Positions 1 through 64,000 of a stretch of 64,000 nt of DNA are shown here, one piece after another; the first letter of the stretch is position 1; each line of letters begins with the position of its first letter. The translations under genes were made by a program, and so were the position numbers. The notes beneath the pieces were generated by a model that saw only the letters and a program-made list of their open reading frames with translations, was not told where the DNA came from and did no database searches. Source of the stretch: Ascidia mentula (taxonomy: Eukaryota > Chordata > Ascidiacea > Phlebobranchia > Ascidiidae); NCBI GenBank assembly GCA_947561715.1, contig OX387202.1, positions 7,701,001 through 7,765,000 of the forward strand. Direction: 5' to 3'.

Positions 1-3000
1 TCAAACTGGTTCAGTAAAATTTGCCCTTTCTTAACTGACAAATGTTTAACCAGTAAACTTCAGACAAAACTACTTCCACTATACAAGTTTACTTTAAATT
101 GAGACAACTTAACCAAACTCAGATGTGTGACCAAAAAATAAATATTTACCTGTTAAGAAGATTCAAAACTTTATCGACATTTCCAGAAAGATCATGCAGT
201 AAAATGGCATCTTCATGAAGACCCTTGCTTTCAGTAAATTCTGCAATCTGTGTGAAATATATTTTAATGTAAATAGAAGTATTTGATTTTTGTTCTTATC
301 CAAAAATATTGTTGTGGAATCACAAGACGCTGCACACTTTTGCTAGAACCGCTACAATTGTTTGAAAAAGAAAATCAATTAAATACCTGAGATATTATTT
401 TCTTTGTGTTGGAACAATACTTGTCAATTAAACCAACTCTCCGACTGCCATCAGCATTAAGTTTACCAAGCAACAAGTCATACTCTGCAGTTTCCTGAAC
501 CTGATTTAAAAGTTTGTGTCAAAAAAAACTTATTAGTAATAATTTAATAAGTAGAAATACCAGTTCATGCAAACATTTTTCAAAAAAAGAGTATCCTTCA
601 ACTTTGATATCCCTTATCAGATAGTAGTAGCAAATGGCAACAGATGGTTTTCCTAATTCGAATCTTTGCGTATAAAGCATGACAAGTCTAGCGATATTAA
701 GTTGACATGAGGTGAGCCTGGTAAAACACCAAATAAATGATAAGTTGAAACATCTTGTGCAATACAACACATTCGCATAAAATGTTGGACGCATCATCAT
801 GTTTGTTCTTGTTTACATAAGTAAATAAATCGATCTATAAATATATTAACATACATTTTGTGAAATTTGACCCAACTCTAGCTTCTGATCTTAATCATAA
901 ATGTGTATACACTCCTTAATAAATACATCAAAAAATCTAGACCGAACAGATACAAAACAAAAAAGTGACCTTGTATTAATTTGACTCATTTCAATTAACT
1001 GCACCAATTCTGAAACGATAACCATGCTGAAATATAGTTACCATGTCTACATACCTATAAGAGAAAGAATTCATGGTTCTGACTTGGGCCTGTTGTCACA
1101 ATGCTGCAGGTAAAGATTGGCTGAGAATGCATTGGTTTAGATAAAAGTTTTTTAATAAAGTACAGGTAGTGCAATGGTAAATGTTCTTTGGTGAAAATTT
1201 AAAAAAACTAACAGTGAACCTCTATCCGCTGAATTTTCTTTGGTGCTTGGTACTTATATTCCCCGACAATTTCTGCTGAGCCCAAACATTAAATTTTTAC
1301 TAAATAGGATTAACCACTGTGCCGCACATGTTTTATTGTAGTACCCCTATCTAAACCAATGCATTTTCAACCAATCTTAATTTGCAGACTAATAGTAGAC
1401 ATGAAGTTGGAACCATGAATATAAAGCATTATTTTAGAATCCTGCAAAACCAATTAAATCTAGGTATTAAAAAAAAAGCAATAAAAATGAAGTGAGCTGC
1501 AGATGGGAACACTGTTCGACCAATTAAACTTATCAGTGCAACTTGGTGCCTTATTAATTATGTATGATTTTCATTGGACGAATTTATTTAATGCATGTAT
1601 TTATTTATAGTTTTGCTTATACAGTAAAACACTACACTGCCAAACCGGGTTTTTTTATTTCAATACAAAAATTCTGAGAAATGTCCGAAATGGCTGCAGA
1701 AATTTTGTTTTGGACATTTACCATGTATATTTAGAATTTAAAATCCGAGCGAGTATTACACGACAATGCAAATCCTGTTGCGTATCATGGGCTGTCAAGA
1801 CTCAACAACAAAGCACCATGAATCATGATAATGACGCCCTAAGCACTGCAAGGCAAACTTGCGCGACGCACAATAGGATGCACTTTGCGCTCGCTGTTAT
1901 TTCCTTGCCAAAATGCATTCGGACATTATGTCCGACATGGCTTGAATTTTTACTGACATTTCGTAAAAAAAATCGGTCAATGAACGGCAAATGACACACA
2001 AAAAAAACAGCTGCCAAAATCAAAAGATGCACTCTAGCAAACAGCTTAGAGGAACACTTAAATGCTGAACCTGTATTAAATACAGATTGGTGATAAACAT
2101 GCCTGTCTACAGAAACAAGTCCTCTTTCAACAGGAATATTATTGCAAGCATAAAACAAAATAACTTACTGAAAATTTTTGTCATGTATTTCATTTAGGAG
2201 CTTTGCTTGTACTTCTGATATTTTAAGCTGTCCATTTATATATAGTGCCAAGGCAATGTGAACAGCATGTGGAAGTAAAAATTCAAATCGTGAAAGAAAT
2301 TCTAGAGCTGCTTCAAACTGATGGGTGAGAAACATTACCTGTGACACACATCCAAAAAAAAATTTTATAAAATACGGAAATGCAACCAAATAGGTTTTTT
2401 AATGTTACAACAGATGGTTTAAGTCGGTTTGTAATTTTTGCATATCAACAAAACAAATATGGTTTTGTTTACATTTAACAACAGCTATCATGTAAAATTG
2501 ACATATGGAGGAATGCATAAGAACTAAATAAAAACAATATCAAATTGTAATCACTTTAAAGTAAAGCCAAGGGTTGTCATTGGCATGAAAGTGGTTTTCA
2601 CCATAAACCGTAGAAATCAAATGTTGCAAGTGTTTTAAAGTGAGATCATCCGTTGTTTCAGAATCAATGTCAGTACTGACCTATACACATTGAAACAATC
2701 ACAGTGAATGTACTTTAATAACAAAGTTAAACTTTATAAGAAAACATCATGAAATTTGTCATAAATATGATTTGTAAGTATCTAATTGAAAAGGATGATT
2801 TTGTTTTTTAAATCTTAATTGTCCCATGAGTTCCTGATTTGATTTTAGGTTCAAATATGATTTTATAAATTACTTACTTGACAAAGTTTGAACCATAAAT
2901 AATCTTCAGTACGCTTCACAATATGCGAATTTTCATCAGTGAAATCAAACTTTCCTAATTAAGAATTAATTTTAAAATACTGAAACATTGGTCAATGTAG

Positions 3001-6000
3001 TTTTCTTACCAATAACAGAATATACAGCAATTTTATGAATGTCAGAACTTGATCGTACAGTGTGTTTAAACTGAATTTTCATGCTTGCTCGGGCTGTAAC
3101 TGAAAGCTTTCTCCCTTTCTCTATGTACTCCTAAAAAGTAAGACAATGCCTTCTTGTAACATGCAGTGATTTTGTCCTGGTGATAATATAGATCAGTTGT
3201 TTATCTTCACTGTTTGTTTGGTTGATGTGTTTGAAATTAATGGTTACATAAATGGATATCTTAATTTTGAAAAGAATCTCAGCCAAGATAATGGAGACAC
3301 AGTGAGAAGGAATAGTAACATTACAATACCTCATACATTTAAAACAATACATTGAATTTCGGCTGCAGCAGTAAGATGGATTTCATATTGGGTAATATTC
3401 TCAACAGTTTAAAAGATTGAAGAACCACCAACAAAAACAATGTTTAATTGACACTTTATATTAGTTTTCTGTATGTTAAAGGATCCAACTACGCATTTGC
3501 ATGCTAAAGGCAAAGTCACTTACATTGATCCACATGCTAAAATCTGGAAAAATGTTTTCATAAGCTTGGACAACAGTTTTGGCCATATCTAGATCACCAC
3601 ATCGCAAACAATAGAATATTACAGCCCACACTGATAATCCATCAATTGTTTCCTCATCACAACCCTAAAACAGATTTTGATTTTGTTTCCACTCTAACCT
3701 ATTTTTAATTTCCTATCCTTAGTAAGAATTGTTTTTTCTATTGTGTTTTCATATTATGTTGGAAGGAAATGACCATAATCAGCTTACATCAGGTGTTTAC
3801 AAATTGTTAATGACAAATTTACAAAATTCATGAATAAGCAACATAATTAAGTGAACTTTAGATTTTGATATAAATAGAGGTTAATTTGTCCCAAAATGTT
3901 GAATACCAGTAATGAGTATTATTGTGAAAATATAAAAACCATGAACAAAATCCATTGTGCACATTTTAAACCATCATACACATACCTGGGAATGCAGTCC
4001 TGGTGAAATTTTTAAAAAACTTTTCACAAGATTTAATGTACTAGGAGCACCACCAAGTTCCGACGTAGGTGCCAAAGTGTATACTGAACTAAAGCCACAA
4101 TGCATTAAAATCGAGAACAACAATCTAGGCCATTTTTAAATGTAATGGAATGTGCTGTTTTTTATAACAATATCATACATGAATGTTTATCAAGCAGGAT
4201 TACATTAAAAGTTAATTTAAGCACCACAAGTACCATGCCAAGTTTATGTACAACAAAGCAACACAATTTTATAATAATAAGAAATAATAAATCTAATGAG
4301 CTTTAGGCTGACACTAATTTTAACAGCCATTTTATGTATTTTGGCATAACCATATAATATAGAAGACAAAACAGCTTTTGGACCATAAATATCAATAGAG
4401 TTTGGTGTACAGGCCACACATTAAAAATACATTTACAATAAAACCTTAACCAATGCAGAGGAATCTTGAATTTAAATTCAAAGACAATGTAACTGTATAC
4501 ATAATATGTATTTTATGAAAGTTTTTGTCAAAACATCTTCAAAATAAATAAAACATGTCAATACTTTCTGCATTAGCCAGTCTCATCTTTTTTAGAATTA
4601 CGAGAAAATTTGAATAATTGTGGAAGGAACTTTCCTTTACCTGAACAACATAGCTCCAAGTTGTACTCAAATGCCTACTGATTGCTTAGAAAAAGATTTT
4701 TTGTCTTATTCAAGTGACATGAAATCATCTGCACTTAATGTCTCAAAATATATTGGAATTATTTGTAAATGACATCAATAAACCTCAAAATACCTTAAAT
4801 ATGTGGCAGAAACACTTCTATAACTATATGTATTCCATCAGTAAAAGACCAATGAACCACACTTGTTACAAATGTTTTTTAAATTTGTAAATTACAAATA
4901 ATTTGATTTAGCAATGGTATGTTATGCAACCATAAGCAATATCATGAGATAGACTGTTTACCTAAACATGTAATCCCGATATGTCTCTTCAAGGTAGCTT
5001 TGGGCCCTCTGAACAATGTAACTATCATCACAATGTCCTTGTATTTGGTCTGCTGCTGCAGTAGTATGATTTACCTGCACCAAATAACCTCAAATATAAT
5101 AAATACATACATTACTTGCAGTGGCGGATCTAGGGGGGGGGGGTGTTTAGGTGTCAGAACACCCCCCTCAGCATTTTGGCACATTGTTTTGTGGGGTGTG
5201 AAAGTGCGGTTAATTTCCCGCTACGCAGGAACGAACACTACGGTCAAGTGTTCGTCTCCGCTGTTTCTTTGTTTCTCGGTCGCGCGCGCTGCATTCACGC
5301 GGCGATGACCGCTTATGAAACAATCGTTTGTTGTGCCGTTGGTCAATAACCCGTCAACAATACCGTTTTGAAAGCGCGACCTTATAAGTTTATTCATTTA
5401 TGCTACAATTTCTATACAGAAGCCGCACTCTGCAAGAGTTGTAATTGTTTGACAAAATTGCACCAAAATAAATGTAGCTAAACGAGTATTTTGTATTTCG
5501 TCTGTTTTTTTTTTTTTTATATATTTCGCAAATTATCTACTGCTAAAACATCGATGTGTATTTGGTGGTGCAAGACCACGTCCTAGACCATTACAGATTT
5601 GTTTTTAGAGCGGGGGGATCGAAATTTTGTTGGGAATTCCCCAATTTTCCGCTGTAAACTGAGGTTAATAGTGGCCGAGCATTGCAAGCAAAATACGAAC
5701 GCCAGTGTTGGTGCGAATCGTCACATAAACGGTGGCTTCCTGGCTTACGCAATTGCGTAACACTTGGAACACTCGACGCGAGTTTTTGCGATAGTGCTTG
5801 CGCCGTAGTTTCATTACCACGACTTTGAAAGAAAGGTTTAAATTTACGTGTTATCTAAAAGGAAATAAATGGGTTTTTCGTTATCAAGAATACATACAAA
5901 TAAAAACTATGTCGCATGCGGTGGCCTTATATTCCTCTCGTAATATTGACAACGTGTTTAACAACTAAACTGGTTTCCACACAGATTTTGACAAAAAATT

Positions 6001-8145
6001 ACAGCATGATAATTGTCAAAAAAAAATTGTAACCGCATCTAACGGCTTCATTAATTAGGTACCGAAACCGAACACCCCCCTCATATTTTTTCTAGATTCG
6101 CCACTGATTACTTGTATGTTTGGATACTAAGAATGGTAGGTAAAAAATGTTTATGAAGACTGTACAATCATTGGAAAATCTGTTCACCCATACCATTTGC
6201 CATATAGAAACAGCATCCTCTTGCTTTAAGTTTGACATTGAATTTTCAAAAATTGTTCCAATACCTGCCGATGGTTTTCCATTGAGCAGTCTTTCAGTAA
6301 ATTCCATTACCTTCGAAAATATGAAAACATTATAATACTCTAAAAGAAACTTAAATACCATCACAATGGTAGACAAAAAAACAGCACACATTATTTTTGT
6401 CACCAAACATTTGCTTGCATAATAACTTTTTGTTATGAAGTCTAACAAACACAATAATATAAAAAAAAGATTCCAATACAGCGTTGCTATAAATGCCTTT
6501 AATAATTTTGGAGGGGAAAGTTACATGATTTTTTGGAGTTCACCAAGTGTAAGACTGCAAGAATTAATTGGACAAGACATGTCACCAGCTACATGATAAC
6601 TCCCAGAAACTAAACTTGTGAACATACAGATCCCTAATTCAAAATTCATTAACACACCTTATCAGCGTAAACCAGCTCCACAGGATGCATGGTTGATGGA
6701 AGCCCTTCATGTTTTCCAATACTGTTAAACGTTTCTATATCACTACCTGCAGAAAGGTCCTGGACAAACTTAAGAGTTCCATCACTTCCAACTAATTTTT
6801 TTAATATTGAATTCTTTTCCCCTTCCCATGATGTTGTAATTCCCTTTGAAAATATAATGTGTTTAACATGTCACTTTTTGTGTCAAAAAAATATTGTGCT
6901 AAAAAATTATACTTTTGTAATAAATAAAGCTAATATATAATGTATTACTTTGTTTCTTGATGTGTCATTTGTTTGGACTGGACTTCTACGGTCTACTACA
7001 AATTGTTTTGTTGATAACTACAATGGTTTTGTAATACTATATTAATATAATCAGTGTGTTGTTGATCACTATGACTTGACAATCATATAAATAAAGTGAT
7101 TTAAAATTGTCACCTTCCAATGCTGCTGATCAATATCAACAAGACAATTTGCTTTTTGCGTTTCAACAGCCCCAAGTATAGCATTTTCATGTTCAGTTTG
7201 CAGATACCCTAACAGCACATAAAAGAGAGTACATGTTAACTGCACAAAGCAATAGCAAAAACTTGCAATACAGGATTTTGACAAATGGAAACCTTTGTAA
7301 AGCTGATGGTCAGCTGGCATAATAACAGGAACAAGTTTAACATATTCCAAACTAAGTTTGTCCCTCATGAGATGTAAAACTGCGGTTGAACTTCACTTAC
7401 CCATTGGGTCACATTTTGTAACAATATATATCTCTAATTTTTTTTTAATTTCCCAAATGAAAAAAACTCCAACAAAAACATTCTACATGTTTTAGCAACT
7501 GGTCTTTGTACTAAAACTAAAAATGAATATTTCAAGTTAAAATTTACAGAAAAATCACTTCTTATATATGCAAACCATTGAAGGCTGCCATATTTTTTCA
7601 AACACACAAGTTAAAATTTACAGAAAAATCACAAAACCTTCAATGCTTGTATCTTGCAGCTGTCCAAAGGTTTCTGTAGTAGACGAAATTACTTTAATCT
7701 TATCAGAGATTTTCGGTATATCTTGTCCTTCAGTGCAAAGAAGTAGTGATGCTTTAACCTAGAAATTAAAATTTTTGTTAAACAGGCAAAAAGCTATGTT
7801 AAGGAAAAGGAACAATGTACCATGCAACATCAATAAGGACAACTAGGAAATGAGATCATTCCAGTGCCTTTTATTTTACTTCTTAGTAAAAAAGTAAGAA
7901 AATCACAAAAATCTGTTTACAGCTGCTGAACCACCGAACTAGAAAATAGAAGTCATGACAGTCTTCAAAATAAAAAACTTTTTTACCTGCATATCATCTT
8001 GCTGCTGGGTTGATTTTGAACATAGCCTTTGACCTGCATCTAATAATTGTCTAAAACTTTTTTGAACATGTGGTAGTTCTAAGTTAGCATCTAGTCCAGA
8101 AGAAAGTTCTTCTGCTCGCTGCAGTAAATCCTCAAAACCCGCCAT
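1..8145 (-). CDS. NUP93: Nucleoporin NUP93, 5' 15 exons (3' part beyond the left edge)
   Basis: Scaffold nucleoporin of the inner ring (Nic96 family); in the family its N-terminal helix anchors the NUP62 channel complex and the alpha-solenoid binds NUP205/NUP188. Exons on the minus strand: 7987-8145, 7638-7758, 7114-7208, 6658-6843, 6194-6310, 4962-5074, 3986-4088, 3524-3664, 3010-3130, 2878-2954, 2555-2680, 2169-2338, 561-717, 387-500, 150-247. All junctions keep phase and give about 599 residues against about 819 in human, so roughly the last 220 residues lie outside the window. Landmarks: start MAGFEDLLQRAEELSSGLD, then IFYCLRCGDLDMAK, TEDYLWFKL, HQFEAALEFLSRFE, LVMLYTQRFE and LLLGKLNADGSRRVGLIDKY, all matching human NUP93 as recalled. 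The first ATG (8145) gives the expected N-terminus. The exon 11 donor (GTGATT) is weak. Introns carry transposon insertions. Confidence 0.93.
1069..1420. mobile_element. MITE-like inverted-repeat element in NUP93 intron 12
   Basis: The two ends are inverted copies: ATTCATGGTTCTGACTT at the left and its diverged complement ending in AACCATGAAT at the right. A second shared block reads GCATTGGTTTAG at about 1130 and CTAAACCAATGC at about 1353. The core (about 1225-1290) recurs on either strand at about 15240-15360, 22665-22980, 29215-29340 and 29870-29940. No clear target duplication was found, so the superfamily is unassigned. There is no coding capacity. Confidence 0.6.
1621..2000. other. Unexplained, less AT-rich block in NUP93 intron 12
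   Basis: This stretch is richer in G and C than the intron around it and has open frames on both strands, but the frames do not resemble a known protein and do not fit the NUP93 reading frame. Two partial direct repeats start TGTCCGA (about 1682 and 1929). It may be an old insertion. No terminal repeats were found. Confidence 0.2.
5119..6106. mobile_element. Non-autonomous hAT-type DNA transposon in NUP93 intron 5
   Basis: The ends are a 15-bp terminal inverted repeat, CAGTGGCGGATCTAG at the left and the complement of CAGTGGCGAATCTAG at the right. An exact 8-bp target duplication, ATTACTTG, flanks it (5111-5118 and 6107-6114). An 8-bp duplication and CAG...CTG ends are typical of hAT elements. 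Runs of G/C lie next to both ends. The 988-bp interior is richer in CpG and GC than the host intron and has no transposase-like frame. It is a non-autonomous copy, and one mismatch between the ends suggests modest age. Confidence 0.88.
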
Positions 8146-8662
8146 GACAAATACAAAATATGATCCAGCAACAAATGTAACTTAGTATTTCTGTGCAAAA
8201 ATATAAAAGTCATCATGTAAATATTTTTGTTGTGTGTTTCTATATGTCAGTTTTTGAAATGCAAAACAAGCGAATAAATGTTAAAAAGTAAAATTATAGT
8301 ATTTTGTGTTTTTGGCTGCACGTACACAATAAAGAACTTTTCCCAGATGTTTCACAGCATGAGCAAATGACCAGAGGGGGCCACAGTACACCAGTGCATT
8401 CTGTGTGTATTTGCTACCCCAAGCAACATACAGCTAGTGTGCATTTCAGTGTGACCAGTGCCTTCGGTTTCACAATGAGTGCAGAAGACGCTGATCAACA
8501 CTCATTCAAATAGTCATCTTGGCTGTGTTTACTTGTGTAAACTGCAAGGATGAATGTGTCATGCAAGTTTGTGACTGTTCTAAAGCTGATTTTATTCTAA
8601 GTGCAATGTTTGGTTCAACTTGTCAGTTTATTCAATTGCCACAAACACATGTTTGTTATAGG
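8146..8662. other. Upstream flank of NUP93
   Basis: Presumed promoter side of NUP93. No TATA box at a useful distance, no GC-rich island and no supported gene. The short plus-strand open frames here have no recognisable similarity. Confidence 0.4.
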
Positions 8663-9089
8663 CATAGGCGCCTAGTCCGGGGGGGGGCGGCGCCCCCCCT
8701 AAGTTTTTCAAAAAAAAAACGAGTGGCTATTACGCGCGTCTGTCCGCACCATGTAACTCGTCGCATTTGTAACGTTCGAAGAAAAAAAGACCGAAAAACA
8801 ATGTGTATCTTACGCGACGCACACAAAATATGTTGACCTATTTTCGCTTGCGTAACTGACATCGGTTGTTGCAACGTCAGTCTCGCAGTACAATATGCCA
8901 ACAGGTTCTTATTGGTCGTGTCGTAGACCGATCTCGTGTGTTCATCGTTAACGCCGCCCTTTTGGCTAATACGCCTCATGCATTGAAATTCAAACACAGT
9001 TTTTCGATACTTGATGACGTCATAGTAACAAATTATGACGTCATAATATAGCCGCCCACCCCTGGAAAAATGAAAACTAGGCGCCTATG
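8663..9089. mobile_element. Short hAT-type element with near-palindromic ends
   Basis: The ends are perfect inverted repeats, CATAGGCGCCTAG and its complement, and the inner TAGGCGCCTA is itself a palindrome. An exact 8-bp target duplication, GTTATAGG, flanks it (8655-8662 and 9090-9097). G-run and C-run stretches follow the left end. The 427-bp interior has no transposase. A diverged copy in reverse orientation lies at 32296-32896, sharing the right-end block with TGACGTCATAAT and GCATGAGG. The 8-bp duplication points to hAT. Confidence 0.85.
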
Positions 9090-9132
9090 GTTATAGGCTA
9101 TAGTCTTTTTTCATATAGGGTTCAGATTTTAC

Positions 9133-9400
9133 CAGAGGGATGTTAGTTGACAAAAAAAATCGCCAGTTAACAAAACTTTGAACGCGGGTTACTCGGCCAC
9201 CTTACGAGGTAGCAGCATGATTTTTTCACACGTTATAGATCATAGACTGACCTTTCTGACGATATCTAAACCTAAGCATTTTCAGTTAACAAAAACACCC
9301 GCCAATTAACAAAATTTTGGACGCGGGTAACTCGGCTATCTTACAAGACAGCGACTAGTCCATAACTTTCTAACGATACAATCTAAGAGTATACTATGAT
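9133..9400. repeat. Two direct copies of a short dispersed repeat
   Basis: Two related blocks (about 9133-9235 and 9285-9365) share the order GTTAACAAAA, then GCGGGTtACTCGGC, then CTTACgAGgtAG, with scattered changes. A third copy is at about 13325-13400 near CERT1. It looks like the internal unit of an unclassified repeat family. Confidence 0.5.
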
Positions 9401-9559
9401 ATAACAATCATAAAAAAATACATGTTAATATTCGACTATGAATTTGATACTTATACTATTTCATAACTCTAAGCAAGAACGTTTGCCGCTTATTTTGCAT
9501 CCAGTAAAATATACAAAACAAAAACCATACATTGGTATGTTTTGCGCACGCCTTGAACA

Positions 9560-10560
9560 TATTTCACAAAACCTTGCACAAACGTTTGCCGTTGAAATCC
9601 TTATCCCTGCTATCGAACAAAATTAAATATGGCTTTACATAAAACGCAAACCTTCGTCTTAAATTTGACAATATTTGCGATAGGTGATTCGGCGTAAGCG
9701 GCCCGCTATCGGCCGGATCAAGACTAGCAGGGATGAGAGGCCTCGAGTTCCAGATAAACTTGACCTTGACAAGCAGCAGTCTCAGCGTCGCCGGAAGGCA
9801 CCTGGTGTCCCAACAAGACATTAAACATTTTGCGCACAGAATGAATTGGACGTTCCCAGATGCCACCCATGTGACAAAATTCTTGCAATCGTTTCTAAAC
9901 ATGCGTCTGGGCTTTCCACGTCGTCCAACGAACCTTTTGAAGGCGCCAATAGAGTCATTGGAGAGCGAGTGCGCAACCTCCAAATGTACGGCACGAACAG
10001 TCATCATTTGAAGATGCAATCATACCTCTTAATTTCGCTTCATTCCTGTTTGACAAGCATATAGGTCCGAACTAATCCACTCCAACAGATGAAAAAGAAG
10101 GCTCATCTGGAATTGTGCGCGATTAATGGGCAAGTCAGCCATCATTTGTATGACAATTGGGTGCTACAAGTTGAATGGTATCGGTGCCCTTTGCACGGCC
10201 ACCCATTCACAAAACGCCATCGATCAAAGCTGGATTAAGTCTGTACAGCGCCTTCGACGAAAGTTTCTTCATAATCTTCTTCAATTCACCGCGACCGACG
10301 TCTTTGTTACCCTTACACAGCGCATCCATTCAATTATAAAAACTACATTCGCCACGATACTACCTGTTCTAACTTCTTCCATGAAGAATAGTGCTGAATC
10401 AAGTCATCAAACAAACAACGCGCGATAATTCCACAACATTCCAAGCACTCGTTCCTTCACATCGGCATTTGACACATTTGGGCGCACGGAACTATATTCG
10501 CCTGGAATTGACGACAACACATGTTCGTTGTTGCTTACCCACTTTTTGAGCCGATATCCT
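9560..10560 (-). mobile_element. BEL/Pao LTR-retroelement fossil (RT end, integrase)
   Basis: The minus strand carries recognisable Pao pol pieces: the C-terminal side of the reverse transcriptase region, the zinc-binding H2C2 part of integrase, and the start and body of the integrase core (MTVRAVHLEVAHSLSND), then NSRPLIPAS and a Pao-type tail. It is broken by many changes and has no flanking LTR pair that I can see. A non-coding segment at about 9530-9620 recurs at about 26660-26800 and may belong to the 3' end of the same family. It is an old fossil. Confidence 0.75.
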
Positions 10561-11090
10561 CCAAGAAGTTTTTATTGGTGTATGCGCGAAAAATAAATTT
10601 TTGCAAATGTGTTTTCACGTGGACGTAACAGCACGCAAAAACGTCAATCGGGCACCGTAAAGATCAGGGATTCTTAACTGAGAGTTTGCTAAATAGGAGC
10701 CCACAGTGATCTATCAGCCCCAAAAAACTTTCGCTGGAGACCAGCAATGAAGTCCACAACATGTTGCCCTTCTTAAGGTGTAATGGCTAACTTCCAGAAT
10801 TAAGTAATTAACCAGCTTTGTATGAATGAAACTCAATGAGAAGAGATACATAAAGCTTGTGCAAACTACCAATACGCTGATGTAATAGTTTTATAACGCA
10901 AACTAGTACAAGGAACATGCGTTGTTATTCATTGCATTAATGGCAAAATTTTTTGACTATGTACGACATTCATCACACTATCATTGTAGGCCTTTAGCAT
11001 TGGTAAAGTCATCACGGCAAACCATAGAACATTTGCAACTCTAACCACACAAAATTTTGATAATTTCTGTTCAATTAATAATGCAGAAAG
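10561..11090. other. Intergenic, no feature recognised
   Basis: AT-rich DNA between the Pao fossil and the CERT1 polyadenylation signal. No open frame, repeat or RNA motif could be supported. Confidence 0.4.
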
Positions 11091-11096
11091 TTTATT
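11091..11096 (-). terminator. Candidate poly(A) signal of CERT1
   Basis: AATAAA on the minus strand, about 275 bp after the CERT1 stop codon. It is the best canonical hexamer in the downstream AT-rich stretch. Confidence 0.5.
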
Positions 11097-11371
11097 AGGG
11101 AATATATATCATGGATGCTGTTAAGTTTTCAAACAATGTTATTGCGTTCACAATGGTTGTGTTGAATAGAAAAATGCCCAAGTTACAGTTTAAACAAAAG
11201 CAAACATTTAAATTCCATAAAATAATTAGAATCAATGAAAACCACACAATATTACTAATAAATTTAAACATACATTTTTTTTTGATTTTTAAAAAATATG
11301 CAGTTGTTAAAAACTCACTCAACAAATCAGTACATATTATTATAATGGAAGGCCTTTTTGGATAAAAACAT

Positions 11372-13123
11372 TTAAAACAAAATCTCCTTGTCTTTAGTTT
11401 TGGTTTGGACATACGAAGTAAACCTTCTCAAAAATTTGGGATACTCTCTTTTGTATATAGCTCGCAGTACAGAAGCAGGAGCCCAGCCTCCTGGATTTAC
11501 ATTTGCAACATAAACAATTTCACAGTGCAGACAATCTCTATCCAAAGGTTGGTTGTCTTTGGGTTTGGTAACAAACGTTTGGCATATTAGGCATATTTCT
11601 ACTGTTGCTCGAACACAACCAGAAACAGGATTTGCATCATTGTGGTCAACTGAAAAGTTACACACCATCCAGGTATCATGTGGAATCCTTCCATCATTGG
11701 TAACAGGGTTGTCTATCTTCAACATTGATGATAGATACAAGCAATCTCGCTGTGCTGATGGCCACACCCTCTTGTGAGTTTGATAAATAATAATTGTTCT
11801 TTCATCAAGAACTTCAAGGACCCTGAAACTTTCAATTGTTCCTTCCCACTCCAGCCTTACATCCGTGTCCCAAAAGTAATGACACATTTCACGGGCAGTC
11901 ACCCGTTTAATACTATGAATAGCTTTTAGTGGGTCACAGATTAAACCATCTTCTACTAATTCTTTTCTATAGACCTTCATCTCCCCTTCCTCTGCAAATA
12001 ACTCCCATGTATGGTCATCAGTTGGAAGTTGGAGAGAATTAGATAAGTGATCTTGTATATGTTTTTCTAACTTATTCGAGAGTCGGTGTTTACCTTTAGG
12101 CTGTTTTTCTGCTTCTCTTAGAAGGGATCGTGAGTGTTCAATGTCTTTATTAACTCTTTCTTGTCTATCTAGCTCAGCTTCCACAGCATCAAAAAATTCT
12201 TCCTCTGTCAGGCCACTCTGTGGACCTTCCTCGAAGTCTGGACTACCCAAAAATGCAACATTTTTTTTAGCTGTTGCTAATGAGGCACTGTATTGCTCCT
12301 CAACTCGTTTCCTTCTTTCCTGTTCTTTTTCCAAGCGCTTTTGCCAAACTTCTTCACGCTTATTCATCAACTCAATGCAGTAGGCCAATGTTGTCAAAAC
12401 ACCATTAGTTGTTGCTTTAAAAGTGATAGCTTCCCCTTTAAAATCTACGCCATCTAAACCAACCGGTTTATCAATGATTGAATCTCCAACAAATGATGAC
12501 AAGTGCATTTGACCATCATCATCATTAATCTCATTTTCACCAGTCCAGTGATCCCTGTTATCCTTGGGCTGCATTTGACTTGCACATGAATCGAAATATT
12601 GTTGAAGAACACCGACCTGGCGATCAAGAATATCTCTAAAGGTTTCAAGTTCAGCTAATTTTTCTTTAAGACCATATGTTTTGCGAAATGAAGATGACGA
12701 TGTTATTGATGGTCCACTTCCCAAAGACAACATGGAACCATGTCTTCTTAAACCGATACTCTCAGCATCTAGTTTATTTGCCTCAATTACATCAATCCAT
12801 TGTTGCTTTTCAGTTTCTGTTGGTGCCCGCAAATACCATGTACTGTCATTAATGGTGACATCAAAACGACAAGGATCAAACTCATTGCTGGTTATAGTTG
12901 ATTTTGTCAGACTTATTGAGCCTCTGCAACCATATTCAGTTTCATCCTGAGTTCTGTAGTAACAAAGAGTTCCATCACGACAACACACAAAGCGATCTTG
13001 CCAGCCATGGATATAGTTGGTCCATTTGCTTAACACACCTTTTATGCTGGGGTTATTAGATTCATCATTCACAAAATCTTCTTCATCTTCAGAGCAACTC
13101 AGACTTTGCTGTGGATCCGTCAT
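11372..13123 (-). CDS. CERT1: Ceramide transfer protein CERT (StAR-related lipid transfer), single exon
   Basis: Moves ceramide from ER to trans-Golgi at membrane contact sites. The 583-residue frame shows the full family layout: PH domain, about residues 28-117 (GVLSKWTNYIHGWQDR), which binds Golgi PI4P; serine-repeat motif, 126-146 (RRHGSMLSLGSG), the phospho-switch; coiled coil, about 250-285; FFAT motif EFFDAVE, 309-315, which binds VAP proteins in the ER; START domain, about 365-583. Residues matching the human ceramide-binding set by alignment from memory are E427, Q448, N489 and Y538. The C-terminus KEILF fits human KPILF. An in-frame stop lies four codons before the ATG, supporting this start. 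Human CERT is 598 or 624 residues and its gene has many introns, but this copy has none, while its neighbours have 8 to 30 exons. No poly(A) tract or target duplication remains. It is complete and looks functional. Confidence 0.96.
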   Translation of the reverse strand: MTDPQQSLSCSEDEEDFVNDESNNPSIKGVLSKWTNYIHGWQDRFVCCRDGTLCYYRTQDETEYGCRGSISLTKSTITSNEFDPCRFDVTINDSTWYLRAPTETEKQQWIDVIEANKLDAESIGLRRHGSMLSLGSGPSITSSSSFRKTYGLKEKLAELETFRDILDRQVGVLQQYFDSCASQMQPKDNRDHWTGENEINDDDGQMHLSSFVGDSIIDKPVGLDGVDFKGEAITFKATTNGVLTTLAYCIELMNKREEVWQKRLEKEQERRKRVEEQYSASLATAKKNVAFLGSPDFEEGPQSGLTEEEFFDAVEAELDRQERVNKDIEHSRSLLREAEKQPKGKHRLSNKLEKHIQDHLSNSLQLPTDDHTWELFAEEGEMKVYRKELVEDGLICDPLKAIHSIKRVTAREMCHYFWDTDVRLEWEGTIESFRVLEVLDERTIIIYQTHKRVWPSAQRDCLYLSSMLKIDNPVTNDGRIPHDTWMVCNFSVDHNDANPVSGCVRATVEICLICQTFVTKPKDNQPLDRDCLHCEIVYVANVNPGGWAPASVLRAIYKREYPKFLRRFTSYVQTKTKDKEILF

Positions 13124-14222
13124 GTCAATTTTTTATAGTTTTTTATGCATAACAAATGACATTCAATATAGACCTATAAACTTAAAAATAAACACACATA
13201 TGTGTATATTGAAGTTTTGCAAGTACAATGAAGGTGTCATAAAACCAATTCAGACACACAAACTACTACCCCCTACGAAACGGAGGGCCACCACAACCCA
13301 CATGACACCAACGGATCTCGGGATCCAAGTTGACAAAAAATCCAACAAAATTTCTTATTAACGCGGACAACTTGGCCGTCTTACAAGGTAGAAGCATGTT
13401 TTTTTTTACATTTAATAGTTTACATCAATGATTTCAAAAGTTCGTAAATCGTGGTTCAATTACCTTTTAACCTTACCACGGTCGGACAAATCAAAATCAC
13501 TAATCTCTTTAATCCAAACCACTCACGAATGTATAGACAAATGTCGGGTCGCGACTACTGATCTCTATAGAATACTGAAAGAGCACCAATTGGGAAAAAA
13601 GCGAGGCAAATTGAGGCCCGTGTCGGCCATTTTGAAAGGTCCTATTTTGCTGGAAAACACCAATACACCAAGACACAGCCAGGTCGCACACCTCGATCCA
13701 CATAATAGTCTATGTAACATAGAAATCAGTGCGAACGTTAACGGTCAGTTGTAATAAACTACCGGTCACTTTTTAGTAAAAAAATTAAACACGGTATTTA
13801 ATTATACAGTTCAAGTGCACATGACACGGCCATAGCAACTCTGCGTAATTAAAGGCACATCTACAACAAACGTATTTCTAAAGTTTTCGGTTCTACGCCA
13901 CCTTAATAAAATAGTAGCGGCAACCACTAATCGTAAACCTTTTTCGCTGTAGCGAATTTGACGTCTTGCAAGAGATTCACGTTAAAAAATGCCTAGTTTG
14001 CACAGGAAAAGCGCCTTATATTAAATAAATCGAATAGTTTCAAACAAAGGAGAGCCGCACATTATGTTTCTAGCCGTGGCAGTACACACAAAAAAATCGT
14101 CTCTGTGACATCATAAGCCTGTGTCTAATTATCAGCAAACCAAAATGTGTACTGCATAGCAACACGCATGTTTCCTGATACTAAACACTGGAACGCCCGA
14201 CGGAAAGGATGCAGGCGGGGTT
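13124..14222. other. Upstream flank of CERT1; one repeat copy, otherwise nothing recognised
   Basis: It contains a third copy of the repeat found at 9133-9400 (about 13325-13400, with CTTACAAGGTAG). The rest has no supported gene. The CERT1 promoter should lie close to 13124, but no core element is clear. Confidence 0.35.
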
Positions 14223-14386
14223 ATACTTACCTGACTGGGCCTTTACCGTGATCAGGCCGGCGGTGGGCCAAGGACGAGGCTTAGCTGACCCTTATGATTA
14301 CCCCAAGAGTGGGTAACTCGGCCGTACAATTTCTGCAGCCTTCGGTCCGTCTGTGTTCCAAATGTGTAAAGAATTAAGTTGGGAAA
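14223..14386 (+). ncRNA. U1 snRNA-like sequence, probably a pseudogene or divergent variant
   Basis: It starts with ATACTTACCTG, identical to the 5' end of U1 that pairs with 5' splice sites. Next comes a GTGATCA segment at the place of stem-loop I, then GACGAGGCTTA as in U1. GATTACCCC...GGGTAACTC forms stem-loop III with a paired change compared with human GATTTCCCC...GGGAAACTC, so the stem is kept. An Sm-like site, ACAATTTCTG, follows. Stem-loop II, which binds U1A, is essentially missing (GAGGCTTA runs straight into GCTGACC), and the U1-70K loop is diverged after GATCA. The 3' stem-loop is not clear, so the end is set by the usual length of 164 nt. It is probably an inactive relative. Confidence 0.6.
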
Positions 14387-15136
14387 CATGCGTGTGGTGC
14401 TACAGTACCTTTTTTTATGTATACATACGGTAGCAACGGCAATACTCCGTACTTCAAACAAGACGGGATGGAGCGTTTCCTTGCTCAGTGACATCATATG
14501 ACGTCATTTTTGGTGTGATATCGTAATTTTAACCTCACCATTGTGGTGTGAGATATTCTAACAATTCTAGTCACCAACTATGCTGCGAAAAAACACCTTA
14601 GTTGTCGATTGCAAGATTTTTAGTGTATTAATAAACTCGAACAATAACTAGTGAAATACCACATCGTTCAACAATGTTGGAACCGAAACCGATTGAATAA
14701 ATTCGAATGAATCAATTTATATAAATGATGTAACGCGAACCCGTTGGTCACGCTACTGCCAGACAAACAGTTTTGCTATGACAGGATAACTGTGTTATTA
14801 TGTTAGTTTTGTTGGTTTTTATTGACGGCCGTTACGGTTTGTCTGTGTCCTCCTAAGTCGTCGTTTTGAAAAGGTTATGCAGGGCGTTAGAAATCATAAA
14901 TGCTTTGACTCACCACAAAAACACCTTGTCCCAGTAACTGTTTTATTATTACGCAACTATATAAGACCTAATTATAAAATGTCACCTATCAGGCTTTGTG
15001 TCTATGAACTGAATTATCCTAGTTTGGTATTCTTCAGGAAGACTTAGTTTTATTTTCTATAATAGATAGAAAGCTTGCGTATTTTGGAAAATAAAAGTCA
15101 GTTTTCTTAAAGAGTGCCAAACCAGAAATAAAACTT
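14387..15136. other. Intergenic, no feature recognised
   Basis: No supported gene, RNA or repeat. Short open frames are chance-sized. Confidence 0.35.
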
Positions 15137-15360
15137 ATTCATGGTTCCGACTTTGCGTCAACAATGGGTTGTACGTCACAATGCTGCATGTAAAAATTGG
15201 CTGAAAATGCATTGGTTTAGTTGAGTTATTTACTAAAACGAGTGTAGCGCAGCCCCAAATCCTTTTGTGGAAAAAAATTACGTTTAGGCAAAGCAGAAAT
15301 TGAAGAGGAATACAAGAACTTAGCACCAAAAACGCAAATTTCCGCTCAGGTGGAGAAAAA
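15137..15360 (+). repeat. Partial copy of the ATTCATGGTTCCGACTT inverted-repeat family
   Basis: It begins ATTCATGGTTCCGACTT and continues CACAATGCTGCATG and GCATTGGTTTAG, as at the left end of the 1069-1420 element. It then holds the family core with GGCAAAGCAGAAATTG and CTTAGCACCAAAAA. The opposite inverted end was not found, so the copy appears truncated. Confidence 0.55.
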
Positions 15361-16229
15361 CATATGAAATCGAGATTTGGGACCAGGCTGTGTCCAGTTG
15401 TATAAATTTTCTACCACTTCACTTTGCTATGTGTGGCAATGCGTAAAGTATAAAATCGGAAACTGTCGCAATTTTGATTAGGTTGAAGGTTTGTTGGTAC
15501 CTAGGTAGCTAGTTTACTTCAAGTGCGTTGCCTGACGAACATTTTGGTGGTAAAACTGAATAATTTCTAAAGATTGGCGCAGTTTTGTGCAAGCAGAAAT
15601 GATGAAAAACCACCATGAAAACAAAAAAACAAAACCTGTTCAAATGGGTTGCGATACCAGCGTGGGTAGTATTTTGTTCCACGTCAAATGACGCGCGTCG
15701 ATTTTACGACGCGGTTTTCTGCACAAAAACAAGGTACTTTTAGTCGATGAACAACTGCCGAAAATGAACACAACAACGAAATGGCAGAACACATTCCGAA
15801 CTGTGATCCGGGAAAGCCAAAGCACCAATCAATATCTTGGGAGTTAAGTTGACACAAACGGAAAACATCACATATATAACAACACTTACAAACACGCTAG
15901 GCAAAGTATAAGTCCATGCCGGTTCTGTAGTGTCAACAAACACACAAAGATCCTATTGTCAACATCCTTGTCGCAGCAAAGCAGGCAATTTAACTATACA
16001 GTTATGCATCCAAAGAAACAAATCCAACACAAAAACTATCGTCCAGCATTCCAATTTTACTTTAGCCCAGTCACAACTAAAATACGAGCATGCTGTACAG
16101 ATTTCGAAACAATGGGCATTGTTACGCATTTACAACAATGTGGCCATCTTAATACACCGCAACGCTATTAGTTGGAATGTACATCCTCCCCCCGTTAAAA
16201 GGGAAGCGCATTATTAACTGCGATTTATT

Positions 16230-17000
16230 TTTTTGACACAACAAGAGATTCGAGCGACGCGCGTATTCTTTAGGGTCCTTGTATACAGGTTCATTTCTGT
16301 CTGTCCGTTTCAGTATTTGGCGATTGGCCACGCTTGTTACTATCCCGTTCTTGTCATGAAACTTGCTTTGAATTCGACCCAGGGGCCATTGTCATCACGA
16401 GGACGACATCGTCAATTGATGGGTTTTCCTTTTTTCATAAAAATTTTGCCTCGACATGATCGAACATGGGTACTCTTGCACCCAGCGACGCTTTGTCGAC
16501 CAGAAATGGAACCGCACGATGGCGGCAGCGAACGTAACAGACAGTTGGCGCTTTCACGGTAGGCTGCGGTCCAATTCTCGGATTGATCTTTAGCAGATGA
16601 ATTAGAATGAAAGGCGGGTCCTCTCTGGCTCCCAGTATAACGTCGATCAGAGGCCTCGAATGAAAAACAGAACTTTTTTAACCTCTAGCAACAGCGTATG
16701 GAGAATGTCGTCCTCCGAGGCTTCTTCGTACAGAGCGTATCATTCGTACGCAAGTTACCCAGAAATGGATTAAATGATTAAAGTTTCAGGAGGTCGCCTT
16801 CTTCCGCAACAAGTTATTGATATGCCGCTGATTCTAATCCCCATTTGATTCTGGAATGACGAGGCCCAAAATGCGTCCCGTTTTCCGTTTACGAATACAT
16901 ATGAAAAACGAGGCCTCGGCGAGCGATAAAACGTAAACGGACCAAGAATTTCCTTTGGCACCCGAACGATTCAAAACGATTCAAAATTGTCGGTAAACAG
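16230..17000 (-). mobile_element. BEL/Pao-like retroelement fossil (integrase region)
   Basis: Scattered minus-strand frames resemble the end of Pao-type integrase: a segment like the family's E..LINSRPL region near 16620-16720, a RRWVQEY-like segment near 16470, and a DDVVLV-like tail near 16400. It is heavily broken, and the boundaries are approximate. No LTRs were found. Confidence 0.5.
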
Positions 17001-17794
17001 AATTTAGTGTGTTACTAACGCCTGAATGGCCTATACCTCATTGCAGAGATAGACGTTGACAAGCAGATCTATCAGATGAATTCTCTTTCAAGATCAAAAC
17101 TCTTGTGGATCACTTGATAGGCATTATTTTCGCAAACAAATGCGCCATTTCTACGGTTCCATTTTTAAGAACGGAAGCCCGTTGGGCCATAATCCGGAAT
17201 GCTTCTGTTGTCATCCCACTTATACGTAAAAAAATCTCGGGATGATATTTTGCCTATTCTAATGATGGACTTTTATTCTGATTCCAGTGGTCTGTGCTTA
17301 CCACATTAAATGAATTCCTCTATGAAACTGACTTAAAAAATAAATGCCGCTATGAAAAATTGTTAAAGGACCCGACCCCAAAAAATATTTAACGTTTTCT
17401 AAATGTCTGCATTTTGTGGCCTAATTTTTATTAAAATACAATTTGCCATTAAACACGCCTGGTCATTTTCTGCTTTATTGAGCGATGTTTTATAAAAAAA
17501 ACTTTAACTTGCCTATATAAACATGGAAAATATTTGCTCCTCATAAAAACTTTCGGGCTTATCGTTAGTGTGCACTTCATTTTTTTTTTTTACTTAGCTC
17601 AATATATTTATTGCACCCCTTTCCTATTGCCCGGATTTGCTATGAAGTGCCAGTTAAATTTATTCCAAAAAGATATTATTTTGGAAATGGAAGCCGTTGA
17701 AACTTCTTTTTAAGTTATGTCAGAGTTGTCAAAACAAATTTCGTATGAAATCCTGTTTAATCATGCGGAACACGTCGTTGTTCGATTTTAATAC
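17001..17794. other. Intergenic upstream of CFAP263
   Basis: No gene or repeat family could be supported. Short AT-rich open frames only. Confidence 0.35.
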
Positions 17795-17808
17795 GTCCCC
17801 ATGGCAAC
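17795..17808 (+). promoter_or_regulatory. RFX X-box upstream of CFAP263
   Basis: GTCCCCATGGCAAC fits the classical X-box pattern RYYNCCATRGNAAC bound by RFX factors, the main activators of ciliary genes in animals. It ends 83 bp before the CFAP263 start codon, the usual distance for such sites, and the downstream gene is a motile-cilium gene. Confidence 0.75.
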
Positions 17809-17890
17809 AAATCCCCTTTGCTGTCTTATGGCGTTTGCTGTCATGTCCAAATTTTTGTGACACAGTTGTTTTTGTCTTAAATCTGTTAAC

Positions 17891-20504
17891 ATGGCAGACT
17901 CTGACAGTGTTTTGTCAACAACCACTGGCACTGACCAGCAAGATGACCCGCTTTCAGAATTGAGCAATGAGCAGTTGGTACAGTTAATCGACGATACAGT
18001 GTAAGAATTGTCTTGGTTAATAGATACACCTGTTTTATGTTTTACGCTTCGTATTGTATATTTTAGTCACGCAAATGAAGTAATTCGGAATGAAGCAGAA
18101 ATGTTCGACAAGTTTTTTAGAAGAGTGGAACCAAAAGAAACAAATAACTTGCAAGCAAGTCTAAATTTTCAAGCACCCATTGCACAAGTTCAAGAGGTGC
18201 ATGCACATTCAATATCTAATAACAAAGAAAAAACTTTGTCAAAATATTATGGGTTTCATTGATAGATCTACGGCAGAAGCCGAAAACGTTCAAAGTCACG
18301 TAGCAGTGCAGTCGATAAACTATTGCGTTTGTCAGCTGAGCAAAAATGTGATATTGCCCAAAGGGAATTGGAAGAATTGCGTGAAGACATTGATAAATTA
18401 AAGGAAGAAGCTGAACGTGTCCTTGACAACTATCGGGTATTTTCACTGTTTTTGCTAAAACTTACTCTGTTACAATGCGAAGCCAAATTATTAATGTGCC
18501 GATTCAGTCTTTATATGTCTATGAACTGAATTCTCTTGATTTGGCATAATGCTAAGCCAATTATTGTGAATAAAAATATGAAAAAAATTGTTTTACCATT
18601 GATATCAACCCTTTATTCACAGGCTGGCATCGAAGAAGCTGAACTGCGCATTAGTGAAATTAAAAAAGCTGTGTATGAATTTGACAGAGATATTTGCAAG
18701 GGTTCTATTAATCCACGTACCAGCAAAGTGGTTGCAGAAAAAGTTGTGAGATACTTCGAGGACAAATTAAGATGGCGGGTAAAAAAACTCTTAATTTTGT
18801 GTGGAAGCATTTCTATAACTAATATCTTATACCAGCGTAGTCCAACTTCAGTCCCGCGGGACAATTTTTGCCAATGATCTAATTTATCAGCCCTCCAATC
18901 AGAACTTGATCTTTTTCAGTCTAACAACCAGGATTTGTTTTTCATATTATTGTGATGAATAATCTACATAAAAGTTTGTAAGTAGCCATATGTTATGCAT
19001 TACAGAGCATTGTTTTTGTATGACAAAGGGCTCTTTCCCGTAAGCTCACTTTCCATTTGCTTATTTTTGTGTCAACTAGACAGATTTGCAAAATATAAAA
19101 ATTATCAGTCACACAAAAAGAAAATTGGAAGAATCTTTGTCCCAAAATACCATGTAGGCAGTGTTACCATTGGTTAGGGCCAAAAAATAGTTCGTTGTAT
19201 TTTGATTCCAAAATTGGAATTATTTCAGATGCGTCTAATTAATATTTGCGTCAGGATGATGTTGTTTTTTGGAAATGTACAGCTTTATTATGTGTAAATT
19301 TGTTTGTTTAGCCATGCTTGCCTTTCTATAGCGTTGTCCAATTGTCACTGAAACTCCATATTTGTTGTGACACTAAGCAGAAAACTCCAAAAGAAGCATG
19401 TTTCTTGTAAATTAGCACATTTGGTCAAAAAATAAGCATTAGACACTGGTCAAAAAAATAAGCACTATATACATAATCTAGATTTATGTATAAAGTGCCA
19501 AGCTTCCAGTTTATTAAACTGTCACCTATGAAACTAACAGTTTATGATGGTTACAAAATAAATTGGACCCCACTCTCTCATATTATCATTGTGTGAAACA
19601 AAGTCCAATTTCAATTTTTAATATTCAGGATACACTAATTGAGAAATTGAGATTAAAAAATTCTACACTAAAAGTCCAGAAAAAAAAACTACAACTTCAA
19701 CTAAAACAGGTACATCTGTACTTAGAAAGTAATTTTTAACTAATTTTAAAAGCGATGTTTTTATCAGAAAGAAGAGATGGGAGAAGTCCTACACGAAGTT
19801 GATTTTAATCAGCTTAAAATTGAAAACGAACAATACCTTGAAAAAATTGATGAAAAAAACCAAGAGTTATTGCGTCTAAAACTGATGGCAGGAAATACGC
19901 TGCAAGTTTTAAATTCATACAAAGTAAGGTTTATACTAAATCAAGAGTTTTTTTTCTCATTTGAGCAACTATTTGTACAATTTCTAGAAAAAACTTCAAA
20001 CTTTTACTATGGATGCAGAAAGGCTGCATACTGAAATAGCATCCCGCGATGATATGCTAAAAAAATTTGACGATGAAACAATTATTGTGGATGAGGTGAA
20101 GATATGTAAAATATTTGCATCAGTTTTTCTGTATCAAAGTATCTGTAATAATGATTTACTCATTTACACAGGAAAGGGCAATTGCTGAAAAAAGAAATGT
20201 GCAACTGCGGAGAAAGTTATCAGATTACAAAGTACCAAATGTACAAGAATATGTGCAAAAAAAAGCAGACCTCTCCGACCTTAACAAAACTGTTAAAAAT
20301 TGGGAGAGAAAGGTCGAAATTGCACAGGTATTTTTTTGATACTTGCTTCTTTATTACGTTTTAACTAGTCCTATAACCCTGCCTGGAATAGCAAATTAAT
20401 GTTTTAAAACTATGTTCCAGATGGCCTTGAAGACTCACAAAAAGTCTTGGCATATTATCTTAACTCAAAGTCAGCCTGGAGTATGGATTCCGCAAGACGT
20501 TTAA
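17891..20504 (+). CDS. CFAP263: Cilia and flagella associated protein 263 (CCDC113)
   Basis: Coiled-coil axonemal protein of motile cilia; in the family it pairs with CFAP184/CCDC96 near the base of radial spoke 3. Exons: 17891-18000, 18067-18196, 18266-18436, 18623-18778, 19629-19709, 19768-19923, 19988-20095, 20172-20327, 20421-20504. All phases match and the protein is 383 residues against about 377 in human. Landmarks from N to C: EAEMFDKFFRRVEPKE, GRSRKRSKSRS, EEAELRISEIKKAVYEFDRD, EKLRLKNSTLKVQKKKLQLQ, EVDFNQLKIENEQYLEKID, SGNTLQVLNAYK-like AGNTLQVLNSYK, and NWERKVEIAQMALKTHKKSW. Most of the chain is predicted coiled coil. Most introns are only 58-186 bp, and intron 4 is longer (about 850 bp). 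An X-box lies upstream. It converges on SSR1 with 231 bp between the stop codons. Confidence 0.94.
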
Positions 20505-20551
20505 CCATCCTAACACAAAACAATATGTTGGTGGGAGGGAGTAATTCATGA

Positions 20552-20560
20552 TTTATTAAA
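20552..20560. terminator. Overlapping candidate poly(A) signals for CFAP263 and SSR1
   Basis: TTTATTAAA reads as ATTAAA on the plus strand (20555-20560, 51 bp after the CFAP263 stop) and AATAAA on the minus strand (20552-20557, about 180 bp after the SSR1 stop). If both are used, the two 3' UTRs overlap. Confidence 0.4.
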
Positions 20561-20735
20561 CCAAACCAATATATTTTCCAATCACACTTGTTTTGCAAAA
20601 AAAATGCGAAGGAAAAATGCTTCACAAATTTTTAAAAGCTTCACGAAGTTCAACGTTTGTTCAAAAAAACATACAAAACACCACTCTTTTACTTGGCCCA
20701 TGCCTGTGAATGGGAAAGTAAGTCTATAACACAGT

Positions 20736-23305
20736 CTAATCTTCAGAGGATTTTTTTGTTGACCGTTTTCTTGGAGACCTCTTTGGTGATGGAGTTGATT
20801 TACCTAACAATAAACAAGTGATTAAAACACTAAAAAAAACTGTAACCACTGGACTTACTCATGGCCTTTAAAGTTTCTTGAGGAATCCAAGTATAGTCAA
20901 CAGGACCATTACTAGTTCCTGTTTCGAAACTAGGACTATCAGGCGACATAGGTTTAGTAGTTCCTGTTCGTTTTCCTCGCTTTTTACTTCCTCCAAGATT
21001 GTACAAGCCAAGAATAACCAAGGCTCCCAAAGCCACCAACATCATATACATAAAAAACCTAATGGAGACATAATTTCAGAAAATAAACAAAATTTAACTT
21101 AAAAGCCCCTGTAACTTACGTCTCAGTGTCCACCCCCTCTTCATTTTCAAGGACTTGAATTGTTTGGTTGTACACTGCATCTTTGTAGATGTTATCTTCC
21201 TGTTTAATGTGTTGTTTTAGGTGTTTTGTACTTTAATTTATTGAATAAACATGGGTAACTTCCCGAGTTATACTAAAATACTTGAAAAGGCGAATTGACT
21301 TTAAAAAAACTGCAGCAAAATATATCACCACTTACAGTGTCTTTGTAATCAATGTTAATGAGGAGACCAAATGATCGCCCACCAGAAAGTTCACCAGGAA
21401 TGAAGTCATATCTGAACGAACCTTGCTTTCCAGCATCAATCATTTTGTTAGGTGTGCTTACTGAAAACTAAACAGAAATGTACAAATTTGGGAAATATTT
21501 TCTGGTTTCGTGGTACCAAAATCAACCCCTTTTATGATCGTTCGTCAAAACATGTCAAAAATATTTCTAACATACAATAATCTAAAGGCGAAAAGTGTAT
21601 AGTAAACAAAATATCCACATACATTTTGGATTACATAGGAGAAGTCCTGTGGGTAACGGAAAGAGCCATCTATGCCAGTGATGATGAAATTGTTTGAACC
21701 AGTATTGGCAAAATAAATGTAGCCACTCTTTTTCTTACCAGCAACCAGGAATGCTGCAATTTTGTCTTTAGATTAGAATTTAATATTGTTTACAACTTCC
21801 TATTGCTTTGCAAGTTTGGTTGCACCAATGTCTATTTAGTGTATTGCGACAAAAGTATGTTTTACATGCTTGTTACTTTTTTATGTTTAATATTAATAAA
21901 GGCATTTGCACAATTTGTAAATATATATTAAGTCAATTACTTACGTTCAGCTCCTTCATTAAATATTATGGCAGTTTCAGTCTCTTTGTGGGCTGTTATA
22001 GGTTCTACTTCATCTTCTGATTCACTCTAACAACACAATAGTTGCATTATATATTTTTAAACTATTGCTACAAAGCAGATTGTTTTCATGAAATGTTTGT
22101 TCCTATCTAGAGCAAAGTTACCATTCATTGTAAATTTGATCAACAAATAGATTTATTTGAACCTTCGACAATTTAGTATAAACCACTTGACTTGCATATC
22201 AATCTCTCACTACTAAATTTAGGTTTGTGATATTGCTTTCGACCCCTTTTACTCCTGTAAATCTATATTTGACAGCAAAATTGCATTTATGATCACATTT
22301 GAAAATGTCAATGACCTACAACTTAGGTTACAAAATAATTTCTTCATTATGATTAAAGTAGCCTAACATATGATTTGTGTTCAGAAATGTAATTAAGCCT
22401 CAGGTAGCAATGAATCTACAAACACTTAAGACTACAAAAAATAACATAATTCCTTGGTTTTGCATTTAAACATCTCTGTAGATTACTGACAAACCAATAC
22501 CTCTGTGGGATAGGTTTGATCTTCCTCCACAACTTCACCCTCATCTTCTTCATCTTCAACTTCACCTTCATCGTCGTCCATATCTACAGAATCTTCATTT
22601 GCTAAACCCAAGAATAAAATTAGACATTTAACACCATATATACAACAAAAACAAGTATAAGCAAAGCGGTAAATCCTTTTTGGGGGAATTTTTTAATAAA
22701 GGCAAAGCAGAAATTGTCCCCAAGCGCCAAAAATGAAAATTTCTGTCCAGATGTGATTAATGAATAAAAAACTGGATCAGTTTATGAAGGCCCCTGGCAG
22801 GCTGTCCATCGCTCACCGTATTGATATAATTATATATTGAACTTCACAAAGCAATCTGTGGACAGCTCAGATGTTTTTTTTAATGAGAAAAATATATTTT
22901 GCCTAAAAAGGCATTATCAGTTTTTCCATTCAGATTGCTTTGTGAAGTTTAATATACAATTTCTGTCCAGGTGAAGAGAAATGTTTTGGAATTAATGGTA
23001 GATTTGGCTTTGGTGTGCACTTTCAGTGCCTCGTTAAGTACGGAAATTCATATCACTCAACACCAATAAATAATAAACGTAATTCCCCTAATTCTTTGAT
23101 CCAGTTTATAAACTCCTGCAAAATACAACAATATTTACGAGATTTTCTAACCAGATGCGCTATTTGCCGTTAATTCCAGATTATTTTTTTAATCTTAACA
23201 AAAATTTTCGAAAATATCCATATCCTTACCTTCGTTTCCAAAAAGTGGAACAATCGGCAATATCAGAAAAAAAAGCAAAAGATTTTTCGATGCCAACTGA
23301 AACAT
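20736..23305 (-). CDS. SSR1: Translocon-associated protein subunit alpha (signal sequence receptor 1)
   Basis: Single-pass ER membrane glycoprotein of the TRAP complex at the Sec61 translocon, aiding insertion of secretory and membrane proteins. Exons: 23230-23305, 22501-22601, 21945-22026, 21623-21753, 21336-21467, 21120-21199, 20859-21058, 20736-20803. Phases match and the product is 289 residues against 286 in human. An N-terminal signal peptide (NLLLFFLILPIVPLF) comes first. Next is a strongly acidic lumenal segment (DMDDDEGEVEDEEDEGEVV), then the TRAP beta-sandwich (GSFRYPQDFSYVIQN, FGLLINIDYKD) with an N-glycosylation site in YNQTIQV. The membrane helix is MYMMLVALGALVILGLYNL. The cytosolic tail is basic (WIPQETLKAMS, then KRSPRKRSTKKSSED), all as in the family. 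It is tail-to-tail with CFAP263. Confidence 0.95.
22665..22985 (+). repeat. Dispersed-repeat copy in SSR1 intron 1 split by a hairpin insertion
   Basis: The flanks match the core of the ATTCATGGTTCC family (GGCAAAGCAGAAATTG, then GCGCCAAAAATG). The core is interrupted between two exact 13-bp direct repeats, AATTTCTGTCCAG (22738-22750 and 22958-22970). The insert carries inverted arms at 22833-22858 and 22931-22956, 26 bp with about one mismatch, beginning TATATTGAACTTCACAAAGC. Confidence 0.55.
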
Positions 23306-24829
23306 GATTACAAATTGAAGATCTGTAAACAGCAAAAATGAATAAGCTTCCTTGATAATTCTTCAAGCAGCAAAACGCCTGCAACAACTACACTTACACT
23401 ATAGGTAGGATACTACACCACCAAGCAAAAGTAGTGACGTTGCCGTCGCCGTCAGTTACGCTTGGTTGGCGATACACGTTGCCGCATGCAAACACAGAAT
23501 ATCCACTTCACTGAAACCTGCCCGAAAAAGTAGACGTAAAAATGCAAATGCCAAAATTTCGATTTGTCGAATTTATTTAGCCAAAACCATGTGTTAAAAA
23601 TTTATGTGATAAATACTGTGTCTTCTTGATTAGAAATGCTTAAGCTGGACATGCTAGGCAGACGTTTTCAACATAACTTGTGCACATTGTCAGTGCTGAT
23701 ACTAACTGGGTATCTGTGTCAAATCTATTTGAATAACAGTGAAAATGTTTTTACGTCACGAAATCAAAACCTAACCAGTAACACTCCACTATTACGAAGT
23801 ACACCACCACCCACAATTCAGCGCAAGGCCAAAGTTAACCGAATGCTACTCTGTGGTGTTTTTACAACCGCCCATAGGACAATCGGACATAGGCCATGGC
23901 ACCAAAATTTAAACGCAAAAATCAACATTCTAAGATTAATTTTACCTTCGATTACGTGAGACCCGCACATTTTATTTTATTTCTTTGCTTTATTTAAATC
24001 TTTTTATTGTTGTTTCACCTAAATAAGCAATTGATGCCTGTGGTGCTGTACTTAGGGCACTCGATACAGCTGATCAGAATGCCGTCCAGTATGTTGGCAC
24101 CAGCGGTTTGTGTTGTTCGGACAGTTTTATCGTTTTATTTGCATAGAACTGATGGTGCTTAATAAAGCGAAACATGTATTCTAAAAATAGAAGCGTTGAT
24201 ACAACTTTAGTAATAAAAGTAATATTTGACAATGACTATTTGAATAAGACAGAAATGATGGCAATGGGCAAAAAAATTATTTGTAATATTTTTGTGAAAA
24301 AATTATCATGGCTCTGGCGCTGATCATCTGTTACTCCCTTTCGAGTGTCCGGAATATTTTGATTTGTAAAAAGACAGATCCACCGGTCACCCAGCACTTG
24401 CACAAGCTTATTCCAGTCTTTCTTGACATTTTTTCTAATTTTCGTGTATAGTAGGCCTATTTCAATTCCCATCTGTAACTCAAACTAACAGGTGGTTGCT
24501 TTGTTCACACCTGGCCGTTAACGTCCCGCACAGATTTCATTTCGGAGGCCAAAGGACTGTTGGCTGATAGTTGCCTGAATGTTTCTCTCAAATGTCTTTC
24601 TGCAGGATTCGCCGGCAAACACTTTAATCCGAATAAAAAGTTTATTTTAAAGTTTATATTGTGGAAATAAATCCAAAACCCCCGGAAATAGCTTGATGCG
24701 TCTCAATAATGCCGATAGCAGCTTGGGCGGAAATCCCGGGGGAACCCAGGGGACTAGACTCCCCAATATTTTTGACTTGCAAATTGGAACTAAATTGGGA
24801 CGGCGACATTCCGGAGTTGATTTCCGATA
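23306..24829. other. Intergenic upstream of SSR1; one small unsupported frame
   Basis: It holds the presumed SSR1 promoter (about 23306-23520, with several ACGTT/ACGTG cores). A 107-codon plus-strand frame at 23636-23959 has a hydrophobic stretch near its start (TLSVLILTGYLCQIYLNN) and an N-glycosylation motif, like a type II membrane protein's first exon. There is no family similarity or following exon that I can identify. The rest of the stretch is featureless. Confidence 0.25.
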
Positions 24830-26160
24830 ACTAGAAGGTGTGGCTTGTTGAGTTGCCTCACTTAAGTCATGTTGTCATTCAACGTTGCTTCAAGTCCTCG
24901 AAACTATCACTTAAGTACCAACTGCATCATTTCGCTGACGCATCTAAGTATGGTATGGCGTCGTGCCTATCTTCGCATCGAAGACCATCGCAGAACAGTG
25001 ATGTGTTCTTTTCTGATTGGAAAATCCCGACTTGCCCCTTTGAACACCCTCGACTGGAGCTCAACGCTGCTGTGCTCGCTGCGAGGTTGGATTGCCTCAT
25101 GAGAAAGGAACTAGACTTGCTCATTGAAAGTTCGGTTTTATACAGTGATTCCACTGCTGTTCTGTAAAGCATTCGAAATGCAACCAAACGGTTTCCAGTT
25201 CGCCTGGCCGAGATTGAGCGACTGGACTGACCGAGATTATGAATCGGAAACACGCTCCTACAAAAATGAATCCCGCCGATGAGGCCTCAAGAGGTCTACC
25301 CGCCGAAACCCCTGCAACGTTACTCTTGCCTACATCGATTAAAGAAAGCCGTGGTCTGGTGGATGTGATTAAAGATGTTTTTGATGCATCGAAGGAAATC
25401 ATCGTTTGTCCCGTTAACTAACATTGGCCTCCCTGAGTTGAAGATCGCCGAGTTGGAACTTGTCAACTACGAACAGTGGAAAATCTTCACTTTCTCTGCA
25501 TTAAATGAAATTCCCGATTGAAAAAGACGGACTGCAGTCGTTCCGTGTACAAGTTAAACCCTGTTGTGGCTGATCAAGTGCTCCATGTTGGTGGACGCTT
25601 AGACAAGGCGCCGATTAGTTTTAACGCGGGACATCCTTCAATAGTGCCCTATCCTTTCATTTGACTGACCTTAATTCAGGCCCACCATGATAGAGTTGGA
25701 CACTGCGGAATGGGACACACCTGGACTTCAGTTCGACAAGACTTACTGGCCATATTAATTAATGCTCAACCGGGTTTCCGATCCCGGAGTGTCAGTTGAT
25801 GGGAGATCTGCCGTTGTCGTCGTGGTCATTTATTCCTCCTGCTGCAAGCCACATGGGTGGCGTTTGGGAACGCATGATTCGTTCCGTTCGTCGGATTATG
25901 TCCTCGCTTACTGGTTCCCAGCTGATGTCGTCGTGACGTACCCCGATGTAATTGGAAGAGTTCGCACTGTGCTCGTTCGGACGAGCAGCGGTGTCTTTCG
26001 GCACCCTATTATGCAAAACTGTGTCTCATCGTTGATTCTTATGAGACCTTCTCATCCTCCACCTCTCCGAGCGATATCAACTCGGGTTGCTAGACAAACA
26101 CCGAGTTTCACAGCTCGGTTGTCTGACAATAGGGACATTTGAGCACCATTTTGTCGTCGC
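24830..26160 (+). mobile_element. BEL/Pao LTR-retroelement fossil (RNase H to integrase)
   Basis: Plus-strand pieces in Pao pol order: an RNase H-like region (HHFADASKYGMASCLSS, PRLELNAAVLAARL, YSDSTAVL), then a bridging region with LPAETPATLL, and near 25840-25930 the integrase signature [19 protein letters not shown]. It is broken in many places and no LTR pair is visible. It lies in the opposite orientation to the other Pao pieces. It is an old fossil. Confidence 0.75.
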
Positions 26161-29100
26161 GATACGTACGATATTGGCGATGTGTTTTATAAAAATGTTT
26201 CATGTCATCCCACATTTGGGGACGAATGTTACATCGCCACTTTTTTGTGTCTGGTAAGGTGAATTGTGTATTTAATTGCTCTGTGTTTTTGGTCGCTAAT
26301 TTTACGCATGTTTGTGTAGAAACCGCAGCGCCTTCGGGATAAAGTTGATTTGTTCTTGACCGGAGTAGTTTGCGCGTTACGAACCAAATCAGAAGTCCCC
26401 GCCTGTTGCACAGTCCGAGCGCAAGGAGTCACGCCCGCCCGACTCCCAAGGGCAGTTGCTCACTCTAAGCAACAACGATTATGGCTGAAATCCCTAAGAC
26501 ACATATTATTTTGCATCCATTCTATCAAAAAATATTAAACTTTTACTCAAAAACAAACAGGAACACTGAGAAATTTGAAGAATAAGAGCCTTTGGCTTTC
26601 CTTTTCAAAGTTATTAACTCCAGATATTTTGCACCCAAGAACCATAGCCCTCACACGTTCCTATTTTTTGCGCACGCCACGAACATATTTCGGCCATAAA
26701 GCATTGCACAAACGTTTACCGCTGAATCCCTGCTAATCAAAAAAACCTACGCACTCCTGCTATCGCATAAAATCAAACTTCAGCTTCAAATAAAATCTGA
26801 CACCGTTTCACATACGTCCAGCCCCTACAATCATACCAACGTTCTACTAGCCGAAACGAGGAGAAGATTGCTTGTTACGTTACAAGGTGTCCATAATGAA
26901 ATGATTGGTGGCGGGAAATATTTTTTCTTACTAACTGGGGAGCGTTATTGCCCGTAACAGAGCTATTGGAGCTATTGGAGCTATTGGAGCTATTGGAGCT
27001 ATTGGAGCTATTGGAGCCATTATCGCTATTGGCAGTTAAGACTATCAACGCTTTCAGACGCAACTTTTTCTGACGATTCTTTTGCACTCTATTGGTCAGT
27101 ACAACAGATTTAGCGCCAACAAATTCTGTTTTAATAATTTTGCGTCTTTCATTATCAAATTCCAAGTGGCCATCTACACATTTAACAGATATGAAAGTGA
27201 ATGACATGTGTAGGCGTTTTCATTAAGGAACCGCGGATTGTTGATATCCTGGGACGTAGAGCAAGCGCAACAGATTTAATCGACGCCATTTTAGCACAAA
27301 TTACAAACAATAAGACGGAGTAACACACAATCCCGGCTTGGGAACTATGCGTTTGCAATGAGAAATGTAATGGTTAAAACTGTGGTCTTCTATCCCGTAA
27401 CACGTCCATCAGCTCCAGGGAAACCCCTGTCAATAGCGCCAATAGCTTTAATAGCACCAATTGCGCCAATGTGCATTTTAGAAACACCACAAGGCTGCGT
27501 CAATAAGAGTCATCAGGGCAACGGAAATATATAGCAGTAATTGGTGGCAGCAACCTGTTTTTCGTTTTCAATCGTGTAGAATTTGAATGATGGCCGTTAA
27601 TTGTTCTTTATGGACGTACCTGTAGTATAAGTTTCTCCAAATAAAGTTAGATCAAAAGGAAATCTGTGTTTTGAAACATCGCTAGACGAAATGAAAATTT
27701 TTAAATGTAAATCACCTTATGGGCTGAGAACTTACCAATACGCCATCGTGCAAACGTCCAAGATGACGTAAGACATGTTATTACGTCATTTGAATGATGA
27801 CGTAACGTTTAGATTTAAGACGAAGGTAACATTTTTGCAGTGATTATTGGGTATGTTGTATTGAAATATTTCATACCCTTTTTTGTAAAGACAAATGTTG
27901 GACATATCGAGATTGTGCATTTCTTACATTTTTATTCGTTCCGAGTAATTTATGTCAGCATGTGAGCCGATGCTTTATCAATATCAATGACCCTGCTTTT
28001 ATAGGTATCATTAACGTACTTTATACATTTTCTCCCATACATCACTGATGCAGAATTTTCAATTAGACTTTTTTGTGAATATTTGTTTGCATATTGCCTT
28101 TTTTGTCAAACTTTTGCACACTTAAATGGAAGAATATAATTTTTACTCTTTCATTACCATTTAGCCCATGACATAGCAAAATCTTTTGCAGAAAAATGAA
28201 TTGTTTAATTACCCAAACATTTGCGTTTTTGTGCAAGGCCCAACTCTTCTCTAGGCAATGGCATCAAAGTCGGTAGCTAAAATCTTGCTTAAGAAGCCCC
28301 CCTCTGTAAGACATGAGTTCTTGACGGAGACTTAACAAAACCTTGCTGTGTGTTCTCTAATGTACCTGCAATTATTTTTTTCTTCTGCAGGCAATACTAG
28401 GCCTCTTAATGGTTAAGTAGACCTAGCAATTGTTTTGGCCAATCAAGCTAAACAATGTGCACAGGTATTATTGCAAATGGCTTTTTTTGGATTTACTGGA
28501 TTTAATTGCCATGTAGGTCCTTAACTAGTAATTTCCCTCCTTTGCATTTCAGTTACAAGTAAAAACAGAACAGAATGCGATGCAAATATGTCTTTATTAA
28601 AATGCTTCTATGCACATCTCAAAGAAACGTGTCATGTTGACGAAAAATATGAAAGTTTTAACATCAACTGATTTGATTATTTAGTCCATTATTATAAAAA
28701 AACTTTTGAATATCGAGAAATCGCAGATCTTCGCTTGTCAACTTTTTATGTCAAACGGAGCTGCTGTTTCGAAATAAATAGGCCATAGGTAGTAGACGGC
28801 AAATCGCCATAAAAAATGATGAGACGCGATTTATTTAAAATCATCTAATATTTGAAAAAACGAGAAACCAAACTTCTTTTTTCGTTAAAAATATGGTTTG
28901 AAATTTGTTTTATTTTTTAGGTTTTTAAGCCCCCCAAAAAACGCCAAAATTGCATTTGACCAATGCATTATCCATTTCGCGTAAAGTGTTACTCCAATAC
29001 TCCTGCGTGAAGACGCACTTTTAGCGGAGTTTCTGTTCCATGTTTTATGGTGCAGGTTAAAAGACGTAACAATAACGAGATATATAGCAAAGGTGTAGAA

Positions 29101-29209
29101 AAGTCTGGGTGTAAATGTAAAAGATTGGTGAAATAAGAAGGATTCAAAATTTAAACAAAATATTGAAAAAAGTTGAATTATGACAAGCCTCATCCCTACA
29201 TTGTAGTTT
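26161..29209. other. Gene-poor stretch with small repeats
   Basis: It contains a segment (about 26660-26800) matching the presumed Pao 3' non-coding piece at 9530-9620 and a nine-base minisatellite (26961-27014). Otherwise it is AT-rich and featureless. A 110-codon minus-strand frame at 26875-27207 owes its length to the minisatellite and is not supported as a gene. Confidence 0.35.
26961..27014. repeat. 9-bp minisatellite (AGCTATTGG), six copies
   Basis: Six perfect head-to-tail copies of AGCTATTGG, then decayed copies to about 27030. Read on the minus strand it gives a Ser/Asn repeat. Confidence 0.9.
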
Positions 29210-29340
29210 CCGTGTAGCTTAGCCGTAAATCCTTTTGTGGAAAACAATTGACGTTTAGGCAAAGCAGAAATTTTCGAAGAATATAAGTACCAAGCACCAA
29301 ATACAAAAAGTTCCGCTTGGGCAAAGAAAACCGCCCTGAA
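29210..29340 (+). repeat. Partial copy of the ATTCATGGTTCC-family core
   Basis: It shares AAATCCTTTTGTGGAAAA, GTTTAGGCAAAGCAGAAATT and AGTACCAAGCACCAAA with the 15137-15360 copy. The inverted ends are not evident. Confidence 0.5.
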
Positions 29341-29619
29341 TTAACGGAACTAGCGCGCCTAGCAGCAACTTTGGTTGTTGTGTGCGTTTTTACTGCGGCG
29401 AATAAGTCTAAGTTAGGAAAATTTCGTAAATTTTGATATCTTTTGCAGAACTTTCCTAAGTGACTTAGAGAATTAGTAGAATACGTTTATAAATAATTTA
29501 TATAAAAGTCTTTTGTTTCATATGCTGCGATTTTACCCACTATAAACGAGACAGTAAACGCGCACATCAATGCAATGCAGCTGCCAGACGCGCTGGTTGC
29601 GGTTAATTCCAGAATTTTT

Positions 29620-30009
29620 TCTTCGCCTAAACGTACATTTTTGTGATAAGCAAAGAGGAGCCAATAATATGAATTGTGTATGTAAGCTGTACGCAGATGG
29701 CCACTGCTTCGACCTAAAAGGTCTCATCAGTGCAGCTGGTGTGACTATCAGCCCACTTTTGCTGACCAAACGGCCAAGCAAAGACTTCCACTTTGTTGTG
29801 ACTAGACCTATACAATCACCGACATCCGTTGGGCACCAACCCAGCAAAGTCACAGTAAATTTTTGTTTTTGGTGTTTGGTACCCATATTCTTCGACAATT
29901 TCTACTTTGCCCAACCAAAATTTTTTCCCACAAATGATTTTACCGCCAATCCTTACCTGCAGCATTGTGACGTCAGATACATTGTTGACGCGAAGTCGGA
30001 ACCGTGAAT
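29620..30009 (-). repeat. Reverse-orientation copy of the ATTCATGGTTCC family
   Basis: The right end is the complement of ATTCACGGTTCCGACTT, followed inward by GTCACAATGCTGCAGGTAAG and then the core with GTACCAAACACCAAAAAC on the minus strand. The left limit near 29620 (GCCTAAACGTACATTTTTGTG) may be the paired inner block. Open frames inside are chance. Confidence 0.5.
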
Positions 30010-31659
30010 CAGTTTCAAACAAGTAGGCTATACTTTTAAACAACATAATAATAGTATGGCCTTTGTCGGCATAAAACTAAACAAATTGCATTTTGAAAAC
30101 CAAAGAGAGGAAGGCAACTGCACCCCATTTGTCGACGTAACTGTTCAAAGTAAAACTACATAAAGAAAAAAATTAAATATTGGATCCGTAAAGGCTCACA
30201 ATAAGGCCCAATCCTAGAAATGTTTGGTGCAAGTGGATTGCAATAATTTGTAATTTGATAACTTACATATCCCTGCGTCTGAAAAAAGGGTTTGTGTGCT
30301 TTTATTTGAAACTGCAACATAGAAACTTTAAGACGCCAAAATTACGCTTGATTTAGTGAAGCTTTCTCAGTCAAATGTTGTTTACAGCGGTAGCATAGGA
30401 AACGTTTGTAATTGTTTTGTTTGCTGGCAGTGCCAAAAGGTTTTTTGATGCAAGTTTTTATACAAACAGTTTAAAGAATATCGATTATATCTTAGGTTCT
30501 TTATATTAATTCTTCAATGTAAGACAGACATAGCCAATTACTGCGGGGATTTGTCCTCGCTCGCACAAATAATACAAATCTTTTTTGGCCGATTTATATT
30601 GGGCTACTTTAATATTTTTTATTTTCAAGATTTTGTTGCTTTTGTTTTACACTCGGCTGTCACAAAAACTGATATGCCTGTTCAGGCGATATATACTTGT
30701 TTGATACCCAGTCTGCAAAATATGGCAGTTCCCGACAAGATCTCAAGCAGGGCAAAATCTTTCCGCATGCAATACAAAAACTAAAACATCTTTGTTGCAA
30801 ATTGTTTTTTTCATTAATGCATGGGGCACTGCAGCCGTTTTTTGTTGATTGTTTTATGTTTAGAAATTAGCATGGTGAAATTTTTTTTTTGCATACAGTC
30901 AAAAAATTGGTGTGCAAACAAAAAAAGAGATTGAAAAAAAACTCGCATGTGCTGCTGCCATACTCTGCAGCCTGGTCTGATACAAAACATCTACAGAGCT
31001 GCCTGATTGAAAAGTTTGTTATTTGTTTGTTTGGCATTTTATTCAGTGTTGCAGAGCTGTCTGTTTTGATTGATATTTTAAGCCTTGAATTACTATGCAC
31101 AAGAATTACTAATACATTATTATACAAACAACTTTGATTGGTCCATGTAGTCAGCCCTTACCGAAAAAATAATCCTTAGCGCAAATACAATTTTCCAAAC
31201 CATATTAGTTTCCAATCTGGCTAACAGTGTGGTGTGATGAAGGCTTACGTCATTTGCAATTGTTTAGTTTCTTCATTTTAGCTTGGGTAGGCTACTCCCA
31301 CCCAGCAGAATCTTCAGGCCATAATTTTGTCACAAATTGGAGTAACTCTTTGACTCTTAGTGGGCTATTATACTGTTGTACTATTATACTGTGGAAAAAA
31401 TAGTATATAAGGTCCACTGAAACCTTGCAGAGTTTGGGTTTGGTCTTCATAATTTTTTTTCTCTAGGCCACTTTTAATTATACAATTATTTTGTTCATTC
31501 TGGTATTAATACTTAATTATGATGTCAATGTGCTTGTGTTGTAAGAAACTTACTGAGCTTGCTGTAGACTTGTGTATGTTACACTGTAGAATAAATATGG
31601 ATTGGCTAAATTACATGAATATGTTTTTTAAGGATTTTTTTATTGTTGGGGTTGCTAAA
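30010..31659. other. Upstream flank of RPGRIP1L
   Basis: Presumed promoter side of RPGRIP1L. No X-box could be found close to the start codon, unlike CFAP263, and no gene or repeat is supported. Confidence 0.35.
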
Positions 31660-34600
31660 ATGGCGGCAAAACGAAGTCTGCAGCAACCCAAGGTCTCAAA
31701 AATGACGTTTGAAGAAATGGAAGACCAGTATTTACGTATAAGTGAAGAAAATTCCATATTAAAAGCACATGGACGTAAACAGGAGGAAAAAATTAAGAAG
31801 TTAGTATTTGGATCCATAGTACAAATATTCAGTTTGTAAATATATTGGGTAATTTATTACTTTGTGACAGAATGGCGACCAAGCTGGTTAGATTGATCAA
31901 TGACAGAAAAAGAGAACAAGTTTCTGTAAAATGTGAGTAATTATTAAACTCAATCACGTGCTGTTGAATAAAACTATATACCAGCTGTCTAAAAGATATT
32001 GACAAAAAAAAGTTTTGCTCAGCAACCATTGTAAAGTTGTTTCTCTTGTAGTGTTCCCTACTTTGATTCATGTAATATAGGATTTTAAGTATTTTATTTG
32101 TTTGTTACAGCAGCAGGCCGCACTGCTAGAGATGTAGGCTTGGAAGAAACAATTGAAAATCAACAAGAGTTATTGAGAAAATATGAAAAAGACAGTAACT
32201 TATTAAAGCAGAAGGTTTTTAAGTTTTTGCTTGGTGCACTTTTTTGAATGTATGTGTGTGTGTGTCATCCGGATATAGGGTAATACATACATAAACATAG
32301 ACACCTAGTTTTCATATATCCAGAGGGCGGCTATATTGTGACGTCATAATATGTTGTTATGACATCCACAGGTATTGCAAAAATGTCTAAATTTCAAATG
32401 CATGAGGTGTATCAGCCAAAAGGGCTGCGTTAACAATAAACACACAAGGTCGGTGTATGACAAAACAGACAAATAGCAGACCAGTAATTAGGGTAATATA
32501 CTGCGAAGCTCGATCAGCAACATAATGAAATCAACTACTTAAGTGAACCTATCTAAAACTTGGTCCCCAATTTTTGTGTACATTGTGTAAAGAATAAGCA
32601 TGTCACTTTTTGTGCAATATTATCCCTTATAATCAAACAAACAAATTTAACACAATCTAGTGCAGAAAAAATCGAGATGTATCAAACCCGTGCGAACGTT
32701 GTGATCCAAGCGCCCCTTTTTCTATTTAGTGCCACTGTTTTCTGTCAGTGGATCACAATTTCTGACGCTTTTTCACAAAACCCAGATACAAGAAAGAAGA
32801 AAACACTTCCTTTTAGGCCCTGCATGATTTAATGTTACGAGTTAAAAGCTTTTTGAAAAAAAAAACTCCCTTGCCAACCCGGACAGGGCGCCTATGAACA
32901 CATACCCATGCTTTGTCTTTTACTTAGACAAAACATGGAGCTTTCAAGGATAACTGGTCATAATTGAGGCAATATCCAAATGTTTGGAAGTACATTGTCA
33001 ACAAGCTTCTTGTCAATGTCATAAATTATCTGCAATATTTTCATGTAAATCTGTCATTACTTGACCAAAAATCACTCACGAAAAACAGTTAGTCAGTTGT
33101 AAATCTGCATGCTAAATCTGTGTAAAATATGAAATTATATTGGTTGCACTGAAGTCTGCTGTAATCACAAAACCATAATTTAATAATCTGTCCTTCTGGC
33201 AAAATAAAAAACGTGACTTTATGCACCGACGTTTCGCCTGTTATCCAACAAGGCTTTCTCAGGGTAAAACTATAAGTTCGGCAATTTTTTGAAAGTAACA
33301 GTTTCAAACAAATAATTTTGTTTCCTTCATTGACTTTTCCTCTTTTATAGAAATATTTTATTTCTTAACAATTTACTGCTCTAGCAATGGAGGTACATGA
33401 CCATAGCACAAGACATTGCACAGCTAATAACCTCTTCCTACCCCGTGTCCGGACCAAATGCACCCAACAGACATTGCAATATTCCTGCGTTACAGTGTGG
33501 AATGACATACCACAAAACATTAAATGTTTCAGTTTAATTGGTTTCAAACGTGCTGTAAGAGAGTACCTACTTTCGAAATTATCCCGAATAAACAATGCCC
33601 GTGGTCTATTTACATTGTGCGACACCGTCCAATCCCAAACCAATTACTGCAATAATGCTTCGGACTTCATTTAATTATAAAATGTTGCTGCAAAGTCTAC
33701 CTTCCAGACTATTTGCTTGCCTCGTTTTCCCAGTCCAATCATGTGCTTACGCATTCACAATGATTGGGTAATTACAATTGAATTTTTGCCCATTGACATT
33801 GCTTTCCTCTACAGTTTTGCTTATGCTGCATTATCATTTTCATGTTCGTGTGTTTAACTTGTTATACATTACCATTACATCTGACTTAGTTCAGCCTCCT
33901 ATACGGTCTGCTACTCAACAACCACTATTTGGTTCTAAGCTGTACCCTTTCGCTTACATAGTCCCTATTATTACTGTTTATATTACTGTTTGAAAAATTG
34001 TGCAATTTATGATGACGAAAAAATAAACAAGTCTTGAATCTTATTTCAAACAGTTACATGTGATGCACCAACAACTGCAATCAAAAAAATTGCGAAATAC
34101 ACCATTTGACAAAGTAAGTGCAAGAATTGATTCCCGAAGAAATCCTAAACCAAATAGTGACCATGACGACCCAAATCTTTCTAATGGAAATCATAGTAAA
34201 ATCAGGTATGTAAGTATAAAAAATTTGCTAGTTTTTAGAAAAAAATATTTGCCTGCCAAATCAGAACTAAAGAGGATCTCTGACAATAAAATACTGTATA
34301 TTACAGTGATTAGAATTTACAGCAAAACAAAATCTTTTGAAAAAATTTATTAAGTTTGGAGCCTTCTGGCATTGGCCAAATATTATCAACATTGTCATTG
34401 TAAAGACAAGTAACTTCAACACGTAATTTAAAAAAAAATTATCTGGGTTCCCAGACAAATGAGTTGAACACATTTTTGCCATATAAAACACTTAAATTTA
34501 CCGCAAAAGTATTTATGACATACAAACACACAAAAATTGTGCAAATTACACGTTTTTTAAACCCTACTGCACAAAACAATTCTTGCTGACTTTCTCTATA

Positions 34601-37600
34601 GGTTATTTATAACTGATTTTCGTTGTGGCGTGCTGTGCATCAAATGTGGTTATAAAAATGTGCTGTATTTGGTTGGTTGAGAGGTTGGAAAGGCTTTAGT
34701 TTCACATATGTTAGATGCACAGTTTTAATTGAAGTTACTAGCATCATATTACTTATCACATATCAACTACTCAGTACTCACTCCAGTGTAAGTAAGTCAA
34801 AAACAATGAAAAAAATGTACAGGTGTTTCCAGTTAATTGCTTGATCCTTATTATTCCATTGGGATCGTAATTTCAAAACCATGGCCTATCATTTGTTAAA
34901 AAAGTAAGAACCATGATGTTAATTGTTTGAAACAATAGATTGCTTAATTTGTGCTATCATGGTGTGAAAGTCTTGTTAGCCACATTAATTTTTATCATTT
35001 CTCAACAAAACAAAAATGCAAACAGTGTCTCACAAACTTTCCCAAAAAAATTTCGTGGGCAAACCACTGTAACATCTGTTTGGAGACAACCTTGATTAGA
35101 AAAGAGAGGGAAATCATTTATGTTACCAGGCATAAGCATCACAACAGTAGTATTTGAACTGGAGTTTGACAAATGCGTTATGGGATTAACCTGGTTGGAC
35201 TGTAATCAATGTGGATGAATAAAAACAGCAGCATAAAATAAATGTCTTTAGTATGAAAAAATATATGCCATTTGAGCTTGATTCTTAACATAACTGCAAC
35301 AGTTTTAAGCAAACAAGTATATTCTTGCAAACAGAGCATGCATTAATTTTTGCAATCAGAAATACTATTTTGAAATAGCACAAGAGCTGCATCACCACCC
35401 CGATATGGACATAGTTTGTTGGAGAAGTCGAGGAATGAGAATCATCGCCTGGAAGAACAAGTGATTGCATTGCAAAATCAAGTTGTTGAAATGCAACATG
35501 AAAATGAAACCCTGCATCAACAAATAAGGACATTCCGTAAGATATTTTAATTGGTTGCAAGGTTGTCAAATTGTGCAAAGACTAAATTTGACTGTTTAAG
35601 AGAAAACAGTTTTCATGCCTTATGCCCTATAAAACAGTTTACGAAAGTTATTGAACCTCATCAATAATTATTTTTAAGCTGCTCATCTATAATGTTTGTT
35701 TAGTTGCCGGCTTTTGACGATTTATTTATATTTTAAAGCTTGATTAGGAAAGTGTAAAGCCTCTCTGTCCATTAAAACTGTTGAACCTTGATGATTTTTT
35801 GGCTTGAACAAAGTGGTATTTTTGTTCAAACATACAACTTGTTTTGCCTCAATCTTACCCACAAGCACAGTGAGACTATACTCACTGTAATTTGTTGAAC
35901 TATGTTCATTGAATTGAAAACAGATTAAATTTGCATTTTCAAAATACAGACGCTGCACATGAGTCTGATGTCTTAAAATTCCACGAGCATATTAGTTTAT
36001 CACAAAGATCAACAGTTGGTGAAAATATAGAACTCATTAAACTGCAACGACAAATGAAGGAAAAAGTTACCAACCTCAGTGAAATGGAAATGAGGTAATC
36101 TTCTTTCAAAATGTCTGTTTAATAACATGGCTATTGACAAGACTAAAAAATCTGTTTGTTCTTATATTTTGAATTTCGTTAATCAGGATATTCATCCAAT
36201 GTAGATGATTTGGAGGAACAAATCACTTGTTATCTTTTTTTAACAAAAATGCCTTGCAATATTTAATCCAGACCTTTGCCTTGTGTAGATAAAAGTCGTT
36301 GTTTTTTAAATTTGTAACATGGACTTTGGTGGATATTCCTGACTTCAACCATAAAAGTGTCATGTAAACGCTTTATATTCATGTGACCCATTGGCCGCCT
36401 GTCAAATGTTTTAGAATTTATGCTCCCTGAGTCACTTTTATGGTTGAAGCATGGAAATCAGTTTGCCCACAGCGTTTCAGATACTTGCTTAACTGCATTG
36501 TCCTCTACTACTTTGCAACATCATGGTCGCTTTTTCTTTCATAACAAACCGAAGTTATTGCTGCATTTATGACATTAGTAAATTGTCATGTTTATCAAAG
36601 GATGCTTTTTGGGCAGCTAGAAACACATGTTGCAGTGCTTTTTTATGTAAATGTTTAGGATATGGTAGATGTGTTCTATTATGTTGATTTTTGCCAATAT
36701 TCTACTACCATAATTATGACAGGCATTAAACAAATGCTTCAGATAATCCTGAACTTTGCAATTTGTCAAATTAAAGCTGAATTAATTAAGGTTTAATATA
36801 TATATCGCATTTAATGAGTATTTAAAAACACAAAAAAAACAAGAAAAGAAAATGTGCCACAACATATCCCCTGCTTATGATTGTTAATATAGTACATGAC
36901 AGTAAAATATTTTAAAATGACCAATTAATCACATCACCACTACTATGTGGGTGAGTAGGACATAAACATATGATCATACTGTTCAAGGTTCCACCAGCTT
37001 CAATCAAGTTACAACCAGTTGCGTACAAGTTATGATAAGGTTCTCCATGAAACTGAGAGTTTGAAATCACAGTTGCAAGATGAAGAAACTGAAAATATAT
37101 CACTTCAGGTGGTATAAATGTAGATTGTACATCTGATAATCAATATGTATAAATTAAACTTATACAACATCATGGGATTGTTAAACTATTTATGATAATA
37201 GCCATTTTGCTTTTAATTTACTGATGTAGAATCAACTGAAGCATGGAACTGTTCATCACATGAAACTTGGACAACAAAACGAACAAATCCGGGAACTTGA
37301 AAAAGAGATTGACATTTTAAAAGAAGCAAATGAAAATTTACTAAACAGGTTTTTCAAAAGTTAAAAAAGTGGTTTGGTGGTATTGGTATAATAAGATACT
37401 AAAATAGGTGAAAACTGGTAATCTACAAAAGTGCTTCTCAGTCGCCAGTCGTCAATATATATATATATCATTTTCACATCGACTGGATTTTTTCTATTGT
37501 GAAGGGCTTAATTTGACAATATTATATTTTTGTTTTTATTGATGTGTTAATTTCATCACATTTTTAGCTTAAATTTTACAAACTTATTGGGTCATAAAAG

Positions 37601-40600
37601 ACAAAAAAGAACCACTGATCATGACAATACTGAATACAATGTACTGATAGTTTAAATAAATTTATGGTTAGCTTCATTAGGTTTGTAAGTTGGTGTCAAA
37701 CGGAAAGGAAAGATTATTTTAGAACCATATTTATACTTTATGAGGTACCTCCTCAGAAAATGATAAATAATCCTAAGTCGTCTGTCTGTTTCAAGTTTTT
37801 ACAATCCGTTTGATCCGTTACTGAGTCTCTGTCAGCCATAAAGACTACACAGGCGATTCATAGAAATCAAACTCTCATTTGTACCTCCTCAGAGGTATAG
37901 TTAATGCATTGAAACACTGTAACAGGTGGTAAAAATTCTGTTGTTATTTTCGAAAAAGTAGAAGATAAGTATATGATAACTATTTCCTAATTTTATATGT
38001 GCAGACCAGAAATCATTTTTTTGTCTTCTTAGCATGTGGTTTATATGCACACAAGCAAACAAATAAAACAAAAAAATGTGTGCATATTTTACTAGTGTAA
38101 ATGATTAGAGTTTATTCTATAACACAGTTGTTCAAACTGTTTGTATTGAACGTAAATGGAAATTTTATCAAAAAAATAAATATTAGAACTCATATGCAAG
38201 TGCTGGGTGTTTCCTCAATGGCATTAAATAAGAACCACCTGAAAGATGTGGATAAGGAATTGATTTTGTGCTTACCAATCATTTAGTCCTGTATGAAAAC
38301 AATTGGTGCATTTTTAGCTATTTTTGGAGATTCATGCATCTTTACATGTTCAGTTGCATTAGGCATTGAACACCATTTTCCGACATAAATTGTAAATTAT
38401 CGTTTGTTTAGGGCCTTTGATCAAGAAAAAGAACACCAGTGGAGAAAACTTGAAAAGAAACTGCGTGTACAAATTGCACAACTTGAAGCAGCTATAAAGT
38501 CTGATGCTGCTGACAAAATATATATTTTTGATAAAATCGAAAAGGAGAAGGGTATCCAATCATTGAAAATATTTTTGGTTTCTGTTTTAATAAAGACATT
38601 TTTAGGCTTCGTTAGTCAAGTTCATTCTAACAGTCGTAAAGTAAATGATGAAGCTAGTCGATTAAGGATGGAAAATGAAGAACTGCGGGAAAGGATAAAG
38701 CTTTACACTATGTCTGGTGTGATATTTAAACTTTGATCACAGACTTATTACAACTCCATGTTTTTTTTAATAATAAAATTACATTGTGTTTTTTCCTAAA
38801 ATACTAAAATGTTAAATTTACAAAACACATTCTTTTCAATAATCATTAAAAGATCAATCCAGTGGGAACATTGCTAAGAATTGTTTATTTTGTGGTATTT
38901 CCTCAAATATTTGTTTTACTTTTGACTAATTTATTTTGAATTGTAGATGATGTTGTTGATGTAAATGAACTAAAAGAGGCATTGGCTAAAGTTCGACAAA
39001 AAAAGTATGGTAGTGAGCATTTAAATCGCCCAAGTTTTCTAGCAAGCATTGAAGATGATAGTAAAGGTACAAGATGTGTAATGGGGTATCTTGGTACATT
39101 TTTCATTTGTTTAATTTGAATTGTTGTCTGTTACTTCCAGATCCAGTGTTGTTACATGCAGAGTTACAAAGTCAACATGCCGAAACAATTCAAGAACTTG
39201 AGAAAACAAGAGAAATGTTGTTGATGCAACATAAAATCAATAAAGACTATCAAATAGAGGTATTAATATTTATGATGCCCATTGCAAATTGTTTGTCAAT
39301 AACCATAATGTGCAATTCTACCCAAAAAGAAAATTAAATAAAAAATCATGTTGTCACAAATTACACAGTTGCAAGTTACATTGTATTGCACTGTGAAAAG
39401 GGAATTATTGTTAAAAAGTAAGCTTGCTGTCAACGCACCAAAGACAGTTCGTAATGCTGATTAAACTATCCCGACCCGAGAAACCATTTGCAGGGCTTGT
39501 GGCTTAAAGAAGGGCACTAATGTTCTGCAAGGAATAACATGCATTTATTTAATTTCAAACTGCTGTACAGTTGATCAAACACTAATGTTTGTGCTGTTAT
39601 GCAATGAAGAGTTGATTTTAGCAAGCAGAGCACTTTATGGGAGAAATTTTGCTGAATTTTAAATAATTTCGTTACTCTACCCAGTAGCCTACTGTTTGTA
39701 GCTTGCTAAACCTCAGCAACTGTTTGTTTACTGATGGTCACAGTTTTGTTTGAATATGCTGTTAACATTTTGTTTTTCCTTTATGGATAAAATTTTGTTT
39801 TTCCTTTTTGGACCTTGTTTCTTTTCTTAAATTGTGTATTTTGTCATTAAAAACAATTGCATGTAGTATTGGTTCCAGTTTCTGATGTTGTGAACAATAA
39901 TTTGTCATCATGTGGATGTTTTTTGTTACCAGGTGGAAACGGTGTCTAATCAAATTGTGGAAATAAAGCGTGAATATGAACATAAACTGAAAAGTTTTGC
40001 ACGATTGCTTGATGCTAGAGCAGCAAGAATAAAGGTATCAAAAAAGAATGACAAATGAAATACGTCATTTAAAAGTTTACCAACCAACAACCAACGATTG
40101 ACATTACATGCAACAGTTGGGCAAAACAAGTCTTTATATTTTTTTAAAACTGCAATATTATGCTTAGTCCATTTATGCCCCTCTCTATTTTGGATAAAGG
40201 ATTTTTATTTTCACAGAAACTTGAAACCCAACTTCATGATGTTGCTTATGGCACAAAACAGTTTAAAATGAGTGGTGACTCTGTAAGTTATATTGTTGCT
40301 TAGTTTTTTTTGCAAAACATGATCAGTGCAAAGTACTTGTGGAAAAGACAACTTCTTGGTGTTTTCTGTTTTTAATCCTTTGTTTTAAAAAGCATTTGTA
40401 GCATTCAAACCAACTGTAGTTATATCTAAAGTTGATGTAGCCTAGTATTATTAGACAATTGATGATGAAGAGGAACTTGATGAAACAATTCAACTCGAGC
40501 GGGGCGACAACTTGCTGGAAATTAATGTTTCCAAGCTAACATTAAGTCAAGAAGCCCTTCAAAACCTTGATGATCGTGATCCTTCCATATTTGTTACCTA

Positions 40601-43600
40601 TGCATTTTATGATTATGAACTCGTGAGCACACCTATATTAAAAAGTGCCAGGTGACATATTGGACATTTTTAAGTTTTTTTTGCATAACAATGTTTTTTT
40701 TCAGTCCCCTTTTTGGATTTACGGCACAATTTCTTGTTCAGATTGATGATCTCTTCCTTCACTACATTCAGAAGGTTGGTTTTTGCCACCACACACAAAT
40801 TTAAAATATTTTTTTTCGAACATCTGTTGTTAGTGTCACTTTATCATAAACTTAGATGGAATAAAGTGATCCTGACCACCTATGACTGATAAATTATGTG
40901 ACACAATTTGGTTGTCAATTATTTAGGAATATACACTTTTTGAAATTCATCAAGCATTGGGAACTGAGCACAAAACTGTTGCAACATGCAGAGTTAGGTT
41001 TAACCAACTGCTTGAAAAACCTCAAGGAAAACTACATGGCTCTGTTGCAGTGACAGGTTTGTCTTCTTGCAAAACTTGGTTAATTTTGATTTGATTTGCC
41101 TGAATTAGGTAAAATTCTGTTTATTTCAAGCCTAATGTATGGTAAATATCAGCTAAATTGAACACAGATAAGACATCTTTGTAACTTGAAGATCAAAAAA
41201 GCACTGCAACATGGGTTTGTAACTGTAAGCACTGTATCCACAAAAGCATTGGGCGGTTTGGCAGTAAAGTCATATGCGCAACACTATTGGTGGTTGGTCA
41301 ATCAATGTTACAATGTTGTGTTCAACCTACTTTGAGTAGGTTGTTAAGAACAAACATGTAACTGAAACATATTGGTCAAAGCAGGAAAATCCACCTAAAT
41401 TTAGATTACGAATTGTGAAAAAAATAACTTTTATCCAAAATTGGCAAAAAATTCAGGTTCTCAGGAAAATAGGTTTTGTCAAGAAAAAGATTACGAATCA
41501 TTTGTAACAACTTGTTATGAATTAGACAAAGTTACTGGTAAACTGAAACTAACTATGTTCTGCATCATTTAATTTTATTGCCAAAACCAAGGGAATCTAA
41601 TTGCAATTCCTCACCCGGTTCTTATATCACCCAAATATATTGATACAGAGGTGCAAAATACTTGGGGTGTATTACTTTGAATAGGAAAACCAAAGATAAG
41701 ATGCTCTTCAATGGATAGTGGCACTAATGATGAACACAAGTGTGTTTACTTAATCTGCTTAATAATAGTAATGTAATTCGGCATATATATATTCGTTTTT
41801 TTTATGAATAAATTCAGCCGAATTGACCGAATCATTTGTAACGTCACGCAAACGCTTGCGCTATGCTTTTGATAGAGGAGTTTTACTGCAAGACAAACAA
41901 TCGTGCTCGGTTATTCTATTATTATCGTACACCTGGGTTTTAAGGTTGTATATTGGTCGTCGTTGGTAATTTTTAAATGTATTGCCGATCTTGGGCAAAA
42001 CGATAAACTTTAATTAAACAATATCGACTCCCGTTTGTTAAAGGATGTGTCGGTAGCGAACGTGAAGACTTGCATCACATAACCCGACTCCGTAACAGTT
42101 TTATTTTTACGTCACTGAACGTAAAAATTTTTTGGTATTCCAGAACGTTTTTCTTGAGCGTTAAAGTTCGGATTTGGCCGAATCAAAACATTTTTTTAGG
42201 CCGAAACCGAATCTTCATCAAATATGTCATCAGACAGCATCTTAACTTTGGCTTTCCCATTCAACGTATATACCAATTCAAATATCTGGAATAAGTACAG
42301 TCCTTGTTTAAATATGCTACCTTTATTATGTGATTATTTTCTTGAAATTGGTGTGAAAATTTGTAAAATATTCTTCTTTCAAACACATTTTATAAAACTT
42401 TTTGCACGGATATTTGCACTAATTTTTACTGTCACTATTCTGAAGTGCATCCATGTAATAATGCAATAAAAAGTATCTACCTCTTTCTTAGGTTTAAATG
42501 GATGTAACTATGGTAGCCTAGATTATTGGGTGAGGCTGCGGGTACCAATGGATCAAGCAATTAGACTGTATAGGGTAAGTTACTAGGTTTTTATCAGATT
42601 TAATAGTTATCAAAATATTTTTCTTTGCATGCAAGGAACGGGCAAAAGCTTTGGGATATTTGTCTGCAAACCTTTCTGTTACTCAAAATGTTCTTGAAAT
42701 TAATAATTCACAACCAGACTCTCCGAGTAGTGATGACACAAACCAACTTTTTGTGCATATTGTATGCTGCAACCATGTCGAGAGTCGAAAAAGTGGTAAG
42801 ATTAACAATATAGTTGTTTTCCCAGTGATTAGCACCAGAATTTCGTAATAATGAAAAACTTATTTGCTAAATAAATACAAAAAATATTTTTTAAGGAACT
42901 CAGCCCAATATCTATTGTGTTTACAAGTTTTTTGATTTTGCGGACCATGACACAGCAATAATTCCTAACTCCAACAACCCCCACTTTGATGACAGGCAAG
43001 CTTATCCTGTTCAAGTTTCCCATCACCTGGATGCTTATCTCAAAACAGAAGTATTTTTTGCTTAATTATCTCAAAACCTTAAATAGTATTGTTGTAGCAA
43101 ATGTTATCCTTTTTTTGTCAAATTCCTTTTAAAGTTTGACATAGTTTATCCACAGAAACTACTCATATATGTATTTGATGATGTTGACCCAGATGTTACA
43201 TCATATTTGGGAAAAGCTGTGATTGATTTAATTCCATTAGCACACAACAAACATGTTAAAGCTCCATTTCAACTCACAAAGGTATAGGCTTTTTGTCATT
43301 AACTGTTTGTATTGATTTTGAAGCACCATTTACTAGTATATACTGGTTTCAAACTGCCCAGTCTGGATGGATCCAGGTAATTATAAAGCAAATCCAGATG
43401 TGTAATTTGGATCCAGCAGTTTGTGAACCACAATTAATGTGCATGTTTTGCCGGCATGGGTAAAATGGCTATCAAATACTGCTTTGTTAAGGTTAGCTTA
43501 TCAAGAGTCCAACAACATTTATAAATGTGCTTGAAAACAATTAGTTAGTAATGGGTTTAGCCCGCTTATAAAATGTTTTCATTATGGTAATTTACTCATT

Positions 43601-46600
43601 GGAAGTTAAAAAAAGTTTTCCAAACCCTTTAAAACCATCACTACCTTTACTTAGATATCATAGAGGGCGTTGATTTGGGCCTTTTTCGCCATTCTAAGTG
43701 TTCGACACTCAGCGCCACTGTTCGACACAGGCGACAAACAAATGAATCAACCGAAATCTTCAAATTAAATTACTGCTGTACAATATTATTTCTTTTATGA
43801 ACTAATTTAGCTTAACATATCGAATAGGGTAAATTCACTACTTTGATACTGATCTTCCTGTTTACAATTAGTTGACTTAGACAAATGTAGCAAAAGTAAT
43901 TTGAGGATGTTGATGTCAGTACAAGTCGTTTAATTCCCAATTGCACACAATTATTTGGGGAGAAATTTTTATTTGGAGTCGTTACCAAGCAACAGCATTT
44001 AACTGGCTGTTTGCGTAAACATTTAAAACGTATTGCATTCTTGAAACAACAGCATATCCAGGGGGGTCCAAGAGATGAAGACGCCCAACCCTTTTGTCAG
44101 ATACGTTTTGTCTGTTGTACCATAATTAATTGTTTGTCAAAATCCACTTAAAAACCTGCACCTTCTTTAACGTTTTGCAAAATAAGCACATTGTGCTTGA
44201 ACTGGCTATTTTTACCAAACATGTTGCATTATTACAAAACACATTGCATTGCTACGAAATCTGTTGCATTGTTACCAAACAAGTGCCATTTTTCAAGATA
44301 AAACTTGTAATCAATACTAGTATAATTTATAGTTGAGTTTAATGTTTTGATTAAAAAAATGCCTGGCCGTTCTCTTGCTTTAATTACCAGGCCATGAGAT
44401 TTTTGTTATTCAAAGCGCACAATAATTCCTCTCCCAATGTTCATCATGCAATGAAATATTGACACCCTGCTATAACATGTCAGTAAATCTTGCTGAGCCT
44501 GTTCCTGTTCTTAATTGATAGCAATACAGGCAAATATGCTGGTCATGTATTGTTGTGAATGAAATGGGTTTCTGTTTCGTATCTTTTCTAGATAATGATA
44601 TGTCAATAAAATAAACTACATTGTAACTAACATTGACCCATAAAAATCATTATTTTCTTTTTGAAAAAGCTAAAATTAAAATTTGAAAGTTCCTTTAGGG
44701 CAATGGAGAAGACAATGGAACAATTGAAGTTGCTTTAAGATGGCAGCTAGAATACAAATCACCGGGAGTTTTGTTTCCATCAAAATTAAGTGAAACTGAA
44801 GACGAAGAAATTAAACAAACTCTACCTCTGGTGAAAAAGCCACCAGTTACTCCAAAGAAGAGGTATACTAACCTAAAGTGGTGCAGAAAAACACTTAGGT
44901 TTAATTTGGGATTTTTGATAACTTTTTGGACAATTAGCAAAAACCTAACAAAGTTTTGGCATTGTTGTGACAAAACAGTTCAAACTTGACAAAAGAGGTA
45001 AAAATATACACTAAACAGCTTAAATATTCTGACAAAAAAGGTGGAAAGGCACAGTAAAAAATGCATCGAAGGCAACCTTCACATGTACCTGAGAAATTGA
45101 GTTGTGACTAAGCAGTTAACAAACTGTAAGGTTAAAAAATAGCTGCACCACCCAAATTTTTATTTATGGAATAGTGATCAGTATCAACAGGCACAAATAC
45201 CATTAAATCATAATATCAGCTGAAATGTTGTAAAATTCAGCAAAATGTAAAAGAATATCGCAATATGACAAAACTTCCCATGCAATGGTCACCCCTTGGT
45301 TATTTAAAATGTATCAGCCAAGGTAAAGCCTTGTGTTATGTAGAAAGTCGTGTGAAATAAATTTGTGCAATAAATATAGTGACACAGGTAGATTTATATG
45401 TGAAATTATTTTCAGAGTTTTAAGAAGTAGCACAAGTTATTCTGCTGCATCACAAACTCTACAGTCAACTGACATGCAACAACCTGTTGAAGATGATGAG
45501 GTGATGGTACATTTAATACACAAATAAGTTATCTTTTTTCTTACTTCGCCTGGAATTGTTATTTAAAACTAAGGTTTTTAAAGACCCTTTTCATTACAAA
45601 TAGTTGTTAAAACAGAAGAAAATAACAAGCTGTTATTTCAGTATTGTGTATTAAAAAATATCTTGCAATATAATGTGGTGTTCATTGTGCTACTGAGAGT
45701 CAGGAACTAACTAAAAACCAAAAAAAGTCTGTCTAATTACTTAGATGTAAATATTTTATGCAGCTTGGTTTTTACAAATAATGCATATATATATTGTAAA
45801 AAAAAACATTATGTTGGATAAGTGTTTTGAATGTACCATCTTAAAATTGTTAGGTACCTGTTAATTTTTAGATGGAAAATGTACCCACCATCGAACCTGA
45901 AAGAGAAAGGCCAAAACCCATGACCAGAAAAGTAATACCTTTATATTCTGTTATATCTAATAAAAGTACTTATTAGCTTGGTTGTGGACAGTGTAAAAAT
46001 TTTTTAAGGATTTAAAATTTGGACACAATAATCACAACCCCACATGCTGATTCTCAGTTTAATTGTTTGAGGAGGGGAGAATCAAAGGAAATGCATGTTT
46101 CATATTTAGAAAATGAAGTGTTTAAATAAATTGAAAGTGTAACTTTATTAAGCTTGCTAAACCGTTTTCAGAGCCAACTCTTCGAAAAACACATTGCTGT
46201 TGAATCAAGTAGCATTTCAAGTAATGATGACCATTCTTGCTCAAAACAACCTCATTTAATTAATGAAGAAGAAATTGAAGAAGTGTCAAGTATAATGGAA
46301 CTGCCTATTTTAGATAGGTATGAATAGTTCATCCAGAAAAACATGAATAGCTTTCATGATGTTTGCTTCAACATTGCAAACAATTTATGTTTATTCAATT
46401 GCAAATAACAGGCAACAAACTAATACAATAGCAAGCTCTAATAAATTCAACCTTTAATAAAAACAATAAAGTGAATAAGAAATATGTTTTTCTGATAAAA
46501 AAGAACATTTATAGAGCTGCCAGTATGAATGATGTTTTTCGCTTCACATGAAGCAATGTTATGCCAATAAATTTATTAGAAGCATAGCATAAATATACCT

Positions 46601-48430
46601 GCTCTAATTTAGAATTGCAACCGACAATGAAGACGACAAAGAGTCAATCAAATCGGATTTAGAGTCATTCACATCAGACAACATTGATATTGAAAACAAA
46701 AACCAACCTCATGCTTCACAGAATGATCAAGATGTGGATGTTGAAAGTGGTGGCGAGAATAAAGTAAAGACAAACTTTAACGGTAAAAGATATTATATGG
46801 GTAATAATGAGACAGATTTGTTGATGCGAATAAAATAAATACAATTAAAGATGATGAAGATAAGGAAGGAAATGAAGTGGTTGCAGACTTGGAAGATAAT
46901 TATGACGATGATAATTTTGAGAACGCCAGTATATCAGAACATGGTGAAACTTTCGAAAATGGCCCAACAAAAGAAGAAACAGAAGAATTGGTATTTATTC
47001 CTTATGTTTGCTTGAAGCAAATTGCCATGTTGTGGTAATAGATTATTTGTTTGACAATATAAAAATTTTTTTCTAAAAATATAAAAATAATTTGGATTAA
47101 TCAGCACTCCACAAATACATGAAGTATAAAAGTTCTACATTAACACGTAGTCTTTGTAGTTAAACATGTCTCTACAATAAAATCAAAATAAAACTTCCAA
47201 GAATGATATGACAAAAAGTACATGGTATAAGTAAAGATTTATTTTCCCACACAAGCAAAGGAGCTGCAATTGTAACAATCTCAGTGATTTACTATTGGTA
47301 TAAAATGTCACTTGATTTTTCTAGGGATCTGCAAGTCTAACAGTTTCAATCAACCATTTTACACTTGAAAACAACACAAGCATGTGGGATGATGTGGAAC
47401 AAATATTTGTTGAATATGAATTCCTTGGTTCAGTTGAGGAAATGCCAAATTCGGTTCCAATTCCTTCTTCAAAGGAAGGAAAAATCCCAATTAATTTTCA
47501 TTCAGGTAAAGTTTATGTTGTTTATCACCGATTTCTGAACTAATGACCGGTGGTGGGAGTAGGGAATATCAGTGTATTAGTAGTGTCAGTATTTTTTTAC
47601 AAAAACTTTTGATAATCCTGTGGTAAAAACATTGAACAAATAACCATTTCAACAAATAAAATGCTTGTGTGTAATTGCATAGCCATCTACGCATCCCCAA
47701 GTAGTAACAAATATAACGGTCATAAAGTTTTGTGGTTCAGTAACAAATGGCTTATTTTGTGCATCCCTGTATAACACATATATTAGTTCTCCCCACAGAC
47801 ATTATCAAAACCAAATATGGATTGAATTAAAAATGAATGTTCATTAGAGTGTGACCACATCGCAAGTAACACAAATACTTTCAACCACAGTGCACGATGG
47901 AACACACAAAGAGAAGCGAGATATTTTAGCTGACATGTTGAAAACTGGTCAAAGTACCTTTAAGTTTACTGTTGTGTCAGAACCTGTGGATGATGATGGT
48001 GAAAAAGAATGTGATGAAATTGGTAAGAATTACTTTAATTAAGTGTGATTTTATAACATATGAAAAGTAAAATACATACTTTTTTGCAACCTTACTTTGC
48101 ATTGTTTCTGTTTTGTTAAAACTGCTTAATTTTGATTTTGATGCAGGACAAACATGAGCTTCATGTAAAGTGACATACTTTCATGTCCATAATTTCCATC
48201 ATAATAATCTGTTGTCTTTTTGACATTTTTACTTAGGCACGGCATCATTTGACATTGCATCTATTTTGAAAAATGGAACTGATGTGCAGAGTCACGATAT
48301 CCAGGTACAAAACCTGATAAATCCACGCAAAGTGATTGGCAACCTCAATATTGATGTAAAAGCCTTGCAAGTTTTGAAAGTCATTAAATTGGAATTAAAA
48401 GCAAGGTTGGAGGAAGATGATAAAATGTGA
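31660..48430 (+). CDS. RPGRIP1L: RPGRIP1-like protein (nephrocystin-8), 30 exons
   Basis: Core scaffold of the ciliary transition zone, needed for ciliary gating and Hedgehog signalling in vertebrates. Exons: 31660-31799, 31871-31932, 32111-32214, 34054-34205, 35379-35536, 35950-36094, 36988-37108, 37230-37348, 38412-38551, 38606-38716, 38947-39066, 39141-39259, 39933-40034, 40217-40282, 40455-40651, 40705-40774, 40927-41056, 42492-42574, 42636-42795, 42896-43050, 43156-43281, 44699-44862, 45416-45500, 45872-45931, 46172-46317, 46613-46782, 46851-46990, 47325-47510, 47848-48022, 48237-48430. About 1,299 residues (human 1,315). Coiled coils fill residues 1-550 ([38 protein letters not shown]). 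Two C2 domains follow (about 555-713; about 745-890, with [20 protein letters not shown]). Next comes an acidic linker, then the C-terminal RPGR-interacting domain (from about 1,116, with FKFTVVSEP). The ATG at 31660 has a good context. The frame is also open upstream, so a longer N-terminus is possible. The exon 28 donor (GTTTAT) was chosen to keep phase. Confidence 0.93.
32296..32896 (-). mobile_element. Diverged reverse copy of the 8663-9089 hAT-type element (RPGRIP1L intron 3)
   Basis: The left end, CATAGACACCTAG, continues GTTTTCAT and GGGCGGCTATATTGTGACG, as in the complement of the 8663-9089 right end. Next come GCATGAGG and AGCCAAAAGGGC. The right end, GGGCGCCTATG, is the partner inverted repeat. 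At 601 bp it is longer than the 427-bp copy, and the right half has little match. No clean 8-bp duplication flanks it, so it is older or rearranged. Confidence 0.7.
33226..33263 (-). repeat. Conserved retroelement stem motif (hammerhead-like)
   Basis: On the minus strand it reads CTGAGAAAG, a 7-bp stem with one bulge and a GGAT loop, then GGCGAAACGTC. CTGA...GAAAC around a stem is the core layout of the small hammerhead motifs reported in Penelope-like retroelements. It is 120 bp before a LINE-like coding tail. Cleavage competence is unproven because stems I and III were not resolved. Confidence 0.4.
33387..34035 (+). mobile_element. Non-LTR retrotransposon (LINE) 3' fragment in RPGRIP1L intron 3
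   Basis: The frame at 33387-33674 gives the typical C-terminal tail of CR1/L2-like reverse transcriptases: [35 protein letters not shown], then [13 protein letters not shown]. It is followed by about 360 bp of 3' sequence ending in GATGACGAAAAAATAAAC just before exon 4 at 34054. The reverse transcriptase catalytic part is absent, so the copy is 5'-truncated, as LINE copies usually are. The clade is not certain. Confidence 0.6.
41775..42222. mobile_element. Possible inverted-repeat element in RPGRIP1L intron 17
   Basis: ATTCGGC and GCCGAATTGACCGAATC near the left are mirrored by GGCCGAATC and GGCCGAAACCGAATC near the right. The interior has higher GC than the flanks. No target duplication was recognised. 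Repeated ATTCGG blocks at both ends are a habit of some hAT-type non-autonomous elements. Confidence 0.35.
44205..44290. repeat. Degenerate ~24-bp tandem repeat in RPGRIP1L intron 21
   Basis: Three to four imperfect copies of a unit like GTTGCATTGTTACCAAACA, with about 24-bp spacing. Confidence 0.6.
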
Positions 48431-50799
48431 TTTTTTATCAAATTTACAATATAGTGCAGTATTTTTTGTAAGTGCTTGCGAATTGTTTGTCACAATGTTT
48501 ATTTAAAAATAAAATCTCAAAGTGCATATTTTTGTTTCTTCATGGATCATTTGATCACAAATGAAAAACAGGAGTTAATAAAATGGGATTTTTTGTACAC
48601 TACAGATTTTAGTTTTCTTCACGTGGCTTGCTTGTTCTGAGACGAAACCAGGGTTGCCATTTGGATATTTTGCACTAATGGGACATGATAGGCCGAAACA
48701 GTCGCACAGTTTGCAGCTGACTCAAACATTATTGGCTCCCATTGCTTACACTTGTTTTTAATATTATGGTTATCCAGGCCATGCAGCTCAGCCCGTTTTT
48801 ACGCACTGTAGTCGCATGATGCCAGTCGTTTTGCTTTAACAATATACACACATACACGATGCTCCCTTTTTTATCGACTCTAGAGAAAATGTCAACATTT
48901 CTATTTTGGGTGTATTGAGCTCCATTTCGGCCTGATTCAAATTCACCTGAACGGAATGCGATTTGTGCACTCGTGCCATCCAGTTTACGATTCTTCGTAT
49001 CACCCCAGGCAACATCGATGACATAAGGACACTGCACTCTTTATTAGGCTCACAAAAAGCACAAGCGTCGATACGGAAGTTCACTGAACACAACCTGCAG
49101 ACCATGACGTCACTATACTCGCCGACATCAATCGAAGACTTTCAATTTCGTAACGACTATGAACATCATTCGAGAAACAATATCAGCGGTATGATGTGAC
49201 CTGCAATTGGCATTTACATGACAACTGAAAAATGGAAATCACATGCCATGTACAACAATTGTTTGTGCATTACGTGGGAAGCAATAGACACGAACAACGT
49301 TTTTCCTTCACGGCCATGGGAAAATTTATGTAGCATTCTTCTATGTATTTTTATCGTTTTTAATTGTTTTCCCCACCTTTTGCTAACTTAATATTTTTTT
49401 GAATTTGGTCTTTCGAAATCGCTCTCTACTCTTTTACATTACACCCCGTCGTTCTACTTTCGTCAGTATATTTCAATTGCGTCCTTCAAGTTGCACTACT
49501 TCGTAATCCCAGCAATAACTTTCTTATTGCTTCTGTCTCGTTTTGATGTCGCCATATGTATTTGTGACTCTTTTCACAAATAGACAGGTCAGAACTTTTA
49601 GTTTCACAGATCAGTCCAGATCTCGGTTTTGGTCTCGAACTTATTGCGTCCAAGAACAGACTTTGTTGGGAGACTGTAAGTCTTGTCCTGACTTGAATTT
49701 TGGTCGCGGTGATTAAATTCCTTCAAAACTCTCTGATAAACCATCCGTCTATTAACCGTTCACAATCACCCAGATACCTAACTACCCGACATAAATTAGC
49801 TAACTGGCACTCGTTTACTTGAACTGCAAGATAGCCCAGTATTTCTCGTCAACGCACGCACGTTCTTTTAGCAACTAGCACGCTACAATTCAGTGTTTCA
49901 ATTCTTTTATGTTAACTCGCTAAGTCACTTTTTGTATTAGCTAGCTCAGTCACAAACGCGCTTGGACAATTTAATTCAAACCAATTAATATTGCAATGCG
50001 TCTATCTTTAAATAAAAAAATGGTAAAGAACACGCAAAGCAGCCTTAATTTTAGATATAGCATCCGAGTGCATTCATTTAAAAGCTGCATGCTTCACAAA
50101 GGTGTTTCGTCAACAGTGCTACTGTTCGCATTGCCAGGTATGACGGCAGAACTTCGCGCTTCCCGATCATCACTAGGGTTGCAAAGTTGCAATCTGTATC
50201 ATTTCCGGAAAATGCGTGTATTTGGCTCACATTCAACACGGACACTAACAAGTTCACAAGCACGGCTTTCTGTCACGAAAACATACATTTATCAGCCAAG
50301 TTATTCACTGATATTATGCCAGTAAAGGATGTGCTTACCAGTGTTTTGAGCCAAATAGAAAAATATCATTCAGATTCAGATTGCTTACACCAATTTAAAT
50401 CATTAGCGGTGCCACTGAAATGTCTTTCGATTGCACCGCAACACTTAAAAATATGTTTGAAACGCTCTTTTCTGAGACCAATCATGTCATGTACGTGCTG
50501 ATTGTTTACGTCAGCCATAAATAAGAACGATTTTCAAATTCACGCAAGTGCCCAGTCATTACTATCTAACTCATGCAAGTACAAATAGTAGTAATGTTTA
50601 TCGTTACACCTGCATCTATCACATCATATTGGAGAACAGTTCCCAGTATCGTGATGCTATTGTTTGACATGCAATTGCTTGGTCCCGACATCAACCTGTT
50701 TACAACTCGATTAGAACGAACATTCATTGTGGAATTCAAGCCCTTCCTCAATTCCACCTCACAGTTCTTCAACTGGTTGCATAAGGTCGGTCAAGTTTT
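48431..50799. other. Downstream of RPGRIP1L; no gene recognised
   Basis: The CDS is followed by a poly(A) signal. From about 48600 the base composition rises in GC, and several unrelated open frames of 60-110 codons occur on both strands with no family similarity that I can name. This part abuts a Pao fossil and may include its flank, but nothing ties it to a specific part. Confidence 0.3.
48508..48513 (+). terminator. Poly(A) signal of RPGRIP1L
   Basis: AATAAA, 78 bp after the stop codon at 48428-48430. Confidence 0.65.
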
Positions 50800-53462
50800 A
50801 ATATTTAGTCAACCCCCACGTTAGTGGGTTTCCAGGGGTAATCCGTTCTTTTGGTAAGGCAACTATGATTTGCGACCCTGCCTTGGCGTGCCGCAATTTG
50901 CAGCTCGTACACTGACGCACAACGCGCCGTACAGCTGAATGTCCCTTAATTACCCAATACTTACCATCATAAGCGCACTGACGCGAGCACATCCTTCGAA
51001 GTCCTTCGAAGCGGTGATAATAATCTATGATTAAATCCGTTACATGGTGGTGATGGGGCAGAATTACCTGATATTTCTGTTGTAAATCCAAGTCTGATTT
51101 ACGTAAACTTCCTCCAACATGAATTATTCTGTTGACGACACAAGGGTAGAGCTTGCACATCGATGACGTGTAGCCTGTTGAACAAAGGAGTTTAAAAACT
51201 TTTGCAGTTCACCAGATTCACTAGTCAGCAGGAAAAGCTTCTCGTTGCACCAATTGCAGGATATTTCTCGTTGCCAGATCCAACTCTCGAACTGTTAGAC
51301 CAACCGAGAAAAATTTCGGGGTTTCAGTGAAAACTGCAGCTCCTCTTCGTCCGTATTTCCACAGCAGACAAGTCCTGAAGCGGGTTAACCAGGCAACTGA
51401 TTTTTGTAAGGTAACCCACGAGGAGAAATGTTGCAACAGGCTCTGTAAAGGCATTTGGTTAACGGTCACATTTCGAGATCTGCATTCAGCACGGGAAGGA
51501 CATGCGGTTGATCTGGCCCAAATTTCCGACCTTTCCACAGGAATTCTGGGCCCCTAAACCTTTTCAAATTCGCTGGGCATCACTTTGGGGAAGTGGGTCG
51601 TCCCAACCAAGTTGTTGGTTGCACAGATTCTGCATCAGTCTTTTCATGGGAAGAACAAATGGTTGAATAAACCCCTGCGGGTCATAGACCTGACTGATCA
51701 TGACAACATGCCACGGCGAGTATGTGGTTTTTCCTTTATATTCACACGAATTCCAAAACAGTCGTTGGCCATGTCCTACTGAACACCCAACGCTCTTTCC
51801 ATCGGCAAGTTCGATAAATCCAAGTTCAACACCGCACCTGAGCGGTCGTCCTGGTCTACAGATTCAAGCACAACAAACGAGTTGCTGAGAAATTTCGTCA
51901 GATGAAATTCTCCCTCACGCAAAATGGCACTTACATCCTTGATAAGCTCAGTGGCCAGGGCAACTGTTGACACTGACTTAAGACAGTCGTCTACATAAAA
52001 ATTCTTTAAAACAGTCTCAACAACAGGGGTCGAAAACAAGTCCTTCTTATCCAACGCTGCTTTTCTTAGCGCAAAATTGCACATCTCGGCGAAGAGGTGG
52101 CACCAAACAAATGCACACAACAGCTTGTCGTTCAAAGACGATCTCTTGTAGAAAGCAGCACAGTCGAAAACAATTCTAAATTTGCTACCCGTAGCATGAT
52201 ATGGTATGTACCATGTTTGCTCTGTACATGGCAAACAGTCTGGGGGTATTTTTCGCGCAAACCCTTGTTTTAAGTAATCCTCTATTTTTTCTTTGTACTT
52301 TTCAAAAACTGGGTATCTTTCTCAAAACGCCGCTTGAGATGTAGCAAGCGTCGCTCTGCCAAAAGTCTATTGTGTGGCAGCTTCGGTTCGGGCGACTTCC
52401 AAGGTAACGCAATCTGGTAATGTCCATCTACTTTGATGACACTCTCCTCCATAATGGAAATAGCGCGTTTGTCATCAAGTGACAGTCCCGGGCCCAGATG
52501 GCCTTTCTCCTGAAACTCATTACTGTACAGTTGATCTAACTGGCGATGTAGTTCCGTGTCTGAATGCATAAGTTGATACAGGCTTTCTGGCTGTGATGTT
52601 TTCTTCCTGGGTCAAACAAGCACCAACCCAACCCAGTGCGTATAGCAACGGGGTCGCCTCGAGTGCCACACACAACATCGCGTTGTTCGTGCGCCTCATA
52701 CACATCGGCTGCAACAAGCAAGCCAATGTCTGGGCAATCAATTACAGGAAATTCAAGGTGGCGGATGTGTAGATACCGCTTAACATCATTTACTGTAGGA
52801 ATGCTAACCTGTAAGTTCGGCAACTTGGGCACGACCATGACATTTTCCATAAAAAATCGTTCGTTGTCCTTTCAACCCTGTACTGATAACGAAACTTCAC
52901 TACTGCGCAGTGTCTGCGTTCCATTTAAGGTGGTTATCGTTGAGTTGTCCTCCACACCACGCAATCCCAGCCTTTCTGCCAAGACCTTAGAGCAAAGTGA
53001 AGTATCCGATCCGTCATCCAGAAATGCATGGGTAAAGCAAGGCTTTGAATTCGTACCAAATACAGTCACTGGCACCACTTTCAGACGCACAGAGCTAGCT
53101 CGTAGCGTGGCAGCAGACGTTCCTGACACGCCAGCCCCATGACCTTCCACCGGTGAACTTGTGCGTTGACCCGATGGAGCAGTAGGATGTGTCCAATGTA
53201 GTAGTGTGTGGTGCCTTTTTCCATAATCCTCTACTCGACACACCTGATTCAATTTGCACTCGGACGCGAAACGATCGGGACGAAAGCAATTGTAACGCAG
53301 CTTGTTACGACGTATCAATGCGTGGCGTTCTTTCAGCGGCTGTTTCTTTAAGTTCTCGCATTTCCTCAAAAAGTGAAAGGCTTCGCAATCGGGGCAGGTT
53401 TGAGTGGGTCGGAGGGAGTCGTGATTCACAAAAGTCTCCACTGAGACACCGTTGATTACCAT
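50800..53462 (-). mobile_element. BEL/Pao LTR-retroelement fossil (gag zinc knuckles to integrase)
   Basis: This is the most complete Pao copy here. On the minus strand, in order: a gag C-terminal zinc-knuckle region (CPDCEAFHFLRKC), the aspartic protease region (AFLDDGSDTSLCS), the protease-RT linker ([19 protein letters not shown]), reverse transcriptase with a YVDD box (FYVDDCLKSV), and near 50800-51160 the H2C2 zinc-binding start of integrase (VRQCTSCKLRHAKAG). It is broken in several places. The integrase core, the front of gag and both LTRs were not found. The gag side stops where the palindromic satellite begins (about 53460). Confidence 0.85.
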
Positions 53463-53816
53463 TGAGTAGGATATGGTGGCCTATACATTTTTCCATAAGA
53501 AAAAAAATTTCGTTTCGAATTTCGTTTTCCCGAAACAAATTTTGTTTTGAAATAATCAATTTTGTTTCCAAAAGCAAATTTCGAAACAGAGTTCAAAACG
53601 AATTTGAGAAAAGGTGGTTATGGTTAAAAACGAAATTCGAAACAAATTTTTTGGAAAAACTTTTTTGAAAAAGTAAATATCGCTTGATGGAAACAAAGAG
53701 CTGATATTCAATATAACGACGTCAGTACTCAAAAACGTAGTTTTGTAAACAAATTTTGTTAACAAATCAAAGTCCGTTTTGAAATGCCCAAATTTTGAAG
53801 TATCAAAAATGAAACT
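53463..53816. repeat. Degenerate A/T-rich palindromic flank of the satellite
   Basis: Multiple short blocks such as TTCGTTTCGAA, GAAACAAATTTTG and TTTTGTTTCC in both orientations. They resemble fragments of the 77-bp unit but are not in register with the array. Confidence 0.6.
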
Positions 53817-56625
53817 GTGAAAACAAAATTTGTTTTCGAAACAAAATTCGTTTACAAATGCCTTTCGATCGTTACTATCTATGTTTCCCATAGCGAGAAA
53901 CAAAATTTGTTTTCGAAACAAAATTCGTTTACAAATGTCTTTGGATCGTTACTATCTATGTTGCCCATAGCGGGAAACAAAATTTGTTTTCGAAACAAAA
54001 TTCGTTTACAAATGCCTTTGGATCGTTACTATCTATGTTGCCCATAGCGGGAAACAAAATATGTTTTCGAAACAAAATTCGTTTACAAATGCCTTTGGAT
54101 TGTTACTATCTATGTTGCTCATAGCGGGAAACAAAATATGTTTTCGAAACAAAATTCGTTTACAAATGCCTTTGGATCGTTACTATCTATGTTGCCCATA
54201 GGGGGAAACAAAATTTGTTTTCGAAACAAAATTCGTTTACAAATGCCTTTGGATCGTTACTATCTATGTTGCCCATAGGGGGAAACAAAATATGTTTTCG
54301 AAACAAAATTCGTTTACAAATGCCTTTCGATCGTTACTATCTATGTTGCCCATAGGGGGAAACAAAATTTGTTTTCGAAACAAAATTCGTTAACAAATGC
54401 CTTTGGATCGTTACTATCTATGTTGCCCATAGCGGGAAACAAAATTTGTTTTCGAAACAAAATTCGTTTACAAATGCCTTTCGATCGTTACTATCTATGT
54501 TGCCCATAGCGAGAAACAAAATTTGTTTTCGAAACAAAATTCGTTTACAAATGTCTTTGGATCGTTACTATCTATGTTGCCCATAGCGGGAAACAAAATT
54601 TGTTTTCGAAACAAAATTCGTTTACAAATGCCTTTGGATCGTTACTATCTATGTTGCCCATAGCGGGAAACAAAATATGTTTTCGAAACAAAATTCGTTT
54701 ACAAATGCCTTTGGATTGTTACTATCTATGTTGCTCATAGCGGGAAACAAAATATGTTTTCGAAACAAAATTCGTTTACAAATGCCTTTAGTACGTTACT
54801 CACTATGTTGTAAACAGTGGGAAACAAAATTCGTTTTCGAAACAAAATTCGTTTACAAATGCCTTTGGATCGTTATTATCTATGTTGCCCATAGCGGGAA
54901 ACAAAATTTGTTTTCGAAACAAAATTCGTTTACAAATGCCTTTGGATCGTTATTATCTATGTTGCCCATAGCGGGAAACAAAATATGTTTTCGAAACAAA
55001 ATTCGTTTACAAATGCCTTTGGATTGTTACTATCTATGTTGCTCATAGCGGGAAACAAAATATGTTTTCGAAACAAAATTCGTTTACAAATGCCTTTGGA
55101 TCGTTACTATCTATGTTGCCCATAGGGTGAAAAAAAAATATATATTTTCGAAACAAAATTCGTCTACAAATGCCTTTTGATCGTTACTATCTATGTTGCC
55201 CATAGGGTGAAACAAAATTTGTTTCCGAAACAAAATTCGTTTACAAATGCCTTTCGATCGTTACTATCTATGTTGCCCATAGCGGGAAACAAAATTTGTT
55301 TTCGAAACAAAATTCGTTCACAAATGCCTTTGGATCGTTACTATCTATGTTGCCCATAGCGGGAAACAAAATTTGTTTCCGAAACAAAACTCGTTTACAA
55401 ATGCCTTTGGATCGATACTATCTATGTTGCTCATAGCGGGAAACAAAATTTGTTTTCGAAACAAAATTCGTTTACAAATGCCTTTGGATCGTTACTATCT
55501 ATGTTGCCCATAGCGGGAAACAAAATTTGTTTTCGAAACAAAATTCGTTTACAAATGCCTTTGGATCGTCACTATCTATGTTGCCCATAGCGGGAAACAA
55601 AATTTGTTTTCGAAACAAAATTCGTTTACAAATGCCTTTGGATTGTTACTATCTATGTTGCTCATAGCGGGAAACAAAATATGTTTTCGAAACAAAATTC
55701 GTTTACAAATGCCTTTAGTACGTTACTCACTATGTTGTTAACAGTGGGAAACAAAATTCGTTTTCGAAACAAAATTCGTTTACAAATGCCTTTGGATCGT
55801 TATTATCTATGTTGCCCATAGCGGGAAACAAAATATGTTTTCGAAACAAAATTCGTTTACAAATGCCTTTGGATTGTTACTATCTATGTTGCTCATAGCG
55901 GGAAACAAAATATGTTTTCGAAACAAAATTCGTTTACAAATGCCTTTGGATCGTTACTATCTATGTTGCCCATAGGGGGAAAAAAAAATATATATTTTCG
56001 AAACAAAATTCGTTTACAAATGCCTTTCGATCGTTACTATCTATGTTGCCCATAGGGTGAAACAAAATTTGTTTTCGAAACAAAATTCGTTTACAAATGC
56101 CTTTCGATCGTTACTATCTATGTTGCCCATAGCGGGAAACAAAATTTGTTTCCGAAACAAAATTCGTTCACAAATGCCTTTGGATCGTTACTATCTATGT
56201 TGCCCATAGCGGGAAACAAAATTTGTTTCCGAAACAAAATTCGTTTACAAATGCCTTTGGATCGATACTATCTATGTTGCTCATAGCGGGAAACAAAATT
56301 TGTTTTCGAAACAAAATTCGTTTACAAATGCCTTTGGATCGTTACTATCTATGTTGCTCATAGCGGGAAACAAAATTTGTTTTCGAAACAAAATTCGTTT
56401 ACAAATGCCTTTGGATCGTCACTATCTATGTTGCCCATAGCGGGAAACAAAATTTGTTTTCGAAACAAAATTCGTTTACAAATGCCTTTCGATCGTTACT
56501 ATCTATGTTGCCCATAGCAGGAAACAAAATTTGTTTTCGAAACAAAATTCGTTCACAAATGACTTTGATCTGTTACTCACTATAGTGACCATAGTGGGAA
56601 ACCAAATTTGTTTTTGTGTTTAAAA
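53817..56625 (+). repeat. Tandem array of a 77-bp satellite, about 36 copies
   Basis: The unit contains GCCTTTGGATCGTTACTATC, TATGTTGCCCATAGCGGG and AAACAAAATTTGTTTTCGAA. Spacing between equivalent positions (53940 and 54017) is 77 bp. Variants include GGATTGTTAC, TTGCTCATAG, an A-run unit with ATATATATTTTCG, and a TTAGTACGTTACTCAC unit. The last copy, near 56560-56620, is a distinct variant with CTCACTATAGTGACCATAG. Because 77 is not a multiple of 3, the open frames here are a by-product. Confidence 0.95.
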
Positions 56626-56689
56626 CTTCACGTCAAATGACTTCAAAATAAAGCAAATGTAGGCGGCCAACCATCAGAATTTGACAGTA

Positions 56690-59600
56690 GCCATCATGCC
56701 TTAGCAGTTTTCACTGATGGTTTTGTACTGGCACCTAGTATTTGTGTGCAAAATTTCAAGTCGCTTGATGCAAAAAATGTTCAAATCACAGGCGGGCAAC
56801 TCTCAAAATTAGTTAATTCCGCCGAAACTTAGCCACCATAGATTCAAACATGCGTTTTCTTTCACGAATAAAAAACTAAAAGACATAGGCCAATTTGGTT
56901 CTCACAGCTTGTTTTGTACTGGCATCTAGTATTTGTGTGCAAAATTTCAAGTCGCTTGATACAAAAAATGTTCAAATCACAGGCGGAAAACACTCAAAAT
57001 TAGTTAATTCCGCCCAACCTTAGCCACCATAGTTTCAAACATGCGTTTTCGTTCGCAAATAAAAAACTAAAAGACATAGGCCAATTTGGTTTTCACTGCT
57101 CGTTTTGTACTGGCATGTAGTATTTGTGTGCAAAATTTCAAGTCGCTTGATGTAAAAAAATGTTCAAATCACAGGCGGGCAACTCTCAAAATTAGTTAAT
57201 TCCGCCGAAACTTAGCCACCATAGATTCAAACATGCGTTTTCTTTCACGAATAAAAAACTAAAAGACATAGGCCAATTTGGTTCTCACTGCTCGTTTTGT
57301 ACTGGCATCTAGTATTTGTGTGCAAAATTTCAAGTCGCTTGATACAAAAAATGTTCAAATCACAGGCGGAAAACACTCAAAATTACGTAATTCCGCCCAA
57401 CCTTAGCCACCATCGTTTCAAACATGCGTTTTCGTTCGCAAATAAAAAACTAAAAGACATGCGCCAATTTGGTTTTTACTGCTCGTTTTGTACTGGCATC
57501 TAGTATTTGTGTGCAAAATTTCAAGACGCTTGATATAAAAATGTTCAAATTGGAGGCGGGCAACTGTCAATTTCAGTTAATTTCGCCGAACCTTAGCCAC
57601 CATAGAGTCAAACATGCGTTTTCGGTCGCGAATAAAAAACTAAAAGACATAGGCCAATTTAGTTTTCACTGCTCGTTTTGTACTGGCATGTAGTATTTGT
57701 GTGCAAAATTTCAAGTCGCTTGATACAAAAATGTTCAAATTGCAGGCGGGCAACTGTCAATTTGAGTTAATTTCGCCGAACCTTAGCCACCATAGTGTCA
57801 AACATGCGTTTTCGGTCGCGAATAAAAAACTAAAAGACATAGGCCAATTTGGTTTTCACTGCTCGTTTTGTACTGGCATCTAGTATTTGTGTGCACAATT
57901 TCAAGTCGTTTGATATAAAAATGTTTAAATTGCAAGCGGGCAACTGTCAATTTGAGTTAATTTCGCCGAACCTTAGCCACCATAGTTTCAAACATGCGTT
58001 TTCGGTCGCGAATAAAATTCTCAAGGACATAGGCCAATTTGGTTTTGATTGTTCGTTTTGTACTGGCATCTAGTATTTGAGTGCAAAATTTGAAGTCGCT
58101 TGATATAAAAATGGTCAAATTGCAGGCGGGCAACTGTCAATTTGAGTTAATTTCGCCGATCCTTAGCCACCATAGTTTCAAACATGCGTTTTCGGTCGCA
58201 AATAAAAAACTAAAAGACATAGGCCAATTTGGTTTTTACTGCTCGTTTTGTACTGGCATCTAGTATTTGTGTGCAAAATTTCAAGACGCTTGATATAAAA
58301 ATGTTCAAATTGGAGGCGGGCAACTGTCAATTTCAGTTAATTTCGCCGAACCTTAGCCACCATAGAGTCAAACATGCGTTTTCGGTCGCGAATAAAAAAC
58401 TAAAAGACATAGGCCAATTTGGTTTTCACTGCTCGTTTTGTACTGGCATGTAGTATTTGTGTGCAAAATTTCAAGTCGCTTGATACAAAAATGTTCAAAT
58501 TGCAGGCGGGCAACTGTCAATTTGAGTTAATTTCGCCGAACCTTAGCCACCATAGTGTCAAACATGCGTTTTCGGTCGCGAATAAAAAACTAAAAGACAT
58601 AGGCCAATTTGGTTTTCACTGCTCGTTTTGTACTGGCATCTAGTATTTGTGTGCACAATTTCAAGTCGTTTGATATAAAAATGTTTAAATTGCAAGCGGG
58701 CAACTGTCAATTTGAGTTAATTTCGCCGAACCTTAGCCACCATAGTTTCAAACATGCGTTTTCGGTCGCGAATAAAATTCTCAAGGACATAGGCCAATTT
58801 GGTTTTTATTGTTCGTTTTGTACTGGCATCTAGTATTTGAGTGCAAAATTTGAAGTCGCTTGATATAAAAATGGTCAAATTGCAGGCGGGCAACTGTCAA
58901 TTTGAGTTAATTTCGCCGATCCTTAGCCACCATAGTTTCAAACATGCGTTTTCGGTCGCAAATAAAATTGTAAGGGACATAGGCCAATTTGGTTTTCACT
59001 GCTCGTTTTGTACTGGCATCTAGTAGTTGTGTGCAAAATTTCAAGTCGCTTGATTCAAAAATGTTCAAATTGCAAGCGGGCAACTGTCAATTTGAGATAA
59101 TTTCGCCGAACCTTAGCCACCATAGTGTCAAACATGCGTTTTCGGTCGCGAATAAAAAACTAAAAGACATAGGCCAATTTGGTTTTCAATACTCGTTTTG
59201 TACTGCCATCTAGTATTTGTGTGCAAAATTTCAAGTCGCTTGGTGCAAAAAATTTTCAAATCACAGGCGGGCAACTCTCAAAATTAGTTAATTCCGCCGA
59301 AACTTAGCCACCATAGATTCAAACATGCGTTTTCGTTCACGAATAAAAAACTAAAGGACATAGGCCAATTTGGTTTTCACTGCTCGTTTTGTACTGGCAT
59401 CTAGTATTTGTGTGCAAAATTTCAAGTCGCTGGATGTAAAAAAATTTTCAAATCACAGGCGGGCAACTCTCAAAATTAGTTAATTCCGCCGAAACTTAGC
59501 CACCATAGATTCAAACATGCGTTTTCTTTCACGAATAAAAAACTAAAAGACATAGGCCAATTTGGTTCTCACTGCTCGTTTTGTGCTGGCATCTAGTATT

Positions 59601-61344
59601 TGTGTGCAAAATTTCAAGTCGCTTGATACAAAAAATGTTCAAATCACAGGCGGAAAACACTCAAAATTACGTAATTCCGCCCAACCTTAGCCACCATAGT
59701 TTCAAACATGCGTTTTCGTTCGCAAATAAAAAACTAAAAGACATGCGCCAATTTGGTTTTTACTGCTCGTTTTGTACTGGCATCTAGTATTTGTGTGCAA
59801 AATTTCAAGTCGCTTGACATAAAAATGTTCAAATTTGAGGCGGGCAACTGTCAATTTCAGTTAATTTCGACGAACCTTAGCCACCATTGATTCAAACATG
59901 CGTTTTCTTTCACGAATAAGAAACTAAAAGACATAGGCCAATTTGGTTCTCACTGCTCGTTTTGTACTGGCATCTAGTATTTGTGTGCAAAATTTCAAGT
60001 TTCTTGATATAAAAATGTTCAAATCACAGGCAGGCAACTCTCAAAATTACGTAATTCCGCCGAAATTAGCCTTCATAGTGTCAAACATGCGTTTTCGTTC
60101 GCGAATAAAAAACTAAAGGACATAGGCCAATTTGGTTTTCACTGCTCGTTTTGTACTGCCATCTAGTATTTGTGTGCATAATTTCAAGTCGCTTGACATA
60201 AAAATGTTCAAATTGCAAGCGGGCAACTGTCAATTTGAGTTAATTTCGACGAACCTTAGCCACCATAGTGTCAAACATGCGTTTTCGGTCGCGAATAAAA
60301 TTCTCAAGGACATAGGCCAATTTGGTTTTTATTGTTCGTTTTGTACTGGCATCTAGTATTTGAGTGCAAAATTTCAAGTCGCTTGATATAAAAATGTTCA
60401 AATCACAGGCAGGCAACTCTCAAAATTACGTAATTCCGCCGAAATTAGCCATCATAGTGTCAAACATGCGTTTTCGTTCGCGAATAAAAAACTAAAGGAC
60501 ATAGGCTAATTTGGATTTTATTGTTCGTTTTGTACTGGCTTCTAGTATTTGTGTGCAAAATTTCAAGTCGCTTGACATAAAAATGTTCAAATTGCAGGCG
60601 GGCAACTGTCAATTTGAGTTAATTTCGCCGAACCTTAGCCACCATAGTGTCAAACATGCGTTATCGGTCGCGAATAAAAAACTAAAAGATATAGGCCAAT
60701 TTGGTTTTCACTGCTCGTTTTGTACTGGCATCTAGTATTTGTGTGCAAAATTTCAAGTCGCTTGATACAAAAATGTTCAAATTGCAGGCGGGTAACTGTC
60801 AATTTGAGTTAATTTCGCCGAACCTTAGCCACCATAGTGTCAAACATGCGTTTTCAGTCGCGAATAAAAAAGTAAAAGACATAGGCCAATTTGGTTTTCA
60901 CTGCTCGTTTTGTACTGCCATCTAGTATTTGTGTGCAAAATTTCAAGTCGTTTGATATAAAAATGTTTAAATTGCAGGCGGGCAACTGTCAATTTGAGTT
61001 AATTTCGCCGAACCTTAGCCACCATAGTTTCAAACATGCGTTTTCGGTCGCGAATAAAATTCTAAAGGACATAGGCCAATTTGGTTTTCACTGCTCGTTT
61101 TGTACTGGCATCTAGTATTTGTGTGCAAAATTTCAAGTCGCTTGATACAAAAATGTTCAAATTGCAAGCGGGCAACTGTCAATTTGAGTTAATTTCGCCG
61201 AACCTTAGCCACCATAGTGTCAAACATTCCTTTTCGGTCGCGAATAAAAAACTAAAAGACATAGGCCAATTTGGTTTTCAATGCTCGTTTTGTACTGCCA
61301 TCTAGTATTTGTGTGCAAAATTTGAAGTCGCTTGATATAAAAAT
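56690..61344 (+). repeat. Tandem array of a 190-bp satellite, plus orientation, about 24 copies
   Basis: The unit runs through CTCGTTTTGTACTGGCATC, TAGTATTTGTGTGCAAAATT, CAAGTCGCTTGATATAAAAA, GTCAATTTGAGTTAATTTCG, CTTAGCCACCATAG and CATAGGCCAATTTGG. There are two subfamilies: one with AATCACAGGCGG and CGTTCGC/CTTTCACG (mostly 56750-57460 and 59215-59720), the other with AATTGCAGGCGGG and CGGTCGCG. Spacing is 190 or 191 bp. Four-copy blocks of 760 bp repeat exactly in order (57469-58228 and 58229-58988). Confidence 0.95.
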
Positions 61345-61381
61345 TAACTCAAATTGACAGTTGCCCGCTTGCAATTTAAAC
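61345..61381. other. Spacer at the centre of the satellite palindrome
   Basis: A 37-bp segment between the last plus-oriented unit, ending GCTTGATATAAAAAT at 61344, and its complement, starting ATTTTTATATCAAGC at 61382. The spacer itself is part of a minus-oriented 190-bp unit (CTCAAATTGACAGTTGCC). Confidence 0.9.
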
Positions 61382-63095
61382 ATTTTTATATCAAGCGACT
61401 TGAAATTTCGCACACAAATACTAGATGCCAGTACAAAACCAGCAGTGAAAACCAAATTGGCCTATGTCTGTTAGTTTTTTATTCGCGTCCGAAAACGCAT
61501 GTTTGACACTATGGTGGCTAAGGTTCGGCGAAATTAACTCAAATTGACAGTTGCCCGCCTGCAATTTGAACATTTTTATATCAAGCGACTTGAAATTTTG
61601 CACACAAATATTAGATGCCAGTACAAAACGAGCAGTGAAAACCAAATTGGCCTATGTCTTTTAGTTTTTTATTCGCTACCGAAAACGCATGTTTGACACT
61701 ATGGTGGCTAAGGTTCGGCGAAATTAACTCAAATTGACAGTTGCCCGCTTGCAATTTGAACATTTTTGTATCAAGCGACTTGAAATTTTGCACACAAATA
61801 CTAGAAGCCAGTACAAAACGAGCAATAAATCCAAATTGGCCTATGTCGTTTAGTTTTCTATTTGCGAACGAAAACGCATGTTTGAGACTATGGTGGCCAA
61901 GGATCGGCGAAATTAACTCAAATTGACAGTTGCCCGCCTGCAATTTGAACATTTTTATATCAAGCGACTTCAAATTTTGCACTCAAATACTAGATGCCAG
62001 TACAAAACGAACAATCAAAACCAAATTGGCCTATGTCCTTGAGAATTTTATTCGCGACCGAAAACGCATGTTTGAAACTATGGTGGCTAAGTTTCGGCGA
62101 TATTAACTCAAATTGACAGTTGCCCGCTTGCAATTTGAACATTTTTTATCAAGCGACTTGAAATTTTGCACACAAATACTAGATGCCAGTACAAAACGAG
62201 CATTGAAAACCAAATTGGCGTATATCTTTTAGTTTTTTATTCGCGACCGAAAACGCATGTTTGACACTATGGTGGCTAAGTTTCGTCGAAATTAACTCAA
62301 ATTGACAGTTGCCCCCCTGCAATTTGAACATTTTTATGTCAAGCGACTTGAAATTTTGCACACAAATACTAGAAGCCAGTACAAAACGAACAATAAAATC
62401 CAAATTGGCCTATGTCCTTTAGTTTTTTATTCGCGACCGAAAACGCATGTTTGACACTATGGTGGCTAAGGTTCGGCGAAATTAACTCAAATTGACAGTT
62501 GCCCGCTTGCAATTTGAACATTTTCATATCAAGCGACTTGAAATTTTCTACACAAATACTAGATGCCAGTACAAAACGAACAGTGAAAACCAAATTGGCC
62601 TATGTCTTTTAGTTTTTTATTCGCGACCGAAAACGTATGTTTGACACTATGGTGGCTAAGGTTCGGCGAAATTAACTCAAATTGACAGTTGCCCGCTTGC
62701 AATTTGAACATTTTTATATCAAGCGACTTGAAATTTTGCACTCAAATACTAGATGGCAGTACAAAACGAGCAGTGAAAACCAAATTGGCCTATGTCCTTT
62801 AGAATTTTATTCGCGACCGAAAACGCATGTTTGAAACTATGGTGGCTAAGGATCGGCAAATTAACTCAAATTGACAGTTGCCCGACTGCAATTTGAACAT
62901 TTTTATGTCAAGCGACTTGAAATTTTGCACACAAATACTAGATGCCAGTACAAAACGAGCAGTGAAAACCAAATTGGCCTATGTCCTTTAGAATTTTATT
63001 TCTGAACGAAAACGCATGATTGAGACTATGGTGGCTAAGGTTCGGCGGAAATAATTGATTTTGAGAGTTGACCGCCTGCGATGGTGCTGTTTCAA
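61382..63095 (-). repeat. Tandem array of the 190-bp satellite, minus orientation, about 9 copies
   Basis: The same unit on the opposite strand: CCAAATTGGCCTATGTC, CTATGGTGGCTAAGG, ACTCAAATTGACAGTTGCC, TCAAGCGACTTGAAATTTTG and ATGCCAGTACAAAACGAGC. Both subfamilies are present; the last copy (near 63040) returns to the CGGCGGAAAT type seen at the outer edge of the left array. Confidence 0.95.
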
Positions 63096-63355
63096 CTATG
63101 AACAACATATTTGTGTCGGACTAATGGTATTACAACACAGTGATTGACGGATCAACGGCATTTGTAATCGAAATTTGTTTCAAAAACAAATTTTGCTTCC
63201 CACTATGTACAACACAGTGATTAACGGATTAAATGCATTTATAAACGAATTTTGTTTCGAAAACAAATTTTGTTTCCCACTATGTACAACACAGTGATTA
63301 ACGGATCAAAGGCATTTGTAATCGAATTTTGTTTCGAAAACAAATTTTAATTCAT
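63096..63355 (-). repeat. 77-bp satellite, minus orientation, about 3 copies
   Basis: Three head-to-tail units of GTACAACACAGTGATTAACG...GAATTTTGTTTCGAAAAC...TTTTGTTTCCCACTAT, 77 bp each. This is the reverse complement of the variant found at the inner edge of the left 77-bp array (about 56560-56620). Confidence 0.92.
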
Positions 63356-64000
63356 GCTATGTTCATGATGTTTTTGTGCAACTTTTTGCATTTTTGAATA
63401 GATAAAATCAGTTATCACAGTATATATAGACGTAAGTTATACTTACTGAGGCGTTTCAACTTTAAATTAAGAAACGTTTTGCTTCAACATATGCCCTACT
63501 CACACATATTTCGCACAGCGTTTGTTTCGTGTGATAGTGGATGAAAATCTAGTTTGTTTTGGATTAATTCGTATGACATGTTCCAACAGATTAGTTTGAT
63601 AAATTATTTGTTAAAGATTTCTGATTTAGGAACAATCCTTAACCACGGCTCCATTATCTCACGTTTGGACCAACATTGTCCAATTTATCCGATAGTGTTG
63701 ATTTAAATAGCTCATTTGACACCTGTATAACCTAGCATTTTTATTCCATAATATGTTACAGCAAGTTTGCGTAACGTTTCTAATTTCAAGTATGGCCCTC
63801 TACCCCCATCATGTGGCCAGTCGTCGTCAAGAATTTTGTTCACAAAATTCGTTTACAAAATTCGTTTACAAAATTTCAATTTTGTTTCCCACCATTACAT
63901 AGGTAGCTGCAATTCGCTCGCGCGGCTTTCCTTTCATGCTCGCTTGACCTTTTGATTTACGTTCGTCGACGGAAACAAACCTCATCATTGGCGAAAGACT
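63356..64000. other. Right flank of the satellite; no gene recognised
   Basis: AT-rich unique-looking DNA, with a last scrap of 77-bp-type sequence at about 63833-63890 (repeated ACAAAATTCGTTT, then TTTTGTTTCCCACCAT). No gene is supported. Confidence 0.4.

Follow-up and report, generated by a model that had tools for sequence, protein, structure and literature searches.

Two tandem repeats, with units of 77 and 190 bp, lie in mirror order and orientation on contig OX387202.1 of Ascidia mentula, which raises the question of whether this symmetry is an accident of satellite DNA or of assembly, or the build of a single mobile element.

A dispersed element with inverted satellite arms

Within the window, by which we mean the whole 64,000-nt stretch analyzed, array coordinates and unit counts were taken from Tandem Repeats Finder (TRF). 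These arrays, together with 92-94% complementarity of the inverted arms over 719-nt stretches, bear out the mirror order 77(+)/190(+)/190(-)/77(-) described in a first-pass annotation, which was also correct in giving unequal arms of about 7.5 kb on the left and about 2 kb on the right. Complementarity of this degree over 719 nt indicates that the arrangement is not due to chance. The right limit given there, 63355, was wrong, as the conserved right terminus lies at 63903, and the block represents an entire copy, 10,433 bp long (53471-63903), of a non-coding element dispersed through the genome. The parts of this copy run left end, 77-mer(+), 190-mer(+), inversion point, 190-mer(-), 77-mer(-), and right end:

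53469..53470: GG, left junction (target core); precedes the left terminus in 27/27 left ends anchored on ATATGGTGG
53471..53820, + strand: left unique end, starting with ATATGGTGGCCTATAC; start aligned in nine copies
53821..56614, + strand: 77-mer array of the left arm; TRF period 77, 36.2 units, 93% match
56615..56706, + strand: spacer between the 77-mer and 190-mer TRF arrays
56707..61344, + strand: 190-mer array of the left arm; TRF 24.4 units
61341..61344: inversion point (junction J1), where the two TRF arrays overlap by 4 bp
61341..63079, - strand: 190-mer array of the right arm; TRF 9.2 units
63080..63130, - strand: right-arm spacer between TRF arrays
63131..63348, - strand: 77-mer array of the right arm; TRF 2.8 units
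63349..63903, - strand: right unique end, closing with CCCACCATTACATAGG; last 184 bp matched genome-wide
63838-63875: 13-bp repeats in the right unique end (TRF 13-mer array)
63899..63901: variable trinucleotide, ATA in the window copy, directly before the terminal GG
63902..63903: GG, right junction; no variants in 28 anchored copies

At least 28 left ends (near full-length matches to the first 230 bp, 88-100% identity) and at least 30 right ends (near full-length matches to the last 184 bp) are present in the genome, and the genome-wide check proposed in the first-pass annotation, for other loci with the same order and outer ends, found left and right ends paired at 26 loci, 10-31 kb apart, on nine large contigs. 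All nine copies that were fully read carry 77(+) at the left and 190(-)/77(-) at the right. The 190(+) arm is long in two of them, short in five, reduced to a fragment in one (C1_5.63), and absent in one (C52_20.5), with both 190-mer arms at least partly kept in 8/9 copies and both 77-mer arms in 9/9, and these are not the single-orientation arrays lacking a mirror partner that had been named as evidence against the palindrome. Across the nine copies, the left arm shows 24 to 57 hits to the 77-mer in a constant position and the right arm 2 to 6; a 110-bp BLAST gap separates the 77-mer and 190-mer arrays in 8/9, and the longest arms reach about 17 kb (copy C52_12.4). Long inverted arms of tandem repeats and dispersed copies sharing their outer ends are the structural marks of a foldback, and the shared ends and the common outer order in 9/9 copies support a foldback-like element.

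The centre junctions are of four kinds, two of them common to more than one copy, and J1 of the window copy is also present in copy C73_2.75. Judged by eye, the inversion points have little shared sequence. A satellite edge duplicated in inverted form, or a join made in assembly, is suggested by this scant sharing, as in break-induced inversion, and by the difficulty of assembling such arrays, but it is extremely improbable in view of the 26 end-paired loci, the recurring junctions, and the single-GG empty site described below. Fixed ends, with flanks that vary from locus to locus except in a few copies lying in arrays of the same kinds, leave the edge duplication without support. Chance and a single inversion event were rejected on the arrays and junctions of the other copies, and a one-off assembly join is not supported.

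Insertion at a single GG

In each of the 24 two-ended copies examined, GG borders the element on either side. The window copy interrupts a reading frame, the two parts of which flank it:

52875..53468, - strand: left flank, gag-like frame of a presumed BEL-type element, broken by the insertion
63904..64000, - strand: right flank, upstream part of the same gag-like frame, running past the window

The left-flank translation carries a C..C...H...C motif, and we take this frame to be that of a BEL-type element; an Asp_protease_2 match in the same flank (E 0.00057) falls under the Pfam cut-off. Joining the window flanks through one GG gives an unbroken frame that extends for 88 codons upstream and 198 downstream, whereas joins with two GG or none break it; one join in three would fit by chance. 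Where insertions lie in tandem arrays of 138, 127, and 102 bp, the unoccupied form is a unit with a single GG.

No target site duplication of 7-10 bp was found in the 24 two-ended copies, which share GG on both sides. Of the huge foldback element proposed at first, a dispersed element with tandem-array arms is retained, and membership in FB or Galileo, with their longer duplications, is not. A 5-bp staggered duplication (NNNGG) was also ruled out, as the triplet preceding GG is common to both sides in just 2/24 two-ended copies.

The end motifs are GG followed by ATATGGTGG at the left and CCCACCATTAC-NNN-GG at the right, and the joined-end form reads CCACCATTAC-NNN-GG-ATATGGTGG. The right-end triplet is ATA in 22 of the 30 right ends that are exact outside it, and other triplets stand in the remaining 8. 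Variants occur at its three positions in 3, 4, and 5 of 28 anchored right ends, and in none of the 28 at the five bases before it or at the GG after it. Six of the right ends that deviate from ATA have a known left flank, and in two of these the triplet equals that of the left flank.

The targets resemble the joined ends of the element, with 7.15 matches of 18 compared to 4.89 at 3,485 control GG sites of the window, a value reached in none of 20,000 resamplings, and control ends in the same test gave p 0.77 when swapped and p 0.98 when reversed. This resemblance persists when 1,112 GG sites in the sequence flanking the copies serve as controls (0/50,000), as well as without the array targets and without the triplet (0/50,000 each). 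The right side shows it more strongly (0/20,000), the left side giving p 0.008, or p 0.04 over 7 bp, and single target sites vary from 2 to 11 matches of 18. Cryptons are expected to combine the lack of a staggered-cut duplication with a short identity between end and target, and both are found here, as GG and the target resemblance.

Candidate enzymes and mechanisms

Taken together, the GG flanks, the end-like targets, and the variable triplet lead us to read the insertion as conservative recombination at GG. With modest confidence, we propose a non-autonomous, gene-free element of 10-31 kb that would insert whole, by a site-specific type of exchange between the GG of its joined ends and the GG of a loosely end-like target, with a circular form as the probable intermediate and a tyrosine recombinase of Crypton type, provided in trans, as the probable enzyme. 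Cryptons are tyrosine-recombinase elements proposed to move as circles, and in animals no terminal repeats were found for them and non-autonomous derivatives outnumber autonomous ones (excerpts of PMC3212892); the closest kind would be non-autonomous CryptonI/CryptonA, for which these excerpts do not describe satellite arms. The variable triplet resembles the coupling sequence, a heteroduplex spacer, of the tyrosine recombinase elements Tn916 and Tn6283, as outlined in part of PMC5991714.

Inside the nine read copies, no open frames of at least 240 codons were found apart from a nested retrotransposon, nor was any coding region for a tyrosine recombinase, which a non-autonomous Crypton member would lack. 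The 904-codon frame in copy C73_2.75, considered as a transposase, is that nested non-LTR retrotransposon, with Exo_endo_phos and RVT_1. An autonomous partner was sought through three domains, and none was found: the serine recombinase PF00239 and the phage-type integrase PF00589 had no match in the genome, the same searches being positive in 10/14 and 14/14 control genomes, and the Crypton-type DUF3504 had three matches (C1:8409029, C70:16650224, and C73:7633328), none of which adjoins any listed element end. One of the three lies in an 828-codon open frame, one in a 423-codon frame, and one is broken by internal stops; they may be domesticated host genes. Two further domain searches bore on the nature of the host: insect odorant receptors (PF02949) had no match here or in any control, and GH6 (PF01341) had two matches above its cut-off and none in 14 controls, which suggests a tunicate; the conclusions on the element are independent of this. 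A search of the assembly for the joined-end circle pattern returned one match only, an ordinary right junction, a result with which a circular intermediate would still be compatible.

Several observations count against our preferred explanation, namely that no recombinase is tied to the element, that PF00589 has no match, that no joined-end form was found, that the deviant triplets agree in only 2/6 right ends, and that target resemblance is weaker on the left side. In addition, the left flank has target bases while the right end has mostly ATA, and simple reciprocal exchange predicts no such asymmetry.

The GG pattern would also suit an IS607-like serine recombinase element exchanging over an identical GG dinucleotide, as the termini of IS607 carry GG, its targets have an invariant GG, and insertion leaves no duplication (PMC6188088, in part). 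We find this improbable, given that a 2-bp exchange leaves the three variable bases beside GG unexplained, that PF00239 had no match in this genome, and that IS607 targets, in the same partial account, have no other consensus or sequence relationship, unlike the targets here.

A non-autonomous Helentron (HINE-like) carrying satellite repeats is a still fainter prospect. Helitrons have TC...CTRR ends and insert at A/T or T/T; the ends here lack this signature, and GG occupies 24/24 two-ended sites, unlike the T-rich sites at which algal Helitrons have been described. The Cg_HINE Helentrons of oyster likewise scatter satellite-like arrays, exceptionally of two kinds in order, but these are single central arrays in the portion of PMC7492417 that describes them, and the repeats of our element form an inverted pair.

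A classic foldback-like DNA transposon in the manner of FB, Galileo, and Tetris, with a DDE transposase, a 2-bp GG target duplication, and long repetitive inverted arms, is the strongest rival but less likely than recombination at GG, although it would explain the tandem-repeat arms, the non-coding copies, and a GG doubled upon insertion. It does not fit because of the GG flanks, the end-like targets, and the variable triplet: neither targets that resemble joined ends nor a triplet varying at one end only are readily explained by it. To our knowledge, no DDE family has a fixed GG duplication. Mosaic ends, seen in six copies with right ends 81-82% and left ends 96-97% alike to those of the window copy, are much like the Galileo chimeras and array-length changes described in parts of PMC3573991, but known foldbacks duplicate more, 7 bp in Galileo and 8-10 bp in Tetris.

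Tetris of Drosophila virilis is also a non-coding foldback with tandem repeats, of about 220 bp, within its inverted arms, and these repeats build longer satellite-like arrays as well; according to the same excerpts (PMC4079207), it has one repeat kind and arms up to 1,735 bp, unlike the GG only, the two ordered repeat kinds, and the arms up to about 17 kb found here. Galileo, of the P superfamily, shares the long tandem-repeat inverted arms and the non-coding and chimeric copies, and differs in its 7-bp duplications, arms up to about 1.26 kb, and known P-type transposase (PMC3573991 and PMC3688188, both in part). Membership in FB or Galileo is not supported, as both the termini and the pattern of targets suggest another enzyme.

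The satellite arms

The 77-mer proves not to be separate from the element, as the last 40 bp of the right end, in reverse complement, align with the 77-mer unit of either arm. Both alignments beat the best of 300 base shuffles, with scores of 17.5 vs 13.5 and, by a narrow margin, 20.0 vs 19.0, whereas the left end showed no 77-mer similarity over its first 40 bp in this comparison. Under recombination at GG, the 77-mer arrays, being akin to the right terminus, probably supply many recombinase-binding sites on both arms; in Galileo, the tandem repeats of the long inverted arms hold extra transposase-binding sites (passages of PMC3573991 and PMC3688188).

The 190-mer arrays would be filler of the interior, growing, shrinking, and losing its centre once the element has inserted. 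Comparison of 483 extracted units revealed two unit types, intermixed in the left-arm array of the window copy, and expansion of the long arrays appears to take place inside individual copies. The complementarity of the arms might instead suggest that they are kept for double-stranded RNA that feeds small-RNA silencing, but one copy has no 190(+) arm and mobility accounts for the structure unaided, and we give this idea very little weight.

More tentatively, this could be the first giant satellite-armed foldback moved by site-specific recombination of the tyrosine type, a non-autonomous, Crypton-like element in which a terminal recombinase-binding motif was amplified into inverted 77-mer arrays and which, as one mobile unit, scattered two satellites, seeding arrays at the landing sites. 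Dispersed satellite arrays are here traced to one precisely bounded mobile element that spreads them in 10-31 kb units, and the junctions of this element suggest that DDE transposons are not the only source of foldback architecture; if true, repeated terminal binding sites and inverted satellite arms would be convergent across unrelated enzymes. Such elements put long inverted repeats at many loci, as possible substrates for inversions and small-RNA production.

The relic L081, a right terminus with three 190-mers, was considered as a second family and rejected. Its neighbouring sequence matches only five places, all on contig C69, with four clustered in about 9 kb; because of this confinement we regard the relic as an old, truncated copy whose flank was duplicated locally. 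A second terminus set, CTTTGTTTCCCACTATTACATAGG, occurs at 11 loci, and one copy begins inside a second left end, at a GGTGG site internal to that end.

Copies and anatomy of the element

The first-pass annotation had claimed two tandem repeats, of 77 and 190 bp, recurring in mirror order, and our repeat analysis of the window bore out both the arrays and their order, with 92-94% complementarity between the arms across 719-nt stretches. Used as queries against the genome (195.8 Mb in 79 contigs), both edges of the window copy (53471-63903) proved common to many loci. Terminus queries of 232 bp (left) and 184 bp (right) returned at least 28 near full-length left ends and at least 30 near full-length right ends, along with at least four partial or diverged left matches and at least five additional short right matches. 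Pairing by coordinates joined 26 left ends to a same-strand right end at 10-31 kb, and a 27th pair of 9.6 kb (C69:21.71-21.72 Mb) was found via a pattern search for the right end; a single left end and four right ends remained without a partner.

We read 9 of the 27 end-paired copies in full, with array lengths as given by the assembly. All nine start with the same left end followed by 77-mer(+) units (24 to 57 matches per copy) and close with 190-mer(-) units, a short 77-mer(-) stretch (2 to 6 matches) and the right end. The variable component is the 190-mer(+) array, with 24 units in the window copy, 67 in C73_2.75, whose array an insert interrupts, between four and six in each of five copies, one fragment in C1_5.63 and none in C52_20.5. 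In a tenth copy, C52_9.6, of which 16.9 kb out of some 26.5 kb were read, the 77-mer(+) array covers 9.8 kb and is followed by four 190-mer(+) matches and then by 190-mer(-). At two loci whose right end is unpaired (C2_12.35 and C69_15.08), the only arm present in the 20 kb covered is a short right one. The inversion points are of four kinds, with little shared sequence at the joins as judged by eye:

J1: the window copy and C73_2.75
J2: five copies
J3: one copy
J4: one copy, with extra sequence at the join

With gaps not counted, the left ends of the nine copies are 95-100% alike and their right ends 96-99% alike, except that of C52_20.5, which is 89-90% like the others. Six copies have right ends 81-82% like that of the window copy, yet left ends 96-97% like it, which makes them mosaics. 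At C71:820480-821130, a 156-bp left end runs straight into a second, complete one, an arrangement that looks like the product of one copy recombining at a GGTGG site inside another. At C69:13471045-13472544, about three plus-orientation 190-mers precede the same right terminus by ~400 bp, and we take this locus for an old truncated relative. On the minus strand of C67:7470000-7479999, a diverged left end stops after about two 77-mer-like units, and beyond it lies a long array of a different satellite, whose unit measures roughly 66 bp as judged by eye. A second terminus set, CTTTGTTTCCCACTATTACATAGG, was found at 11 genome places (10 at two mismatches and one at three; e.g., C71:10113425 and C72:14593724) and may represent a sister element family.

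Insertion sites and the variable triplet

The window copy interrupts a minus-strand frame bearing a zinc-knuckle motif, which we take to be gag-like; its only Pfam match was a sub-threshold aspartyl protease. When the flanks are joined through a single GG, the frame runs for 88 codons upstream and 198 codons downstream of the junction. A join with no GG, or with two, leaves no more than 18 codons upstream of the 198-codon part; by chance alone, one join in three would be expected to fit. Copies lying in 138-, 127- and 102-bp tandem arrays agree with this, since the occupied unit carries GG at both borders of the insertion and the uninterrupted unit a single GG. All 27 anchored left ends have GG before the left terminus, and GG forms the last bases of 28 of 28 anchored right ends (counts that leave out the right end of C2_6.0); it is also present at diverged ends outside the anchor set (both of C2_16.7, the left of C70_13.9). 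Two more tandem arrays were seen ~3.4-9 kb to the right of the window copy, and C1_5.63 sits inside another array of the 102-bp kind:

about 4315-8234 of C70:7764000-7773999: 102-bp array, 38 units
about 8754-10000 of C70:7764000-7773999: 199-bp array

Three variable bases stand directly before the terminal GG of the right end. Among 30 right ends taken by exact match to the terminal pattern outside this triplet, 22 carry ATA and eight carry others (GTA twice, AAC, AGT, GTT, AAA, ATG and AAG). The triplet positions show 3, 4 and 5 differences across 28 aligned copies, and the five bases before the triplet and the GG after it show none; the 14 bases upstream of those five served as the anchor and were not counted. 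The deviant triplet is that of the copy's own left flank in two (C2_0.9 and C52_19.9) of the six copies with a known left flank, and differs from it in four. PMC5991714 describes variable spacers like this triplet for tyrosine recombinases, namely the coupling sequence in Tn916 and a 6-bp spacer in Tn6283. It derives the Tn6283 circle from one specific strand, and a similar single-strand origin could be the reason that the triplet is found at the right end only.

We compared targets (left flank, GG and right flank of the 24 two-ended copies) with the joined ends of the element, scoring 9 bp of the right end before the GG and 9 bp of the left end after it, for a maximum of 18. Four sites were dropped before testing: three same-kind array sites and one copy starting inside another left end. 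The 20 targets scored a mean of 7.15, against 4.89 for 3,485 GG sites of the window (0 of 20,000 resamples as high). The right side by itself was strong (0 of 20,000) and the left side weaker (p 0.008), and the same targets showed no resemblance to swapped (p 0.77) or reversed ends (p 0.98). The result also holds when 1,112 GG sites in the DNA flanking the copies serve as the null (0 of 50,000), for 17 non-array sites, and with the variable triplet skipped. Scores range from 2 to 11 over all 24 sites, with 7 at the window site; the sites of C69_17.2 and C73_2.75 are GGG, making their register ambiguous.

Proposed recombination mechanism and candidate enzyme

Taken together, the exact ends, the GG core on both sides, the end-like targets and the variable spacer argue for conservative recombination at the element ends, by which the element would have inserted. 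A GG core is used by IS607 serine recombinases, according to PMC6188088, but a profile search of the genome gave no match to the serine recombinase/resolvase domain PF00239. A search with DUF3504, a Crypton-type domain, gave three matches. Cryptons rely on a tyrosine recombinase and have been proposed to move as circles, and PMC3212892 states that terminal repeats were not found in animal Cryptons. Because DUF3504 is also known in domesticated form, perhaps including in tunicates (PMC3212892), and a genome search gave no match to the phage integrase PF00589, we only infer a Crypton-type recombinase as a candidate enzyme. A literature search for foldback elements that combine tandem repeats with a tyrosine recombinase returned nothing, and no description among the matches listed was recognised as this element.

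Stop-to-stop frames of at least 150 codons in the nine fully read copies are array frames (longest 230 codons) or junction-crossing frames (longest 235 codons), with one exception, a 904-codon frame in C73_2.75 whose matches (Exo_endo_phos, 3e-11; RVT_1, 4.9e-33) identify it as a nested non-LTR retrotransposon; apart from it, no genes were found among these frames. Beyond the non-LTR frame, the insert of C73_2.75 holds long runs of tandem 9-bp units, AGGTCCGCT and related sequences.

The 77-mer and probable growth of the arrays

The last 40 bp of the right end align, as reverse complement, with the 77-mer; the left end gave no alignment in the same comparison. Counted on either strand, the motifs AAACAAA and ATTCGTTT reach 9-44 per kb in the ends and 77-mers, 0 in the 190-mers and 0.8 per kb in the flanks. 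Because of this alignment and motif density, we regard the 77-mer as a putative binding region, into which a terminal recombinase-binding region would have amplified. Binding sites have been shown within the repeats of Galileo, as reported in PMC3688188, and the 77-mer may have a comparable role here.

In the left arms of the window copy (mean best identity 0.977) and C73_2.75 (0.987) and in the seven long right arms (0.981-0.997), comparison of 483 nearly full 190-mer units usually placed the nearest unit within the same array. Long right-arm units matched the right arms of other copies at about 0.93-0.98, except for those of C52_20.5, at 0.83-0.85 against the right arm of any other copy. The short left arms of five copies gave 0.87-0.90 within and 0.93-0.98 between copies, and the short right-arm units of the window copy and C73_2.75 (0.950 and 0.953 within the array) were nearer to units of left arms, or of the short right arm in the other of these two copies, than to their own array. 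From these within- and between-copy identities, we infer that the long arrays probably expand inside individual copies and that the ends and short arms would be inherited from a common ancestor. In a rough motif test, left arms consisted mostly of B-type units and right arms mostly of A-type units, with both types in the left arms of the window copy, C73_2.75 and C69_21.9, and many C52_20.5 units were of neither type.

Elsewhere in the genome, a profile search gave two glycosyl hydrolase 6 matches above cut-off, at C71:8046784 and C52:18248788, which suggest a tunicate host. The window also carries an uninterrupted 586-codon frame with PH and START domains (11375-13132, minus strand), like the ceramide transfer protein CERT.
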